From: a virus
Direction: 5' to 3' (one strand)
Virus record (IMG/VR): IMGVR_UViG_3300008110_000139
Location: 1 to 39,913 of that record
DNA: 39,913 bases
Below, in pieces: positions 1 to 39,913 of the stretch. The translations under genes were made by a program, and so were the position numbers. How positions within the stretch are numbered: the stretch's first letter is position 1; each line of letters starts with the position of its first letter. The notes below the pieces were generated by a model. It did no database searches. It worked only from the letters and a program-made list of their open reading frames with translations, and was not told where the DNA came from.

Positions 1-28
1 TATAGCCTCTGACCTGCGGTTTTATATA

Positions 29-44
29 TGTGACTAACGTCACA
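29..44. repeat. Perfect inverted repeat TGTGAC-TAAC-GTCACA
   Basis: The 6-bp arms TGTGAC and GTCACA flank a TAAC spacer. The GTGAC/GTCAC half-sites recur as a 12-bp perfect palindrome at 39752-39763 near the other end of the window, so this may be a protein-binding site. The function is inferred; only the symmetry is seen. Confidence 0.6.
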
Positions 45-131
45 CGGCAAAAACGAGAAATGCGTTAAATTTCCTGCCTTATATATAGTAGGGGAGCAAA
101 GCGGGGTGCATAGGCTTTGCGACCCTACAAC

Positions 132-147
132 GGCCTCTAGCGAGGCC
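132..147 (+). other. Hairpin GGCCTC-TAGC-GAGGCC
   Basis: A perfect 6-bp stem with a four-base loop, followed at once by a CCTAGG palindrome (148-153). No T-tract follows, so it does not look like an intrinsic terminator. It could be part of a packaging site or a structured leader. Confidence 0.5.
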
Positions 148-191
148 CCTAGGCCGAGCGCTGACTTACCCCTCACTTCGCTGTGGCTCGT

Positions 192-208
192 TCGGGCGCT
201 AAGCCCGA
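192..208 (+). other. Hairpin TCGGGC-GCTAA-GCCCGA
   Basis: A perfect 6-bp stem with a five-base loop, about 110 bases before the terL start. There is no T-tract. It is the second GC-rich hairpin in the left-end region. Confidence 0.5.
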
Positions 209-249
209 TTGCTAGCGGCGCTTTTAGTTGGGTGTATTGTATTAGCTAG

Positions 250-278
250 GCAGCTAATGAAATTTCCAATGCAGCTAA
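250..278. repeat. Direct repeats GCAGCTAA with 21-bp period
   Basis: Identical octamers lie at 250-257 and 271-278, exactly 21 bp apart (about two helical turns), and a partial AGCTA copy lies just upstream (244-248). Equal-phase direct repeats next to terL resemble binding sites for a terminase DNA-recognition domain or a transcription factor. The repeats are seen; the role is inferred. Confidence 0.5.
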
Positions 279-320
279 ATAAAACGATTCCGGCCCGTCC
301 CCCATATTAAAGGAGATCAC

Positions 321-2180
321 GTGGCTGACAACAGTGCAGATATTGCCAAGAGAATTATTCTCAAAGCTGTCGCAGAAGGTATGACAGTTGAGCAGGCTAC
401 CGCCTCAGCCGGCAAATCTATCAAGACTTATGAGTACTACCGTCGCACAGACAAGGTCTTTGCAGACAAGGTAGATCGAACCAGACTCGGGCTCAAAGAC
501 AAGGTATTCGCCTCCGGCGATGTCCACGATATTGACTTTGCAGAGTTCCGCCAAAGATTCCTACACAGCCGTACCTTTGCTCACCAGCAAAATATTGTAG
601 ATGTAATCGAAGGCCGCGAACCCGGCTGGCTGCATCCTTCAATGAAGTTTGAAAAGGGTATGGCTAATAACCGTATCCTTATTAACATCCCGCCCAACCA
701 CGCCAAGTCAATGACTATTACCGTTGACTACGTCACCTGGCAGGTAGCACGCAATCCCAACTTCCGAGTCCTGATTGTCTCCCAGACCCAGCGTCTGGCA
801 GCTGACTTTCTCTACGCCATCAAGCAAAGACTGACACATCCAAACTATGAGGCACTACAGCAGGCTTACGCTGCTGGCGTAGGGTTTAACTCTAAGACCG
901 CATCCTGGCAAGCAACCCGCGTCACCTTTGGTGATGAGCTGAGAGAATCCTCAGAAAAGGATCCAAACATCGAAGCTGTAGGTATCGGTGGTCAGATCTA
1001 CGGTAAGCGTGCAGATATGATTATTGTAGATGACGCGGTGACTCTATCTAACGCCAATGACTTTGAGCGTCAGATCAAGTGGTTAACCCAGGACGTACGT
1101 TCTCGTCTTAACCCTACAGGTAAACTTATTATTATTGGAACTCGCGTAGCAAGTGTTGACTTGTACCGCGAGCTTCGCTCAGAGGATAGATACCCAGGTG
1201 GATTAGTCCCTTGGACCTATCTGGCTATGCCAGCCCTGCTTGAGACAGATGAAGACCCTGACAAGTGGGTAACGCTCTGGCCTAAGTCAGATGCTCCATT
1301 TGATGGACAAGAAGAAGCTGATAAAGACGAAGACGGCCTATACCCACGCTGGTCTGGTCGTAACCTTTACAACGAACGCCAAGCGATGGACACCAGCACT
1401 TGGGCGTTGGTCTATCAACAGCAAGATGTATCTGAGAATTCAGCTTTCGACCCAGTGTGCGTACGTGGTTCTATTGACGGTATGCGTAAAGCAGGTCCAT
1501 TAGTTGCAGGTAACCCTGGTCACCCACGTGACCTAGGTGGTTACTCCATTATCTGTGGACTAGATCCTGCGATGATTGGTGATACTGCAGCTATCTGTTA
1601 TGCGGTAGATCGCAATACCAACAAGAGGTACATCGTAGATGCTATTAAGATTACTAGACCGAGCCCTGCGGATATTCGTGACCTTATATTTAATTGGACT
1701 TCCCTATACGGCCCGTCTGAGTGGATTGTTGAACGTAATGCGTTCCAGTCTTTCCTTACGCAAGATGAGGGAATCCGCCAGCACTTGGCATCACGCGGAG
1801 TGCTACTGCGGGAACACCATACAGGTAACAACAAGTGGGACGCAGGCTTTGGTGTTGCGTCAATGTCAACTTTGTTTGGCACCAAGCAACACGACGGTAA
1901 ACACCACCGCGACAATCTTATCCATCTTCCATCAGATCAGACGGAAAATGTCAAGGCGTTAATCGAGCAGTTGATTACCTGGACACCTACTACTAAGGGT
2001 AAGACTGACTTAGTAATGGCGCTCTGGTTCTGCGAGATCCGAGCCCGTGAGATGCTCAACTACGGTCAGTACAACTCACACCATCTAAAGAATCCGTTTC
2101 TCACTAGCGCTGAAAAGCGCAAGCGAGTAGTAGTAAATATTGACCAGCTATTAGCAGATCAAAACAAACAGTTCATCTAA
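321..2180 (+). CDS. terL: Terminase large subunit with N-terminal HTH-like extension
   Basis: DNA-packaging motor ATPase and nuclease. The GTG start follows AAAGGAG at a good distance. About residues 10-60 look like a helix-turn-helix of the kind seen in small terminase subunits (motif around SAGKSIKTYEYYRRTD). A Walker A-like PPNHAKS sits at residues 124-130 and a Walker B IIVDD at 234-238. The C-terminal RNase H-like nuclease shows GLDPA (Asp415) and WIVER (Glu471). At 619 residues it is longer than many TerL proteins, which fits the extra N-terminal domain. No separate small subunit is visible nearby. The enzyme would act at the portal encoded by the gene at 2410. TerL identity is secure; the HTH assignment is by eye. 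Confidence 0.93.
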   Translation: MADNSADIAKRIILKAVAEGMTVEQATASAGKSIKTYEYYRRTDKVFADKVDRTRLGLKDKVFASGDVHDIDFAEFRQRFLHSRTFAHQQNIVDVIEGREPGWLHPSMKFEKGMANNRILINIPPNHAKSMTITVDYVTWQVARNPNFRVLIVSQTQRLAADFLYAIKQRLTHPNYEALQQAYAAGVGFNSKTASWQATRVTFGDELRESSEKDPNIEAVGIGGQIYGKRADMIIVDDAVTLSNANDFERQIKWLTQDVRSRLNPTGKLIIIGTRVASVDLYRELRSEDRYPGGLVPWTYLAMPALLETDEDPDKWVTLWPKSDAPFDGQEEADKDEDGLYPRWSGRNLYNERQAMDTSTWALVYQQQDVSENSAFDPVCVRGSIDGMRKAGPLVAGNPGHPRDLGGYSIICGLDPAMIGDTAAICYAVDRNTNKRYIVDAIKITRPSPADIRDLIFNWTSLYGPSEWIVERNAFQSFLTQDEGIRQHLASRGVLLREHHTGNNKWDAGFGVASMSTLFGTKQHDGKHHRDNLIHLPSDQTENVKALIEQLITWTPTTKGKTDLVMALWFCEIRAREMLNYGQYNSHHLKNPFLTSAEKRKRVVVNIDQLLADQNKQFI

Positions 2181-2190
2181 GGAGATAACA

Positions 2191-2256
2191 ATGGCAGTAA
2201 AGAAGCCTGGCAAGTGTCGTAAGTGCGGTAAATCAGACAAGATGTGTAAGTGCTAA
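2191..2256 (+). CDS. 21-residue cysteine-rich peptide
   Basis: ATG start preceded by AAGGAGATAACA. The product is Lys-rich with four cysteines arranged CRKC then CKC, suitable for binding one metal ion. Its stop overlaps the start of the next gene (TAATG), suggesting translational coupling. It resembles a reduced version of the cysteine-rich peptide at 15777. Function unknown. Its small size leaves some doubt, but the ribosome binding site, the coupling and the similar pair later in the genome support it. Confidence 0.6.
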   Translation: MAVKKPGKCRKCGKSDKMCKC

Positions 2257-2399
2257 TGGCTGCCAAGAAACTCACAGGACCAGAAGCTATCAAGGCAATC
2301 CAGAAGCGCACATCACCTTCTGGTGTTAAGAAAGCAGAAACTGGCGCTAAGAAAGCCATTGACAAGAAGTACCCAGGATTATATAAAAAGTCTAAGTAA
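2256..2399 (+). CDS. 47-residue Lys-rich basic peptide
   Basis: The start overlaps the preceding stop (TAATG). The product is very basic, with many KK pairs and little hydrophobic content, and ends YPGLYKKSK. It could bind DNA or act as a minor virion component. No family is recognised. Together with the Cys-rich peptide before it, it forms a Cys-rich plus Lys-rich pair like the one at 15777-16051. Confidence 0.6.
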   Translation: MAAKKLTGPEAIKAIQKRTSPSGVKKAETGAKKAIDKKYPGLYKKSK

Positions 2400-2409
2400 G
2401 GACAACTAA

Positions 2410-4155
2410 GTGTTAACACCAAAAGAAGTAAACGATAAGTTAGGTCGCTTGCAGACCAAATTCGCTGCACGCGATCAGCGTATGCGTGATGTTCTTTCGG
2501 TGCGTCAAGGAGATCTATCTAAGGTCTATCCTTCGATGTTTTCCGAAGACTACCCAAAGCCTTTGGTTGCAAACTTTATTGACGTCGCAGCTCGTGACCT
2601 AGCAGAAGCGATGGCACCACTGCCATCATTTAACTGCTCAGCAACTAATATGGTTTCAGATTCTGCTCGCAAAGCTGCAGATACTCGTACCCGCATTGCA
2701 AACTTTTACGTCTCCGTATCTGAACTACAACTTCAGATGTATGACGGTGCCGACTGGTACAACACCTACGGAATGGTTGCAGGTATGGTGGAGATGGATT
2801 ATGACTCCAACAATCCACGCATCCGCATACTTAATCCGTGGGGTCTGTACCCAGAGGTAGATCGCTTTGGTCGTGTCGTATCTGTAACACAGGTACTGTC
2901 AACTGATGCAGAAACTCTTTGTGCTCAGTATCCAGAGTTTGCTGATGCAATCTTGGCTAAGAATAACTACCAGCCAGGTAGCCCAGCAATTACTATGGTT
3001 CGCTACCACGACAAAGATCAAGACCTTATCTACTTGCCAGAGCGCAAGAACCTCACTCTTGTACGTACACCTAACCAGTTAGGTAAGTGTCTAGTAGTAC
3101 TAGCACAGCGCCCTTCCCTTGACGGTCAAGCACGTGGTCAGTATGACGATGTCTTGGCAGTCCAGCTCGCTCGTGCTCGCTTTGCAATCCTTCAGATTCA
3201 GGCTGCAGAAAAATCTATCCAAGCACCTATTGCTATCCCACAGGATGTGCAAGAGTTGGCACTTGGTCCAGATTCAATTATGCGTTCTTCTCAGCCACAG
3301 AACATCCGTCGTGTAGGCTTAGATCTACCACCAGGAGTCTTTACAGAGTCAGGAGTGCTAGAGCGTGAACTACGGCTTGGGGCTCGTTACCCTGAAACCA
3401 GATCCGGAAATACCAGTGCAAGTGTTATTACTGGTCGTGGTGTACAGGAGTTGCAAGCTGGTTTTGATACTCAAATCAAATCAGCTCAAGCCCAATTCGC
3501 TAGAATGTTCAGTGATCTTATTGGGCTCTGTTTTGAAGTAGATGAAAAATTATTCTATAACGTACAAAAGACAATCAAGGGTTCAGAAGATGGAACACCT
3601 TATGTTCTCAAGTACACACCATCTCGTGACATTAAGGGCGAGTACGGTGTAGATGTTCGCTACGGCATTATGTCTGGTATGGATCCATCACGTGCAATCA
3701 TTGCATTGCTACAGATGCGTTCAGACAAGTTGGTTTCACGCGACTATGTTCGTCGTGAAATTCCAATGGACTTAAATGTTACTCAGGAGGAACAGCGTGT
3801 TGACATTGAAGAAATGCGCGACTCTTTGCGTGTTGCTGTTGCACAGTATGCTCAGGCGATACCGGCTCTGGCAGCGCAAGGTCAAGATCCATCTCTTATC
3901 GTTACACGTATTGCAGAAGTTATTAAGGGCCGTCAAAAGGGACTAGCTCTTGAGACTATTGTAGAAAAAGCATTCGCTCCAGAACCACCACCAGAGGCAC
4001 CAATGTTGCCAGGTGGACCTCAGCTTCCAGCGGCAGGTGCGGCCACCGCCCCAGCCTCAGCGCAACCTCCACAAGAACAAGGTGGAATGGCCCCTGCTGC
4101 TGGTCAAAAACCCGATATAGCGACACTACTAGCCGGTATCACCGGCGCAGCGTAA
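2410..4155 (+). CDS. Portal protein
   Basis: Forms the dodecameric ring at the capsid vertex through which DNA is packaged and ejected. The GTG start lies 7 bases after AAGGA. The 581-residue length, the position right after terL, and the central region with YDGADWYNTYGMVAGMVEMD followed by NPWGLYPEVDR match phage portals. The C-terminus is a Pro/Ala/Gln-rich disordered tail, common for portals that contact scaffold or internal proteins. The call rests on gene order and general sequence character rather than a catalytic motif. Confidence 0.85.
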   Translation: MLTPKEVNDKLGRLQTKFAARDQRMRDVLSVRQGDLSKVYPSMFSEDYPKPLVANFIDVAARDLAEAMAPLPSFNCSATNMVSDSARKAADTRTRIANFYVSVSELQLQMYDGADWYNTYGMVAGMVEMDYDSNNPRIRILNPWGLYPEVDRFGRVVSVTQVLSTDAETLCAQYPEFADAILAKNNYQPGSPAITMVRYHDKDQDLIYLPERKNLTLVRTPNQLGKCLVVLAQRPSLDGQARGQYDDVLAVQLARARFAILQIQAAEKSIQAPIAIPQDVQELALGPDSIMRSSQPQNIRRVGLDLPPGVFTESGVLERELRLGARYPETRSGNTSASVITGRGVQELQAGFDTQIKSAQAQFARMFSDLIGLCFEVDEKLFYNVQKTIKGSEDGTPYVLKYTPSRDIKGEYGVDVRYGIMSGMDPSRAIIALLQMRSDKLVSRDYVRREIPMDLNVTQEEQRVDIEEMRDSLRVAVAQYAQAIPALAAQGQDPSLIVTRIAEVIKGRQKGLALETIVEKAFAPEPPPEAPMLPGGPQLPAAGAATAPASAQPPQEQGGMAPAAGQKPDIATLLAGITGAA

Positions 4156-4172
4156 CCGAAGGAGGTGCACAT

Positions 4173-4301
4173 ATGAACAAGGGATCACACGCTCCAGCTC
4201 CAGTACAACCAATCAAGGTTGATACAAAGGCAGGATCAGTTAAGGGCGGTAAAGTTGACTTCGGTTATGCCGGAACAGCTCGCAAAGGCAAGAAGGCTTA
4301 A
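4173..4301 (+). CDS. 42-residue basic peptide
   Basis: ATG preceded by the strong site GGAGG at 4161-4165. The product is Lys/Gly-rich (ends TARKGKKA) and lacks hydrophobic segments. No family recognised. It lies between portal and a hairpin with a T-tract (4311-4374), so it would be the last gene of the terL-portal transcript if that hairpin terminates. Confidence 0.6.
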   Translation: MNKGSHAPAPVQPIKVDTKAGSVKGGKVDFGYAGTARKGKKA

Positions 4302-4310
4302 TTACTGAAA

Positions 4311-4374
4311 GGTGTACAGGGTGTTGAACGATAACGATAGGATTCCGCGCCCTGTACGCCGGACGGATTTTTTA
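4311..4374 (+). terminator. Long hairpin with T-tract (terminator or attenuator)
   Basis: Bases 4311-4321 pair with 4350-4360 over 11 bp (one G-T), and the helix can extend inwards by three weaker pairs (4322-4324 with 4347-4349). Six bases later comes a run ATTTTTT. The loop is long (over 20 bases) for a textbook terminator, so it may only reduce transcription. It separates the terL-portal genes from the internal-protein block. Confidence 0.5.
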
Positions 4375-4425
4375 GTAATAGTACTTGGGTTTTTCTATAA
4401 CCTAACACAGTGCATAGAGACATTT

Positions 4426-4536
4426 ATGTCTGAGATTTATGAACTATCAATTTATCACGCCAATCACAAAACCAAAGTCAATAAGGCTTGGGAAGATATG
4501 GCACAAGATTTAGAGACTTTAGAGGAGGACAAATGA
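4426..4536 (+). CDS. 36-residue acidic peptide
   Basis: I chose the ATG at 4426 because the in-frame GTG at 4312 would place the hairpin at 4311-4374 inside the gene. The stop overlaps the next start (ATGA), which supports translation here. The product is a short, acidic, probably helical peptide ending in LEEDK. No recognisable family; the ribosome binding site for this start is weak. Confidence 0.4.
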   Translation: MSEIYELSIYHANHKTKVNKAWEDMAQDLETLEEDK

Positions 4537-4943
4537 CAACTGCGCCAATGAACCCATTAGCAGGTGCATCAGGTCCTGGCAAGTATTCAGTACGTTCAGA
4601 TAAGTTACCAATGGGTTCTACTTCATACGGTGAAGGTGTTGAGACTCAAGCTCTTAAGCAGGGTGCTCCACTTGCACAATCTCAAGATGTACGTCCAGCA
4701 CGTGGTGGAGATGTACGTGAAGCTGCTATGCAGGCTTCAGTAACGCCGTTATACGCACCAACACAACGTCCAGATGAACCAGTAACTGCAGGTATTGCAA
4801 TGGGCGCAGGTCCTGGACCAGAGGTTTTAGGTAATCCACAAGCTAAAGAATCGCTTTCACAGATTCTTTCAAAGATGCTTCCATACGACACCAATGGTGA
4901 GATCACCGCTTTGTATGAGCAGGCACTATCCAGAGGACTTTAA
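4533..4943 (+). CDS. Putative virion protein, 136 aa
   Basis: ATG at 4533 with GAGGAGG at 4522-4528, preferred over the earlier in-frame start at 4488. The N-terminal two thirds are Gly/Pro/Ala-rich and look disordered (GPGKYSVRSDKLPMGSTSYG). The C-terminus is a short helical region (KESLSQILSKMLPYDTNGEI). The gene is coupled to its neighbours by a 4-base overlap before and a 1-base overlap after. It probably belongs to the internal or portal-associated virion proteins that follow; the exact role is unknown. Confidence 0.65.
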   Translation: MTTAPMNPLAGASGPGKYSVRSDKLPMGSTSYGEGVETQALKQGAPLAQSQDVRPARGGDVREAAMQASVTPLYAPTQRPDEPVTAGIAMGAGPGPEVLGNPQAKESLSQILSKMLPYDTNGEITALYEQALSRGL

Positions 4944-7900
4944 TGGCACAGAATATCAATAAAGGTAATCTGTATCAGGCTGCAAAGCAGTCAAATCTTA
5001 ATCCTGCTCAGATGAATCAAATCAATTCATTAGCGGATATGTATTCAACACACACGACTTTATCAAACCTGCCTGCACAAGTTGCATCATACGAGTTTAA
5101 TCAACTCGATACTGACAAGCAGAAGAAGATGGCAGAGTTCTTTGGCCAAAATGATGAGACACCTAACCGTGGCATCATTGGTCAAGCTGCATATATTATT
5201 TCACGTCCAGTTGTAGAACCTATCAAGGCTATCTTTAACGCTGCTAACTGGGCATCAGATCAGGTCACTCGTGCTTACCGCACAGGTGCTATTGCAGTTG
5301 CAGAAAAAGAAGATCTTGCAGATGCTTGGAAGAAGTCAGGCGCAAACGGTGAGATGGTCTTTAACGACAACCGCATCAAGAAGGCTATTCAAACATACGG
5401 TGCAAACCGTGTTGCTGTAGCACAAAAGATTTCAGCCGGTATCCCACTAGACCAGATTGTTGCAGAAGCTCAGAACGAAGAGCAGAAGCAGATTGCATTT
5501 GCAGTTGGTAGCAAAGAAGGCGACAAGTTAACTGAAGAGGCTATTGCTAAAGTCAATGCCGCTAAGTATTCACCTGGTCGTCAACTAGCAAACCTTTTCC
5601 TTACTGAAGATATGGAAGGCAAGAGCGGTCTTTATACTTGGATCTCAGGTACCGCAGATGCAGCATTCCGTATCCGTACAGATCCAACTATCTTTCTTGG
5701 TAAAGCACGCAAGGCATACGTTGCCTCTAAGTATGCTTTGACTAAGACAATCGGTACTGCAGAAAAAGTAGACAATGCTTTTGCTAATCCAAACATTGCT
5801 AACTTTTGGACCGAGTACACCAAGTCACTAGATGAACTTGCCAAGGCTCGTGTCAACAAAGAGCAGATTAAAGTTGGAGAGACAATTGGACGCCTTGAGC
5901 GCCTTGCTCCAGGATTCCGTGAGAACGGTGTAGACAGCGCTCTTATTAAGTTTGCTAATGAAGACTTCGGTGGCATCATTGATGTCAATACAGCCAAGGC
6001 TTTCTTATCTAACGCTGAGCGAGTAGAGCCTTTGTTCTACGGACAAGCAGGATTCCAGATCAAGGTAATGCCACGCCTGAGTGAGTTCCGTCGCAAGCGT
6101 GTAGATTTCTACACCAAGGGCGAGCGAGTCTTTAATCTTAACCAAGACGGTACAGACTTTGTACGTAACATTGTTTTCGATGATGCAGATGGCCGTGGAA
6201 TTACTGAAGCACAGGCTGCTCTTGAGTCTTTAATCGGACGCGAAGGCGAGACTGCTATTGAAGCAGGACGTCGCACAGCAGAGCGTATCAAGGCTGGCCT
6301 TTCAGATGAAAGACTTAAGCGCTTTTCAGTATTTGGTATTAACCAAAAGCTAGATAAGGTTGCACGTAAGTTCTCACTAATGCCAGATATGGCAGAGCTT
6401 GGTAACTTTACATCAGAAAAGTCTGTTATTGCTTTCCAGCGCTATGCAACTTTGGCATACGGACGCTTTTCTGCACGCACGCTAGCAGATGCTTACGCAA
6501 CAGCTAATATCGGTCAGCGTCGTGAGATGTTTATTGGTCTGCAATCTGCAGTCGGTGAACTACGTGGATTACGTGGTGTAGCCGGTGGTCGCAAGTTACT
6601 TGACTCAATCGGTGCAGTAGGCCGTGAGGCTCAATACACCAACCGTGTATTTGATGCAGATAACCTAGATGGAAAGATTCCATCACAGGTAGATGGCTTT
6701 GACTCAGCAGCGTACGTATTCCAGCTCAATGATCGTATGTCTTTCATTACTCCAAAGCAACTAGACCAGTTCGCAGCACGCGATGGTTTCATTGGCAAAC
6801 TCTGGGGATTCCAATACGGTAAGGCAGCAGATGATGCTGTTAGCACATTCGTTACCGGTACTTTGGTTGGCCCACGTTTCCCAATCCGTAATGCTTTAGA
6901 AGATTACATTTTCTACCTAGCAAACGGTAACGGTGTTATCAAGTCAGGTATGAAGGTAGCAAAAGCACGTAGACTTGCTACAGATATCCGTACAGCATCA
7001 GATGAACTGACACTTGGTATTGTCAATCGCTACGGAAAAGCAGCAGACAAAGAAAAGATCCTTGCAAAGTTTGATGATGTCAAGAATAACATCAAGCGTG
7101 AGATGGTAGATGGCCAAGAGGTTATCATCCAAGATGCTTACAGCACACCAGCACAGCGCGAACTAGCCAAGCGTAAGATTATGGCTGAGGTTCTACTACG
7201 CGATAAGTTTAATGACGCACAAGTAGGCGCGTTTGGTGATGACTTTGACCAGTTTGCCTACGAGTTTGCTATGCACGGTGACTTCGAGAACCTGCTTCGT
7301 GCAGCATCTGAAGGTGCATACAATATGAACGCGGGCAATGACTTCTTTTCACGTGCAAAGCGTGTATCTCGCAAGCAAGGTAGGGTCGTAGACTTTACTA
7401 TTGACGGTGAAGAGTACGCTCGCCAGTACGGATCTTTCGTAACGCTGTCACCACTGGACCAAGAAGGTAAGTTAGCTTGGGCATTCCAGATTGTTGGTAA
7501 AGGTAACGACGAAATTGGCTCAGAAGGCCTTAAGTTGCTTAAGACTTACGGGGATAACCGCAAAGATTTCATCAATGCTCTATCAAAGTACATTGATTCA
7601 GAGGACATTGCTAAGTTAAAGCCTAGGTTTGACCGTTATGTTGATGAATCATACACATCTACACAGCACGCAGCTGTTATCTATGATGATCTTAGAGCTA
7701 TGCTCAGCACAGCAGATGGTTCTATCAACAAAGATCTGCTTAATAAGATAGTTGTTGCAGGCGAAGACGGTGCACTTAAGATCAATCTTAAAGATTTTAA
7801 TACTTCTTGGCTACCAACAGATGCAAAGATGCTACCTAAGTCCATCACTGGACCACGTTTCATCCCAGCAACGCAGTCACAGAACATTATCTCTGACATT

Positions 7901-9706
7901 AACAGCCGTCTATGGGACTGGCTAGGCGATGCTAACGCACGATTCTCTCGTGACCAGTTGGTTATTGATGCAGCCTTTACTATCCGCAAGGATTTACAGC
8001 CATATCTTGACGATCTAACAAAGAAGATCGGTAAAGATGCAGCTACCCGACAGGTAGTTGAGATGTCTGAGAAACTTGCTGTAGAGCGTGTGCTTGCATT
8101 TGTGGATAACCCAGATGTTCGTACACAAATGGCCTGGTCTATGCGTAACTTTGCACGTTTCTACCGTGCTACAGAGGACGCTTACCGCCGTTTGTACCGC
8201 ACTACACGTTACTCTCCAGAAGGTCTACGCAAGATTGCAATGACCTACGAAGGCGTAACTCACACAGGTTTTGTACAGCGCGATGACCAAGGCGAGGCAT
8301 ACTTTGTCTATCCAGGCATTGCACCTGTCTATGAGGCAGTCAATAAGACACTCAACATCTTTGGTCTAGGCGATAAGTTCGTATCACCAATGCCATTGCA
8401 GTTTGGTTCATCTATCAAGATGCTTACTCCATCTGCTAACGCAGAGTCTTGGTTACCTACATTTTCAGGTCCAATTGCAGGTGTATCTCTTAAGACTATC
8501 TACAACATTGCTGGCCTATTCCAAGAGTCAGACATCCCACTTATCGGTAAGTTGGCACGTGAAGTCAAGCTAACTGAGAAGTACACACTTGGTTCAATCG
8601 GTGAAGGACAGTCAATCTTCCAGGCAGCATTGCCAGGACACGTCAATCGTTTGATCTCAGCACTAGATCAGGATGAGCGTGACTCACAGTACGCATCAGC
8701 TTTCCGTAAAGCAGTAACATACCTAGAAGCAGGTGGACATACACCTGGTGCAACAGCAACTCCTGGTGAGTTGGCTGACTACCAGAAGAAGTTGCGTGCC
8801 ACTATCTCAGGTATCTTGCTTACACGCTTTGCTCTAGGCTTCGTAAGCCCAGCATCACCTACTACAACACTCAAGTCTGATATGGCTGAGTGGGTACGTG
8901 AGAATGGTCGCGTTAACTTCAAGCAGGTATTCTCAAAGCTCATTGAGCAGTACCAAGGTACATCAGATCCAGTAGGTCGTGCTATGGCTGACTGGACTAA
9001 GTACTACCCAGAACAGGTTCCATACGTTCTTAACGAATCAGATCCAGTATTCCAGGCTAGCTTCAAGACAAGTAACTCTGCTGCTAACTGGGTTCAGGAG
9101 AACTCTGAACTTATTAAGAAGTACCCAGAGGGTGCAGCTTTCTTAATTCCACAGAGCGGAACCTTTACTTGGGAGTCATACCAGTTTCTCAAGGACAACG
9201 GATACCGTGAGAACAAGCTAGTTGGCGATTACCTACGCGAGACATTTGTAGCGAAGTCTAAGTACTTCTTCTACGAACAACGCGATAAGTACGAGGCAGC
9301 ACTTGCTAACGCAGGTACAGATGCAGAGCGTAAGCGTATCAATGCAATCTGGGATACTTGGTCAAAGGAATACAAGGGCACACGCCCATTGCTTCAGGAA
9401 GAGTTCGCTCAATCAGCATCTAATAACATTAAGCGTCAAGCTGCATATGATGACCTTAAGCGTATGCTCAACGAAACTGGAATCCAAAACGAAGCAACTA
9501 GCAAGATCCGTTCAATGATCGGTATTTACGAAGACTATCTACTTGCCAAGGATACTGTCTATAACTCACGCAGTGAGCGAGACGTTAATGCAAGAGATGT
9601 ACTACGTGAATCTACATTGACACAGTTAAAGTCTATTGCAGCAACTAACGAAAACGCTGCTGGTGTATTTGCTACATTGTTTAGCAACTTTTTGAGAGAA
9701 GGATAA
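4943..9706 (+). CDS. Very large putative internal virion (ejection) protein, 1587 aa
   Basis: The largest gene in the window, about 12 percent of its length. The start overlaps the previous stop by one base. The protein is soluble, mostly helical and mixed-charge, without an obvious signal peptide or continuous transmembrane segment. I could not place a lysozyme, peptidase or nucleotidyltransferase active site. Position between portal and scaffold, size and company of three further large helical proteins suggest a role like the T7 internal core proteins or another ejectosome, delivered with the DNA into the cell. A polyvalent injected enzyme is an alternative. Function is inferred from context only. 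Confidence 0.6.
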   Translation: MAQNINKGNLYQAAKQSNLNPAQMNQINSLADMYSTHTTLSNLPAQVASYEFNQLDTDKQKKMAEFFGQNDETPNRGIIGQAAYIISRPVVEPIKAIFNAANWASDQVTRAYRTGAIAVAEKEDLADAWKKSGANGEMVFNDNRIKKAIQTYGANRVAVAQKISAGIPLDQIVAEAQNEEQKQIAFAVGSKEGDKLTEEAIAKVNAAKYSPGRQLANLFLTEDMEGKSGLYTWISGTADAAFRIRTDPTIFLGKARKAYVASKYALTKTIGTAEKVDNAFANPNIANFWTEYTKSLDELAKARVNKEQIKVGETIGRLERLAPGFRENGVDSALIKFANEDFGGIIDVNTAKAFLSNAERVEPLFYGQAGFQIKVMPRLSEFRRKRVDFYTKGERVFNLNQDGTDFVRNIVFDDADGRGITEAQAALESLIGREGETAIEAGRRTAERIKAGLSDERLKRFSVFGINQKLDKVARKFSLMPDMAELGNFTSEKSVIAFQRYATLAYGRFSARTLADAYATANIGQRREMFIGLQSAVGELRGLRGVAGGRKLLDSIGAVGREAQYTNRVFDADNLDGKIPSQVDGFDSAAYVFQLNDRMSFITPKQLDQFAARDGFIGKLWGFQYGKAADDAVSTFVTGTLVGPRFPIRNALEDYIFYLANGNGVIKSGMKVAKARRLATDIRTASDELTLGIVNRYGKAADKEKILAKFDDVKNNIKREMVDGQEVIIQDAYSTPAQRELAKRKIMAEVLLRDKFNDAQVGAFGDDFDQFAYEFAMHGDFENLLRAASEGAYNMNAGNDFFSRAKRVSRKQGRVVDFTIDGEEYARQYGSFVTLSPLDQEGKLAWAFQIVGKGNDEIGSEGLKLLKTYGDNRKDFINALSKYIDSEDIAKLKPRFDRYVDESYTSTQHAAVIYDDLRAMLSTADGSINKDLLNKIVVAGEDGALKINLKDFNTSWLPTDAKMLPKSITGPRFIPATQSQNIISDINSRLWDWLGDANARFSRDQLVIDAAFTIRKDLQPYLDDLTKKIGKDAATRQVVEMSEKLAVERVLAFVDNPDVRTQMAWSMRNFARFYRATEDAYRRLYRTTRYSPEGLRKIAMTYEGVTHTGFVQRDDQGEAYFVYPGIAPVYEAVNKTLNIFGLGDKFVSPMPLQFGSSIKMLTPSANAESWLPTFSGPIAGVSLKTIYNIAGLFQESDIPLIGKLAREVKLTEKYTLGSIGEGQSIFQAALPGHVNRLISALDQDERDSQYASAFRKAVTYLEAGGHTPGATATPGELADYQKKLRATISGILLTRFALGFVSPASPTTTLKSDMAEWVRENGRVNFKQVFSKLIEQYQGTSDPVGRAMADWTKYYPEQVPYVLNESDPVFQASFKTSNSAANWVQENSELIKKYPEGAAFLIPQSGTFTWESYQFLKDNGYRENKLVGDYLRETFVAKSKYFFYEQRDKYEAALANAGTDAERKRINAIWDTWSKEYKGTRPLLQEEFAQSASNNIKRQAAYDDLKRMLNETGIQNEATSKIRSMIGIYEDYLLAKDTVYNSRSERDVNARDVLRESTLTQLKSIAATNENAAGVFATLFSNFLREG

Positions 9707-9707
9707 G

Positions 9708-10481
9708 ATGATAGATCAAGGCGTTAACTTTGGTGGAACAGGCACAGGTGCCGGCCTAATCACTTCATCCACACCAGTTACCCCACCACCTGGTGGTCAG
9801 TTTGGTCCACTCAAGGGTGGCTATACAGCAGGTGCTGGTGGCTCTCAACAGACTCAAGCTACAGCAGCAGATCTTGTTGCTAACTATGGAAAGATGTCAG
9901 AGCCTTTGCGTAAGGCATTGGCTCAGCAACTTAAGTCTGCAGGCTTTAAGGTACCGGTAACTGGCAAGTACAGCATCAAGGTTCGTAATGCTTTTATTGA
10001 TGCTTCTCAAGCGTTAAGCGATGAACTGCGTAGCCTTGCTACTCAAGACCCAACACGTTTGGCTACCACTAAGTACGACCTTACATCTTTTCTTAAGGAT
10101 CTTGCTACTACAGAACGAGTCGGCGGTGGCGAAGACAAGACACCTACAATCGTTCCAAGTATTACTAACTATCGTCCGGAAACAATTGCTGACCTAATCA
10201 ATAAGGTAAGCCGTGATCTTACAGGCGAATCAGCTACTCCTGAATTTATTGCTAAGTACACAAAGACTATTCAAAGCGAATTAAAGAAGCCTGAGAATAT
10301 TCAACAGACTACTTACTATCCAAAAGATGCACAGGGTAGAGCGCCTCAAGTTACACAAGAAGGATTTAGCCCTGAACGCTTTCTTATCGAAGAGATCTCC
10401 AAAGGAGATGCAGCTAAGGCCAGCAGCGTAATGGGATTCTACGAAGTATTTAACAAAGCGATCGGAAGAGATAATGGCTGA
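9708..10481 (+). CDS. Putative internal virion protein, 257 aa
   Basis: ATG one base after the preceding stop, with AAGGAT just upstream. The N-terminus is Gly/Thr/Pro-rich and flexible (about residues 1-50). A segment near residues 65-100 (LKSAGFKVPVTGKYSIKVRN) faintly resembles a peptidoglycan-binding repeat of the 'length, tGxyd..t..Av' type, but this is weak. It overlaps the next gene by 8 bases. By context it belongs to the ejection-protein block. Confidence 0.55.
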   Translation: MIDQGVNFGGTGTGAGLITSSTPVTPPPGGQFGPLKGGYTAGAGGSQQTQATAADLVANYGKMSEPLRKALAQQLKSAGFKVPVTGKYSIKVRNAFIDASQALSDELRSLATQDPTRLATTKYDLTSFLKDLATTERVGGGEDKTPTIVPSITNYRPETIADLINKVSRDLTGESATPEFIAKYTKTIQSELKKPENIQQTTYYPKDAQGRAPQVTQEGFSPERFLIEEISKGDAAKASSVMGFYEVFNKAIGRDNG

Positions 10482-12009
10482 TACATTAAAGAAAACCGAA
10501 AGCCAATTAAAGGCAGATATCGCAGCCCTGCTTAACGAGGCTGCAAGAGAAACAGATGTCAAGAAGAAGCAATCTTTAACTTCACAGGCTAAGGCACTTA
10601 AGAAGCAACTCGATGGAGTTGTCAAGCAACGTGAGTCTAACAAGAATCTTTCTGTTGTTGAAAAGGCACGTAAAGAACTTGAGCGTCTTAACAAGTTAGA
10701 TCCTAATACACCTGGTGTAGCACCGCTTAAAGCGGTTCAAGAAAGAATTATTGCCGATGCAGCTAAGAGGGGCTTGCCTGCTACAGAGGGTACTCCTTCA
10801 GTAATTGCAGCACCTAAGAAGGATGAAAAGCCTAAGCCTACTGTGGTAGCTGGTGTTGAATCTAATACCAGAATAGACCCTCTTACCTTAGCAAGAGAAG
10901 AAGCAGCAAAGACAAAAGCAACTGCAGCAAAGTCTAAGTCAACAGTAGTTGCCTCTGATTACGCACAGCGTAATGCTGGTATTGCTGCTATGGGTGGAAC
11001 ACTGCCAGTCAAAACTGATACTACAGGTGATGACATCCAAGCAATCTATGACTTGGCAAAATCTAAGTATGCAAACGTTGACTCTATTTTCTTATACGAT
11101 GATGAACTACGACAGCTGCTTATTGATGCTGTAAAGGATCCAGCTACAGCTGAAGACGATATGAAACCAGATGAGTTTCTTCGCCGTCTTAATTCATCTG
11201 AGTGGATGGTTCGTAACGCTGATACCTACTCTAAGCGTGATGCTCAGCGTCGTGAATTCAATGACCTGCTCAGCAAGTACGAGACACAACTATCGGCTGC
11301 AGATACTCAAGACAAGAAAGACGCAATCAATAAGAAGATTGGCGAACTTAAGAGTAACTCTGCCTATGCCCGTGGCCTTGCTGCGACTAAAGCCTTTGTT
11401 GAAAAGACAGCTGGTGGCTTAATTGGAACACTAAGTCCAGAGCAACTAGATTCTTTTGTCAAGCGTATGTATGACTCTGCCAATGATAAAGATGCAAACA
11501 TCATTAACAAAGAACTGTCATACCTTATCAACTATAAGCCAGGTTCAACCCTTGGTGGTTCTACTGGTGAGGAACTAACAGACCTTCGCAAGACTGCAGC
11601 AGCAAACGGATTTGACCTTGACAAAGACTTTGGAGCAAGCATCAACACTTGGCTGCAACGTCTTGCAATGGGTGAGTCAGTTGAGACATTTAAGAATGTC
11701 ATTCGCTCACAGGCAAAGTTAGGTCTACCAGACAAAGTTGCAAACCTACTCGATCAGGGCCTTGACTTAGACGCTATCTATTCTCCATACAAAAAGTTAA
11801 TGGCAGCAACCCTTGAGGTTACACCTGACTCCATCCAGCTCAATGACCCTACATTGCGTAGCGCTATTGGTCCAGATAGAGAAATGAGTCTTTACGATTT
11901 CCAACGTGCACTTCGCAAAGATGCTCGTTGGCAGTACACAGATAATGCTCGTGAAGATGTTTCGAACTCAGCGCTTAAGGTCCTTCAGGACTTTGGATTC
12001 CAGGGGTAA
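10474..12009 (+). CDS. Putative internal virion protein with coiled-coil N-terminus, 511 aa
   Basis: ATG overlapping the previous gene by 8 bases, with GGAAGAG upstream. Residues 1-70 are charged heptad-like helix, followed by a Lys/Ala/Pro-rich linker (about 105-160) and a larger helical domain. No enzymatic motif is recognised. It is followed after 3 bases by another large helical protein, and the pair look like co-assembling components of the ejection apparatus or inner core. Confidence 0.55.
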   Translation: MADTLKKTESQLKADIAALLNEAARETDVKKKQSLTSQAKALKKQLDGVVKQRESNKNLSVVEKARKELERLNKLDPNTPGVAPLKAVQERIIADAAKRGLPATEGTPSVIAAPKKDEKPKPTVVAGVESNTRIDPLTLAREEAAKTKATAAKSKSTVVASDYAQRNAGIAAMGGTLPVKTDTTGDDIQAIYDLAKSKYANVDSIFLYDDELRQLLIDAVKDPATAEDDMKPDEFLRRLNSSEWMVRNADTYSKRDAQRREFNDLLSKYETQLSAADTQDKKDAINKKIGELKSNSAYARGLAATKAFVEKTAGGLIGTLSPEQLDSFVKRMYDSANDKDANIINKELSYLINYKPGSTLGGSTGEELTDLRKTAAANGFDLDKDFGASINTWLQRLAMGESVETFKNVIRSQAKLGLPDKVANLLDQGLDLDAIYSPYKKLMAATLEVTPDSIQLNDPTLRSAIGPDREMSLYDFQRALRKDARWQYTDNAREDVSNSALKVLQDFGFQG

Positions 12010-12012
12010 AAG

Positions 12013-13398
12013 ATGGCTAGATATAATCCAGACTTAATGATGCTAGATGATGGAGCAACAGGTGCTCCACGTGTCGCTGGTCCACGTACCCCTTCAGCTA
12101 CGGCAGAAGAGCTTGCAGTAATACTAGAAGAAGAAAACAAGAAATACGATCCAGCAACAGGTATGCCTTTAGACCTTTTGGAAAGTGGCATTCCAGAACT
12201 TATACAGTCTTTTGCTAAACCTGGATTTACGCCTGGACCTTATCCAAAAGAATTTGAACGATTTTTTGGAGCAGCAGATCCTAATATGATTGGCTACAGA
12301 ATTGTTACAAATTCTGATGGAAGTCAACAATTAGAAGTTCAAACAGGACCAGGTTCAACTCAAACATTTGGTGCTCCAATCAAGGTTGGCGCAAATGGAA
12401 CTGTAGTGCCATTTGAAAAAACCGTAAGCACAACTACTAAAAACGTAAACACACCTGCTTCATCATTTACAGCATCTGATGGAAGAACCTTTACAACATT
12501 AGCAGATCAACTTACATACCAAGCTACACTAGATAAAGCTAAAGGTGAGCGTCAATCTGCTTATGACTTGCTTTACTCAGAGTTCAGTAGGTACGGCCTA
12601 GGTTCATTAGTTGAACCATTAAAAGGTTTAATTCAGCAAGGTGTATCTCCATCTGAATTTACTATTCAGTTACGTAATACACCTCAATACCAACGTCGTT
12701 TTGCAGCAAACGCAAAGCGTGTGCAGAATGGTTTGAAGGCGTTGAGCGAAGCAGAGTACATTGGCCTAGAAGACCAGTACCAAAACATTATGCGTAACTA
12801 TGGATTGCCTGAGCAATACTATGCTCGTGGCGACCTAGGCGTACAGCAAGGTTTTGAACAGTTCATTGGTAACGACGTGTCACCAGTTGAGCTAGAAGAC
12901 CGTATCCAAACAGCTGAGCGTCGTGTTCGTTATGCTAACCCAGAGGTTGGTATTGCTCTTAGAACATTCTACCCAGACATTACTAATGGCGATGTTCTTG
13001 CATATGCTCTTGATCCTAAGACTGCGCTTGAGTCACTCAAGCGTCGCATTACTGCAGCAGAGGTTGGATCAACAGCAGTTCAAATGGGTCTTGCAACTAA
13101 CGTAACAGATGCAGAATATCTTGCTCGTTACGGAGTAACAAAGGCACAAGCACAGCAGGGTTACCAGACAATCTCTAGTTTCTTGCCACGTGCACAACAG
13201 CTTTCAGACATCTACGCCACACAAGGCGTAAGTCCTTATACACAAGCAACTGCAGAAAAGGAAGTCTTCGGAGTTCCTGGAGCAGCAGATGCTGCAGCAC
13301 AACGAAAGAAGATAGTTGGACTTGAGACAGCTGCATTCAGCGGTTCATCAGGTGCAGCTGGCGGTGCGCTAGCACGTGAACGTGCCGGCGGCTTCTAA
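12013..13398 (+). CDS. Putative internal virion protein, 461 aa
   Basis: ATG with AGGGGTAAAAG upstream. The C-terminal two thirds have a repeated helical pattern typical of a phage structural family I recognise only by style: YGLGSLVEPLKGLI, then TPQYQRRFAAN, LSEAEYIGLEDQYQNIMRNY and DVSPVELEDRI. It ends in an Ala/Gly-rich tail. It closes the internal-protein block and is followed by a structured non-coding stretch before scaffold. No enzymatic motif seen. Confidence 0.55.
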   Translation: MARYNPDLMMLDDGATGAPRVAGPRTPSATAEELAVILEEENKKYDPATGMPLDLLESGIPELIQSFAKPGFTPGPYPKEFERFFGAADPNMIGYRIVTNSDGSQQLEVQTGPGSTQTFGAPIKVGANGTVVPFEKTVSTTTKNVNTPASSFTASDGRTFTTLADQLTYQATLDKAKGERQSAYDLLYSEFSRYGLGSLVEPLKGLIQQGVSPSEFTIQLRNTPQYQRRFAANAKRVQNGLKALSEAEYIGLEDQYQNIMRNYGLPEQYYARGDLGVQQGFEQFIGNDVSPVELEDRIQTAERRVRYANPEVGIALRTFYPDITNGDVLAYALDPKTALESLKRRITAAEVGSTAVQMGLATNVTDAEYLARYGVTKAQAQQGYQTISSFLPRAQQLSDIYATQGVSPYTQATAEKEVFGVPGAADAAAQRKKIVGLETAAFSGSSGAAGGALARERAGGF

Positions 13399-13411
13399 AC
13401 AATAAAGCCTG

Positions 13412-13453
13412 CCACTAGAACGACTGGCCTAGTGGAGCGATAGCAAGACCAGT
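13412..13453 (+). ncRNA. H-type RNA pseudoknot upstream of the scaffold gene
   Basis: Stem 1 pairs CCACTAG (13412-13418) with CTAGTGG (13429-13435). Within its loop ACTGG (13423-13427) pairs with CCAGT (13449-13453). This gives stems of 7 and 5 bp, loop 1 of 4 bases, one junction base and loop 3 of 13 bases, geometrically reasonable for an H-type pseudoknot. A further small hairpin (CCGT 13467-13470 with ACGG 13479-13482) follows. All of it lies in the 128-base gap 13399-13526, in front of scaffold and capsid genes. Pairing is seen; in vivo folding and function are inferred. Confidence 0.6.
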
Positions 13454-13526
13454 AGTGGGAGCCATACCGTTTCCCCAGACGGATATGAGGCCTACGCAAA
13501 TCAAACCAATGATAGGGAGAAGGACT

Positions 13527-13994
13527 ATGTCCAATTACGACTACGAGGATGATGACGATTTCGATATGGATTCGTCAAGCAATGACCTTGTAAAACAACT
13601 ACGCAAAGCAGCTAAGCAGAAGGACAAAGAACTGGCCGAACTTCGTGCACAGTTTGAAGGACTCAGCAAGGCTCAACGTGAAAGATCAATCAAGGATGCC
13701 CTCGAACGTCGCGGGGTAAATCAGAAGATCGCTTCATTTATCCCACAGGACATTGACCCAACTGAGGAGTCTGTGTCTAAGTGGCTTGAGGAATACGCCG
13801 ATGTATTCGGAGTAGACCTTGGCCAAAACCAGAAGACGAATGTAGACCCAGCAGATATTGCTGCATACAAGAAGATGACAGGAACAGCAGATGCTGCGAT
13901 GTCACCTGAACGTGGCGCAGACGTGATGTCCCGCCTAATGAATGCAAGCAGCAAAGAAGAGCTGGACGACATCATTCGCCAATCTGGACTTTAA
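13527..13994 (+). CDS. Capsid scaffolding protein
   Basis: Directs procapsid assembly and is then lost or cleaved. I chose ATG 13527, which follows GGGAGAAGGAC, rather than the earlier in-frame GTG. At 155 residues it is acidic at the N-terminus (DYEDDDDFDMD), has a charged coiled coil around residues 20-55 (LRKAAKQKDKELAELRAQFE) and a short C-terminal helical segment. Composition, size and position immediately before the major capsid gene are typical of scaffolds. Confidence 0.8.
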   Translation: MSNYDYEDDDDFDMDSSSNDLVKQLRKAAKQKDKELAELRAQFEGLSKAQRERSIKDALERRGVNQKIASFIPQDIDPTEESVSKWLEEYADVFGVDLGQNQKTNVDPADIAAYKKMTGTADAAMSPERGADVMSRLMNASSKEELDDIIRQSGL

Positions 13995-14023
13995 CCCAAA
14001 CCATAATCGAAAGGTAAAGCCAA

Positions 14024-14953
14024 ATGGCAATTCCAGCAGGTAGTTTAACTGGTACCTCCGATATCAGCAATCTCGTAAAGACAGCGTACGATCAATATGT
14101 TCGTATGGCTCTCCGTAGCATCCCAGTGATGCGTGCGATTGCTGACGTCAAGCCAGTACAGCAGGCTATGCCTGGTTCATCAGTTGTGTTCTCTATCTAC
14201 TCAGATCTAGCTCAGGCTACATCTACATTGACAGAAACATCAGATGTATCAAGCATTGCTCTAGGTAACCCAAATCAGGTTACAGTAACTCTGAACGAAT
14301 ACGGTTCAGCAGTAACAACAACAAAGAAGTTAAACCTAACTTCATTCAACGATGTAGATTCAGCACTTGCTGACATCATCGCTTACAACTCAGCAGACTC
14401 TATTGATGCTGTAGTTGCGTCAGTCCTAACAGGTGGCTCAAACGTTATCTACGCAGGAACTGCAACAACAACAAACACAATCACATCATCTATGACAATG
14501 GCTGTTGCTGATATCCGTGAGGCTGTAACACAGCTTCGCACAAACAAGGCTGTGCCACGTATCAATGATTTGTACGCAGCATACCTACACCCACGTCAGG
14601 CAGCTGACCTACGTGCAGAGTCAGGTACTGGTGGATTCCAGGCATTGACACAGTACGTAGACCGCACACCATTCGTCGCTGGCGCAGTAGGCGTCATCGA
14701 AGGTGCATTCGTAGTAGAGACACCTCGTGTGCCTTACGCTGCGAACTCAGGATCAGTTAACGTCTACAAGGCAGTTATCGCTGGTCGTGAAGCACTTGCA
14801 GAAGCACAGGGTCAGGACATCTCAACCGTTATCGGTCCAGAGATTGACGCACTCCGTCGTTTCCGCACAATCGGTTGGTACTATATGGGCGGCTTTGCTC
14901 GCCTACGTGAAGCAGCTCTATATCGTATTGAGTCAGCTTCATCTATTAACTAA
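14024..14953 (+). CDS. Major capsid protein
   Basis: Main shell protein. ATG with AAAGG upstream, 309 residues. The N-terminus (TSDISNLVKTAYDQYVRMAL), the beta-rich middle (NPNQVTVTLNEYGSAVTTTK) and the segment LYAAYLHPRQAADLR resemble HK97-fold capsid proteins of the N4-gp56-like group. Codons are regular and the gene sits between a scaffold and a strong hairpin. It lacks a large N-terminal delta domain, consistent with the separate scaffold gene. Confidence 0.88.
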   Translation: MAIPAGSLTGTSDISNLVKTAYDQYVRMALRSIPVMRAIADVKPVQQAMPGSSVVFSIYSDLAQATSTLTETSDVSSIALGNPNQVTVTLNEYGSAVTTTKKLNLTSFNDVDSALADIIAYNSADSIDAVVASVLTGGSNVIYAGTATTTNTITSSMTMAVADIREAVTQLRTNKAVPRINDLYAAYLHPRQAADLRAESGTGGFQALTQYVDRTPFVAGAVGVIEGAFVVETPRVPYAANSGSVNVYKAVIAGREALAEAQGQDISTVIGPEIDALRRFRTIGWYYMGGFARLREAALYRIESASSIN

Positions 14954-14964
14954 GTAATTGGTTG

Positions 14965-14996
14965 ACTGCAGTGCAGGGGAAACCCTGCATTGTGGT
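14965..14996 (+). ncRNA. 14-bp hairpin with GAAA tetraloop after the capsid gene
   Basis: Bases 14965-14978 pair with 14983-14996 around a GAAA loop (14979-14982). The helix has 14 consecutive pairs, three of them G-T, with a GC-rich top (TGCAGGG/CCCTGCA). It begins 12 bases after the capsid stop codon. No T-tract follows, so it is more likely an mRNA-stabilising or processing element than a full terminator. Confidence 0.7.
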
Positions 14997-15015
14997 AAGC
15001 CCATTAAGGAGAACA

Positions 15016-15339
15016 ATGCCATACCAATTGACAACACCTTGGCAAAACGAAACCTGGTGCGATAGTACATACTTCAATATGTATGCTCGTCTTGCTGGGC
15101 GTCCACTTGCCGGTGGTTCATACACAGGTGCAATCCCGTCATTTATGACAGATGTACCACGTGGTGTTACCCTGCTTATTAACGGCACAACCGTTACTGA
15201 AAGCAGAACTCCATACCAAGATGACTTGGCTAATGCTGACACTTACTATCTAGGTGGGCACTCATACACGCTGACAGATGCAGAAGCGCAGATACTTATT
15301 GATGCTGGCTACTCTGCATATCTGGAGCCAATCGTATGA
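15016..15339 (+). CDS. Putative virion protein, 107 aa
   Basis: ATG 15016 follows AAGGAGAAC. The longer in-frame version from 14962 would run through the hairpin and is rejected. The product is beta-rich (TLLINGTTVTESRTPYQDD, SYTLTDAEAQILIDAGYSAY) without membrane segments. Position right after the major capsid gene suggests a capsid decoration or head-completion protein; no family is recognised with certainty. Confidence 0.65.
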   Translation: MPYQLTTPWQNETWCDSTYFNMYARLAGRPLAGGSYTGAIPSFMTDVPRGVTLLINGTTVTESRTPYQDDLANADTYYLGGHSYTLTDAEAQILIDAGYSAYLEPIV

Positions 15340-15605
15340 GTCTGCACAGAAAAGATCATCCGACAGATGTAGAAGGCTGCTTCGGATGCAAGGTGCTAGG
15401 TTTGACAATGAGCACGGGAGCTGCCCGCAGTGATGGTGTACCTACTGCCAAAGCCCACGATAAAGAACTAGAGTCTTACTACGGAGCAATACGTCAGGGG
15501 ATCGAACCGCGTTCGACTAGACAACCTGATATTGATGCTGCAGTAAGAATCAGTAATGAAGCAGGCAAAGCATTTGATGGAACAAGTTTAACACTTAAAA
15601 ACTAG
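15336..15605 (+). CDS. Conserved-type small phage protein with HRKDH and CxxC motifs, 89 aa
   Basis: ATGA overlap with the preceding stop. The N-terminus contains HRKDHPTDVEGCFGCK, a possible metal site with two His and a CxxC. The rest is polar, with AGKAFDGTSLTLKN at the end. Location just downstream of capsid genes suggests a head-associated component. Function unknown. Confidence 0.6.
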   Translation: MSLHRKDHPTDVEGCFGCKVLGLTMSTGAARSDGVPTAKAHDKELESYYGAIRQGIEPRSTRQPDIDAAVRISNEAGKAFDGTSLTLKN

Positions 15606-15615
15606 GGAGAATAAA

Positions 15616-15777
15616 ATGAAAGATGAAGCATACTCTAAAGAAAACGGCAAAGAGTTTGAATATGTCAAGAGCGTTGATGAAGTAGATCCATACCCACTAG
15701 CAGACAAGCAGTTTGCATCTAACCGCAAGTATATGACTTATGAGTCAATCTCAACTGGTGTCGGTGGTAAGAAGTAA
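15616..15777 (+). CDS. 53-residue acidic/polar peptide
   Basis: ATG preceded by AGGGAGAATAAA. The product is hydrophilic (ENGKEFEYVKSVDEVDPYP) and ends in GGKK. Its stop overlaps the start of the Cys-rich peptide that follows (TAATG), indicating coupling. No family recognised. Confidence 0.6.
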   Translation: MKDEAYSKENGKEFEYVKSVDEVDPYPLADKQFASNRKYMTYESISTGVGGKK

Positions 15778-15872
15778 TGTGCGCCAAGTGTGGTTGCAAG
15801 TGCAAGCCAGGTAAGCCACAAAAGGGATGCAAGTGCAACTGTGCAACTTGTAAGAATGCGAGGAAGAAGTGA
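15777..15872 (+). CDS. Metallothionein-like 31-residue peptide with eight cysteines
   Basis: ATG overlaps the preceding stop (TAATG), and the stop overlaps the next GTG start. Eight of 31 residues are Cys, arranged C-x2-C-x-C-x-C, eight residues, then C-x-C-x-C-x2-C. The two halves (CAKCGCKC and CKCNCATC) are mirror images in spacing. Most of the rest is Lys, Gly and Pro. This density and spacing suggest a metal cluster, as in metallothioneins, though it is shorter than known bacterial ones. It may act as a metal buffer, a virion component or an RNA/DNA binder. Coding is supported by tight coupling on both sides; function is inferred. Confidence 0.65.
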   Translation: MCAKCGCKCKPGKPQKGCKCNCATCKNARKK

Positions 15873-16051
15873 AGAAGACTAAAGAAGCCAAGGTAATGGG
15901 TGAGTTCAAAAGAGGAACTCTGCATTCAGGTAAGGGTGGACCAGTAGTTAAGTCTCGCAAGCAAGCAGTTGCAATTGCATTGTCTGAGGCTGGCAAAGCC
16001 AAGCCAAAGCCAAAGGTCAAGATGAAAGCCAAGAAGAAGAGTGGCAAGTAA
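15869..16051 (+). CDS. DUF6496-like small basic protein, 60 aa
   Basis: The GTG start overlaps the previous stop; AGGAAG lies just upstream. The core AKVMGEFKRGTLHSGKGG followed by VKSRKQAVAIALSEAGKAK matches the short protein family I know as DUF6496, usually found as small basic bacterial and phage proteins. The C-terminus is a Lys/Pro/Ala tail like histone H1 tails. A DNA-binding or DNA-compacting role is plausible, unproven. Confidence 0.7.
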   Translation: MKKTKEAKVMGEFKRGTLHSGKGGPVVKSRKQAVAIALSEAGKAKPKPKVKMKAKKKSGK

Positions 16052-16307
16052 GAAGGATCCTCGCCTAGAGCGAGCAGGGGTTGCAGGCTTTAACAAGCCT
16101 AAGCGCACGCCCAACCATCCAACCAAGTCACACGTTGTTGTAGCTAAAGAAGGCGATAAGGTCAAGACGATTCGCTTTGGTCAGCAAGGTGTAACTGGAG
16201 ACAAGAAGCCAACTGCACGTCAGGCTTCCTTCAAAGCACGTCACGCTAAGAACATTGCCAAGGGCAAGATGTCTGCAGCGTACTGGGCCAATAAGGAGAA
16301 ATGGTGA
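16041..16307 (+). CDS. Conserved phage basic protein, 88 aa
   Basis: GTG start overlapping the previous gene by 11 bases. The sequence SHVVVAKEGDKVKTIRFGQQ, then a basic segment SFKARHAKNIAKGKMSAAYW, follows a pattern I associate with small conserved proteins of cyanophages and other aquatic phages. It is strongly basic. The function is not known to me; it may be a virion protein or DNA-associated. Confidence 0.7.
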   Translation: MASKKDPRLERAGVAGFNKPKRTPNHPTKSHVVVAKEGDKVKTIRFGQQGVTGDKKPTARQASFKARHAKNIAKGKMSAAYWANKEKW

Positions 16308-16468
16308 AGAAGAAGGCAGCATTCTGGGATACAAAGAATCCCAAAGAAAAGTCAAAGACATTAACGCCAGCACAAAAGGCAGCAGCAAAGGCAAGAGCTA
16401 AGGCAGCAGGTAGGCCTTATCCAAATCTAATTGATAACGCAGCGGTAGCACGCAAAAAGAAGAAGTGA
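16304..16468 (+). CDS. Small Lys/Ala-rich conserved-type phage protein, 54 aa
   Basis: Two adjacent starts are possible. ATG 16301 is only 2 bases from AAGGAG (16293-16298), while GTG 16304 has the better 5-base spacing, so I take the GTG. The middle TPAQKAAAKARAKAAGRPYP followed by NLIDNAAVARK is a pattern I associate with small phage proteins. Highly basic, no known activity. Last of the row of tiny basic proteins after the capsid gene. Confidence 0.6.
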   Translation: MKKKAAFWDTKNPKEKSKTLTPAQKAAAKARAKAAGRPYPNLIDNAAVARKKKK

Positions 16469-16477
16469 GGTAGATAG

Positions 16478-16764
16478 GTGCCAACAGGAAATCCAGGGTC
16501 AACCCTAGTAGCAGAACTCAACAGGCTAGCCAATGGCGGCACCTACCCACCAATTACAGATTATGTTGATGAGGCATCTGCAGCTCTTGCTTGGGCTGCA
16601 GCACGTGGTGTTACGCCTTATCACACAGACACAGTAGGAGTTCTCAATGACATCGCGGGTATCCCAGATGGTGCGAAGAGCCGTCTTGATTACAACGGCA
16701 TATGTAATTATCTCGCTGGCACTACTGGCCTTACTGCAAACGCAGCTCTCCAAGGACTCACATC

Positions 16765-16768
<4 letters not shown>
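16478..16768 (+). CDS. Putative tail or head-completion protein, 96 aa
   Basis: GTG start with a weak GAGGTAGATAG site. The sequence contains a Gly/Pro/Tyr-rich segment (NGGTYPPITDYVDEASAALA) and a helical middle. The stop overlaps the TTG start of the next gene. This type is often found next to fibre genes. No specific family assigned. Confidence 0.6.
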
Positions 16769-19005
<2,237 letters not shown>

Positions 19006-19022
<17 letters not shown>

Positions 19023-19902
19023 TCTGATATCAGAGGTTAGATCTTCGCTTGCAGGTTTTACCCTGCGACAAGATCGTATCTCATATCTGACCAGTGCTTT
19101 GACTACAACAAGTACTGCAATTCCTATTGGCTCATCTAATAACTTGGCAAAGGGAATCATCGAGATTGATGACGAACTTATCTGGATTGATAACTTTAAC
19201 AAAGAGAACAACACAATGAATGCCGCTCCAGGTTTTGGACGTGGCTACCAAGGTACATCACCTGCTCCACACGCAGTCAACGCTCAAGTTATCTTGACTC
19301 CGTCATATCCACGTACCAATATTAAGCAGGCTATTAACGACACAATCGGATCTGTTTATCCTAAGCTCTGGGCAGTTTACTCATATACATTTACTTTTAA
19401 CGCAAGCCAAGTAACCTATGCGTTGCCAGATGATGTACAGAATGTTTTGTATATGTCTTGGCAGACAACTGGTTCATCTAAGGAATGGCTACCGCTGAAG
19501 AAGTGGCGTCAGGACTTGATGGCAAACGTAGCAACATTTAACACACAAAAGACAGTTAACATCTATGACAATGTACAACCTGGTAGAACTATTCAGGTTT
19601 GGTATGCAGCAACCCCACAGACTATGACATCAGGTACAGATGAGTTTACATCTGTAACCGGTCTGCCTGAGTCTTGCCGAGATGTAATCGTCTACGGCGC
19701 AGCATACCGCTTACTATCATTCGTAGATCCAGGTCGTATCAACCTTACCTCTGCAGAATCTGACCTTGCCGATAGCAAGGTTCCAGGTGCAGCTGGATCT
19801 TCTAACTCCAGATACATCTACGCGCTCTATCAACAGCGCTTGCAGGATGAGTCACTCAAGTTATCTGACAAGTTCCCAATCCGTGTTCACTTCACCCGTT
19901 AA
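19006..19902 (+). CDS. Putative head-tail adaptor/connector protein, 298 aa
   Basis: ATG inside the end of the glycosyltransferase gene, with AAGGAG upstream. The sequence shows a helical start (LNDLISEVRSSLAG), a beta domain with EIDDELIWID, then IKQAINDTIGSVYPKLWAVY and a C-terminal helical part with VIVYGAAYRLLSF and YQQRLQDESLKL. This layout resembles tail-tubular-A-like or gp6-type adaptors that bind below the portal. The absence of tape-measure and tube genes in the window fits a short-tailed phage using such an adaptor. Confidence 0.55.
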
Positions 19903-19921
19903 AGATAAGGCAGCATAAACA

Positions 19922-20740
19922 ATGACACGTAAATTCAGTACGACCTCGGTTGCCACAACGCTTGCAGCTAGCATCAATACAACTGCTACAAGCATCACAG
20001 TTGCTGCAGGTACAGGCGCAGGCCTTATGGGTGGAGTAACCCTTGCACCAGGCAATGTAGATTCATTTGCAGTTGCCATTGACGTAGATACACAAAACGA
20101 AGAGATTGTGTGGATTACGCAGGTATCTACTGACACCTTCACAGTCTCACGTGGCCAAGCAGGAACAGGTACTGCCGGAGTTTCTGGTATTGCTCACACC
20201 GCTGGTGCTTCTGTTAAGCACGTGTTAACAGGAGATGATGCAACATTCTTTACAGCAGGTGTAGCCACTGCAGATGCTGCAATTCCAAAAGCAATTGTAA
20301 CTGCCAAGGGTGATGTCATTGCAGCCAGTGCATCCGGTGTGCCAGATAACCTTGCGGTTGGAACTAATGGTCAGGTATTGACTGCAGATTCAACTGCAAC
20401 ACTAGGAGTTAAGTGGGCAACACCAACTACTTTAGATTTAACCATCAGCGCAAAAACTGCTAACTACACATTAGTAGCAGGTGATGTTAATAAGCTGATT
20501 ACTATGAGTGATGCTGGAACGTTAACGCTAACAGTGCCTAATGGTGTCTTTACAGCAGGCCAACAGATTAACGTACAGCGTATTGGAGCTGGAGCAGTCC
20601 AAATTAGAAATGATGGGACTACCGTTTTGACCTCTACTGGTGCTACATCTACAGCACCAGATCTACGCGCTCAGTACAGCGCAGCAACAATCGTTTGCAC
20701 ATCTAGCAACAACTTCACAGTGATTGGGGATCTATCCTAA
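19922..20740 (+). CDS. Tail fibre/tail appendage protein, 272 aa
   Basis: Beta-rich and Thr/Ala-rich throughout. The motif AKGDVIAASASGVPDNLAVG with NGQVLTADST and GVKW is very common in phage fibre and tail-appendage proteins. The final about 90 residues (from LTISAKTANYTLVAGDVNKL to VIGDLS) are closely related to the C-terminus of the gene at 21061, indicating duplication. Part of a run of overlapping fibre genes; likely structural. Confidence 0.7.
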   Translation: MTRKFSTTSVATTLAASINTTATSITVAAGTGAGLMGGVTLAPGNVDSFAVAIDVDTQNEEIVWITQVSTDTFTVSRGQAGTGTAGVSGIAHTAGASVKHVLTGDDATFFTAGVATADAAIPKAIVTAKGDVIAASASGVPDNLAVGTNGQVLTADSTATLGVKWATPTTLDLTISAKTANYTLVAGDVNKLITMSDAGTLTLTVPNGVFTAGQQINVQRIGAGAVQIRNDGTTVLTSTGATSTAPDLRAQYSAATIVCTSSNNFTVIGDLS

Positions 20741-21060
20741 TGCCAACATATAAGGTCTTAGCGCAGTCTGCGCCTAGCGCAACTACTGCAACTACGCTGT
20801 ACACAGCAACAAGTGCAACGATTGTATCAACATTAAACATTACAAACATCGGTGGGGCTGCAGATACTATCCGTATCGCAGTACGCCCAGCAGGTGCGTC
20901 CTTGGCTAACCAGCACTACATCGCATACGGTGTACAGGTACCAAGCGGGTCACTACTTGCTATTACATCCGGTATCACACTGGCTAACACAGATGTTATT
21001 ACAGTCTATTCAACTACAGGAACTTCATCCTTTAGTGCGTTCGGGTCGGAGGGTAACTAA
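20740..21060 (+). CDS. Small beta-rich virion protein, 106 aa
   Basis: Start overlaps the previous stop (TAATG). The sequence (TLYTATSATIVSTLNITNIG, then NQHYIAYGVQVPSGS) looks like a small beta-sandwich found beside fibre genes in many phages. No cysteine, no membrane segment. Probably a fibre-associated structural module; exact role unknown. Confidence 0.65.
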   Translation: MPTYKVLAQSAPSATTATTLYTATSATIVSTLNITNIGGAADTIRIAVRPAGASLANQHYIAYGVQVPSGSLLAITSGITLANTDVITVYSTTGTSSFSAFGSEGN

Positions 21061-21429
21061 GTGGCGGTTAATCTAGTAGGAGGCACAACCAGTGCCTCAG
21101 CACAATTAAACTTTAACGACCAGACTGGAACTACATATACTTTTGTAGCAGCAGATGCTGAGAACAAACTCATCACAGCTAGCAATGCCTCTGCCCAGAC
21201 TTATTCAATTCCAACAGATGCAACTACAAACTTTCCAGTAGGTAGCCAGATCAACATTATCCAGATTGGCGCAGGACAGGTAACTATCCAAGCTGCATCA
21301 TCTGGAACAACTACAGTTACCTCTACTGGTGCAACTTCTGCTGCTCCAAAATTACGTGCTCAGTGGTCTTCTGCAACTTTAGTTAAGAAAGCAGCAAACG
21401 TCTGGTATGTGATTGGAGATCTTGCGTGA
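21061..21429 (+). CDS. Fibre-module protein paralogous to the end of the 19922 gene, 122 aa
   Basis: GTG start directly after the preceding stop. It carries the same module as the end of the 19922 product: YTFVAADAENKLITASNASA, then GSQINIIQIGAGQVTIQ and STGATSAAPKLRAQWSSATL ending VIGDLA. The duplicate has been detached into its own gene. GTGA overlap with the next gene. Structural role inferred. Confidence 0.65.
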   Translation: MAVNLVGGTTSASAQLNFNDQTGTTYTFVAADAENKLITASNASAQTYSIPTDATTNFPVGSQINIIQIGAGQVTIQAASSGTTTVTSTGATSAAPKLRAQWSSATLVKKAANVWYVIGDLA

Positions 21430-21986
21430 GTCCAATCCTAGGCATTTATGCCTCACAAATTAGTGGGCATCTATATAGTAGCGCTTTTGAATCTATTGCT
21501 ACCGTTACAGTTGGCAGTGGTGGTTCTGGAACAATTACTTTTAGTGCAATTCCTTCAACATATAAGCATCTGCAAATTAGAGGAATTATGCGCGGCACTA
21601 GTGGTGCAAATATTGTGATGCGATTTAATGGTGATTCAAATGCTTCTAACTATACAAGCCACTATATGGAATCAAATATGACTAATGTTTATGGCGGTCG
21701 TATCGGATTTGGTAGCTACTCTGGAATTTTTGCTTTATCGCAACAAACAACTGCTACCCGATTTGGTTGTGGAATTGTTGATGTTTTTAATTACACAAGC
21801 ACAGACCGCTACAAGGTAGCAAAATCTCAAAACATTAACGACATTGGAACATCAAGTTCTTTGATGAATTACAATGGTGGCTACTGGACAAGCCTAAATG
21901 CAATTACTTCTATTACTTTAGCGCCTACTGCTGGCTCTTTTGCAGAATTTACATCTTATGCGTTATACGGAATCAAGGGAGCTTAA
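21426..21986 (+). CDS. Fibre/receptor-binding module, copy 1, 186 aa
   Basis: GTG start overlapping the previous stop. First of three neighbouring genes sharing a module: a beta strand such as GSGGSGTITFSAIPSTYKHL, a RFNGDS-x-NY motif and a terminus ending YALYGIKGA. The module is a type seen in aquatic phage fibres and may trimerise. Probably part of the host-recognition apparatus; host target unknown. Confidence 0.65.
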   Translation: MSPILGIYASQISGHLYSSAFESIATVTVGSGGSGTITFSAIPSTYKHLQIRGIMRGTSGANIVMRFNGDSNASNYTSHYMESNMTNVYGGRIGFGSYSGIFALSQQTTATRFGCGIVDVFNYTSTDRYKVAKSQNINDIGTSSSLMNYNGGYWTSLNAITSITLAPTAGSFAEFTSYALYGIKGA

Positions 21987-21988
21987 CC

Positions 21989-22480
21989 GTGCCATCAACT
22001 TACACGCCTATTGCTACAACAACTATTGGAAGCAACACAAATACAGTTACTTTTAGTTCCATTAGCGGTACATATACGGATCTTGTTCTTGTTGGAGTTG
22101 CTCAAGGAACACGCACACTTTATGGTGGAGATTTTAACCTTCGCTTTAATGGTGATTCAGGTGCAAATTATTCTCAAGCACAAACAACTGCTTCTGGAAC
22201 TTCGGTCGGTACCGCTTATTATGGCGGAATCAACGGAATAAATACTGGCAGCGTAGGTGGTTTTGGCAGCGGAAGGTACTCAGTAACAATCTGGAACATT
22301 TTTAATTATTCAAAGACTACAACTTACAAACCTGTATTGGCTTACAGAGGTAAAGACGCAACACTTGTTGGTGGTCAGTGGAATAACACAGCAGCTATTA
22401 CTTCTGTAACTTGCTATAATGACGGCTATAATTTTGTAGCAGGTTCAGTATTCTCTCTATTCGGAATTAAGGCGGCATAA
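21989..22480 (+). CDS. Fibre/receptor-binding module, copy 2, 163 aa
   Basis: GTG start two bases after the preceding stop. Shares with copy 1 the pattern TVTFSSISGTYTDLVLVG, RFNGDSGANY and the ending FSLFGIKAA. The moderate divergence from the neighbours suggests an old duplication kept for binding diversity or for a hetero-oligomeric fibre tip. No enzymatic residues recognised. Confidence 0.65.
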   Translation: MPSTYTPIATTTIGSNTNTVTFSSISGTYTDLVLVGVAQGTRTLYGGDFNLRFNGDSGANYSQAQTTASGTSVGTAYYGGINGINTGSVGGFGSGRYSVTIWNIFNYSKTTTYKPVLAYRGKDATLVGGQWNNTAAITSVTCYNDGYNFVAGSVFSLFGIKAA

Positions 22481-22481
22481 T

Positions 22482-24233
22482 ATGGCTGATACAATGACAT
22501 TACTGGGTACTGCAACTGTAAGTGGCACATCCACTTATTCTGTTACATTTAATAATATCTCACAAGGTTACACCGATCTTAAAATTGTAATGAGCCAAAA
22601 GACAAATCGCAATGATGTTTTTCAGGGTCAAGTAATTTATTTTAATGGCAGTTCTGTTGGTTCAACTCAAGTTCTTCAAGCAAACGGTAGTGCGACGGTA
22701 ACTGCTAACACACAATCTGCAACAATTATTCAAAACGCTGAAGGTAATGATGCAACCACGGCCAATATTTACGGAATGATTGAGTTGTATATTGGTGGCT
22801 ATTCTCAACAGGGAATATACAAATCTGCTTACGCACAAAGTGTAGCAGAAGCAAATGCAACAACTGTTTACAATACTATTAACTATCTTGATAATGGTTC
22901 AATTACTGATCCAATTACTTCGGTTAAAATTGAATCAGGTAATTTAAGTTATGCTCTTTTAGCTGGATCAGAATACTATCTATATGGTGTATTTAATCAA
23001 GATGTTGCTGCAGCTCCAAGCGTTCCTACCATCGGTACTGCAACAATTCCATCAGCTGGTGGTTATGTTAACGTTGCATTTACGGGAGTATCGGGTGCTG
23101 CAAGTTATACTGCAACATCCTCACCAGGAGGAATTACTGCTACGGGAACTTCAAGTCCTATTAGAGTTCCAGTAGGAACTGGTGGGTTAACATCAGGAAC
23201 TGCTTATACATTTACAGTTAAAGCTAGCAATCCTTTTGGCTCTTCTGGGAATAGCTCTGCATCTAATAGCGTAACAGCGGTTAACACGACTATTGTTGCT
23301 ATGCCAAATGGATCAAGTACAACTGGTAAGTACTCACAAAATGCAGGTGTTTCTTGGACCAGTTTTACAATGCCAGCTGGATCTAACGCTCAATCATTAG
23401 GTGCTGGTTCTAATATAACTTATGGTAATGGTTATTTTGTATACATTCCAAATACAACTAATAATGCTTACTACTCAGCAAATGGATATTCGAGTTGGAC
23501 ATCTGTTGCACTCCCTTACACAAGTTTCCAAGCAACCATCCTTCAATACACACCTGGAAACGGTTTCTTATGTTTCTCAATGTATGACAGCAGTCGTTCT
23601 GTAAAGTCAACAACTGGAACAAGCTGGTCTGCTGGTCCAACCACAACAAATATAAACGTTGGTTGGTCACAGGGTTATGTAGCTGCAACAAATACTTGGT
23701 ACGGAAGCGCACACAGTGATCCTTACGGTTCGTATGCTACAAGTTGGGCTGGAACTTATACTTCTAATTCTTCATTCTCAGGTTCACCTTATTTCTGGTC
23801 ATCAGGTGTTGCTGCAAGTGATGGAACAACTGCTTTGCATACAGCTAACTATGATACTGGAACTCAGTTATGGTACACAACAACAGGTACTTCTGTAACT
23901 TTGGGAACATTACCTTCAACAGTTCGTATTGGTTCTCAGATTTACGGTAAAGAAATAGGAACTTACTTAGCACTTGGTGGTTCTACTGTTGCTATCACTT
24001 CTACAAACGGTACAAGTTGGACAACTCGAACAACTCCAAGCGCACTTGGTAGTGCTTCATACCCAACCTATTCAAAGGACACAGGGTTCGTTGCTATTCC
24101 TTATCAAAATAACTCAGGCAACTCAGTTTATTCTGCTGACGGAATTACTTGGACTACTGGTGGAGTTGTAGGTATATATTCTTACATTCAAGCAGCAGGT
24201 CAAGTATTAAACTATTCTAAAGAAATCGCATAA
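22482..24233 (+). CDS. Large fibre protein: module copy 3, FN3-like domain, propeller-like C-terminus
   Basis: 583 residues. About 1-170 are the third copy of the module (YSVTFNNISQGYTDLKIVMS, ending YYLYGVFNQ). About 175-270 resemble a fibronectin type III domain (PSVPTIGTATIPSAGGYVNV, SGTAYTFTVKASNPFGSSG). About 280-583 contain repeated Asn/Gly/Trp-containing blades such as GVSWTSFTMP and GTSWTTRTTP, like a sialidase-type or BNR-like beta-propeller. The catalytic set of a sialidase is not evident, so sugar binding is more likely than cleavage. Probably the main receptor-binding protein. Confidence 0.65.
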   Translation: MADTMTLLGTATVSGTSTYSVTFNNISQGYTDLKIVMSQKTNRNDVFQGQVIYFNGSSVGSTQVLQANGSATVTANTQSATIIQNAEGNDATTANIYGMIELYIGGYSQQGIYKSAYAQSVAEANATTVYNTINYLDNGSITDPITSVKIESGNLSYALLAGSEYYLYGVFNQDVAAAPSVPTIGTATIPSAGGYVNVAFTGVSGAASYTATSSPGGITATGTSSPIRVPVGTGGLTSGTAYTFTVKASNPFGSSGNSSASNSVTAVNTTIVAMPNGSSTTGKYSQNAGVSWTSFTMPAGSNAQSLGAGSNITYGNGYFVYIPNTTNNAYYSANGYSSWTSVALPYTSFQATILQYTPGNGFLCFSMYDSSRSVKSTTGTSWSAGPTTTNINVGWSQGYVAATNTWYGSAHSDPYGSYATSWAGTYTSNSSFSGSPYFWSSGVAASDGTTALHTANYDTGTQLWYTTTGTSVTLGTLPSTVRIGSQIYGKEIGTYLALGGSTVAITSTNGTSWTTRTTPSALGSASYPTYSKDTGFVAIPYQNNSGNSVYSADGITWTTGGVVGIYSYIQAAGQVLNYSKEIA

Positions 24234-24242
24234 GGAGAAGTA

Positions 24243-24539
24243 ATGTCAATCTATTACGAAATTGATAATAACAATGCTGTCAATATTTATGATGGCGTAA
24301 ACCCTGAACCATTCTGGCATCAGCCTCATTACCCAAATGGTGAAACATTTGATTCTAAGTCTGAGGCAGAGACTTGGGCGCAACTAGCAGTTGCAGCTCA
24401 AACAGATGAGGCTGCACCGTTTCCACCAAATGGAAAAGGATTAGAAGGATTGCCAAAGCCAACAAAAGAAGAAATTACCCTTGGGCGGTTGGAAGCTATG
24501 GGTCTTGATCTTGAAACCTTAAAGAACTTACTGAAATAG
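24243..24539 (+). CDS. Putative fibre-associated protein, 98 aa
   Basis: ATG after AAGGAGAAGTA. An N-terminal globular part (YYEIDNNNAVNIYDGVNPEP) is followed by a linker and a C-terminal helix GRLEAMGLDLETLKNLLK. That C-terminal style recurs in the next gene (LTTLGLTAEEIAALTK). Small genes after fibres often code for fibre assembly or tip proteins; this is inference. Confidence 0.55.
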   Translation: MSIYYEIDNNNAVNIYDGVNPEPFWHQPHYPNGETFDSKSEAETWAQLAVAAQTDEAAPFPPNGKGLEGLPKPTKEEITLGRLEAMGLDLETLKNLLK

Positions 24540-24547
24540 GAGAAGCA

Positions 24548-24778
24548 ATGACAACACCAATTGCAATTGAAATAAACTGTGAAACAGGTGAGACAGTTGA
24601 ACGTCCACTTACAGCAGAAGAAATCGCAGCAAACGAACAGGCAGCTGCAGCATTTGAAGCTCGTAAGCACGAAGAAGAGGTTGCAGCAAAAGCTGTAGCC
24701 GAAGCTAAAGTTTCAGCAGAGGCAAAGTTAACAACCCTTGGCTTAACAGCAGAGGAAATTGCAGCACTAACCAAGTAA
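24548..24778 (+). CDS. Putative fibre assembly-like helical protein, 76 aa
   Basis: ATG after AGGAGAAGCA. The sequence begins TTPIAIEINCETGETVERPL and continues as a long Ala/Glu/Lys-rich helix, ending LTAEEIAALTK. Its AEEI motif occurs twice. The composition resembles phage tail fibre assembly chaperones and their C-terminal extensions. Function inferred from context. Confidence 0.55.
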   Translation: MTTPIAIEINCETGETVERPLTAEEIAANEQAAAAFEARKHEEEVAAKAVAEAKVSAEAKLTTLGLTAEEIAALTK

Positions 24779-24788
24779 GGGGAACTAA

Positions 24789-26993
24789 GTGGCCTACGGC
24801 GACGACATCAGTGAGGGCTTGCCCTTTGTACTATCAAACCCAGCTGGTTCCACAACATACACAGCAACTGGTTATGCCTATGACATTGCAATTGCAGGCT
24901 TGCCATTTTTCATCTCACCATTAGATGACTCACCGTATCGTCGTGTAACAGCGCAGTATCGTAAGCAACAGATTGACCAGTCGCGTGAACCTGGTGAGCA
25001 GACGCTCACCGGTTGGTGGCTACGGTCCCAGTCTTCGTTTCACTTCGGACAAGGCATCAAGTTCTTTGAGCCAATCCAAGATGAGTCATTGCGCTTCCAG
25101 TACACCAACTCTAAGGGTATGGATGTCTGGACCAGAGGGCAGGTAACGCTACTTAAAAATGTAGATGAGCAGCACATCACCACAGGTGGCATCAGAACTG
25201 ATGGGCGTCCGTGGCAGTTGATGCGTTCTATCCAGTGGACAACTAGCGGTAACACCTACAACGGTGTGCTGATGTCTGATGAGTATGACGTAGACAAGGT
25301 CTTCCCAGCCATTACTGTCTCTATCAACAACAAAGCATTGACATCAAATGTTGCAACGCTGACTACAACTGCAGCTCACGGTCTATGTACTGGTATGGAG
25401 ATCACCATTACTGGTGTGGATGCAACCTTCAATGGTTCATACCGCATTACAGGTGTACCAACCAGCACCACATTTACCTATGCTAAGACTGCTACTAACG
25501 TAGCATCAACACCAGTATCTCCAGTAGGTACAGGTGTGGCAGAGGTTATTCACTTTGTGAACTACAACTCAGGTACAGATGATGCAGTCTATGCAATGTG
25601 TGATGATGGAGTCTACGCCTACTGGGTAACTAACAACTCAGGTAGCGGTAAGTTAGAGGTACTCAAGAAGTCACTGGATGCAGATGAGACTACATCTCCA
25701 ACATCTATGTTTACCTCACCTAGCATTGTAGTAACCAACGCTGTTATGGAGTACACCAAAGAGCGTATCATTATGTGCGTCAACGACAGCATCTATGAGT
25801 TTGCCTCAAGTGCTACATCGCTGCCTACTGCAGTATTTCAACACAATGATCCTGAACATATCTTTACCAGCATCACATCATCAGGTGCTGCAATCTACGT
25901 AGCAGGTTACTCAGGTATTCAGTCCAATATCTACAAGTTCACACTTGATACCACAACAGGTGCTATGCCTACCTTGTCTCAGGCAATCACCGCAGCTGAA
26001 CTACCAGTAGGTGAGAGAACATTTAAGATTAGTTACTACCTTGGCTATATGTGCATTGGTACATCAGAGGGTGTACGCATTGCCCAGGTGTCAGATACTG
26101 ATGGCTCTATTGCTTACGGTCCACTGATCTTTGAATCAGAACAACCAGTCTATGACTTTGCATTCCGTGATAAGTATATCTGGTGTGCAACAGGCGTAGA
26201 CGGACAAGCTGGCACAACTCGCATTGATCTTGGTACACAGATAGGCCAGTTAATCTTTGCCTATGCTTGGGACTTGTATGACCCTAATGACACGCTAGGT
26301 CACTACACCACAGCGTCTGCCTTTATGGGAGATACAAGCCGCCTTGCATTCTGCAACGCAGGCAATGGTTCAGATGGAACTATCTACGTAGAAGCTGAGT
26401 CAGAGTTAATCCCATCAGGTGAACTGCGCACAGGCTACATCCGTTACAACACACTAGAGGGAAAGATCTTTAAGATTCTGACACCTCGCATCAATACATC
26501 TCACGGTGCCTTTGATATGGCATCAATCACCGCAGAAGGTGGAGCCTTTAACATTGGTACCTTTGCTCAAGGACAAACTGTTCCAGATGTAAACATCTCT
26601 TACCCAGTAGGTGCCCAAGAGTATCTTGGCTTTAGATTTACTATGTACCGTGATAACGCTGATGCCACACAGGGGCCATTGTTTACTGGTTACCAGATCA
26701 AGGCATTGCCTGCTATCCCACGTCAGCGACTTATCCAGTATCCAGTAATGTGCTATGACCACGAGATGGATAAGTTCAATAATGAGGTTGGCTACGAGGG
26801 CTCTGCCTTTGATCGTATGTCACAGCTTGAAGCAGTAGAAAATATTGGTGACACCATCCGTATCGAGGACTTTAGAACCGGTGAGAATTACATCGGTCTG
26901 ATCGAAGAGATGGATTTCATCAACCGTACCCCAACCGATAAGCGATTCTCCGGCTACGGAGGATTGCTCTTAATAACCATCCGGAGCGTATAA
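24789..26993 (+). CDS. Large tail (nozzle/hub-like) protein, 734 aa
   Basis: GTG start after AGGGGAAC. Beta-rich protein with many Tyr/Trp. The middle contains ALTSNVATLTTTAAHGLCTG and TGVDATFNGSYRITGVPTST, a module often found in phage tail proteins, followed by propeller-like repeats. Position after the fibres, before lysis genes, and size near that of T7-like tail tubular protein B suggest the tail nozzle or hub. The homology is not certain by eye. Confidence 0.6.
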   Translation: MAYGDDISEGLPFVLSNPAGSTTYTATGYAYDIAIAGLPFFISPLDDSPYRRVTAQYRKQQIDQSREPGEQTLTGWWLRSQSSFHFGQGIKFFEPIQDESLRFQYTNSKGMDVWTRGQVTLLKNVDEQHITTGGIRTDGRPWQLMRSIQWTTSGNTYNGVLMSDEYDVDKVFPAITVSINNKALTSNVATLTTTAAHGLCTGMEITITGVDATFNGSYRITGVPTSTTFTYAKTATNVASTPVSPVGTGVAEVIHFVNYNSGTDDAVYAMCDDGVYAYWVTNNSGSGKLEVLKKSLDADETTSPTSMFTSPSIVVTNAVMEYTKERIIMCVNDSIYEFASSATSLPTAVFQHNDPEHIFTSITSSGAAIYVAGYSGIQSNIYKFTLDTTTGAMPTLSQAITAAELPVGERTFKISYYLGYMCIGTSEGVRIAQVSDTDGSIAYGPLIFESEQPVYDFAFRDKYIWCATGVDGQAGTTRIDLGTQIGQLIFAYAWDLYDPNDTLGHYTTASAFMGDTSRLAFCNAGNGSDGTIYVEAESELIPSGELRTGYIRYNTLEGKIFKILTPRINTSHGAFDMASITAEGGAFNIGTFAQGQTVPDVNISYPVGAQEYLGFRFTMYRDNADATQGPLFTGYQIKALPAIPRQRLIQYPVMCYDHEMDKFNNEVGYEGSAFDRMSQLEAVENIGDTIRIEDFRTGENYIGLIEEMDFINRTPTDKRFSGYGGLLLITIRSV

Positions 26994-27196
26994 TGTCAGC
27001 GCAAGACTATGCAACTATAGCCGTAGCCGTATGCACAATCGTAGGAGCTTTTGCTACCGCAGTGCGCTGGCTAGTAAAGCACTACCTAGCCGAGTTAAAG
27101 CCTAACTCTGGTTCAAGCCTTAAAGATTCTGTTACAAGATTAGAACAAAAGGTTGAGATCTTGTATCAACTATTCATTCAAGAGGGAAAGAGATGA
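26993..27196 (+). CDS. Holin-like membrane protein with coiled coil, 67 aa
   Basis: Start overlaps the previous stop (TAATG). One transmembrane segment at about residues 6-28 (YATIAVAVCTIVGAFATAVR) is followed by a short charged region and a coiled-coil (VTRLEQKVEILYQLF). This matches small phage holin/antiholin-like proteins in actinophage lysis cassettes. It lies directly before the endopeptidase gene. Confidence 0.65.
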   Translation: MSAQDYATIAVAVCTIVGAFATAVRWLVKHYLAELKPNSGSSLKDSVTRLEQKVEILYQLFIQEGKR

Positions 27197-27199
27197 GCG

Positions 27200-27691
27200 A
27201 TGAAACCTGTTGCCAAGAAAGCCACACCTGCCGCTATTGCTGTTCTGCGCCAGGCCACAGCGATAGCACCATCGCGTATGAAAGCCTCCGATGGATTGCT
27301 CCCATCGAAGTCGCATATCCTTCAGAATCCCAACAGTGACCACAATACAGGCTACGCAGTAGACCTGACTCACGACAAGAAGGCAGGCATTGACTGCTTT
27401 ATGATCTATCAGAAGTTAAAGGCTGACCCACGTGTGAAGTATCTAATCTTTCACGGCAAGATCTGGTCAGCAAAGAACGGTGAAGCCAAGTATGACGGTA
27501 TCAACCAGCACAACAAGCATCTTCATATCTCCATCAAAGACGAGTGTGGCAAAGACACTTCCCCGTGGTTTGCCTGGTTAGACAAACCTAAGTACACCAC
27601 TGCTGACCAAGCCAGGTTAGCAGCATCAAAGCTAAAGCCACTACCTAAGAAGAAAGCGAAAAATGAAACTAAAACTAAGCAAAAAGCATAA
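27200..27691 (+). CDS. M15-family peptidoglycan endopeptidase (endolysin)
   Basis: Cleaves peptide stems of peptidoglycan. The zinc-binding pattern is visible: His48 and Asp55 in SDHNTGYAVD, and His107/His109 in NKHLHIS, as in D-Ala-D-Ala carboxypeptidase and L-Ala-D-Glu peptidase families. The middle has DPRVKYLIFHGKIWS. The C-terminal 35 residues are a Lys-rich tail that may bind the acidic wall. No signal peptide, so release would depend on the neighbouring holin-like proteins. Overlaps the next gene by 29 bases. Confidence 0.85.
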   Translation: MKPVAKKATPAAIAVLRQATAIAPSRMKASDGLLPSKSHILQNPNSDHNTGYAVDLTHDKKAGIDCFMIYQKLKADPRVKYLIFHGKIWSAKNGEAKYDGINQHNKHLHISIKDECGKDTSPWFAWLDKPKYTTADQARLAASKLKPLPKKKAKNETKTKQKA

Positions 27692-27866
27692 GGCAATTCT
27701 TAAGTCCTACATCCGTGCAATCGCAGGTGCTGCAGTTGCAATGGGTATCGCACTACTTACAGACCTAGCTCCACAGTATGCAGTATTGCTCGGAGCTATC
27801 GCAGCTCCAGCAATCAAGTGGGCTGACAAGACAGAGGCAGAGTTTGGACGAGTGCTAGATAACTAA
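27663..27866 (+). CDS. Second holin-like membrane protein, 67 aa
   Basis: Starts inside the end of the endopeptidase gene. A basic N-terminus (KLKLSKKHKAILK) is followed by two hydrophobic stretches (AIAGAAVAMGIALLTDL and YAVLLGAIAAPAIKW) separated by a short turn, and a charged C-terminus. The layout fits a class II-type holin. Two holin-like genes flanking one endolysin is common in actinophages. Confidence 0.65.
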   Translation: MKLKLSKKHKAILKSYIRAIAGAAVAMGIALLTDLAPQYAVLLGAIAAPAIKWADKTEAEFGRVLDN

Positions 27867-27894
27867 TCTAGTAAAGCGCGAGGCAACAAGAGAG

Positions 27895-27922
27895 GCCGCC
27901 CTTCGGGGCGGCTTCTTTTTTT
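27895..27922 (+). terminator. Intrinsic terminator of the structural/lysis arm
   Basis: GCCGCCC (27895-27901), TTCG loop, GGGCGGC (27906-27912), then TTCTTTTTTT. A perfect 7-bp GC stem with a stable UUCG tetraloop and T-tract, 28 bases after the last lysis gene. A convergent minus-strand gene ends at 27931. Confidence 0.95.
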
Positions 27923-27930
27923 ATGCCCTT

Positions 27931-28230
27931 TTATTCTGCATCAACTGGGCAGGGAACTACCACTAGATTGCCACAATTTACACAGGTAGCATCAAGGAAA
28001 TACCAGACTAGCTCGTAGTCCTCAAAGCTAGCCATAACATTAAACACCTGGGACCCACACGGACACACGTGGATCGGTCCTAAACCCCGCAGATCGGCCC
28101 CAAAAGGCTCAGGAAGGGCATCGTGGCTGCGCCATAATGATTGCAGGGTGAGTAGACGGAGCCAGCGGTTGGTTGTACCATACCCACTGTTGCGCCCTTT
28201 TAGGGCGCCCCTCTGTTTAATTCGCCTCAC
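27931..28230 (-). CDS. Zinc-ribbon protein on the minus strand, 99 aa
   Basis: Conserved-looking actinophage-type protein with HVCPCGSQ and CVNCGNLVVVPCP, four Cys in two CxxC/CxCG knuckles, about residues 56-92. The GTG start at 28230 is supported by TACAAT 7 bases upstream, as expected for a leaderless transcript. A perfect hairpin (28192-28197 with 28203-28208) falls inside its early codons. The only minus-strand gene between the two plus-strand arms, transcribed towards the terminator at 27895. Function unknown; possibly regulatory. Confidence 0.7.
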   Translation of the reverse strand: MRRIKQRGALKGRNSGYGTTNRWLRLLTLQSLWRSHDALPEPFGADLRGLGPIHVCPCGSQVFNVMASFEDYELVWYFLDATCVNCGNLVVVPCPVDAE

Positions 28231-28237
28231 GGCTCAT

Positions 28238-28243
28238 ATTGTA
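28238..28243 (-). promoter_or_regulatory. -10 element TACAAT of leaderless promoter
   Basis: Read on the minus strand, TACAAT lies exactly 7 bases before the GTG at 28230, the distance expected from a -10 element to a transcription start, so the mRNA would begin at the start codon. The -35 region is weak. No Shine-Dalgarno sequence fits between. Confidence 0.5.
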
Positions 28244-28276
28244 GCGACAGCTAGCGTGTCAGCCTGAGCGACACGC
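28243..28276. promoter_or_regulatory. Candidate operator: three GCGACA-type half-sites
   Basis: Between the divergent promoters, GCGACA occurs at 28244-28249 and 28269-28274 with an inverted copy in GCGTGTC (28254-28260). GCGTGTC and GACACGC (28270-28276) form a perfect 7-bp inverted repeat around nine bases. Such an arrangement suits a repressor or activator controlling both directions. Protein unknown. Confidence 0.5.
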
Positions 28277-28286
28277 CGATAGATGA

Positions 28287-28292
28287 TATGAT
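28287..28292 (+). promoter_or_regulatory. -10 element TATGAT of leaderless promoter
   Basis: TATGAT ends 6 bases before the ATG at 28299. The expected transcription start coincides with that ATG, and there is no ribosome binding site, so this is a good leaderless promoter candidate. Leaderless genes are frequent in actinobacteria. The -35 region is poor, so an activator may be needed. Confidence 0.55.
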
Positions 28293-28298
28293 GTGACT

Positions 28299-28856
28299 AT
28301 GACAACTATCGCAGGTGTGCAAGGTATTGACTATGCAGTACTCGTCGCAGACTCACAGATCACAGAAGATAATCTCGTGACGCTAGCTGTCAGCACACCC
28401 AAGATCGTAGAGGTAGGTAAGTTCCTCGTCGGTATCTCAGGTGACACACGACCAGGTGACATCCTTTCGTACAACTGGAAGCCACCTCTATATCGTGGCG
28501 AAGATCCTGTTCAGTTTATGGGAAAGAAAGTAATCCCAAGTATGAACACAGCTTTCAACGACAACAACTACGACTACAACAAGGTGGACAAAGATGGCGG
28601 TTTTGATTATCTCATTGCTTTTAACGGTAATATCTTTAGGGTTGCTTGTGATCTCTCTTTTTTCCAAAGTGATGTCGGAATTTACGGCATTGGTAGTGGT
28701 GGTCAGTTTGCTCTTGGCTACCTTGCTTCAATCGTTAAACCTGATATTGAGCTAGCCTACGCAAAGCGACACGCCCGTCGTGCCGTTGATATTGCTTCGG
28801 TACTTGATGCGAACACAGGTAAGCCTCTACAATTAGTAGTACAAGAAAGACTCTAG
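28299..28856 (+). CDS. Phage Ntn-hydrolase (proteasome beta/HslV-like) protein
   Basis: First gene of the plus-strand early/middle cassette. I chose ATG 28299 over the GTG at 28293 because of the leaderless promoter and because it puts Thr at position 2. The sequence TTIAGVQG, VLVADSQIT, KFLVGISGD and GIYGIGSGGQFALGYL follows the proteasome-type N-terminal nucleophile fold, with Thr2 as nucleophile after Met removal. Such proteins occur in actinophages. It may be a self-assembling peptidase or an altered subunit acting on host proteases; the substrate is unknown. 185 residues, close to HslV size. Confidence 0.75.
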   Translation: MTTIAGVQGIDYAVLVADSQITEDNLVTLAVSTPKIVEVGKFLVGISGDTRPGDILSYNWKPPLYRGEDPVQFMGKKVIPSMNTAFNDNNYDYNKVDKDGGFDYLIAFNGNIFRVACDLSFFQSDVGIYGIGSGGQFALGYLASIVKPDIELAYAKRHARRAVDIASVLDANTGKPLQLVVQERL

Positions 28857-28864
28857 GAGGAGTT

Positions 28865-28996
28865 ATGAAACAAATAGAAATTAAAAATGGTTGGATTGCT
28901 TATGGCAAGCTCAACGGATTTGGTCTTGGTTTTCAGATTACTAGATACAACATAGACTTGAATCTAGGGTTTTGGTTTATCGGGTTGGAGTTCTAA
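28865..28996 (+). CDS. 43-residue hypothetical peptide
   Basis: ATG with AGGAGG just upstream (28855-28860, overlapping the previous stop). The sequence is Gly/aromatic-rich (GKLNGFGLGFQITRYN and GFWFIGLEF), beta-like and not a clear membrane helix. Coupled to the next gene by TAATG. No family recognised. Confidence 0.6.
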   Translation: MKQIEIKNGWIAYGKLNGFGLGFQITRYNIDLNLGFWFIGLEF

Positions 28997-29115
28997 TGGA
29001 AATTAAAACACAACCAATGACAGATGAATACGCTGCTCATTACTTTTATCAAATGGGTTGGATGGCTTGTCGTTTAGCATACAAGCTGCACGAAGAAGAA
29101 GAGTCTAATAAATGA
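28996..29115 (+). CDS. 39-residue hypothetical peptide
   Basis: Start overlaps the preceding stop. A helical segment EYAAHYFYQMGWMACRLAYK is followed by an acidic end (HEEEESNK). The stop overlaps the next start (ATGA). Unknown function; tight coupling on both sides supports translation. Confidence 0.55.
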   Translation: MEIKTQPMTDEYAAHYFYQMGWMACRLAYKLHEEEESNK

Positions 29116-29198
29116 CAGCCTTTCTTATTGGCCTTATGATTGGCATTGTTATCGGCAGAGCATTTGAATTGTGGGTGGATTGGAAATACAAGAAGTGA
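29112..29198 (+). CDS. 28-residue single-span membrane peptide
   Basis: ATGA overlap before, GTGA overlap after. The sequence starts MTAFLIGLMIGIVIGRAF, a hydrophobic helix, then a basic WKYKK end, so a positively charged side facing the cytoplasm is expected. Could act on membrane-bound host processes early in infection. Function unknown. Confidence 0.55.
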   Translation: MTAFLIGLMIGIVIGRAFELWVDWKYKK

Positions 29199-30142
29199 GT
29201 GTTACTGATCCTAAAGAACTACTGCTTACTGCACTACGTGCAAAGGATGCAGGTCGTTCACGATCTACTCAGGTACAGATTGGTCCATCTGAGGTAGGCG
29301 GTTGCCGACGTAAGGTGTGGTACCGACTTAACAACCAACCTGAAACTAATGACAATGAATTAAAGTTGGCTGCGATTATGGGTACTGCTATCCACGCAGA
29401 GATTGAGAAGGCGCTAGCAGATAATCCAGATGTGCTGATTGAAACCGAAGTTGAATACAACGGAATGAAAGCACACGTTGACTGTTTTGTACCAGGCACT
29501 GGTGATGTGATTGACTGGAAGACAAGCAAGGTCCGGAACCTTTCTTACTTTCCATCAACACAACAGCGGTGGCAGGTGCAGCTATACGGCTACCTCCTAG
29601 CTAACAACGGCTATGCGGTCAACCGAGTGTCACTGGTAGCAATTGCCAGGGACGGGGACGAACGCGATGTCAAGGTTCACACTGAAGACTACGATGAGTC
29701 CATTGCACTAGAGGCGCTCGGTTGGCTAGCGGCTGTTAAGGAAGCAAAGGAAGTACCGGCACCTGAGAAGGATGCAAGTTACTGTCAGCACTACTGCAAG
29801 TTCTATGACGCAAGTGGGCAGATGGGATGCGTTGGTCTAAAAAAAGAACTTACGTCAGTCAGTGATGTAATCATTGATGACGTAGATGTTGACAAGAATG
29901 CACTGTTGTACTTACAGTTAGCAGCGCAGATCAAAGAGTTAGAAAAGCAACAAGACTCATTAAAGACTAGCTTTGAAGGACTGCTTGGTGTAACACCTAG
30001 CGGTATCGAAGTAAGTTGGACAACTGTTAAGGGACGAGAATCTGTTGACAGTACTGAGGTAGAAAAACTATTAGGGTTTGTCCCTAAGAAAGTTGGTCCT
30101 GAAAGTCAGAGACTAACTGTTAAGCAAAGTGGAGGAAAGTAA
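29195..30142 (+). CDS. Cas4/RecB-family exonuclease
   Basis: DNA exonuclease used in phage recombination or end processing. GTG 29195 is chosen because it overlaps the preceding stop; an upstream in-frame GTG at 29171 is possible. PD-(D/E)XK core: Asp96 in AHVDCF, Asp107 and Lys109 in VIDWKTSK, and a Gln-x3-Tyr motif near 127-131. Cys37 (GGCRRK) with Cys197, Cys201 and Cys212 could hold an iron-sulphur cluster as in Cas4. 315 residues. There is no CRISPR array in the window, so it is a replication/recombination enzyme, not adaptation machinery. Confidence 0.87.
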   Translation: MSVTDPKELLLTALRAKDAGRSRSTQVQIGPSEVGGCRRKVWYRLNNQPETNDNELKLAAIMGTAIHAEIEKALADNPDVLIETEVEYNGMKAHVDCFVPGTGDVIDWKTSKVRNLSYFPSTQQRWQVQLYGYLLANNGYAVNRVSLVAIARDGDERDVKVHTEDYDESIALEALGWLAAVKEAKEVPAPEKDASYCQHYCKFYDASGQMGCVGLKKELTSVSDVIIDDVDVDKNALLYLQLAAQIKELEKQQDSLKTSFEGLLGVTPSGIEVSWTTVKGRESVDSTEVEKLLGFVPKKVGPESQRLTVKQSGGK

Positions 30143-30538
30143 ATGGCAGCAGAAACAACAAAGTACCAGATCAATTTCAAGACACACAAAGACGGTACTT
30201 TAATTAACATCTATGCAGACAGCATCAGAGAATTAGAAACACAGATCACAGACATCTCAATGATCTCTGCGTTGATTAAGTCAACAGAGGCAGAGCTTTA
30301 CACAGGTGCACGTAACGTTGCATCAGCACCTTCAGTTGAATCAGTTGCTCAGGCATTTGGTGCAACACCAGTTGTTACCCCGGCACCAGCTGCTGCACCA
30401 AGCGGTGGTAACAGCTGCCGTCACGGAGTGATGACATACCGTGAAGGTGTCAATGCTCAGGGCAAGCCTTGGAAGGGATACTTATGTGCTGCACCAAAGG
30501 GTGCAACAGATAAGTGTGACGCTATCTGGGTTCGATAA
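30143..30538 (+). CDS. Putative exonuclease partner/ssDNA-binding-like protein with zinc knuckle, 131 aa
   Basis: ATG one base after the exonuclease stop, with GGAGG upstream. N-terminal about 60 residues are mixed alpha/beta, then an Ala/Pro/Val linker, then a Cys/His site (CRHGVMTYREGVNAQGK with CAAPKG and KCDAIWV). Proteins of this build often lie beside Cas4-like exonucleases in actinophages and may guide the nuclease or bind single strands. Inference from context. Confidence 0.6.
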   Translation: MAAETTKYQINFKTHKDGTLINIYADSIRELETQITDISMISALIKSTEAELYTGARNVASAPSVESVAQAFGATPVVTPAPAAAPSGGNSCRHGVMTYREGVNAQGKPWKGYLCAAPKGATDKCDAIWVR

Positions 30539-30541
30539 CAA

Positions 30542-30817
30542 ATGCGGGAGCCGAGGTTTTACGAAGCTCCTAGTTGTGCAACAGTAGGCGGGGACTTTTG
30601 GTTTCCCGATAATGAATCTGGTATCCCTGGCGCATCTACAGTTGATGCTACCTTTGCAAAGAACATCTGCAATGGCTGTCCTCACCGCAGAGAATGCGCT
30701 GAATGGGGTATCAAGAACGAGGCTCACGGTATCTGGGGCGGTCTGACGATTAGAGATCGTCAACGCATCAGACGTGAGCGTGGTATCAAGATCTATCAGG
30801 AGGAAGACGTTGCTTAA
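30542..30817 (+). CDS. whiB: WhiB-family transcriptional regulator
   Basis: Small [4Fe-4S] protein that binds the host principal sigma factor and alters promoter choice. Four ligands are visible: Cys12, Cys43, Cys46 and Cys52 (ICNGCPHRREC), with the WhiB signature GIWGG at 63-67 and a basic tail (RQRIRRERG). Phage WhiB proteins can repress host whiB genes and block septation. The family is essentially actinobacterial and is the main evidence for host phylum. 91 residues, usual length. Confidence 0.93.
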   Translation: MREPRFYEAPSCATVGGDFWFPDNESGIPGASTVDATFAKNICNGCPHRRECAEWGIKNEAHGIWGGLTIRDRQRIRRERGIKIYQEEDVA

Positions 30818-31658
30818 TCTATCCCGTGCGTGGGGTGGTGTGCTTACCAAAGCCACACCACTGCCTGACGTATGGGTGGGCTTAGCCAACAAACAGATTA
30901 AGTTTAGACGCGGGCAAGTATGTATGGTTGCAGCAGCACCTAACGCTGGTAAGTCAATGTTCGCATTGATCTATGCAATCAAAGCAAAGGTACCCACACT
31001 TTTCTTTTCTGCCGATACTGATACAACTACTGTGATGATGAGAGCAGCTTCTCATACATCAGGTCACTCACAGATTTCTGTTGAGAACAACTTGGCTGGA
31101 GACAGTCACTACTACGACCATCACTTTCAAAAGATTGACCACATCAAGTGGGTCTTTGATTCATCACCTTCAATAGATGATCTTGAACTAGAGATAAGAG
31201 CTTACGTAGAACTCTACGGCGAAGCACCGGAACTTATCATCATAGATAATCTAATGAACGTGGCAGCAGAGACAGACAATGAATGGTCAGGGCTGCGTGC
31301 AATTATGATGGAGTTGCACGATATGGCACGCAAGACTGAGGCTTGCGTATTGGTACTACACCACGTCTCTGAGCAGTCAGAGTATGGGTCAACTACTAAG
31401 CCACCTGCTAGACGTTCTATCCACGGCAAGGTCAGTCAGTTACCTGCATTGATACTTACCTTGGGCTATGACCCAAACCAAAACACTCTGGCAGTAGCTG
31501 CTGTAAAGAACCGCTTTGGTCCACACACAGCAGATGCTTCCGATTATGCACAGCTGCTAGTAAACTATGCAGCGTGTCAGATCGGTGACCAAGATGAGTT
31601 TGGTTGGATGTTAAGGAGAGATGCAATGGCTGGATACCAAGGAGGATACAATGTTTAG
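30810..31658 (+). CDS. RecA/DnaB-like ATPase (helicase or recombinase)
   Basis: TTG 30810 is chosen because AGGAGG (30798-30803) lies 6 bases upstream; the TTG is inside the end of whiB (8-base overlap). Walker A APNAGKS at residues 43-49, Walker B LIIID at 142-146, and VLVLHHVSEQ follows, as in RecA-fold single-domain proteins like DnaB C-terminal domains or RadA. No DnaB N-terminal domain is present. It could serve as replicative helicase with the split primase or as recombinase. 282 residues. Confidence 0.82.
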   Translation: MLNLSRAWGGVLTKATPLPDVWVGLANKQIKFRRGQVCMVAAAPNAGKSMFALIYAIKAKVPTLFFSADTDTTTVMMRAASHTSGHSQISVENNLAGDSHYYDHHFQKIDHIKWVFDSSPSIDDLELEIRAYVELYGEAPELIIIDNLMNVAAETDNEWSGLRAIMMELHDMARKTEACVLVLHHVSEQSEYGSTTKPPARRSIHGKVSQLPALILTLGYDPNQNTLAVAAVKNRFGPHTADASDYAQLLVNYAACQIGDQDEFGWMLRRDAMAGYQGGYNV

Positions 31659-31932
31659 CTACATATTGCAGGCAGCACTTTTCTGCGGATGGATTGGTTT
31701 GTTCTTCTTCTTTCTTGGTAGAGCTTTAGATCAAGAGGGTTTGTTATATATCATTGGCGCTGTGGTGATGAGTGTACTTACCGTTGCAATTGTTATCGGA
31801 GCAGTATCAGAAGAAGAGAAGCAAGGTCCTTGCGTTAAGTATGAAACACAGTGGTCATACAACGCAGCGACTAAATCTAATATGCCTTACCGTGTTTGCG
31901 TAGAGCGAGGAGAGTGGATCAACAATGGCTAA
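31651..31932 (+). CDS. Two-span membrane protein, 93 aa
   Basis: ATG 31651 follows AAGGAGGATACA and overlaps the preceding gene by 8 bases. Two hydrophobic segments (about residues 4-24 and 33-55: ALFCGWIGLFFFFLG and IIGAVVMSVLTVAIVIGAV) are followed by a polar C-terminus with two cysteines. Placed among replication genes, so possibly an early membrane-acting protein. Unknown function. Confidence 0.65.
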   Translation: MFSYILQAALFCGWIGLFFFFLGRALDQEGLLYIIGAVVMSVLTVAIVIGAVSEEEKQGPCVKYETQWSYNAATKSNMPYRVCVERGEWINNG

Positions 31933-32089
31933 TACAGAGATGCAATATGTAAAGAACCGCATCAATAAATTAGAGAAGGACTTTGCTGCATTCGCATCAC
32001 TGCTGATCCAAGCAAACATAGTCAGAGTAGAAGAAGAAGATGGAGTCCAAGTCTTCAAGGTCAATCAGGTAAAACTAGATGGCGAATAA
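31925..32089 (+). CDS. 54-residue hypothetical helical peptide
   Basis: ATG overlapping the preceding gene by 8 bases, with GAGGAGAG upstream. Coiled-coil-like (VKNRINKLEKDFAAFASLL) with an acidic C-terminal half. It overlaps the nuclease gene by 11 bases. No family recognised; it may be a small partner of the nuclease. Confidence 0.55.
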   Translation: MANTEMQYVKNRINKLEKDFAAFASLLIQANIVRVEEEDGVQVFKVNQVKLDGE

Positions 32090-32429
32090 GAACGGACGCA
32101 AGGGTTCTCAGTTCGAGACAGATGTTATGAAATGGTTACGCGGTAAAGGCGTAATGGCAGAGCGTCTGACAAAAGCTGGGGCAAAGGATGAGGGAGATAT
32201 GGTGGTAATCATATCTGGAGAAACCTATATCCTAGAGCTAAAGAATAGGCAGACTCTTTCCCTGCCGGAGTTCTGGAAAGAAGCACAAGTTGAGGCGCTT
32301 AACTATTCACAGGCTAGAGGGTTGGGGCAAGTGCCTCTGTCGTACGTGGTAGTTAAGCGTCGCAACGCATCAATAGATCAGGCTTGGGTAATCCAAGACT
32401 TAACTCAGTGGCTAAAGGAGAAGCAATAA
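32079..32429 (+). CDS. PD-(D/E)XK nuclease, Holliday junction resolvase-like
   Basis: 116 residues, the size of Hjc-type resolvases. N-terminal RKGSQFETDVMKWLRGKG with Glu13, then Asp40 in KDEGDMVV and Glu53/Lys55 in ILELKN form the catalytic set. Basic surface residues at both ends. It would resolve branched DNA before packaging. VRR-NUC-like or restriction-like nuclease is the alternative. Confidence 0.8.
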   Translation: MANKNGRKGSQFETDVMKWLRGKGVMAERLTKAGAKDEGDMVVIISGETYILELKNRQTLSLPEFWKEAQVEALNYSQARGLGQVPLSYVVVKRRNASIDQAWVIQDLTQWLKEKQ

Positions 32430-32554
32430 TGCCAGTACCAGGTGGAGAGATTACAAGTACAGAGACTTGGCTAGCACCAGCAGAGCCAGTTGTAGAAGAG
32501 ACAGTTGAAGAAGTTGTCGAAGAGGTAGAAGATGATCTGTCAGAACTGTCTTAG
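32429..32554 (+). CDS. 41-residue acidic peptide
   Basis: Start overlaps the preceding stop (TAATG), with AAAGGAG upstream. The second half is almost only Glu and Val (EETVEEVVEEVEDD), strongly acidic. It could mimic nucleic acid and bind a DNA-binding protein, but nothing proves that. Overlaps the next reading frame by 23 bases. Confidence 0.55.
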   Translation: MPVPGGEITSTETWLAPAEPVVEETVEEVVEEVEDDLSELS

Positions 32555-32699
32555 AGCAGGCTCTGAGAACAGAGCTAACCACATCAAGCGTGCCACTGCG
32601 TGGCATAGTAAGTGCGACTTCAAGGGGTGCGTATGTCAACACAAGACTGGGCCAGGGCACACAAGAGTAACCGCATCCAAGCAAACGCAATCCCAATAG
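32532..32699 (+). CDS. 55-residue Cys/His zinc-binding protein
   Basis: ATG 32532 with AAGAGG upstream. Metal ligands appear as ICQNC, H-x-K-x-A, HSKC and CVCQH. The CxxC ... H..C ... CxCxH order is typical of small zinc modules common in actinophages. It overlaps the acidic peptide gene by 23 bases and the primase zinc-finger gene by 67 bases, so some bases are read in two frames. The C-terminal 15 residues are low-complexity and may simply follow the overlap. Confidence 0.6.
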   Translation: MICQNCLRAGSENRANHIKRATAWHSKCDFKGCVCQHKTGPGHTRVTASKQTQSQ

Positions 32700-33001
32700 A
32701 ACCTATTGTTAGTTTCTTTGGCGGTGAGGTACGAGGTGGCACCGGTGAGATAAGAGTCAGGTGCTTGATGCACAACGACTCACACAGATCTGCCTCAATG
32801 AATGTTGAAACGAACCTTTACTACTGTCAGACCTGTGGTAAGGGTGGCAATGCAGTTAACATAGTCTGCATACTAGAGAATTTGGAGTTCGTAGATGGCA
32901 TCAAACGTGCAATCGAAATTGCTTCTGGAAGCGGCGCAGCGATACGCACAGGCAATAAGTCCAGAGGTACTAAGCGTGCTAGCAGGACGTGGGATATCTG
33001 A
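32633..33001 (+). CDS. Primase zinc-finger subunit (DnaG CHC2-type)
   Basis: 122 residues. ATG 32633 with AAGGGG upstream. The zinc site is Cys44, His47, Cys65 and Cys68 (CLMHNDSHRSASMNVE and YYCQTCGKGGNAVNIV), as in the template-recognition domain of DnaG primases. The natural continuation, the TOPRIM domain, is in the next gene in a different frame, overlapping by 107 bases. From about residue 100 on this frame loses conservation (basic tail TKRASRTWDI), so the conserved path switches frame in the overlap. Confidence 0.82.
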   Translation: MSTQDWARAHKSNRIQANAIPIEPIVSFFGGEVRGGTGEIRVRCLMHNDSHRSASMNVETNLYYCQTCGKGGNAVNIVCILENLEFVDGIKRAIEIASGSGAAIRTGNKSRGTKRASRTWDI

Positions 33002-33545
33002 ATTAGTTGCAGCTAAGTTTCAGCTGGGTACTGTCACAGAGCCACTCAATGGGCACGAGATGCACGTAGGTTGGCTGTCTATTCCATACATCACTGCCAG
33101 CGGTAGTTGCGTGGGCTTTAAGTTCAGACGCATAGATGATGGTAAGCCTAAGTATGGTAGCCCAACAGGGCAGAAGGCACACCTGTATAACGTATGCGAT
33201 ATCACCATTGACTCACCACATATCGTGGTGTGTGAAGGTGAACTAGATGCAGTCATTACTAGCGGTGTGCTAGGTATCCCAGCTGTTGGTGTGCCAGGGG
33301 TTGCTGCTTGGAAGTCACACTTCCCAAAGTTATTTAGCGGGTATGAAACTATCTATGTTGTCGGTGACAATGACATCAAAGAGGATGGCTCCAACCCTGG
33401 AGCAGAGTTTGCCAAGCGTGTGGCTAACGAGGTAATGAACTCAACTATTGTTACACTACCACCAGGTATGGACATCAACGACTACTACCTAGCGCACGGG
33501 GCAGATGCCACACGTGCTTTGCTAGTAGGTGAGCAGATTGGATAA
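32895..33545 (+). CDS. Primase catalytic subunit (TOPRIM)
   Basis: 216 residues. ATG 32895 has GGAG 7 bases upstream within the zinc-finger gene. The start contains the DnaG-like segment ISPEVLSVLAGRGISE and KFQLG. TOPRIM residues: Glu114 in VVCEGELDAV and Asp158/Asp160 in VVGDND. Joined to the preceding gene it would make a small, normal phage primase. It can be expressed separately by internal initiation or as a fusion by +1 frameshifting; both are inference. Confidence 0.85.
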   Translation: MASNVQSKLLLEAAQRYAQAISPEVLSVLAGRGISELVAAKFQLGTVTEPLNGHEMHVGWLSIPYITASGSCVGFKFRRIDDGKPKYGSPTGQKAHLYNVCDITIDSPHIVVCEGELDAVITSGVLGIPAVGVPGVAAWKSHFPKLFSGYETIYVVGDNDIKEDGSNPGAEFAKRVANEVMNSTIVTLPPGMDINDYYLAHGADATRALLVGEQIG

Positions 33546-33551
33546 GAGTGA

Positions 33552-33944
33552 ATGGCTACAGATGGTACAGATTTTGCAGCATATGGGCTTCCAGATCCTA
33601 GAGATCAATATGGAAACCGAGACACTCTTGATTCGACCTATACAGACAAGATAGATGCTGCCTTTATCGCAGATGTCTGGCGCATTATGGATCAGGCTGG
33701 CAATCTACTGGTGCGTAAGCACCACGACTACGGTCCAAAGAACATTGCTCACTCACCAGGTGGACCACTTAATGGTCTGCGTGTACGTATGTGGGACAAG
33801 ATAGCTCGCATCAATAACTTACTAGACTCAGGTGTTAAGCCAAGCAACGAGTCGTTGCGTGATTCATTCTTAGACTTACTGAACTACTCAGCTATTGCAA
33901 TGATGGTACTCGATGGCGTATGGCCAGAGGTTGAGAGTGACTGA
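33552..33944 (+). CDS. DUF1599/Nmad1-like nucleotide-modification-associated protein
   Basis: 130 residues. The core KHHDYGPKNIAHSP, LRVRMWDKIARINNLLDSG, NESLRDSFLDLLNYSAIAMM matches the all-helical domain I know as DUF1599 (nucleotide modification associated domain 1), related in fold to MazG-like NTP pyrophosphohydrolases. It may act on nucleotide pools. There is no other base-modification gene nearby, so the name is only a family label. ATG 33552. Confidence 0.75.
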   Translation: MATDGTDFAAYGLPDPRDQYGNRDTLDSTYTDKIDAAFIADVWRIMDQAGNLLVRKHHDYGPKNIAHSPGGPLNGLRVRMWDKIARINNLLDSGVKPSNESLRDSFLDLLNYSAIAMMVLDGVWPEVESD

Positions 33945-34569
33945 ATTACATCCAGTTGTTTATGACTTAGTGCCAGCGGTGGCTACAACCATTCACCGCA
34001 GGTATAAGAACTATGTCGAAAAGGATGACATCAAGCAAGAGTGTATGGCTTGGGCTGTGACTCGTACTGCTTACATCAATGAGCAGATGTTAGAACCTGA
34101 CGAGGAAAAGCGTAAGCACAATGAAAGTCGTATTGCATTTCAGATGAGGCGTGTAGCAGAGCGCTACTCTCGTAAAGAAAAGGCGTTAAAGTCTGGGTAT
34201 CAGACAACTGATGAAGCCTACTATGAAAGCGCAGGGCTAGGTCAGCTACTTCCGTTTGTTATTGCATCCGTTGTAGATGGCACAGTACTAGAGCAGATAC
34301 AACAGATGATCCAGGATGGGCAACCCAAAGGTAAGTCATCACCATCTGAAGGTGGCAACCTACTTGCTACCCTTATTGATATCAAGCGTTGCTTCTTGAA
34401 GCTAGATGTACAAGACCAACTACTGCTACGCCTACGTCACTTTGATAACTACACACTGCAACAGATAGCAGGGCAGTTAGAGTGTGCAGTATCCACCGCA
34501 GATCGCAGATGTCAACAGGCATTACGCAGACTGATTGAACTACTAGGAGGTTCTAGCCCGTGGAGTTAG
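33937..34569 (+). CDS. Sigma factor-like DNA-binding protein
   Basis: GTG 33937 preceded by GAGG is preferred to the upstream start at 33913; it overlaps the preceding gene by 8 bases. The N-terminal part YKNYVEKDDIKQECMAWAVT resembles sigma region 2. The C-terminal part (LRLRHFDNYTLQQIAGQLEC, then AVSTADRRCQQALRRL) is a sigma region 4 HTH. It probably directs host RNA polymerase to phage promoters, in partnership with WhiB. 210 residues, as for short ECF-like sigma factors. Confidence 0.78.
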   Translation: MTELHPVVYDLVPAVATTIHRRYKNYVEKDDIKQECMAWAVTRTAYINEQMLEPDEEKRKHNESRIAFQMRRVAERYSRKEKALKSGYQTTDEAYYESAGLGQLLPFVIASVVDGTVLEQIQQMIQDGQPKGKSSPSEGGNLLATLIDIKRCFLKLDVQDQLLLRLRHFDNYTLQQIAGQLECAVSTADRRCQQALRRLIELLGGSSPWS

Positions 34570-34868
34570 AAGAAGCAGAACAATACTTCAAGAGTGAAAA
34601 GTTCCAGGCTAACTATCACGCTTATGTTATGGAGTCCCAGAAGATCAAGACTCAACGAGAGTTAGAAGAGGCTGAACGCCAGCGCAAGCGTGCTGAGTAT
34701 GAGGCTTCACCTCAGTATGCAATAGATCAAGCTGAGAAGAAGGCACGCATTGAAAGAGAGCAGATGCGTGACAGTATCGAGCAAGAGATATTGCAAACAC
34801 TTCACGATGCGTTAGCACGAGCTGGTGCAAGGTGTGAAGATTACGATGATGATTACAGGTGCTGTTAA
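34560..34868 (+). CDS. Coiled-coil protein, 102 aa
   Basis: GTG with strong AGGAGG (34545-34550) 9 bases upstream, overlapping the sigma-like gene by 10 bases. Nearly all Glu, Lys, Arg, Gln helix (QRELEEAERQRKRAEYEAS), ending in an acidic/Cys tail EDYDDDYRCC. Could bind the sigma-like factor as an antisigma or be structural; no family recognised. Confidence 0.6.
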   Translation: MELEEAEQYFKSEKFQANYHAYVMESQKIKTQRELEEAERQRKRAEYEASPQYAIDQAEKKARIEREQMRDSIEQEILQTLHDALARAGARCEDYDDDYRCC

Positions 34869-35251
34869 TGAAAGAGATAGATCTATTTAACTTTCTCAAA
34901 GAGGGTTTGTACCCAGACCTTACCAAGTCTGAGGGTATCTACGATTCCTTTGACTGCATCAGCGAGCAGGCAGGTCACTACATAGAACTCAAGTGTCGCT
35001 ATACACATTACGATACCTTGCTGATTGAAGAGATGAAGTATCGCAAGCTGATAACGCAAGCAGCTGAGCGAGATCTAATCCCGTTCTACATTAACTCGAC
35101 ACCGAAGGGTGTCTTTTCTTTTGACCTGATGGATGTACCTGAACCTGAGTGGTCAGTTGGTTGGATGCCAGCAACCACAGAGTTTGCACGTAACCACAAG
35201 ATGGAGAAGTTAGTAGGTTATCTACCTATCGAAGAGGCAGTGCAACTATGA
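34868..35251 (+). CDS. PD-(D/E)XK nuclease-like protein, 127 aa
   Basis: ATG 34868 overlaps the preceding stop (TAATG) and is preferred to the upstream GTG at 34859. The pattern YDSFDCISEQAGHYIELKCR has Asp followed by Glu-x-Lys, and the following HYDTLLIEEMKYRKLITQ is typical of restriction-fold phage proteins that bind DNA. Catalysis is suggested, not certain. ATGA overlap with the next gene. Confidence 0.6.
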   Translation: MKEIDLFNFLKEGLYPDLTKSEGIYDSFDCISEQAGHYIELKCRYTHYDTLLIEEMKYRKLITQAAERDLIPFYINSTPKGVFSFDLMDVPEPEWSVGWMPATTEFARNHKMEKLVGYLPIEEAVQL

Positions 35252-35481
35252 ACGTAGACAAACTGATTGATGAGATCAACGAGGAAGATAAAGAACTCAA
35301 CGAGTTAATTGTTTTGATGTATGAGACTAAGCAACTGGAAAGTCTTTGGGCTTACAAAGCTGCTATGTTTTGTATGCTTTACGGTTATGAAACTTACCAG
35401 ATAGAGAAGTTAATGAAAGAGAAATCGCCCAGCGTGGTTGGTGCTAAGATGGTTAGGAAGCAAACCAAAGATGATGTATGA
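35248..35481 (+). CDS. Hypothetical helical protein, 77 aa
   Basis: ATGA overlap with the preceding gene. Acidic N-terminal helix (DKLIDEINEEDKELNELIVL), a central hydrophobic helix (LESLWAYKAAMFCMLYG) and a basic C-terminus. No family recognised. It overlaps the zinc-ribbon gene by 11 bases. Confidence 0.55.
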   Translation: MNVDKLIDEINEEDKELNELIVLMYETKQLESLWAYKAAMFCMLYGYETYQIEKLMKEKSPSVVGAKMVRKQTKDDV

Positions 35482-35644
35482 CTATCGTTGCACAGAGTGC
35501 AACAGTGAGATAACTATTGAGCGTAGCATCCACGATGAACCGCGTTCACCCTCTTGCTTTGACTGTCACATAGAGATGGTCCGTAAGTTTGATGCACCTA
35601 GTATTCAGTTCAAGGGAGGAGGGTTCTACTCCAATGGAGGATAA
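35471..35644 (+). CDS. FmdB-like zinc-ribbon protein, 57 aa
   Basis: Two adjacent ATGs (35471 and 35474) can start it. CTEC at the N-terminus and CFDC in the middle form a Cys4 zinc ribbon, followed by MVRKFDAPSIQFKGGGFYSN. This matches FmdB/regulatory zinc ribbons, whose C-terminal GxGFY motif is characteristic. Overlaps the methyltransferase gene by 11 bases. Role likely regulatory or nucleic-acid binding. Confidence 0.75.
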   Translation: MMYDYRCTECNSEITIERSIHDEPRSPSCFDCHIEMVRKFDAPSIQFKGGGFYSNGG

Positions 35645-36215
35645 GTACCCCAACTGGTTCAAGATCACAGCTCAGGCAAACTTTGAACGCTTTCTCCTAC
35701 CGCTAGCAGGTAAGCGTGGCCTTCGCTTCTTGCAGCTGGGTGTGTACACAGGTGATGCAACAGTGTGGCTACAAGAGAATGTTCTTACGCACCAAGATAC
35801 CTGGCTCTTTGACATTGATACCTGGGAAGGTAGTGAAGAAGAGGCACACGAGAACCTAGACTTCAACGAGATCTACGACTATTACAAAAGCAGAATAAAA
35901 GAACGCGACCCTGTCTATCACTATCGTGTCAGCACCTATGATTTCTTTGTCACTCAAAGAAGTTCAATTCAAGGGCCATTTGATTTCATCTACGTAGATG
36001 CAGACCACACCACAGTGGGTGTGCTGTTAGATGCTGAGCTTGCTTGGCCTCACCTAAAGTCCGGTGGCATTATGGCCTTTGATGATTACACGTGGGGATC
36101 TCATCTACCCGCACACCTTGCACCCAAGCTAGGCATCAACCTCTTTATTGCACGCCATCAAGGTCAGTTCGAAACCCTTGTTGTCAATGGACAAGTGTGG
36201 ATACGTAAGCTATAG
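35634..36215 (+). CDS. Class I SAM-dependent methyltransferase (Methyltransf_24-like)
   Basis: ATG 35634 with AGGAGG (35617-35622). SAM-binding motif I LRFLQLGVYTGDATVW, acidic loop LFDIDTWEG, and FDFIYVDADHTTVGVLLDAE plus GGIMAFDDYTWG as in small-molecule or glycan methyltransferases. 193 residues. Lacks the NPPY/DPPY of DNA N6-methyltransferases, so DNA is not the obvious substrate; a sugar or small molecule is more likely. Last gene before a terminator. Confidence 0.8.
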   Translation: MEDKYPNWFKITAQANFERFLLPLAGKRGLRFLQLGVYTGDATVWLQENVLTHQDTWLFDIDTWEGSEEEAHENLDFNEIYDYYKSRIKERDPVYHYRVSTYDFFVTQRSSIQGPFDFIYVDADHTTVGVLLDAELAWPHLKSGGIMAFDDYTWGSHLPAHLAPKLGINLFIARHQGQFETLVVNGQVWIRKL

Positions 36216-36254
36216 TTAAGCCAGGTAATCAGATATTACCGAGTGCTAGCAAGA

Positions 36255-36284
36255 AGCCCCCGCCAATTACGGCGAGGGCTTTTT
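36255..36284 (+). terminator. Intrinsic terminator of the early/middle cassette
   Basis: AGCCCCCGCC (36255-36264), loop AATTAC, GGCGAGGGCT (36271-36280), then TTTTGTTT. One mismatch in a 10-bp GC-rich stem. The surrounding CTAGCAA and TTTGCTAG lengthen the symmetry, so it may also reduce minus-strand transcripts arriving from the right arm. Confidence 0.9.
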
Positions 36285-36321
36285 GTTTGCTAGGAAAGGG
36301 TTAGAAACCCAGCAAGATTAT

Positions 36322-36759
36322 TCAGTACCAACCGACTCGATCTGAGTGTCGTTTAGCGCTGCAGAAACTGCCTCGATAGCGGTGTTCAACGTATCGTACA
36401 GCGTGAAGGATCTGTAGTTCAGGTGCTCCACTACGTTCTCTAAGGAGCTGAGCAATTCCGAAAGCTGAGCTAATTGGTTTGCCCTGAGAGTCTCTTGGGC
36501 GAGCCAAGTGGTCGAAGCGGGATTCACGGGTCCAAAGTGCGACAGCACACTGTCGCTGTTGTGCGTTGTAACCGAGTGCTCGGAGGTAACTAACTGCAAG
36601 TGCCTTGTTCTCACGCTTCTCCTCCATCGTAGCTTTCGTCCGGGCTTTCATAATCGGTACGTCCGGCAACATCGGGGACTCCGTTCGCCCGTGTACGTGT
36701 AGTAATAGTAAGACGGGTACTATCAGCAACACCAACCCACTTCTTGCCCTCTTGCTCAT
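36322..36759 (-). CDS. Exported lytic-transglycosylase-like protein
   Basis: Cell-wall enzyme, 145 residues. A classical signal peptide or membrane anchor opens it (MSKRARSGLVLLIVPVLLLL, then HVHG). The SLT-like core reads VALWTRESRFDHLA, with Glu as presumed catalyst, then SSAFGIAQLL and a C-terminal VEHRYRGSFCSA with VGWY, as in small actinophage transglycosylase-type proteins. The start has GGGAG 5 bases upstream. The first 149 bases overlap, in another frame, the gene at 36611-36898, so the signal peptide is encoded inside that gene. Terminal gene of the minus-strand array. Another reading frame over the same bases (36318-36614) is rejected. Confidence 0.75.
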   Translation of the reverse strand: MSKRARSGLVLLIVPVLLLLHVHGRTESPMLPDVPIMKARTKATMEEKRENKALAVSYLRALGYNAQQRQCAVALWTRESRFDHLARPRDSQGKPISSAFGIAQLLRERSGAPELQILHAVRYVEHRYRGSFCSAKRHSDRVGWY

Positions 36760-36898
36760 CTAACTCCCTCTCTTCCACAAGCAACTGCCTGTATTCGTCA
36801 GCGTATAAATGAGACAGGCGTACTAAAGCTCGGTCTCTTGCCCTTCTATAATTGCGGTACGAGATAGCCTGCATACCGCTTACCTCTCTACTCTCCAT
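36611..36898 (-). CDS. Basic N-terminal/acidic C-terminal hypothetical protein, 95 aa
   Basis: ATG 36898 with GGGAGGAC 9 bases upstream; the more upstream in-frame start at 36919 is less likely. Residues about 13-45 are a very basic helical segment (RNYRRARDRALVRLSHLYAD), followed by LLVEERELDEQEGKKWVGV, a pattern I associate with small conserved actinophage proteins. The C-terminal half overlaps the start of the transglycosylase gene. Nucleic-acid binding is plausible from the charge; no family known. Confidence 0.65.
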   Translation of the reverse strand: MESREVSGMQAISYRNYRRARDRALVRLSHLYADEYRQLLVEERELDEQEGKKWVGVADSTRLTITTRTRANGVPDVAGRTDYESPDESYDGGEA

Positions 36899-36971
36899 TG
36901 ATCTTGTCCTCCCACACAATAAGTCCGTATGCTACCACCATCACTACTGCTAGCCCTAACCAGTACATCAT
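36888..36971 (-). CDS. 27-residue single-span membrane peptide
   Basis: ATG 36971 overlaps the stop of the upstream gene (ATGA). The peptide is MMYWLGLAVVMVVAYGLIVW followed by EDKINGE: one hydrophobic helix and a short charged tail. It overlaps the following gene by 11 bases. Could be an early membrane effector. Support comes from coupling and composition only. Confidence 0.5.
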   Translation of the reverse strand: MMYWLGLAVVMVVAYGLIVWEDKINGE

Positions 36972-37267
36972 AAGCTCGCTGCCCTTACTATCTCGGTGAT
37001 GTCTATTGTCTGCCCTACTAGGTGAGCGTCCTCTTCATCACTGTCCCACGCAGATACCAGTACTCTACTGCCACTAGGTGCAAGGCTTAGCCACTGTATG
37101 CACTGCTCAGCATTAGCCCCGCCCCACGTGTTAGCACCATCAGGTTCTACTACTTCATAGAATAAGATCAAGTCAGACTTCTTTGGGTGTATGGTGTAGA
37201 TGTTGCTGCCCTCCTCTAACTTTTTACTGCGTACTTGCCCATAAAGGGTTGCTTTTATGTTACTCAC
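36968..37267 (-). CDS. Hypothetical protein, 99 aa
   Basis: GTG 37267, behind GGAGGAGG, fits better than the ATG at 37312 because the latter would overlap deeply with the previous gene. Sequence SNIKATLYGQVRSKKLEEGS, FYEVVEPDGANTWGGANAEQ and LVSAWDSDEEDAHLVGQTID; mixed alpha/beta and soluble. No family recognised. Confidence 0.55.
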   Translation of the reverse strand: MSNIKATLYGQVRSKKLEEGSNIYTIHPKKSDLILFYEVVEPDGANTWGGANAEQCIQWLSLAPSGSRVLVSAWDSDEEDAHLVGQTIDITEIVRAASL

Positions 37268-37415
37268 TGTCCTCCTCCAATCCAAAGAGGCGAGCCATAG
37301 CACTGTTGGCACGGCGTAAATTCTTAATCGCTTCCGCTATCTCCTCCTCTTGTAAATTCTTTTCAGCTTGGTTGATACATAGATCGAACTTAGCTTCTAG
37401 GTATTCTTTATTCAT
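37260..37415 (-). CDS. 51-residue helical peptide
   Basis: ATG 37415 chosen over the start at 37448. Long charged helix (EYLEAKFDLCINQAEKNLQE, EEIAEAIKNLRRANSAMARL) with TPR/coiled-coil character. Overlaps its neighbours by 8 bases on each side, as in the rest of this array. Function unknown. Confidence 0.6.
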   Translation of the reverse strand: MNKEYLEAKFDLCINQAEKNLQEEEIAEAIKNLRRANSAMARLFGLEEDSE

Positions 37416-37494
37416 TTTCTTCCTCTCCCTCGTATTGTGTGCCGTCATCTCCGTTTTCTTGGCGATCTTCTACCCACTCTTTTAGACTAATCAT
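37408..37494 (-). CDS. 28-residue acidic peptide
   Basis: ATG 37494, with GGAGGAGAGGGTA upstream. Sequence MISLKEWVEDRQENGDDGTQ followed by a Glu-rich tail. Overlaps both neighbours by 8 bases. No family; small size keeps confidence modest. Confidence 0.5.
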   Translation of the reverse strand: MISLKEWVEDRQENGDDGTQYEGEEENE

Positions 37495-37648
37495 TACCCT
37501 CTCCTCCTTTAATAGATTTATTCTCACACTCTTCGCACGTGCTAGAGTCATAGGTGTTGCGGTCATACTCTCCTCCACACGTATCACACTCTACGTAGTA
37601 GGTGTCATCATAGAAAACCGGATCGTTTAGCTGCATCTCGTAGCCCAT
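37487..37648 (-). CDS. Zinc-ribbon protein, 53 aa
   Basis: ATG 37648 follows GGAGGAGAAGTA. Two knuckles, ECDTCGGEYD and TCEECENK, give a Cys4 zinc site. The N-terminus has many Tyr/Asp (LNDPVFYDDTYYV). Start overlaps the previous stop (TAATG). Probably a small regulator or adapter; no specific family. Confidence 0.65.
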   Translation of the reverse strand: MGYEMQLNDPVFYDDTYYVECDTCGGEYDRNTYDSSTCEECENKSIKGGEGND

Positions 37649-37758
37649 TACTTCTCCTCCTCTTCCGCCGTCTTCCACTGTACATCTACCGGATCACTGT
37701 AGGTTATAGCTCCGTTAGCGTGCAGCGTTACGGTATAAGTAACCATATCTCTAGGCAT
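37648..37758 (-). CDS. 36-residue beta-rich peptide
   Basis: ATG 37758 with GGAGGAGAAGAG upstream. TYTVTLHANGAITYSDPVDV followed by an acidic EEEEK tail. Coupled to both neighbours by TAATG. Unknown function; ribosome binding site and coupling are good. Confidence 0.55.
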   Translation of the reverse strand: MPRDMVTYTVTLHANGAITYSDPVDVQWKTAEEEEK

Positions 37759-37943
37759 TACTCTTCTCCTCCAAACAATTCTGCACACTCACAATAGTGT
37801 CCGCACGTATAGCAGACATAGAGCCCGCTAAAGTGTGTATGGTAACCGTAGCTACGGTATCCCTCGTTATCTTGCACGTAATATCTACCGTGCATATCTT
37901 GCTTAGCTCCGGCGATCTCTCGCTCTCTCTCTAGTGTGCTCAT
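37758..37943 (-). CDS. Zinc-ribbon-like protein, 61 aa
   Basis: ATG 37943 with TAAGGG upstream. Contains YVCYTCGHYCECAELF: four Cys plus His in a short span near the C-terminus, with HTHFSG before it. The N-terminus is charged. First gene of the second minus-strand sub-array, after the 96-base gap at 37944-38039. Function unknown. Confidence 0.65.
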   Translation of the reverse strand: MSTLEREREIAGAKQDMHGRYYVQDNEGYRSYGYHTHFSGLYVCYTCGHYCECAELFGGEE

Positions 37944-37971
37944 ATCTAACCCTTACTCTCTATCCTTATCC

Positions 37972-37984
37972 TACTAATTTAGTA
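37972..37984. repeat. Inverted repeat TACTAA-T-TTAGTA
   Basis: Perfect 6-bp arms around one base, within the 96-base gap that separates the clamp gene from the small zinc-ribbon array. A candidate operator or promoter element. Only symmetry is seen. Confidence 0.45.
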
Positions 37985-37990
37985 AGATAG

Positions 37991-38007
37991 TACCGGACTC
38001 TACCGGA
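37991..38007. repeat. Direct repeats TACCGGA with 10-bp period
   Basis: Identical heptamers at 37991-37997 and 38001-38007, one helical turn apart, beside the inverted repeat at 37972-37984 in the same gap. Candidate binding site for a regulator of the right-arm genes. Confidence 0.45.
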
Positions 38008-38039
38008 TAGGTAGAGCACGATACTACACTACTAAACTA

Positions 38040-38642
38040 TTAGTCTACGTATCGCATAGGCATAAGCAAAGCTCTCCACTCTACTTTAGTAATCGGTAGG
38101 TGGATCATCATAGGCTTACCCTTGCCCATAAACTCTACGCGTACCGGGTTACCCTTACCCGCTATCTTTGCATAGTCAGCGAATAGGGCCGGGTTAAACG
38201 CTACCTCCCCTAGTGGCTCTCTCTCACTCTTACTCAATAGATCCTCAAAACTAGCCGGGTAGTTCGCGTCTAATAGTTGCACGGTGATGGAGCTCCCGCT
38301 CACGCTCACGGTTAATAGGTCACCGATACGGTTAAGGGTTACACGGGATAGCTTGTTACTCTTACATAGCTCTATAACCCGCTTAACATCGCTTAGTGAT
38401 AGTAGGCTCTTAGATAGTTGCCCGTGCTCTACCTCTATCTTTCCCTCTATCAAGCGGTATCTATCGGTAGCCCGGGCCACGAGATAGCCCGCTCCCTCTC
38501 CCTCTAGCTGCACACTATTGAGCGCGTATAGGCTCTTATCCTTGCTTGAGTGAGTAGATGCTCCCTCTAATAGCTCCACTAGAGCGCTATTCCCAAGCTC
38601 TACGGTATCGGTTACTACTTTAGTCTCTTCCATAGTACTCAT
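38040..38642 (-). CDS. dnaN-like: DnaN-like DNA polymerase III sliding clamp
   Basis: Ring-forming processivity factor, 200 residues, shorter than the about 370 of bacterial three-domain clamps, so two domains at most. The pattern ATDRYRLIEGKI resembles the clamp motif ATDGHRL, and the C-terminal part NPVRVEFMGKGKPMMIHL with WRALLMPMRYV resembles the DnaN C-terminus ending in LMPVRL. A two-domain clamp would need three subunits for a closed ring, as in PCNA, or might act on the host clamp loader differently. No phage polymerase is in the window, so it would serve the host enzyme. Confidence 0.75.
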   Translation of the reverse strand: MSTMEETKVVTDTVELGNSALVELLEGASTHSSKDKSLYALNSVQLEGEGAGYLVARATDRYRLIEGKIEVEHGQLSKSLLSLSDVKRVIELCKSNKLSRVTLNRIGDLLTVSVSGSSITVQLLDANYPASFEDLLSKSEREPLGEVAFNPALFADYAKIAGKGNPVRVEFMGKGKPMMIHLPITKVEWRALLMPMRYVD

Positions 38643-38688
38643 TACTTAACCCTTATTCTCTTAGTTTAACCGGCTAGGTACCGGCCCG

Positions 38689-38718
38689 CGCTCTCTCCCG
38701 CCTAAGCTAGAGAGAGCG
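38689..38718 (-). ncRNA. 9-bp hairpin in the leader of the clamp gene
   Basis: CGCTCTCTC (38689-38697) pairs perfectly with GAGAGAGCG (38710-38718) around 12 bases. It lies in the 84-base gap between the clamp and the upstream membrane gene on the same transcript. No T-tract follows on the minus strand. A neighbouring symmetric element around GGTACC (about 38670-38686) may add structure. Likely a leader or processing element. Confidence 0.45.
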
Positions 38719-38726
38719 AGAGTCAC

Positions 38727-38882
38727 CTACCTAGTGAAAGTCTTATCACACTCTAATAGTGATCCTCTACAGTATCCGCTCTCCGTGTACCATAGGTTAC
38801 CGCTTACCCATATTAGGCCGGCGATTAGTAGGCCGATAGCTATACCGGCCACTAGGTTACCGCGTTTAGATAGCTCTCTCAT
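38727..38882 (-). CDS. 51-residue membrane protein
   Basis: ATG 38882 overlaps the previous stop (TAATG). A basic N-terminus (RELSKRGN) is followed by a hydrophobic helix LVAGIAIGLLIAGLIWVSG and a polar C-terminus with two Cys (GYCRG, LECDK). Either a membrane protein or an exported one with an uncleaved anchor. No family recognised. Confidence 0.6.
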   Translation of the reverse strand: MRELSKRGNLVAGIAIGLLIAGLIWVSGNLWYTESGYCRGSLLECDKTFTR

Positions 38883-39310
38883 TACTCTAAACCCTCCACG
38901 ATAGAGCGGGCATACTCATAAGCGGGCTCAAACTCAAACACGGGAAGAGTAGCGGTATCAAACCAATCGCTGAAGCGATAGGTCACGCTATGGATCTCAC
39001 TGCCTACGTGCTTTATCTCTAGGTAAGAGCTAGGCCCGCCATAGCTTAGACATACGCTAGTGAGTGTATAGCTATCAATAGATAGGGCCGGATCATTAAA
39101 GTAATCGTCACTATCGGGATCACTCATTAGCGCGGTTAGGTCATCGTTAAGAGATTTTAAACTCTCCTTAATTCTACCCGCGCAGCTCTTAGCTTGTTGC
39201 TGCTTGAGATAGTTAGAGAATTCTTCGATAGCTTTACCGCTGCAATTAGGGCACGTCATAAGCTCACCGACATAATCGCAGTTAGCACACTTATTCATTA
39301 GATCGCTCAT
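38882..39310 (-). CDS. Zinc-ribbon protein with C-terminal domain, 142 aa
   Basis: N-terminal Cys4 ribbon (KCANCDYVGELMTCPNCSGK) and a C-terminal acidic, mixed alpha/beta domain with LTSVCLSYGGPSSYLEIKHV. TAATG coupling with both neighbours. No family recognised. It may be a nucleic-acid-binding regulator. Confidence 0.65.
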   Translation of the reverse strand: MSDLMNKCANCDYVGELMTCPNCSGKAIEEFSNYLKQQQAKSCAGRIKESLKSLNDDLTALMSDPDSDDYFNDPALSIDSYTLTSVCLSYGGPSSYLEIKHVGSEIHSVTYRFSDWFDTATLPVFEFEPAYEYARSIVEGLE

Positions 39311-39477
39311 TATTTAGCTCCTTTAGTTAGTACCACGATACCGGCGAGGACACTCACCGATAGTAATGAAATTAAAGTAAATAGGATAGTGCTCTCATAA
39401 GTAAGAGTTACACTAGGTAGAATTGCGTAGAGATAAGCCGGGGTAACTATTGCAAGAGCTGCGCCGATATATAACAT
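39310..39477 (-). CDS. Two-span membrane protein, 55 aa
   Basis: ATG 39477 has AAAGGAT 9 bases upstream and overlaps the previous stop (TAATG), so the longer in-frame version from 39561 is rejected. Two hydrophobic helices (YIGAALAIVTPAYLYAIL and ILFTLISLLSVSVLAGIVVL) separated by a polar turn, and a basic C-terminus. Function unknown. Confidence 0.65.
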   Translation of the reverse strand: MLYIGAALAIVTPAYLYAILPSVTLTYESTILFTLISLLSVSVLAGIVVLTKGAK

Positions 39478-39644
39478 TAGATAGATCCTTTCACGATAGT
39501 AATCTTGTAAGCGTTTAGTTTGGCGTCTCTGCGGGTATCCTTGCACTCTGCACACCAGCATTTTGCAATTGTTAGCTTGCTATCGCTAGAGCTGCAATAG
39601 CTATCTAGGCACACTCCGCAGCTGCAGACTTTATTCTTAGTCAT
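39477..39644 (-). CDS. Cys-rich zinc-binding peptide, 55 aa
   Basis: First gene of the minus-strand array. Seven cysteines: CSCGVCLDSYC in the first half and CWCAEC in the second, followed by a basic segment (KDTRRDAKLNAYK). This looks like a treble-clef or ribbon-type zinc domain. Its stop overlaps the next ATG (TAATG). Probably an early regulator or inhibitor; no family recognised. Confidence 0.6.
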   Translation of the reverse strand: MTKNKVCSCGVCLDSYCSSSDSKLTIAKCWCAECKDTRRDAKLNAYKITIVKGSI

Positions 39645-39657
39645 TTATTTACTCTTA

Positions 39658-39663
39658 TCTATA
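39658..39663 (-). promoter_or_regulatory. Possible -10 element for the right-arm array
   Basis: Minus-strand TATAGA with a following leader of about 6-7 bases before ATG 39644. The -35 region is poor. Plausible but not strongly supported. Confidence 0.3.
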
Positions 39664-39751
39664 GAGCTTGTTAGGTAAGTGTTTAGCTCTACAGGGTAAA
39701 CGATACAGGACTATACCGTTATGTACAACTCTTAATGGTCATAGTTTTACA

Positions 39752-39763
39752 GTGACCGGTCAC
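39752..39763. repeat. 12-bp perfect palindrome GTGACCGGTCAC
   Basis: Fully self-complementary. The half-site GTGAC also forms the inverted repeat at 29-44 at the other end of the window. Located about 110 bases upstream of the first minus-strand gene, a good position for an operator. Function inferred. Confidence 0.6.
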
Positions 39764-39913
39764 GCAACAAGGTAGACAGTTAGGCCCGATATGTCTAGGA
39801 TCTAATAGCTACACAATAGCCGGGAGAGATAGGGCAAGGTCACCGGGTTAGATCATAGCTGCACGGGCTAAGGCTAGCGGTAAGGTAGAGGGTTAGAGTT
39901 AGCGCGGTTATTA

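Follow-up and report, generated by a model that had tools for sequence, protein, structure and literature searches.

The gap ahead of the scaffold and major capsid genes of a freshwater phage encodes a predicted leader RNA of about 92 nt which, on comparative evidence, is conserved in hundreds of related actinobacterial phages. Its 5' domain folds as an H-type pseudoknot, and its 3' domain as a hairpin carried by a short basal helix, with a C-rich hairpin loop that would pair with the Shine-Dalgarno site of the scaffold gene. From the covariation, we consider it rather likely that this RNA acts in cis on the scaffold-capsid message and controls translation of the scaffold gene.

The window, i.e., the whole stretch of DNA analysed, comprises positions 1 to 39,913 of the IMG/VR record IMGVR_UViG_3300008110_000139 (39,913 nt). 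In this stretch, 128 nt (13399-13526) separate the stop codon of an upstream ORF from the ATG of a scaffold gene, which also weakly matches the head scaffolding protein phrog_648, and the major capsid gene follows (Table 1); the setting described in a sequence-only reading, a 128-base gap ahead of scaffold-capsid genes, was thereby borne out. Neither tRNA nor tmRNA genes were detected in the window. Elsewhere in it, an ORF with a proteasome-subunit domain (PF00227, 6.6e-11), odd for a phage gene, was found at 28293-28856 (plus strand), and an ORF with a DNA polymerase III sliding clamp central domain (PF02767) at 38040-38642 (minus strand).

Table 1. Leader RNA elements and neighbouring genes, in window positions.
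Feature	Position	Strand	Basis or remark
Upstream gene, phrog_8424, unknown function	12013..13398	+	Family match
Entire conserved leader RNA (predicted)	13404..13496	+	Covariance model R1, window score 104.6 bits; location shared by relatives
S1 extension, 5' strand	13409..13410	+	Pairs with 13436-13437 across bulged 13411; RNAalifold
S1, 5' strand, CCACTAG	13412..13418	+	Pairing and covariation
Loop L1, AACG	13419..13422	+	Pseudoknot geometry
S2, 5' strand, ACTGG	13423..13427	+	Pairing and covariation
S1, 3' strand, CTAGTGG	13429..13435	+	Pairing and covariation
Loop L3, A-rich	13436..13448	+	Geometry, alignment
S2, 3' strand, CCAGT	13449..13453	+	Pairing and covariation
P3a, 5' strand, GTGGG	13455..13459	+	Pairs with 13491-13495; 100% of cells paired in window clade
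Conserved unpaired AGC, P3a/P3b internal loop	13460..13462	+	Faces AGG at 13488-13490; alignment
P3b hairpin, CATACCG...CGGATATG	13463..13487	+	Covariation
P3b loop CCCC, putative Shine-Dalgarno partner	13473..13476	+	Complementarity, co-variation
P3a, 3' strand, CCTAC	13491..13495	+	Covariation
Shine-Dalgarno GGGAG of scaffold gene, putative loop partner	13515..13519	+	Sequence, co-variation
Scaffold gene, phrog_7813 family	13527..13994	+	Family match
Major capsid gene	14024..14953	+	Family match

The pseudoknot and the covariation of its stems

In the single sequence, S1 (7 bp, CCACTAG with CTAGTGG) and S2 (5 bp, ACTGG with CCAGT) follow the standard H-type order S1-S2-S1'-S2', with loops L1, L2, and L3 of 4, 1, and 13 nt, and this agrees in coordinates, order, and loop lengths with the H-type pseudoknot of 7-bp and 5-bp stems that the sequence-only reading had placed at 13412-13453. 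When the gap was dinucleotide-shuffled 1500 times, an H-type pseudoknot with at least 7+5 Watson-Crick pairs arose in 5 of the shuffled sequences; 10 start positions of such a structure exist on the two strands of the whole window. Pseudoknot-free folding of the gap region was barely better than that of shuffles (z -1.6). From the window sequence by itself, the pseudoknot is thus suggestive, being moderately unlikely by chance.

Searches of viral contigs yielded 557 relatives by capsid and 188 by scaffold. The core pattern CCACTAG-N4-ACTGG-N-CTAGTGG was present exactly in at least 119 stretches, and the exact matches listed precede the scaffold gene on every contig that extends that far. Relatives without the exact pattern presented the same fold in other letters, with CCAACGG/CCGTTGG and CTAACGG/CCGTTAG as variants of S1, and ACTGG/CCAGT and ACCGG/CCGGT as variants of S2.

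The window clade, represented by 51 sequences, had 97.8% of its cells paired, with 153 double changes compared to 39 in shuffles (0/500 as high); in 53 diverse sequences, including more distant phages, 96.1% of cells were paired, S1 at 96%, with 260 double-change cells compared to 72 in shuffles (0/500), all these sequences sharing ancestry, so that the counts are not numbers of independent events. At a single position, as many as four standard Watson-Crick pair types occur, which requires repeated change. Moreover, shifting the partner by 1-3 columns in the 53-sequence alignment lowered pairing to 25-46%. S2 had been left out of the covariance model that built this alignment; in these 53 sequences it was paired in 95.1% of cells, with 41 double-change cells (0/500 shuffles as good), and its four inner pairs did not fail in any sequence.

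Homologous gaps in relatives were inspected for loss of the stems, the result that would have spoken against the sequence-only reading; in fact, both helices are kept in the H-type order, with extensive compensatory change, and chance pairing was rejected on the covariation of both. Because the stems have been kept through so much change, the gap itself is kept for an RNA structure; that reading had taken its retention to suggest a function. In this context, we regard the comparative evidence as decisive that the predicted pseudoknot is real and conserved.

The second domain and the scaffold Shine-Dalgarno site

The pseudoknot had been correctly recognised from the single sequence, yet it represents only the 5' half of the conserved RNA: the S1 extension, whose pairs 13409-13437 and 13410-13436 are invariant in the window clade, and a whole domain at 13455-13495 had been missed. 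The latter consists of the helices P3a and P3b, and the internal loop between them (AGC and AGG) is near-invariant in the alignments of relatives. Covariance model R1, built from the window clade, recovered the RNA in distant phages, where its location is unchanged, and the broader model R2 matched 95 of 100 capsid-relative loci. Four of the remaining loci (L311, L314, L318, and L345) lie on contigs that start within or beyond the RNA, and the fifth (L321) has just 502 bases ahead of the capsid gene and therefore probably lacks the place too; the RNA was present in 95/95 tested capsid relatives whose contig reaches the place.

Two further ideas on the fold were rejected. A switch pairing CCTGC, located before S1, with the 3' strand of P3a is contradicted by CCTGC being nearly constant while P3a varies; and an intrinsic terminator is suggested by a TTTT after the hairpin in Streptomyces phages, but the freshwater phages have no T-run.

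The CCCC of the P3b loop complements GGG in the Shine-Dalgarno site of the scaffold gene, and the two vary together in relatives: GGGAG and GGGUGG sites occur with CCCC in the loop, and UAGGAG sites with CCUA(G). A CCUA loop was found with 13/13 UAGGAG sites and with 4/230 GGG sites, and each of these four loops, which hold CCCUA, also contains at least four C. Loci L461-L540, chance matches to a loose DNA pattern for UAGGAG cases, were left out of these counts, and a stricter pattern gave no further case. In the clade of the Planktophila phages, a lone locus (L365) has the loop CCCU together with the site AAUAGGAG amid CCCC/GGG relatives. Among soil phages, none of 2000 re-pairings of loops with sites was as complementary as the real combination (kinship being ignored), and 13/13 versus 1/76 was obtained for a larger soil set that has members in common with the first.

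On a tree of 119 capsids, the Shine-Dalgarno site changes at least six times. Loop and site changed in the same direction in 4/4 pairs on supported branches and never in opposite directions (6 pairs on all branches), and the tree-corrected sign test on these 4 supported (6 total) independent changes gave p 0.125, such a number being too few to reach 0.05. The helix between loop and site would be only 3-5 bp long; the Shine-Dalgarno site of the capsid gene in the window is without GGG. An additional pair, between the base after the C-run of the loop and the base before the G-run of the site, was tried and gave no clear co-variation. The leader contains an element complementary to the Shine-Dalgarno site and shows compensatory change between the two, as expected of a Shine-Dalgarno-sequestering leader, with the tree sign test underpowered, and the loop/Shine-Dalgarno pairing probably forms a second pseudoknot, by which the ribosome-binding site would be hidden.

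Proposed control of scaffold synthesis

Of the functions that the sequence-only reading had offered for the gap, i.e., translational control, an RNase-processing boundary, or a binding site for a capsid or scaffold protein, the first is favoured by the co-variation of loop and Shine-Dalgarno site; a processing or stability boundary, or a protein-binding site, is possible. Under translational control, the leader would alternate between a closed form, in which the loop holds the Shine-Dalgarno site, and an open form, and a phage-specific effector acting on the surface of the pseudoknot and internal loop would set the balance between them.

The likeliest effector would be the phrog_7813 scaffold protein, in an autogenous control that fits scaffold synthesis to assembly. 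The scaffold belonged to phrog_7813 in all RNA-bearing phages in which it was tested, and the RNA always lies upstream of the phrog_7813 gene. Furthermore, the RNA was absent from Streptomyces phage BRock, Bacillus phage Page, Pelagibacter phage HTVC026P, Pseudoalteromonas phage Y3, and Bacteroides phage BS162P1, which are distant capsid relatives with other scaffolds. Shared descent may account for the co-occurrence of the RNA with one scaffold family, and the scaffold protein as effector is our tentative guess from gene identity and co-occurrence. Similarly, it is conceivable, with the odds somewhat against it, that these RNAs constitute an undescribed two-pseudoknot leader family of scaffold-capsid operons in actinophages of fresh water and soil, by means of which unassembled scaffold represses its own translation. 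If so, the leader would be the RNA component of a loop that senses assembly.

The scaffolding protein of phage P22 is under autogenous control, whereby scaffold synthesis is matched to assembly post-transcriptionally, and we know of no RNA target for this regulation. The gene kind and the logic are the same as proposed here, P22 being an unrelated phage. Should the phrog_7813 scaffold bind its leader, the old question of how scaffold synthesis is matched to head assembly would gain a defined RNA target; indeed, structured leader RNAs are little known in phage structural operons.

A parallel in anatomy is provided by the gene 32 operator of phages T4 and RB69, likewise an H-type pseudoknot in a phage leader, a few tens of nucleotides before the Shine-Dalgarno site, where T4 gp32 binds the pseudoknot and represses its own translation (PMC535899). 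In the leader studied here, the pseudoknot also lies upstream of the Shine-Dalgarno site at what would be, judged from sequence, the 5' end of the leader. However, the gene 32 operator works with a single-strand-binding protein and UUAAA repeats, and has no sequence relation to this leader, which shows no UUAAA/UAAA repeats in window 13454-13526 and is distinguished by a second covarying hairpin, a putative Shine-Dalgarno pairing, and a scaffold gene.

Genomic position, alternative explanations, and hosts

In freshwater phages, the RNA starts shortly after a stop codon, whereas in Beephvirinae of Streptomyces and their relatives it follows the last tRNA of an array, with S1 within a few nucleotides of the tRNA 3' end; roughly 9-15 nt ahead of S1, a promoter-like -10 was seen by eye in further Streptomyces-type phages and prophages. 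With each of these upstream elements, the scaffold-capsid message could have its 5' end near S1. The close spacing of S1 behind stop codon, tRNA, or promoter-like site would also suit an mRNA 5'-end stabiliser or processing boundary, in which the pseudoknot caps the scaffold-capsid mRNA and blocks 5'-to-3' decay, the 5' end being made by cleavage, by tRNA 3' processing, or by the start of transcription, so that capsid mRNA would exceed the upstream mRNA; actinobacteria possess RNase J. We hold this explanation to be unlikely, though the strongest of the alternatives, as it leaves the second domain and the joint change of loop and Shine-Dalgarno site unexplained.

Three Streptomyces phages (L281, L283, and L284) have 14-22 tRNA genes exactly between the upstream gene and the RNA. 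Five loci (L396, L447, L448, L407, and L439) share an inverted-repeat-like site around GATAGCRCTTTTCWGCTAGC beside the promoter-like -10, just upstream of the RNA, which may be the operator of a late capsid promoter in these Streptomyces-type phages and prophages.

The SAM-II and preQ1 classes are translational riboswitches whose pseudoknots hold the Shine-Dalgarno site, and the leader has in common with them a compact conserved pseudoknot with conserved loops upstream of a pairing Shine-Dalgarno site. The pseudoknot could accordingly be the aptamer of a metabolite or ion riboswitch for a small molecule that varies during infection, with the loop/Shine-Dalgarno pairing as expression platform. 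Nevertheless, no Rfam riboswitch matched even at E up to 10, and the RNA has so far been seen in phages and prophages only: model searches found it exclusively in prophages among 199 Streptomyces genomes, and not in 296 genomes of the phylum (a search run without a positive control). Metabolite riboswitches usually serve host genes as well, and we judge this explanation to be quite improbable. In Rfam 15, the motif database compared, no family reached the gathering threshold, the best chance match scoring 10.2 bits versus 100, and no description of this RNA was found among open-licence papers.

Encoding beside the head genes and conservation across the phage group would also fit a trans-acting phage RNA, e.g., a packaging or assembly part like the phi29 pRNA, that is incidentally transcribed as a leader; since co-variation with the adjacent Shine-Dalgarno site points to cis action, and Rfam shows no pRNA match, we give it very little credence. 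An HDV-like self-cleaving ribozyme trimming phage tRNA 3' ends, suggested by the theta ribozymes as pseudoknotted RNAs directly after phage tRNAs (PMC10879173) and by the same arrangement in many Streptomyces-type phages, can be practically dismissed: in alignments of freshwater phages, the interval between the S2 5' strand and the S1 3' strand measures about 0-3 nt, because of which helix P3 and loop L3 of the nested double pseudoknot cannot form, a tRNA is missing from this place in most carriers, the RNA precedes one gene, and no Rfam match was obtained.

Regarding hosts, the carriers include OX376640 and OX376641 (the sequence of OX376640 was read), identified with two phages grown on 'Ca. 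Planktophila' LanE-43, the Planktophila phages E7 and F5 (PMC10202952), which makes a freshwater actinobacterium the probable host of the window. A sigma-70-like factor and a glycosyltransferase are encoded in the window, as they are in E7 and F5. Since the RNA occurs in abundant freshwater phages, as well as in cultured 'Ca. Planktophila' and Streptomyces phages, the proposed control would be testable at once. The window protein with Sigma-70 region 4 is encoded at 33913-34569 (plus strand), and late promoters might be read by a sigma-70 factor of this kind, which E7 and F5 likewise encode. In E7, the gene upstream of the RNA (L282, 740-2332) contains a long stretch of simple DNA repeat, which is translated as a Gly-Thr repeat within the protein.
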